Source of the DNA: an uncultured Mollicutes bacterium
Lineage (GTDB): Bacteria; Bacillota_I; Bacilli_A; RFN20; CAG-449
DNA: 14,034 nt
Reading direction: 5' to 3'
NCBI GenBank assembly: GCA_900551385.1
Contig: URVS01000013.1
Coordinates: 1 to 14,034, forward strand
The notes under the pieces: generated by a model
Databases searched by the model: none
Seen by the model: only the letters and a program-made list of their open reading frames with translations
What the model was told of the DNA's origin: nothing
Translations under genes and position numbers: made by a program
Part shown: piece by piece, positions 1 through 14,034 of the stretch
How the letters are laid out: each line of letters starts with the position of its first letter
Position numbering within the stretch: the first letter of the stretch is position 1

Positions 1-58
1 CCCCGCGTTGTTATGCTTTTTTGACTACTCTAACCCCGCGGAAGTTTGGAGAGCCATA
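1..58. other. GC-richer left edge, no gene
   Basis: About half of these bases are G or C, against roughly a quarter to a third in the adjoining gene. The 7-mer CCCCGCG occurs twice, at 1-7 and 34-40. No reading frame, no convincing terminator for the minus-strand operon that ends at 59, and no RNA gene can be seen. The compositional step falls right at the stop codon of the nicotinate phosphoribosyltransferase gene, so this may be an assembly edge or DNA of other origin. Confidence 0.4.
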
Positions 59-1153
59 TTATCTAGCTTCTAATATCACTTTTTCAAGTCTAGTTGATGG
101 AATATCTCTACGACCTTCTTTAGCTTGATCTTTACCATTTAATTTAACTAAATCACCAGTAAATCCAACATTAACTGTTACTAAAGAAGTACCAACACCA
201 TATATATCAACTGGAGTATGATGTAACTCAAAATCTCTTATTTTTTCAGCAGTAAATCCTGAAGAAACAATAATTTTAACATAATTGAAACCTTCTTGAT
301 CAAGAGCTTCTCTTAAAGCAAAAACCAATTCTTTACATACACCATGAGCATCGAAAGAAGAAATATCTTTATCATCAAAATAATGATCAATTAAGGCTTT
401 TGAAGTATCAATTCTAACTGCTTTAAGTTTAGTTTGAAGATGTCTAGCTATTTTAAGTGAATCATAAACAACATTATTATGATAATCAATTAAAGCAGTA
501 ACTTTTTCTTCTGGGAAGGTTTTTAAATATAAATCACTAGCTTTACAAATATCACCATCACATAATTGAATTAAGGCATGTGGCATAGTTCCTAAACCTT
601 TACCACCCCACCATAAACCCATAGCATCAGTAGAGTCAGCTTTTAATCCTGCTACATAAGCAGCATATCCATCACCAATTTGAGTATTATATTCATCTTG
701 ACGATCAGCCATATTAATAATGCCTTTACCATTTAATTCACGCATAACTTTATAAGTATTAGTGCATACTGAACTTCTTCTAGCTAAAATACCATCTATC
801 ATTGATTCAAGAAAACCAAAATGTTCATATTTACCAGTTATTTTTAAAACTGGTTCACCATTTTCAATAATATCACCATCATTTAAAGCTTCAACAATCA
901 ATTCTTCTGGATGAATAGCAAATTCTTGAATAAGACTTATAACTTCATCAAGGCCACATACCATTACATCATCTGCTCTTTGAAAAAATTGCATTGTAAC
1001 GATTTGATTAGGAATATTTTCTTCAACTATTTTTTTTGTTTTTAAAAAATAATTAGCAGTAAAAAAACCATCTTTTAATCTAGAATCAAATTTAAAAGTT
1101 TTATTAGTCAATCTTTTAATTTTACCTTCTTTTTTTAATTCAACTTCTAACAT
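59..1153 (-). CDS. pncB: Nicotinate phosphoribosyltransferase
   Basis: Converts nicotinate and phosphoribosyl pyrophosphate, with ATP hydrolysis, to nicotinate mononucleotide, the entry step of the Preiss-Handler route to NAD; cytosolic. The 364-residue protein carries the family's landmarks in order: N-terminal TANYFLKT (32-39), STDAMGLWWGGKGLGTMPHA (174-193) with the GTMPHA phosphate-side loop, RIDTSKA (247-253), VSSGFTAEKI (296-305) and VDIYGVGTSL (315-324) of the decarboxylase-like alpha/beta barrel. The length fits the short Gram-positive form rather than the ~400-residue E. coli type. The ATG at 1153 has AAGGAGG (1158-1164) four bases upstream, so the start is secure. It is the last gene of the fmt operon, 22 bp after trmB. 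No terminator is visible before the window edge. Nicotinamide phosphoribosyltransferase is a related alternative, but the motifs favour the nicotinate enzyme. Confidence 0.93.
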   Translation of the reverse strand: MLEVELKKEGKIKRLTNKTFKFDSRLKDGFFTANYFLKTKKIVEENIPNQIVTMQFFQRADDVMVCGLDEVISLIQEFAIHPEELIVEALNDGDIIENGEPVLKITGKYEHFGFLESMIDGILARRSSVCTNTYKVMRELNGKGIINMADRQDEYNTQIGDGYAAYVAGLKADSTDAMGLWWGGKGLGTMPHALIQLCDGDICKASDLYLKTFPEEKVTALIDYHNNVVYDSLKIARHLQTKLKAVRIDTSKALIDHYFDDKDISSFDAHGVCKELVFALREALDQEGFNYVKIIVSSGFTAEKIRDFELHHTPVDIYGVGTSLVTVNVGFTGDLVKLNGKDQAKEGRRDIPSTRLEKVILEAR

Positions 1154-1175
1154 AAAACCTCCTTCATAATATATG

Positions 1176-1805
1176 TTATTTTTTTATAGCAATTAATCTT
1201 TTTATTGGAGTATTTAAACCTCTAAATTTCTTTTCATACTCTGTCATTTTATCGTCATTATCTAAAACAGCATAATCTCTAGTAATAGAAACAATTTCTA
1301 ATGGTGATTCTTCAAAATAAGGGATTGAATCTTCAAACAAAAGATCATTATCTGTTTTAAAAATTACTTTCCCATCTTTTTTTAATTCTTTATAATATTC
1401 ATTTAAACAAGTTGGATAAGTAAGTCTTCTTTTATGTTGTCTTTTCTTAGGCCATGGATCAGAAAAATTTAAATAAATAATATCAAATTTGTTTTCACCA
1501 ATCTTTTCAAATAAATAATGCATATCAATATTAATTAATAAAACATTTTTAATTTCATTTTCTAAAATTTTTTTACCTGCTATAGCTAAAGCCATACTTG
1601 ACATTTCTACTCCTAAAAAATAAACATTAGGATTAGCTAAAGCCATTTGTACAATAAAATCTCCTCGACCTACTCCGATTTCTAATCTGAGATTATCATG
1701 ATTAATAAAATCTATAAAATCTTGATCTAGATTATCTTTATCTTTAATTAAATTTTTATTTTCTAAAAGGAATTCATCTCCCCATTTACGATGTCTTAAT
1801 CTCAT
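1176..1805 (-). CDS. trmB: tRNA (guanine-N7-)-methyltransferase
   Basis: Uses S-adenosylmethionine to methylate N7 of guanosine 46 in the variable loop of tRNAs. The 209-residue protein is full length for the bacterial single-subunit TrmB. Visible motifs: the SAM-binding LEIGVGRGDF (41-50), GVEMS (65-69), the family signature SDPWPKKRQHKRR (115-127) and the C-terminal TEYEKKF (188-194), which helps form the tRNA/SAM site. It begins one base after the peptidase stop codon and has no strong ribosome-binding site of its own, so translation is probably coupled to the upstream gene. Third gene of the fmt operon. Confidence 0.95.
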   Translation of the reverse strand: MRLRHRKWGDEFLLENKNLIKDKDNLDQDFIDFINHDNLRLEIGVGRGDFIVQMALANPNVYFLGVEMSSMALAIAGKKILENEIKNVLLINIDMHYLFEKIGENKFDIIYLNFSDPWPKKRQHKRRLTYPTCLNEYYKELKKDGKVIFKTDNDLLFEDSIPYFEESPLEIVSITRDYAVLDNDDKMTEYEKKFRGLNTPIKRLIAIKK

Positions 1806-1806
1806 A

Positions 1807-3159
1807 TTATTTTGTTAACTTTCCAAGTTCATCAATAGCAGAAGCATAAATTGATATTGATTTTCTTAAATCTTCTAAATGTATTTTTTCATTAGCTTCA
1901 TGAATATGATCTTCTCTACCAGGAAAATGAGAGCCAAACGCGATAGTATTTCTACTTTCTTTAGCATATGTTCCTCCTCCAATTGCCATAGGTTGAGATT
2001 TATAATCATGTGTATATTCTTGATAACAATTCATTAATGTTTTTATCATTTGTGATTCAGGATCTACTAATAAATAATCTCCTGTACCTAAATAATGGAC
2101 TTTACCTAAAGATAAAGTATCAAGTTTTTTACAAACTTCTTCAGCATTAACATTTTCTGGATATCTAAAATTAACAGAATATTCTAACACTCCATTATTA
2201 TAAGAAATTAAACCTACATTATATGTTGTAGAGTGTAATAATTTAGATTCATAATAAACACCTAAATTCTTTCCACTTCCATCCATATAGCCATCACCAG
2301 TTTTAACTAATTGATCATAATTAAACATTAAACCAATAAATTTAATCATATGTAAACCAGCATTAATACCTTCTTGAGGAAGTGAACCGTGACTTGATTT
2401 TCCATAGAATACCAATTCATCATCATGATATTCATATTTTAAATTATTTTTTAAGCAATATTCTTTAATCTTGTTTTCTTCTAATTTAACGTTAAATTTA
2501 GCATGACATTCATCAATAACAGAATTAATTACTACTCCACCATTCAAAGAAGAAATTTCTTTAATATCAATATTTAAATCTACTTTATAAGTTGCAATTG
2601 CTTTTTCTCCATAAATAAGAGGAAAATCACCATCTGGAGTAAATCCATAACTTGGATATGGTTTATGTAAAGAATGGAAATAATGTTCTAAACATCTTGA
2701 GCCGCATTCTTCATTACCACCAATGACTAAAGTAACTTTATAACCATTAATTAAATTATTGTCTCTTAATAATTTTAAAGCATAATAACTAGCTATTGCA
2801 GGTCCTTTATCATCAGAAGTACCTCTACCATACATAATATCATCTTCAATAGTTGCACTGAAAGGTGGAAATTTCCATTTACCAGAAACAGGAACAACAT
2901 CACAATGAGCATATATTGCAATAAGTGGTCCTTCTCCATAACTAATTTCAGTACAATACCCATCACATCTATCAACATTAAAACCATCTTTTTCTGCTAA
3001 AGAAGCAATATATTCTAATGCTTTTTGCACTCCTTTACCAAAAGGAGCTAATTCAGTAACTGTACTTTCATCAAATGTTGAATCAATTTGAATCCATTTT
3101 TTTAAAGAATCAATTGCTAAATCATAATATTTTTTTGCTAATTCTTCTAAATTATTCAT
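1807..3159 (-). CDS. M20 family metallopeptidase, PepV-like dipeptidase
   Basis: A two-zinc M20-family peptidase, most like the PepV/Sapep Xaa-His dipeptidases of Gram-positive bacteria, which cleave dipeptides in the cytosol. The 450-residue length fits PepV (about 470). Zinc and catalytic residues are in place: H85-x-D87 in AHCDVVP, D117 in GRGTSDDKGP, the E150-E151 pair in GGNEECGS, the Asp in TPDGDFP (174-180), H257 in the SSHGS lid-domain motif, and H418/H420 in the C-terminal EDHIHEANE. No signal peptide. The start codon overlaps the fmt stop (TAATG), giving translational coupling. The exact substrate cannot be read from the sequence; other M20 amino-acylases are possible but fit less well. 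Confidence 0.88.
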   Translation of the reverse strand: MNNLEELAKKYYDLAIDSLKKWIQIDSTFDESTVTELAPFGKGVQKALEYIASLAEKDGFNVDRCDGYCTEISYGEGPLIAIYAHCDVVPVSGKWKFPPFSATIEDDIMYGRGTSDDKGPAIASYYALKLLRDNNLINGYKVTLVIGGNEECGSRCLEHYFHSLHKPYPSYGFTPDGDFPLIYGEKAIATYKVDLNIDIKEISSLNGGVVINSVIDECHAKFNVKLEENKIKEYCLKNNLKYEYHDDELVFYGKSSHGSLPQEGINAGLHMIKFIGLMFNYDQLVKTGDGYMDGSGKNLGVYYESKLLHSTTYNVGLISYNNGVLEYSVNFRYPENVNAEEVCKKLDTLSLGKVHYLGTGDYLLVDPESQMIKTLMNCYQEYTHDYKSQPMAIGGGTYAKESRNTIAFGSHFPGREDHIHEANEKIHLEDLRKSISIYASAIDELGKLTK

Positions 3160-4088
3160 TACTTTAATACCTTTCCTAATAAATCTTTTTCTCCGTTAAT
3201 AAAAGACTTATAATCCATCTTCTTTTTACCTTGTTTTTGAACTTCTAATAATCTTAAGGAACCTTTAGCACATGCTACAACTAAACCATTTTTATTAGCC
3301 ATAATGATTTCACCAACATTACCAGTTCCTTCAACTACTTCTGCTTTATAAATTTTAAAAACTAAGCCATCTAATAAAACATATCCTCCAGGAGTTGATG
3401 ATAAAGCTCTAATATAATTATTTACTTCTTCACTAGATAAAGATAAATTTAAATGTTCTTCATCTTTAGTAATTTTTTTACAAAAAGTTGCTTTTTCTTC
3501 ATCTTGAGGAATTCTAATTTCTTGATGCTTTTCAATTTCTGGAATAACTTTTAATAATGCTTTTAAACCACTTTTAGCCATTTTTTCATATGTAGAAGTA
3601 TAATTATCATCAATAGTTAAATCAAATTCTTCTTTATCTAGCATGTCTCCTGCATCCATTTTATCAATCATTTCAATAATGGTAACACCACTTTTTTTAT
3701 CACCATTAATTAAAGCTTGTTGAATTGGCGAAGCACCTCTATATTTTGGAAGTAAAGATCCATGAACATTAATAGAACCTAATGTAGGAATATCTAATAA
3801 TCCTTGTGGCAAAATTTGTCCATATGCACAAGTAACAATTAAATCTGGTTTTAATTCTTTCATAAATTCATAATCAAGTCTTATTTTATGAGGTTGAAAA
3901 ACAGGTATATTATATTTTAAAGCAATTTGCTTAGTAGGAGTAGGTTCAATAAGTCCTTTTCTTCCAACTGGTTTATCTTCTTGAGAGACTAAACCAACAA
4001 TATTATAACCATTATTAATAAGACCTTCTAAAATATAACTAGATAATGAAGGAGTACCCATATATACTATTCTTAATTTATTAATCAT
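3159..4088 (-). CDS. fmt: Methionyl-tRNA formyltransferase
   Basis: Transfers a formyl group from 10-formyltetrahydrofolate to initiator Met-tRNA, which starts bacterial translation. The 309 residues match the usual length of about 315. The N-terminal Rossmann-type domain opens with RIVYMGTP (6-13). The signature SINVHGSLLPKYRGASPIQ (105-123) holds the catalytic Asn107-x-His109, and MIDKMDAGDML (140-150) supplies the acidic active-site residue. The C-terminal OB-like tRNA-binding domain follows from about 205. GGTGA (4095-4099) lies six bases before the ATG. First gene of a four-gene operon (fmt, pepV-like, trmB, pncB) with its own promoter just upstream. The usual neighbours def and priA are absent. 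Confidence 0.96.
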   Translation of the reverse strand: MINKLRIVYMGTPSLSSYILEGLINNGYNIVGLVSQEDKPVGRKGLIEPTPTKQIALKYNIPVFQPHKIRLDYEFMKELKPDLIVTCAYGQILPQGLLDIPTLGSINVHGSLLPKYRGASPIQQALINGDKKSGVTIIEMIDKMDAGDMLDKEEFDLTIDDNYTSTYEKMAKSGLKALLKVIPEIEKHQEIRIPQDEEKATFCKKITKDEEHLNLSLSSEEVNNYIRALSSTPGGYVLLDGLVFKIYKAEVVEGTGNVGEIIMANKNGLVVACAKGSLRLLEVQKQGKKKMDYKSFINGEKDLLGKVLK

Positions 4089-4105
4089 AAAATTTCACCA
4101 CTCAT

Positions 4106-4134
4106 ATATTAGACTAATATTTAAAACATTTCAA
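4106..4134 (-). promoter_or_regulatory. Predicted sigma-A promoter of the fmt operon
   Basis: Read on the minus strand, TTGAAA (4129-4134) and TAATAT (4106-4111) are separated by exactly 17 bp. This places transcription start about 10-12 bases before the GGTGA ribosome site of fmt. It sits between the upstream operon's terminator and fmt, consistent with an independent housekeeping transcript. AT-rich DNA makes chance matches common, but position and spacing are both right. Confidence 0.6.
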
Positions 4135-4139
4135 TTATC

Positions 4140-4176
4140 AAAAAAGAACTATTGTTTTTTCTTTCAATAGTTCTTT
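4140..4176 (-). terminator. Rho-independent terminator ending the CBM-GH3-lipoprotein operon
   Basis: A perfect 12-bp inverted repeat, AAAGAACTATTG (4143-4154) and CAATAGTTCTTT (4165-4176), with a 10-base loop. Read on the minus strand it is followed by a run of six T (4145-4140). It starts a few bases after the stop codon of the lipoprotein gene and precedes the fmt promoter. Confidence 0.88.
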
Positions 4177-4183
4177 ATTAAAT

Positions 4184-5071
4184 TTAATTTTTATAATCAA
4201 AGACTGCTTCTATAAAGAAATGATCACTATAAAATGTTGGTCCAGTTTCTTTTAAAATTTTAAATTCTTTCGTTTCAAATTCTCCTTTTGTAGAAAATAT
4301 ATAATCAATAGGTGAATTCGGTCCTACTCTAGTACTCTCATCAAGTTCTTTACCATAATCATGAAATGTGCATGATGGCTCAGTATTTTTTAAATAAGAA
4401 TCATCAAAATAATCTGTTAATACTTTATAAGTATCTTCTTCATTTTCTTTATAAAAATTTAAATCTCCAGAAAAGAAACCAATAACATTTTTTTCTTTCA
4501 TTTTATTTATAATTTGTTCTGCACTATTTTTTCTTACTGGAACATCTTTAGTATAATCAAAATGAGAATTATAATATGATATCTCTTTATTAGTTAATTT
4601 ATCTTTTAAAATAACAAATGTACATACTCTTGGATATTGGGCTCCCCATTCAGTTGCGATATATCCAGGTCCTGCTTCTGAAGAAGGTCCTAACCAAAAC
4701 GCTCCACTTTCAATCAAAGAAAATCTATCAACAGAATAAAATATTCCACTTGCTTCATCAAAACTTCCACCTCGATACATTAAAACATGTTCATATCCAT
4801 ATTTTTCAAATTCAGGTCTTAAATAATCTTCCCAAGCATGCGTTTCTTCTTGCACACCAAATAAATCTGGCATTTCTTCTTTTATTTTATTAGCTACCAA
4901 TTCATGTTTATCTTCTGTTGCCCCTTGATCTAAATTACAAGACATAATTTTAAGTGACTTATCAATTTCTTCTTTTATTTCTTCACTTGTTGTTTGTGAA
5001 GACGAAATTGAATTATTATTACAGCCTACTAAACATAATAAGCTTGCTATTATTATAAATTTTTTATTCAT
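4184..5071 (-). CDS. Endonuclease/exonuclease/phosphatase-fold lipoprotein
   Basis: A 295-residue surface lipoprotein. MNKKFIIIASLLCLVGC is a lipoprotein signal with lipobox LVGC, so Cys17 would be lipidated and the enzyme tethered to the outer membrane face after a Ser/Thr/Glu-rich linker (18-38). The catalytic domain (about 39-293) has the Mg2+-dependent DNase I/sphingomyelinase-like motifs: SCNLDQG with Asn46, VQEE with Glu75, NSHFD with His170, SGDLNF with Asp203 and Asn205, SPIDYIF with Asp256, and YSDHFF with the Asp283-His284 catalytic pair. All key residues are present, so it should be active. Substrate is unknown: related proteins hydrolyse nucleic acids, sphingomyelin or phosphoinositides. 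It follows the glycosidase gene by 14 bp and is last in the operon, which favours a role in handling a phosphorylated glycan, lipid or extracellular DNA (inference). Confidence 0.85.
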   Translation of the reverse strand: MNKKFIIIASLLCLVGCNNNSISSSQTTSEEIKEEIDKSLKIMSCNLDQGATEDKHELVANKIKEEMPDLFGVQEETHAWEDYLRPEFEKYGYEHVLMYRGGSFDEASGIFYSVDRFSLIESGAFWLGPSSEAGPGYIATEWGAQYPRVCTFVILKDKLTNKEISYYNSHFDYTKDVPVRKNSAEQIINKMKEKNVIGFFSGDLNFYKENEEDTYKVLTDYFDDSYLKNTEPSCTFHDYGKELDESTRVGPNSPIDYIFSTKGEFETKEFKILKETGPTFYSDHFFIEAVFDYKN

Positions 5072-5085
5072 TTTTCATTCCTCTT

Positions 5086-8061
5086 TTATATATTGTCCCA
5101 ACCAGCTTTAGAAAAATCTACTTTAACACCAACATCTTCATAATCTTTTTCACTCCAACAACCATTAGATTGTGATATAGCATATAAAATATGTTTTGAT
5201 GCTCTTCTTAATAAAATTGTAGTATCATGAGGCGCTTCTAAATAAGCAGCATGTGCACTATAAGAAGCATTTCTTAAAAGCCATAAATCATTTCCACCTC
5301 TAAGACCACTATTAACAGGCATTAACGAATTATAACACCAATCAGTCACAACTACTCCTTTAAAACCCCATTCATCTCTTAAAATATCATTTAATAATGC
5401 ATTTTGAGCGCCACTCCAAACTCCACCAATACGTGAAAAAGATGACATGATTCCTAGTGCTTTACCTTCTTTAACATATATTTCAAAACCTTTTAAATAT
5501 ATTTCTCTAATACTTTGTTCATTAGCCCATACTTCTAATCCAATTCTATTTTGTTCTTGTTCATTTAAAGCAAAATGTTTAGCATAAGTATATACACCAT
5601 ATTTACTTGTACCAATAGAAGTCATTGCTCCCATAACACCAGTAATAAGAGGATCTTCACTATAATATTCAAAATTTCTTCCTCCTGTAGGACATCTATG
5701 AATATTCATACCAGGAGCATACCATCCAGTTAAACCCATACTAGCACCTTCTTTACCTAGACTTTCGCCTAATAATTTAGCACATTCAGGATTCCAAGAA
5801 GAAGCTACTACAACTTCTGAAGTATAACCAGTACCTTTAATTTGTACAGATGCAGGACCGTCATCATCATAAGTAGTTCTTTTAGAAATAGATTTAATTT
5901 CAGCAGTTTGAAATCCTCCATTATCCACAAGATTTTCCATATCAGTAATTGATAATTGATTTAAAAATTTATCCCATTTCTCATCATTATAATCAACATT
6001 TTTCATCATTGCCATAGTAATTTTATCATTGCCATAATCAACTCCTTGAGTTGGTAAATCTTCTTTTATTTGATTATCAGCATAAGTTTTATTTTTACTT
6101 GCATTAATTGTTTTATCACTTGCTACTTTATTTATTTTATTTTTAGTAGGAAATGTATCATTCCAATTAGATCTAGATAAATATTCAATAGGAGTTGAAT
6201 TAGGACCAAATTCAACATCAAATAATCTAGTTTGATATTTTTCATTAGTATCTGAAGTTAAATAATTAATATCTTCCTTTAAATTAAAATTGATTAAATT
6301 GTCTTTATTTTGAGGTACTTCACTTAATTTATAAGCATTATCTCTTAAAGATAAAACATAATCTCCTTTTTCTAATAAATAACAACCATTTTCATTATCC
6401 CAAGAAGCTAAAGATTTTAAATCAATATTAATTCTAGCAAAGAATGTTTCATTTGGTTCAATTAAGTTTGTCTTTTCAAAACCAACCAATTCTACATGTG
6501 ATTTTTCTATTCTTGATGTATATGGAGCGGTATTATAAATTTCTACAACTTCTTTACCTGCCATATTTCCAATATTTTTAACTGCTACTTGAATAGATAT
6601 TTTTTGATTAACCAAATCAACAGTATAATCATTAATATATTTTTCAAATTTAGTATAAGATAATCCTTCTCCAAATGAATATTGCACATAATCTTCATAT
6701 TTAAAATTAATATCATCATTTGCTCTAGTCACATAATATCTATACCCAACATATATTCCTTCTAAATATTCAACAAAATTAGCACTTTTATTAGAATAAG
6801 ATAATGTAGAATCAGGGCCAAAAGAAGCAAAAGAAGGTGAAGTAGTAATATCATAAGGCCAAGTATCAACTAATTTACCACTTGGATTAATTTTTCCACT
6901 TATTGCTTGAGCAACAGCTTTATTACCAGTTAATCCAGGATGACCTATCCATAAAACAGAATCAATACCTTTTTGATTTAACACTCCAAGTTCCATAACA
7001 TTAGAAGAATTAATTAAGATAATTACTTTTTCAAAATTATCTTTTAACATATTAATCATATCATTTTCTCGACTTGTTAATTGTAAATCACTTCTTGAAA
7101 AATCATGATCTTCACTACCTGCTCTACTAACACAATATAATGCAGTAGAAGAATAATTTTTAGCATTTTCTAATAATGTTTTACCATCTAAACCATCATA
7201 AATTTTATTGTATGAAGAGACTTCTGGTTCATTATCATAAGGAAATTTAGTAGGCGCTATATAATTACCGACATTAGTACCATAAGCATTAAATTGACAA
7301 CTAATATCATAATCTGTTTTAGTTATTTTATAACTTTTTGATTCATAATAATTAGCAACTAAATTATATAAATTTGTATTATATTCAAATCCTTCTTCAA
7401 CTAAAGCTTTTTCAAGTCTAGTTGCATGGAAATCATTTTCTCCATAATTAGCGTTAGTGATAAATACTCCACTTCCACCACCGCCATATAACATACCAAA
7501 TGCTGATGATCCAAAAACATTAATTTTATTATTTTCTTCTTTATTTAAAGGTAAAACATCATCATCATTTTTTAATAAAACCATACCTTCTTGTTCTAAT
7601 GTAACAACATTTTCTTTAGCTTCACCAATTGCTAAACGAGCACTTTCTGAATCATTATCTAAATGCTTATCTGGATTTAAAGTAAATTTAATTAAATCCC
7701 ATGCTACAGTTAAAGTAGGTACCGCTAATAAACATACAATTAATGAACATGAAAGAATAGAAATTGTTGGAACTTTTATTTTATTCCATTTTAAGACTCT
7801 ATTAACTGGTTTACTTTCATTTTTTAATTCTTGTTTTCTTTCATTGCCTTTTAATTTTTTAAATTTTTCTTTTGTTTCTTTATATTTTAATTCTTCATCT
7901 TTAGTAAATTTTAATCTCCCTAACATCCAGACATAAACAAAATATATTACTCCAAATACTAATATAAATCCTGCTAAAACATATAAACTTAAATACCATG
8001 GAAAAGAATCAAGCTTCCAACCAGGAATTATTTCTATATCACCAATGCCATCTAAAAACAT
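5086..8061 (-). CDS. Membrane-anchored glycoside hydrolase family 3, permuted domain order
   Basis: A 991-residue retaining beta-glycosidase (beta-glucosidase or beta-xylosidase type) predicted to act outside the membrane. Two hydrophobic helices (about 21-48 and 98-121) flank a Lys/Glu-rich segment that should be cytoplasmic, placing the rest outside. The usual GH3 order is reversed: first the alpha/beta-sandwich domain (about 150-470; EGMVLLKNDDDVLPL at 158-172, YSFGEGLSYTKFE at 461-473), then a fibronectin III-like domain (about 480-580; GKEVVEIYN), a ~100-residue linker, and finally the TIM barrel (about 690-965). The barrel holds DDGP (733-736), GRNFEYYSEDP (794-804), KHF (828-830) and VVVTDW (904-909) with the probable nucleophile Asp907. 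Such inversion is known for GH3 enzymes of Ruminococcus albus and Butyrivibrio fibrisolvens. The gene starts 3 bp after the CBM gene, with AGAGGG six bases before the ATG. The exact sugar cannot be read from sequence. Confidence 0.9.
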   Translation of the reverse strand: MFLDGIGDIEIIPGWKLDSFPWYLSLYVLAGFILVFGVIYFVYVWMLGRLKFTKDEELKYKETKEKFKKLKGNERKQELKNESKPVNRVLKWNKIKVPTISILSCSLIVCLLAVPTLTVAWDLIKFTLNPDKHLDNDSESARLAIGEAKENVVTLEQEGMVLLKNDDDVLPLNKEENNKINVFGSSAFGMLYGGGGSGVFITNANYGENDFHATRLEKALVEEGFEYNTNLYNLVANYYESKSYKITKTDYDISCQFNAYGTNVGNYIAPTKFPYDNEPEVSSYNKIYDGLDGKTLLENAKNYSSTALYCVSRAGSEDHDFSRSDLQLTSRENDMINMLKDNFEKVIILINSSNVMELGVLNQKGIDSVLWIGHPGLTGNKAVAQAISGKINPSGKLVDTWPYDITTSPSFASFGPDSTLSYSNKSANFVEYLEGIYVGYRYYVTRANDDINFKYEDYVQYSFGEGLSYTKFEKYINDYTVDLVNQKISIQVAVKNIGNMAGKEVVEIYNTAPYTSRIEKSHVELVGFEKTNLIEPNETFFARINIDLKSLASWDNENGCYLLEKGDYVLSLRDNAYKLSEVPQNKDNLINFNLKEDINYLTSDTNEKYQTRLFDVEFGPNSTPIEYLSRSNWNDTFPTKNKINKVASDKTINASKNKTYADNQIKEDLPTQGVDYGNDKITMAMMKNVDYNDEKWDKFLNQLSITDMENLVDNGGFQTAEIKSISKRTTYDDDGPASVQIKGTGYTSEVVVASSWNPECAKLLGESLGKEGASMGLTGWYAPGMNIHRCPTGGRNFEYYSEDPLITGVMGAMTSIGTSKYGVYTYAKHFALNEQEQNRIGLEVWANEQSIREIYLKGFEIYVKEGKALGIMSSFSRIGGVWSGAQNALLNDILRDEWGFKGVVVTDWCYNSLMPVNSGLRGGNDLWLLRNASYSAHAAYLEAPHDTTILLRRASKHILYAISQSNGCWSEKDYEDVGVKVDFSKAGWDNI

Positions 8062-8064
8062 ATA

Positions 8065-11000
8065 TTACCCTCTCATTCTTAATTTATATTTTATAAATGC
8101 ATAAATACCAAGACCAATAACAACTACACAAGCTGAACCCAGTGTTATACTTGCAATAGCAGTATTAGAAAGACCTTTACTTGGTTCATCTGGAGTTACA
8201 TCTTCATTAGGCTTTATATCATTTTTTATTACATTTAATATTCTAGTTCTTTCTGTAATATTATTTTCTTCATCACTAACAGTAACAATTATTGTATATT
8301 CACCTGCTTCTAAAGGAATGAAAGAATTATTCTCTACTTCCATTCTTTTTTGTCCAGCTACACCATATTTATAAAATACAGATACATTAATAATTAAATT
8401 ATCTTTACTAGTTTTGTTATCTTCATAATCAAAATTAAATTCAACTTTTTCATTTGCTTTTGGATTATTTGTTAAAATCTCTATAACACTAATAGTAGGA
8501 GCAATTTTATCTTTAATAACTCTAGTTAATGTAGTTTCTTTATCAACACCAATAACTAAATTATCAATATTGAATGGAGCCCCATTTTTATTAGTAAATA
8601 CAATTTCATTTTCACCAGATAAAATATCAACATTAGAAATAGTCAATTCTCTCCAACTATACCAACTATCTCCACCCGGAAATCCAGGGAAAGTTGTTTG
8701 ATCAAAAGTTAATGCTTTTCCATTTAAAGTCATTTCTACAATATCACTAATCATCCCAGCTCCTCCACATGGAGCAACCCAAAGAGATAATTTAATGTTT
8801 TTATTATCTTTATTGGAAGAGAAATTCCAAGTTAATGAATTACCTATATTAGAAAAATTACCAACACATTTTCCTTCACTAGTTGGTCTACTATTTGTAG
8901 ATGCTCTTTCAAGAATAAATCCTTCGTTTGGATCAGAACATTCACCATTAATTTCAGCATCTTCTGCTTCAAAAGAATAAGCTCCACAATCACTACATAT
9001 TCCATTAACAAAAACGTGTTCATCACTAACAATAGGAGTATCAGGTTTAGTAGTAGCTTTTAAAACTTCATTATTATAAACAACAACTTCCATATAATCT
9101 ATATTAAGTCCATAATAATTATTTCCTTCTAATTTAATAGTGTTACTACCTTTTTTCAAAGAAACATCATTCATTGTTACTGCTTGAAATTTATAATAAT
9201 CTCCATCAAAAGAAGGCATAGATGGTTCACTTGAAAAGATTCTATCTTCATTTACTTCTACCCACATTGCATCATTAGGACTATTAGTTACTACTGCTGG
9301 ACCAAAAGCTGCTACATAAAATTTAATAGTTGCTTTTGTTACATCTTTATCAGCATCTAAATACCAAAATACTTGATTATCACCATCTCCAAAATTACCA
9401 ACACATTTACCATTAGAACATTTTTCATTTTGAACAATAAATGTTGATTCATTATTTCTAGGTGTTCCTGCTAAAGTTCCATCTTCTGCTTCAAATTTAT
9501 ATGTTATGCCTTTTTCAGTTGATTCAACATAACTAGAGACATTAACTGTTTCATCAAAAAATACTTCTAAATTATCAATATTTGCTGAATATCCTAAATT
9601 TTCTAAAACTAAGACATTATTTCCTTTATTAAAAGTTGTTTCATTAATTTCAATACAAGTCCATTCATACCAATGATCTTGTGGCATGTTAATAGTAGAA
9701 GTTGTTTTATAAGACACTTCTTGATTATTTAATTTTAAACTTAATGCTTCATTAATGTTTTTTGCACCATCCATTCCTGGAGCATAATATAAATTCATAG
9801 AAGCCTTTGCTTCTTTATCTAAAGAAAATTTCCAAATAATTTTATTTCCTTTATTAGACCAGTTACCAACACATTTACCACCACTAGTAGGACGGGAATT
9901 ACTTGAATTTCTTTCAAGAATAAAGCCATCATTATTATCAGTACATATTCCTGTAATTTCACCATTTTCTGCTTCAAAAGAATATGCTCCACATGAACAT
10001 CTATTATCAACATAAGCATGAGTATGAACTAATTCTCCTCGAGATAAAGTAATATTATCTGGAGTATTAATTACAAAATAATCGATATTCATTGCATAAT
10101 TACTATTTGCCTCTAATTCAATTTTATTTTTACCTTTTACTAAAGTAGTTGAATTAAATACAAGAGGTTTATAATCGTGCCAACTAGAACCATCAAAAGA
10201 TGGCATTACACTATCTTTAGCGGTTAATCTTTGTCCGTTTACTCTTACAATCAAAGCATCACTTGGATTAATTTGACCACCAATTGCTACTACATAAAAA
10301 GTTATTTTTGCTTCTAAAACTTCTTCACTTGAATTAACATACCATGTTGCTAAATCATCACCATTACCCCAGTTACCAATCAATTTTCCACCAGAACAAG
10401 AAGAATTAGGACAAATTAATGATGGATTATCATAAGTCGGTGTTCCTACTATAGCATCACAACTTTCTGCTTCAACTTTATAATCTTTAGTAATTACTTC
10501 TTCATAACTTGAAATATTTACATCACTAGAAAAATCAACAACTAAATTATCAATATTTGCTGAATAACCAATATTTTGTAAAACAATAATATTATTTCCT
10601 TGAACAAAATTAGTTTCATTAGTTATAAGTTCACTCCATTCATACCAATGATCTTGTGGTCTAGGAGCAGTTTGTGTAGTAGAAAAAGAAATATCTTTTC
10701 CATTTACTTTAAGACTAAAAGCATTATTACTTTCAACAGCATTTTCACTTCCTGGAGCATAAAATAAATGCATCAATGAAGTAGAAGCTTTATCTAAAGC
10801 AAATTTCCAAGTAATACTATTTCCATTAATTGACCAATTACCAACACATTTTCCTTCACTAGTTGGTCGAGAATTACTCGAATTTCTTTCTAAAACAAAT
10901 CCTTGTTCACTATCTGAACATGTTCCACCAATTAGACCATCTTCAGCTTCGAAAGAATAAGCTCCACATGAACATCTATGACCTTCAAATGAATGATCAT

Positions 11001-11082
11001 GTTCACTAGCGTTTACTATACTATAATTTACACCACATAAAGCAAGCATAGAAACAGCTAACAATTTTTTTATATGTTTCAT
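8065..11082 (-). CDS. Secreted membrane-anchored protein with five CBM6/35-like modules
   Basis: A 1005-residue surface protein, probably a glycan-binding scaffold with no catalytic domain of its own. Order: Sec signal peptide (1-25; charged MKHIKK, hydrophobic core, cut near VNA-S); five jelly-roll modules resembling CBM6/CBM35 (A1 37-185, B1 200-340, A2 361-510, B2 527-670, A3 695-845); an Ig-like beta domain (about 858-953); a Pro/Asp linker; a transmembrane helix (about 974-997); and the cationic tail KYKLRMRG. Modules begin with FEAE and end with NIDNL or NIDY. No LPXTG sorting signal, so anchoring is by the helix. A longer reading from 11,136 exists, but that codon lies upstream of the predicted -10 box. 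AGGAGG (11,088-11,093) is only 2 bases from the ATG at 11,085 and 5 from this one. First gene of the operon with the GH3 enzyme and the phosphoesterase lipoprotein. Confidence 0.85.
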   Translation of the reverse strand: MKHIKKLLAVSMLALCGVNYSIVNASEHDHSFEGHRCSCGAYSFEAEDGLIGGTCSDSEQGFVLERNSSNSRPTSEGKCVGNWSINGNSITWKFALDKASTSLMHLFYAPGSENAVESNNAFSLKVNGKDISFSTTQTAPRPQDHWYEWSELITNETNFVQGNNIIVLQNIGYSANIDNLVVDFSSDVNISSYEEVITKDYKVEAESCDAIVGTPTYDNPSLICPNSSCSGGKLIGNWGNGDDLATWYVNSSEEVLEAKITFYVVAIGGQINPSDALIVRVNGQRLTAKDSVMPSFDGSSWHDYKPLVFNSTTLVKGKNKIELEANSNYAMNIDYFVINTPDNITLSRGELVHTHAYVDNRCSCGAYSFEAENGEITGICTDNNDGFILERNSSNSRPTSGGKCVGNWSNKGNKIIWKFSLDKEAKASMNLYYAPGMDGAKNINEALSLKLNNQEVSYKTTSTINMPQDHWYEWTCIEINETTFNKGNNVLVLENLGYSANIDNLEVFFDETVNVSSYVESTEKGITYKFEAEDGTLAGTPRNNESTFIVQNEKCSNGKCVGNFGDGDNQVFWYLDADKDVTKATIKFYVAAFGPAVVTNSPNDAMWVEVNEDRIFSSEPSMPSFDGDYYKFQAVTMNDVSLKKGSNTIKLEGNNYYGLNIDYMEVVVYNNEVLKATTKPDTPIVSDEHVFVNGICSDCGAYSFEAEDAEINGECSDPNEGFILERASTNSRPTSEGKCVGNFSNIGNSLTWNFSSNKDNKNIKLSLWVAPCGGAGMISDIVEMTLNGKALTFDQTTFPGFPGGDSWYSWRELTISNVDILSGENEIVFTNKNGAPFNIDNLVIGVDKETTLTRVIKDKIAPTISVIEILTNNPKANEKVEFNFDYEDNKTSKDNLIINVSVFYKYGVAGQKRMEVENNSFIPLEAGEYTIIVTVSDEENNITERTRILNVIKNDIKPNEDVTPDEPSKGLSNTAIASITLGSACVVVIGLGIYAFIKYKLRMRG
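8548..10974 (-). repeat. A-B-A-B-A internal duplication of carbohydrate-binding modules
   Basis: Approximate coding spans are A1 10,528-10,974, B1 10,063-10,485, A2 9,553-10,002, B2 9,073-9,504 and A3 8,548-9,000. A modules share AYSFEAE(D/N), a Cys pair 24 residues apart (C55/C79, C380/C404, C715/C739), LER-S-NSRPTS-GKCVGN and a final NIDNL. B modules share GTP, IGN/VGN-(W/F)G(D/N)GD, SMPSFDG or VMPSFDG, and NIDY. A 33-base stretch of A1 (10,836-10,868) is identical in A3 (8,856-8,888), which points to duplication or gene conversion of a two-module unit. Confidence 0.88.
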
Positions 11083-11087
11083 CATTT

Positions 11088-11093
11088 CCTCCT
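11088..11093 (-). promoter_or_regulatory. Ribosome-binding site fixing the CBM-protein start
   Basis: A perfect AGGAGG on the minus strand, five bases upstream of the ATG at 11,082. That ATG gives a clean signal peptide (MKHIKKLLAV...). The tandem ATG at 11,085 is only two bases away, too close for normal initiation. Confidence 0.8.
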
Positions 11094-11097
11094 GATA

Positions 11098-11122
11098 ACA
11101 TAAAAAAGATGACTTTTTATGT
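11098..11122 (-). promoter_or_regulatory. Stem-loop at predicted 5' end of the operon mRNA
   Basis: A perfect 9-bp inverted repeat, ACATAAAAA and TTTTTATGT, with a 7-base loop. Its outer base at 11,122 is about seven bases downstream of the -10 box, so the transcript would begin with the stem. It ends four bases before AGGAGG. Known 5' stem-loops stabilise mRNA; the role here is inferred. It has no T-run and is not a terminator. Confidence 0.55.
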
Positions 11123-11128
11123 AACTTG

Positions 11129-11157
11129 ATTATCATTTATTTTGAAAGGGGTTTCAA
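11129..11157 (-). promoter_or_regulatory. Predicted sigma-A promoter of the CBM-GH3-lipoprotein operon
   Basis: On the minus strand, TTGAAA (11,152-11,157) and GATAAT (11,129-11,134) are separated by exactly 17 bp. Start of transcription is expected near 11,122, giving a 40-base leader to the ATG at 11,082. An inverted repeat, TTGAAA-gggg-TTTCAA (11,142-11,157), covers the -35 box and could be a repressor site or chance. Paired direct repeats lie 11 bp upstream of the -35, the usual place for an activator. Confidence 0.7.
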
Positions 11158-11168
11158 TTTGGTTTTCG

Positions 11169-11201
11169 AAAGTGGTCATTTAAACAACTAAAGTGGTTAT
11201 T
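11169..11201 (-). promoter_or_regulatory. Paired direct repeats, 21-bp phasing, candidate LytTR operator
   Basis: Written on the plus strand, AAAGTGGTCATT (11,169-11,180) and AAAGTGGTTATT (11,190-11,201) match at 11 of 12 bases, and their starts are 21 bp apart, two helical turns. This is the arrangement bound by dimers of LytTR regulators such as AgrA, and a LytTR gene lies just upstream. The half-site does not match the Agr-type consensus I know. A weaker third copy, AAAGGGGTT, starts at 11,145. The right-hand repeat overlaps the stop codon of the kinase gene. Confidence 0.6.
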
Positions 11202-12522
11202 GTTTTAAAAATAAAATATTAACTGAAAAAATATTATCATTAGTATTAATAGATAAAGTACCATTATATTTTTCACATATCATTTTTATTGATTGCATAC
11301 CATATCCATGATAATTTTTATCTTTTTTTGTAGTAATTGGTAAACCATTTTCAAAATGTAATTGTTTTGAGAAGAAATTTTGTATAGAAATAGAAACAAA
11401 ATCTCCTTGTCCTTTAATAATTAAACTTATAACTCTTTTTTGTGCTTCATCTTTAAGTGCTTCTATAGCATTATCCACTAAATTACCAAATAATGAATAA
11501 GCATCAACATCATCCATAAAAGATAATAATTTACCATCAGCAATACAAGTAAAACGAATATTATTTTTATAACATAACAAAGATTTTTCTGTAAAAATAA
11601 TATCTAAAGCATTATTACCTGTTTTAATATTAGAATCAAAAATTTCTATAGATTGTGATATTTCTTCAATTACTTGAGGATTTAAAGTTTGGTTATTACC
11701 ATAATTTCTAATAAAATATTTTAAATCATGACATTTTTGATTAATTAACGCTATATTTTCTTTACTTAATTCATATTGCTTTTCTTCATTATATTTCATT
11801 TGACTTATAACATCTAAATTCTTTCTTAATTCTTGTCTAGTAGAAGTTTCAAAAGCAAAAAATTCAAACATTATACATAATAAAATATTAATTATCGCTA
11901 TTGTACAAATATATGTTTTATCAAAATTAGCTTTTGAATAATTATCAACAAAAGCATTTAATGATATATCAATAAAAATAAATATTATTCCAATAATTAA
12001 AAATAATGGATTATTAATTCTTATTCCTTCATTTCCTTTAATCTTCCTTGAAAAAAATAAATATGCAAAAAAATAAATAACTAGATAACTAGCAAAATAA
12101 CAAATTGCATCTTGATAATTTATAAATAAAAATTTATTTTGAAATGAATAAATCCCATTTTCTCCATTTACAATACCAAAAATAGTAACAATAAATAAAT
12201 ATAATTCATAAGCGATATGTTCTGTTGTATAACCAATAATAGAAATAAATAATAAATTCTTTTTATTTTCTTGTAAGCAAAATATCATCATCAAATAAAC
12301 AACAATCCAAAAAATAAAAAACATTGAAGAAATATAAAATGCATTATCAGAAAATAATGGAAAAATAAAAGAAATCTCTAAGCATAATAAAATTGAAATA
12401 ATATATCTTAAAATGAAAGGATTTTTCTTTTTCAATTTTACACCAAACATAGAAATTGAAATTATTAACATTATAATAAATATTGGACGATAAAATAAAA
12501 TTCTTGACATTGGATATATCAT
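11197..12522 (-). CDS. GHKL (AgrC/LytTR-partner type) sensor histidine kinase
   Basis: A 441-residue membrane kinase that would autophosphorylate and signal to the LytTR regulator encoded just upstream. The N-terminal half (about 10-222) has roughly six or seven hydrophobic segments with short loops and no large extracellular domain, as in peptide-sensing AgrC-type kinases. A dimerisation helix (225-262) leads to NQKCHDLKYF with phospho-acceptor His265. The GHKL ATPase follows: FGNLVDNAIEAL (345-356, N box) and YHGYGMQSIKMICEKYNG (404-421, G box). The start overlaps the regulator stop as ATGA. No AgrB or AgrD precursor gene is in the window, so the signal is unknown and could be a peptide or something else. 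About 60 bp separate its end from the predicted promoter of the CBM operon, and no terminator is visible between them. Confidence 0.88.
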   Translation of the reverse strand: MIYPMSRILFYRPIFIIMLIISISMFGVKLKKKNPFILRYIISILLCLEISFIFPLFSDNAFYISSMFFIFWIVVYLMMIFCLQENKKNLLFISIIGYTTEHIAYELYLFIVTIFGIVNGENGIYSFQNKFLFINYQDAICYFASYLVIYFFAYLFFSRKIKGNEGIRINNPLFLIIGIIFIFIDISLNAFVDNYSKANFDKTYICTIAIINILLCIMFEFFAFETSTRQELRKNLDVISQMKYNEEKQYELSKENIALINQKCHDLKYFIRNYGNNQTLNPQVIEEISQSIEIFDSNIKTGNNALDIIFTEKSLLCYKNNIRFTCIADGKLLSFMDDVDAYSLFGNLVDNAIEALKDEAQKRVISLIIKGQGDFVSISIQNFFSKQLHFENGLPITTKKDKNYHGYGMQSIKMICEKYNGTLSINTNDNIFSVNILFLKQ

Positions 12523-13055
12523 AATTTTTCTCCAATAAAATTATTTAAACAAATTAAAAAATCTTTCTTTTTTCTTCTTGATAATGGTATTTGCATATCA
12601 TTAGTTAATACAATCATATCTTTCTTTATTGATTTAACATATCTTAAATTTATTAAATATGAACTATCACTTAAACAAAAACCACAATTAAACAATTTAT
12701 TTTGCATATCTTTTAATGATCCATTTAACAAATAAGTATTATTCTTAGTAATAAAATTTAAAACATGATCATTAACAGAAATATATAATACATCAAAAAT
12801 TGAAATACATACTTTTTTATCACCATCATTTACAACAAATTTTTTCTTTTCGTTTTCAATAATTGAAGGTAAAATTCTTTTTAAAGCTAAAGTAAAATTC
12901 CAATAAGATATAGGTTTTACAATAAAATCAGAAGCATTTACTTTATAACCTTCAACAGCTAAATTGGACATATTAGTAACAAATACAATAATTACATTAT
13001 GATCTTTTTCTCTTAATTTTTGAAATAAAAACTCTTCTCGTTCTTTAATCGACAT
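12519..13055 (-). CDS. LytTR response regulator, receiver domain truncated
   Basis: A 178-residue DNA-binding regulator. The C-terminal LytTR domain (about 76-176) is intact, including ISIFDVLYISVNDHVLNFIT and the DSSYLINLRYVKSI segment. Only the second half of a receiver domain precedes it: FLFQKLREKD, VIIVFVTN with Thr27 and DFIVKPI with Lys47-Pro48. The acidic pocket and the phospho-acceptor Asp, which should lie 50-60 residues earlier, are missing. Two in-frame TAA codons stand just before the ATG, and the nearest GGAG is 14 bases away, a poor ribosome site. The break coincides with the change in base composition near 13,050-13,110, so it is probably a remnant or an assembly join. A short phosphorylation-independent regulator is the alternative. 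The paired kinase overlaps its stop codon. Confidence 0.8.
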   Translation of the reverse strand: MSIKEREEFLFQKLREKDHNVIIVFVTNMSNLAVEGYKVNASDFIVKPISYWNFTLALKRILPSIIENEKKKFVVNDGDKKVCISIFDVLYISVNDHVLNFITKNNTYLLNGSLKDMQNKLFNCGFCLSDSSYLINLRYVKSIKKDMIVLTNDMQIPLSRRKKKDFLICLNNFIGEKL

Positions 13056-13083
13056 AGCTGTTTATTATTCTCCATAATCTTTA

Positions 13084-13112
13084 ATTATACTGTAATTTAT
13101 AATCCAAATTAC
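13084..13112 (-). promoter_or_regulatory. Possible -10 box and small hairpin before the regulator
   Basis: On the minus strand, TATAAT (13,084-13,089) lies about 29 bases before the regulator ATG. No good -35 hexamer is found 16-18 bp further up. The region there is a hairpin of GTAATTT and AAATTAC with a 7-base loop (13,092-13,112). In DNA this AT-rich a lone TATAAT is weak evidence. Confidence 0.3.
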
Positions 13113-13365
13113 TGTTTTGATAGTTCCAAGATAACTGTGTTTCCTATATTGTAAGGCTTTCTGATGTGTTTGTCACTCTTTTGTTTCTATCAGGTTACTA
13201 ATGTAAAAGTTCGTTTACCTTTGCTTGAACAGCAGAATAATTTGGCTGCTGTACTTGGGAAGTACACACCTGTCGTGATGAGCAGTTTTCTTATTTTGAT
13301 TGGATTTAAGTCCAGAGAATGCCCTGGATTCTGGATGCTATTTGCGTAACCACCTCCTCGCAGGC

Positions 13366-13467
13366 ATGAAAAAAGCCCATCTGCACGAAGCAGACAGGCT
13401 AAAGGAAAAAATGCTATTAGCTGTGTATCAAAGTCATCCTTTCAGCATACAATATATTTATCAGTAA
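13366..13467 (+). CDS. Possible small ORF, 33 codons, unknown
   Basis: ATG to TAA giving a 33-residue peptide that begins MKKAHLHEADRLKEKM and ends in IYQ. The frame stays open back to 13,300, so it could also be the tail of a decayed longer gene. The residues look reasonably protein-like, but the ribosome site is poor (AGG one base before the ATG), and the minus-strand terminator hairpin lies inside it. No family recognised. Confidence 0.15.
   Translation: MKKAHLHEADRLKEKMLLAVYQSHPFSIQYIYQ
13369..13400 (-). terminator. Orphan rho-independent terminator on the minus strand
   Basis: Minus-strand stem AGCC..TCTGC paired with GCAGA..GGCT, with a 2x2 internal mismatch, a 5-base loop and a following run of six T (13,374-13,369). 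The form is classic, but no minus-strand gene lies immediately upstream of it (to its right). It may belong to an unrecognised short RNA, or be left from a rearrangement. Confidence 0.6.
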
Positions 13468-13478
13468 ATTTATCGACT

Positions 13479-13513
13479 AACCGGTTGATATTTTTGCAAA
13501 CGTGTGCTATAAT
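13479..13513 (+). promoter_or_regulatory. Promoter and candidate operators of the toxin-antitoxin operon
   Basis: TTGATA (13,485-13,490) and TATAAT (13,508-13,513) are exactly 17 bp apart, with an extended -10 (TGC before TATAAT). Two palindromes overlap it: AACCGGTT (13,479-13,486) on the -35 edge, and GCAAACGTGTGC (13,496-13,507; one mismatched pair) filling the spacer. Phd/RelB-type antitoxins usually bind such palindromes to repress their own operon, so these are candidate operators (inference). Confidence 0.7.
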
Positions 13514-13539
13514 GCAATCAAAGAAAGGAGTTGACGATT

Positions 13540-13863
13540 ATGGCTTCTGTTATGAGTGCTATTACCAACACTGTTCCAATCACCCAATTCAACCGTGGTC
13601 TTGCCGGAAAAATATTTGAAGATGTCAAGCAGTGCGGTGCCAAGGTTGTTATGAAAAACAATGCTGCCGAATGCGTTCTCATCTCCCCGGACGAATATGT
13701 CCGTTTAATGGATGAATTAAATGATGCTCGTCTGCTGGCTGTTGCTTCTGAACGTATGGCACACTTTGATCCCACCTCTTTGATTTCTGAGGAAGAAATG
13801 AACCGCCGTCTCGGTGTTACAGAAGACGATCTCGCCGGTTTTGACGAGGTAGAAATCGAATGA
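13540..13863 (+). CDS. Phd/YefM-family antitoxin
   Basis: A 107-residue type II antitoxin. The N-terminal part (about 6-60) has the Phd/YefM DNA-binding fold pattern: ITQFNRGLAGKIFEDVKQCG, KVVMKNNAAECVLISPDEYVRLMDEL. The C-terminal tail is acidic (DDLAGFDEVEIE), as expected for the part that wraps the toxin. It would bind and neutralise the toxin encoded next and repress the shared promoter. AAAGGAG (13,524-13,530) stands nine bases before this ATG; the in-frame TTG at 13,531 touches the ribosome site and is not the start. Its stop overlaps the toxin start (ATGA). Codon use and GC content differ clearly from the AT-rich genes to the left and resemble Clostridia. Confidence 0.85.
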   Translation: MASVMSAITNTVPITQFNRGLAGKIFEDVKQCGAKVVMKNNAAECVLISPDEYVRLMDELNDARLLAVASERMAHFDPTSLISEEEMNRRLGVTEDDLAGFDEVEIE

Positions 13864-14034
13864 GCTGGAAAGTTGAATACCTCCCTGAAGCAGAAAAAGA
13901 CCTCAAAGGTTTAGATGGTAGCCAGCGCAATCTTGTTCTGAAAGCCATCAAAAAAGTTCAGCAAAATCCACTGCCTGTTGATGAACAGGGCTACGGCAAA
14001 CCGCTCGGCAATCACAACAGCACTAACCTTGCAG
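13860..14034 (+). CDS. RelE/ParE-family toxin, 3' end beyond the window
   Basis: The first 58 residues are visible, starting MSWKVEYLPEAEKDLKGLDG and reaching GKPLGNHNSTNLA at the window edge. The V-x-Y-x-PEAEKDLKGL opening and the following GKPL-(G)N pattern are typical of RelE/ParE/YoeB-fold toxins of about 85-95 residues. These either cut mRNA on the ribosome (RelE) or poison gyrase (ParE). The catalytic C-terminal half is not in the window, so the two cannot be told apart. The start overlaps the antitoxin stop by four bases (ATGA), giving coupled translation. Confidence 0.82.
   Translation, partial: MSWKVEYLPEAEKDLKGLDGSQRNLVLKAIKKVQQNPLPVDEQGYGKPLGNHNSTNLA

What the first reader, a model, noticed from the sequence alone, without database searches (positions are those of the whole stretch)
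11169..11201. Two 12-bp direct repeats exactly 21 bp apart in front of the surface operon
AAAGTGGTYATT occurs twice with two-helical-turn phasing, 11 bp upstream of a TTGAAA-17-GATAAT promoter, between a LytTR/GHKL two-component pair and the CBM-GH3-lipoprotein operon. The geometry is that of LytTR operators, but the half-site differs from Agr-type sites, so it may define a new recognition sequence. This is the best evidence that the sensor pair controls the glycan genes.
Basis: partly seen in the sequence, partly recalled or inferred. Interest (0 to 1): 0.7.

Follow-up and report, generated by a model that had tools for sequence, protein, structure and literature searches.

The report
LytTR activator operator before glycan operon
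Two near-identical short DNA words, two helix turns apart and ten bases before a promoter, look like a docking site for the neighbouring sensor pair's own regulator, so the pair probably controls the adjacent sugar-binding and sugar-cutting genes; the type of site is already known.

Summary
The repeats are real and where stated. On the promoter (minus) strand they read ACCACTTTA-12 bp-ACCACTTTC-10 bp-TTGAAA-17 bp-GATAAT, before the CBM/GH3/lipoprotein operon: the published layout of LytTR-activated promoters. The half-site is not new; ACCACTT-like words are printed for streptococcal HdrR/BrsR and E. coli BtsR sites. DNA of the window's own orthologous locus could not be reached, so sister loci were used. 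106 of 153 distinct regulators of this type (window included) have a GH3 gene nearby. In promoters of such GH3 operons the best direct-repeat period is exactly 21 bp in 31 of 113, against 24 of 312 control promoters. Some orthologous modules keep the half-site while modules within one genome differ. A same-family genome has ACCACTCTT-12-TCCACTCAT-10-TTGAAA before a GH3 gene. The -35 is one arm of a palindrome one mismatch from a cre site, and cre-like sites are enriched in this promoter set. In this contig the regulator gene is truncated, its first half replaced by unrelated DNA. Verdict: new member of a known kind; the bolder open reading is sensor/GH3 circuits with private operators.

The parts
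11189..11197 (-). distal LytTR half-site ACCACTTTA
   Evidence: sequence, pattern search, coordinates
11168..11176 (-). proximal LytTR half-site ACCACTTTC, 12 bp after the distal one (period 21)
11152..11157 (-). -35 hexamer TTGAAA, 10 bp after the proximal half-site
11129..11134 (-). -10 hexamer GATAAT, 17-bp spacer
11142..11157 (.). perfect palindrome TTGAAACCCCTTTCAA; its left arm is the -35; one mismatch from the cre consensus TGWAARCGNTWNCA (consensus recalled)
8065..11085 (-). first target gene: secreted CBM-like repeat protein (start taken by eye at 11085 after AGGAGG; the mechanical ORF starts at 11136 inside the leader)
   Evidence: relative P0020 (53% identical) carries CBM_6 44.1 bits; the window protein itself has no Pfam match over cut-off
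5086..8061 (-). second target gene: GH3 with permuted domain order (C-domain, Fn3, then N-domain) behind N-terminal hydrophobic segments (the latter by eye)
   Evidence: Pfam
4184..5071 (-). third gene: lipoprotein by eye, weak endonuclease/exonuclease/phosphatase match below cut-off
   Evidence: Pfam 20.2 bits, cut-off 24.5
11197..12522 (-). GHKL sensor kinase (HATPase_c_5)
   Evidence: Pfam 77.8 bits
12519..13055 (-). truncated LytTR response regulator: LytTR domain whole, receiver domain missing its first half (homology to P0001 starts near 13019)
   Evidence: Pfam LytTR 59.2 bits, Response_reg only from profile position 60; alignment to intact P0001
13056..14034 (.). unrelated DNA of higher G+C (34-45%) with a Phd/YefM antitoxin match below cut-off; it takes the place of the 5' half of the regulator gene

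Best explanation
The repeats are the operator of the neighbouring LytTR response regulator. When the GHKL kinase senses its (unknown) signal it phosphorylates the regulator. Two regulator monomers bind the two ACCACTTT words on one face of the helix, 10 bp upstream of -35, and recruit RNA polymerase to the CBM-GH3-lipoprotein operon. A cre-like palindrome that contains the -35 may let a CcpA/LacI-type protein shut the promoter when preferred sugars are present. Shown: sequence, spacing, promoter position, domain content, the recurring regulator-kinase-GH3 linkage, and 21-bp phased repeats in a share of sister promoters. Inferred: binding, activation (rather than repression), phosphorylation, the signal, and the cre function. 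In this contig the regulator gene is cut, so the statement holds for the intact form (such as P0001), not for this copy as assembled.
For: Layout 9-12-9-10-TTGAAA-17-GATAAT matches Tables 2 and 3 of PMC6193735: ACCACTT words, mostly 12-bp spacers, bias to 10 bp before -35. The E. coli BtsR probe in PMC4847170 contains ACCGCTTAC-12-ACCACTCAG. GH3 genes lie within -3 to +6 genes of 106 of 153 distinct regulators, peaking 1-3 genes away, against 13 of 493 gene positions at offsets of 5-8. Best repeat period is 21 in 31 of 113 GH3-operon promoters, and in 8 of 31 from regions fetched after the idea was formed; controls 24 of 312, Fisher p 4.6e-7. Same-family L184: ACCACTCTT-12-TCCACTCAT-10-TTGAAA-16-TATAAT before a GH3 gene in a co-directional run that also holds a regulator and kinase. 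L001 and L008 carry ACCACTTAY-type pairs just downstream of their kinases. cre-like sites (<=1 mismatch): 31 of 112 GH3 promoters, 10 of 312 controls.
Against: No DNA of the direct ortholog (P0002 and P0020; longest contig 390,186 bp for both) was obtained. 82 of 113 GH3 promoters do not have 21 bp as best period, and none of the 6 whose operon starts with the regulator gene does. Of the 31 that do, 12 rest on weak repeats (score under 7.5). Control promoters also have 21 as their commonest period. Several close regulator pairs show no shared word, for example L051/L056 at 87% identity and L056/L069 at 79%. Regulator-versus-half-site covariation is weak (Mantel r 0.117, p 0.048; 22 loci, window not among them). 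The window's palindrome lacks the central CG of cre. The regulator is truncated here.
Confidence: 0.82

Rival explanations
1. The repeats are an operator, but of another LytTR protein in the genome (for example a free-standing HdrR/BrsR-like LytTR regulator), and the adjacent pair controls something else.
For: ACCACTT is a common word of LytTR regulatory systems without a kinase; covariation of half-site with the adjacent regulator is weak; many same-order genomes carry several LytTR genes.
Against: A share of sister loci place 21-bp phased repeats at the GH3 promoter next to their own regulator-kinase pair; three orthologous module pairs keep the word while modules in one genome differ. Exact ACCACTT-N14-ACCACTT occurs in 14 of 273 same-order genomes, fewer than the reversed control pattern (about 66 of 273 by my count of the table), and 8 of the 14 sites lie inside ORFs of 150 aa or more, so no shared regulon word is visible.
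Confidence: 0.11
2. The repeats are a repressing or dual-function operator: the regulator keeps the operon off until the signal arrives.
For: Nothing in the sequence fixes the sign of regulation.
Against: Position just upstream of -35, without overlap, is the published activator position.
Confidence: 0.05
3. Chance or by-product repeat with no regulatory role, kept partly because the distal copy overlaps the kinase stop codon.
For: The window has five other 12-mer near-repeats within 40 bp; the promoter match alone is at shuffle level.
Against: Joint occurrence of a known LytTR word twice at 21 bp (expected 1.1e-4), at 10 bp from -35, beside a LytTR gene; similar layout in L184, L001, L008.
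Confidence: 0.02

Closest known systems
HdrR/BrsR LytTR regulatory systems (LRS), Streptococcus mutans and others (PMC6193735; passages and Tables 2-3 seen by 'find')
   Same: ACCACTTAN-like half-sites, mostly 12-bp spacer, bias to 10 bp before -35
   Different: LRS pair the LytTR protein with a membrane inhibitor and autoregulate; here a receiver-LytTR regulator with a GHKL kinase, and the site serves a glycan operon
BtsS/BtsR (YehU/YehT) of E. coli at the yjiY promoter (PMC4847170 and PMC5552118, passages)
   Same: Kinase plus LytTR regulator; the PMC4847170 probe contains ACCGCTTAC-12-ACCACTCAG
   Different: Pyruvate sensing and a transporter target; another phylum
LytTR regulators next to secreted GH3 enzymes in Butyrivibrio proteoclasticus B316 (PMC2914790, passage)
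   Same: LytTR regulator close to a membrane-anchored GH3; a common function was suggested for three loci
   Different: The passages seen give no operator; there the GH3 has a C-terminal membrane helix; here the operator phase is shown across Clostridia and Bacilli
GlyA1-type permuted GH3 (PMC5104943, passages)
   Same: C-domain, Fn3, then barrel domain order
   Different: No LytTR or two-component mention in that text (0 occurrences)
AgrA of Staphylococcus (PMC4227749, search listing only; site recalled)
   Same: LytTR domain, paired direct repeats near 21 bp
   Different: Different half-site word

Membership tests
LytTR-type operator/promoter | Two direct repeats of 9-11 bp separated by 11-13 bp | tested here: met
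   9 bp, 12-bp spacer; definition seen in PMC4847170 passage
LytTR-type operator/promoter | Repeats just upstream (about 10 bp) of a -35 element | tested here: met
   10 bp to TTGAAA-17-GATAAT; rule in PMC6193735 passages
LytTR-type operator/promoter | A LytTR regulator encoded beside it | tested here: met
   LytTR 59.2 bits, cut-off 22.6; the receiver domain is truncated in this copy
LytTR-type operator/promoter | Specific binding and activation by that regulator | not testable with these tools
   needs gel shift and reporter
HdrR/BrsR-class LytTR regulatory system (LRS) | LytTR protein paired with an inhibitory membrane protein instead of a kinase | tested here: not met
   partner is a GHKL kinase (HATPase_c_5 77.8 bits); intact regulator P0001 has a receiver domain with the D57 that is invariant in the 10-sequence alignment
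Agr-type LytTR sites | Half-site [TA][AC][CA]GTTN[AG][TG] (recalled) | tested here: not met
   ACCACTTTA/C lacks GTT
GH3-linked LytTR two-component locus | Regulator-kinase pair within a few genes of a GH3 | tested here: met
   window and 105 others of 153 regulators; permuted domain order tested in the window only
CcpA cre site | TGWAARCGNTWNCA with central CG (consensus recalled) | tested here: inconclusive
   TGAAACCCCTTTCA, one mismatch, central CG absent; no CcpA gene looked for

The most novel reading that the evidence does not exclude
Gut Clostridia and Bacilli carry many paralogous LytTR-kinase/GH3 modules, each with a private operator: the 21-bp phase and promoter position are fixed while the half-site word drifts between paralogs and is kept between orthologs, so the circuits stay insulated, much as dedicated regulators insulate Bacteroides glycan loci; a cre site adds shared sugar repression. 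The window is one such module.
Probability: 0.42. Interest if true: 0.6.

Novelty: new member of a known kind. Interest (0 to 1): 0.42.

Why it matters
It ties a widespread, little-studied sensor class to surface glycan enzymes in uncultured gut bacteria and offers a simple, testable operator rule (21-bp phase at the GH3 promoter) by which, in favourable cases, a sensor's target and half-site can be read off a genome; that is a route to finding what glycans these sensors answer to.

Tried and rejected
Rejected: 'new recognition sequence' (ACCACTT is in print). Rejected: one order-wide ACCACTT regulon. With 1 mismatch 14 of 18 family genomes match, but at fewer sites than the reversed control pattern; exact pairs in 14 of 273 order genomes, again fewer than the control.

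Tried without result: own genome (none held); viral contigs for kinase and P0020; P0020 in 18 family genomes (0 of 18; the tool warns that an empty answer without a positive control shows nothing); junction DNA in plasmids and phages (no match); P0002 in phages gave only matches below 60% identity, not pursued. Mantel test of regulator versus half-site: weak.

Literature: LytTR with GH3 gave 4 papers; passages of two were looked at. PMC2914790 states the linkage; PMC5320581 lists one Roseburia locus with LytTR regulator and kinase but no GH3. The listings showed, by title and start of abstract, no paper on operators of LytTR/GH3 loci; few were opened, and only open-licence papers are held.

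Rows dropped before counts: the 66 short loci L081-L146; regulators identical in residues 30-110; promoter regions under 80 nt or with N (124 GH3 genes became 113 promoters). The regulator set is what I fetched: 80 loci and 80 regions, chosen from the and 30 lists, not all of them. In one search one promoter (L055) is counted twice, L028/L030 are near-identical, and the window's own operator is not among the 31 because its mechanical ORF start let the script merge the operon with the regulator; the window is one of the 15 of 32. In one search the window gives two of the 17 cases, and L138/L139 are the same site in two related genomes.

Full report
Observation. The two 12-mers are at 11169-11180 and 11190-11201, 21 bp apart; the six other matches with up to 2 mismatches all have 2. 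The genes they stand between are on the minus strand, so the promoter strand is the one to read: ACCACTTTA (11197-11189), 12 bp, ACCACTTTC (11176-11168), 10 bp, TTGAAA (11157-11152), 17 bp, GATAAT (11134-11129), then a short leader to the likely start codon at 11085 behind AGGAGG (start by eye). The expected number of ACCRCTT pairs at exactly 21 bp in a Markov sequence of this composition is 1.1e-4. As a mere 12-mer repeat it is not rare in this window (6 pairs, the other five inside ORFs), and the promoter match alone is at shuffle level. The weight lies in word, phase and position together.

What the word is. PMC6193735 (passages and Tables 2-3 seen) lists ACCACTTAT-12-ACCGCTTAT for BrsR, ACCTCTTAG-12-ACCACTTAA for HdrR and several ACCACTTAC-12-ACCACTTAC-like sites, with a strong bias to 10 bp before -35. 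PMC4847170 (passages) says that LytTR sites share structure but no common consensus, and its BtsR probe contains ACCGCTTAC-12-ACCACTCAG.

Neighbourhood. Pfam finds LytTR and GHKL HATPase_c_5 in the pair, and GH3 with permuted order (C-domain 160-440, Fn3 504-573, N-domain 741-909) in the 991-aa protein. The CBM-like label of the first target rests on its relative P0020 (CBM_6 44.1 bits). The regulator is truncated: homology to the intact 236-aa P0001 (97% identical) begins near base 13019, so the phospho-acceptor half is missing. G+C rises from about 20% to 34-45% there. The DNA beyond matches parts of 6 of 295 genomes drawn from the order of an uncultured Lachnospiraceae genome, best 67% identity over about 490 bp, and nothing in the plasmid and phage collections. 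Insertion and assembly chimera cannot be told apart here.

Sister loci. No genome is held for the window. Its methionyl-tRNA formyltransferase is closest to G044/G045 (65-66% identity) within the order of G001, an uncultured Bacilli genome. Regulator relatives came (80 loci; 44 of 279 genomes at E<=1e-40), with 80 regions fetched. Among 153 distinct regulators (window included), 106 have a GH3 homolog within -3 to +6 genes; by offset the counts are 34 of 132 at +2, 26 of 121 at +3, 24 of 137 at -2, 19 of 145 at -1, but 13 of 493 at offsets of 5-8. The set was chosen by similarity to the window's regulator, so this is a rate for its subfamily. The link was remarked for three loci of Butyrivibrio proteoclasticus in 2010 (PMC2914790 passage).

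Phase. Without assuming any word, direct repeats lying 8-12 bp before a promoter-like pair in the first 146 loci plus the window had period 21 in 17 of 21 cases (periods 14-35; the window supplies two of the 17). A looser scan of 186 loci plus the window gave 30 at 21 bp and at most 9 at any other period. For GH3 operons near a regulator the best-scoring period was 21 in 31 of 113 promoters, the next commonest period having 10; in regions fetched afterwards, 8 of 31. Twelve of the 31 are weak repeats, and none of 6 operons that begin with the regulator gene is among them. Promoters at least 4 genes from any regulator or kinase gave 24 of 312, itself the commonest class, so the uniform expectation understates background; against these controls Fisher p is 4.6e-7. 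The regulators' own promoters gave 10 of 99.

Words. L184 in same-family genome G047 has ACCACTCTT-12-TCCACTCAT-10-TTGAAA-16-TATAAT before a co-directional run GH3, 265 aa, 214 aa, regulator, kinase. L001 (Hungatella effluvii) and L008 (Lachnoclostridium An169) have ACCACTTAC/GCCACTTGC and ACCACTTAT/ACCACTTAT shortly after their kinases. Others use different words, such as ATGCATTTYAC (L028), ATTCGTGCGG (L035), CGCCGAGTTACGCA (L198). Between genomes G025 and G026, three orthologous modules keep theirs (L155/L156 AAAATACGAATT; L161/L188 ACGAAATT, though 21 is not the top period in L188; L157/L218 TTTACG), while modules inside one genome differ. Other close pairs show no shared word, and overall covariation is weak (r 0.117, p 0.048). 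Across genomes, ACCACTT pairs are rarer than the reversed pattern. Together this suggests private operators with fixed geometry, without proving them.

Second element. The -35 TTGAAA is the left arm of a perfect palindrome TTGAAACCCCTTTCAA (11142-11157), one mismatch from the recalled cre consensus. cre-like sites (<=1 mismatch) occur in 31 of 112 GH3 promoters and 10 of 312 controls. Of 32 promoters with best period 21 (window included), 13 have one; L184 and L164 carry theirs over a TTGAAA 8 nt after the repeats, and 9 have one (1-2 mismatches) starting 41-58 nt upstream of the end of the second repeat. Double control, activation by LytTR and sugar repression, is a likely logic; the missing central CG in the window leaves this open.

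Verdict. A LytTR operator of a known word class, at the promoter of a glycan operon beside its sensor pair. Binding and sign are inferred. New member of a known kind, with a broader pattern worth following. On checking, the confidence and the novel-case odds were lowered slightly because of the 12 weak repeats and the 6 negative operons.

Noticed in passing
window 11142-11157: Perfect 16-bp palindrome TTGAAAGGGGTTTCAA containing the -35, cre-like; cre-like sites are enriched in LytTR-linked GH3 promoters.
   Followed up: yes
window 13019-14034: The regulator gene loses its first half at a junction to higher-G+C DNA with a weak Phd/YefM antitoxin match and the start of a second gene; mobile insertion or assembly chimera.
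   Followed up: partly
L184, L185, L158 (genome G047): One genome of the window's family holds at least three separate LytTR-kinase/GH3 loci.
   Followed up: partly
control promoters: Promoters four or more genes from any regulator also show a mild excess of 21-bp period repeats (24 of 312), perhaps further targets or a general helical-phase effect.
   Followed up: no
L252 (G013 contig C92): ACCACTTAA-12-ACCACTTAA with a possible -35 10 bp downstream, outside any ORF of 150 aa or more; possible LRS-type promoter.
   Followed up: no
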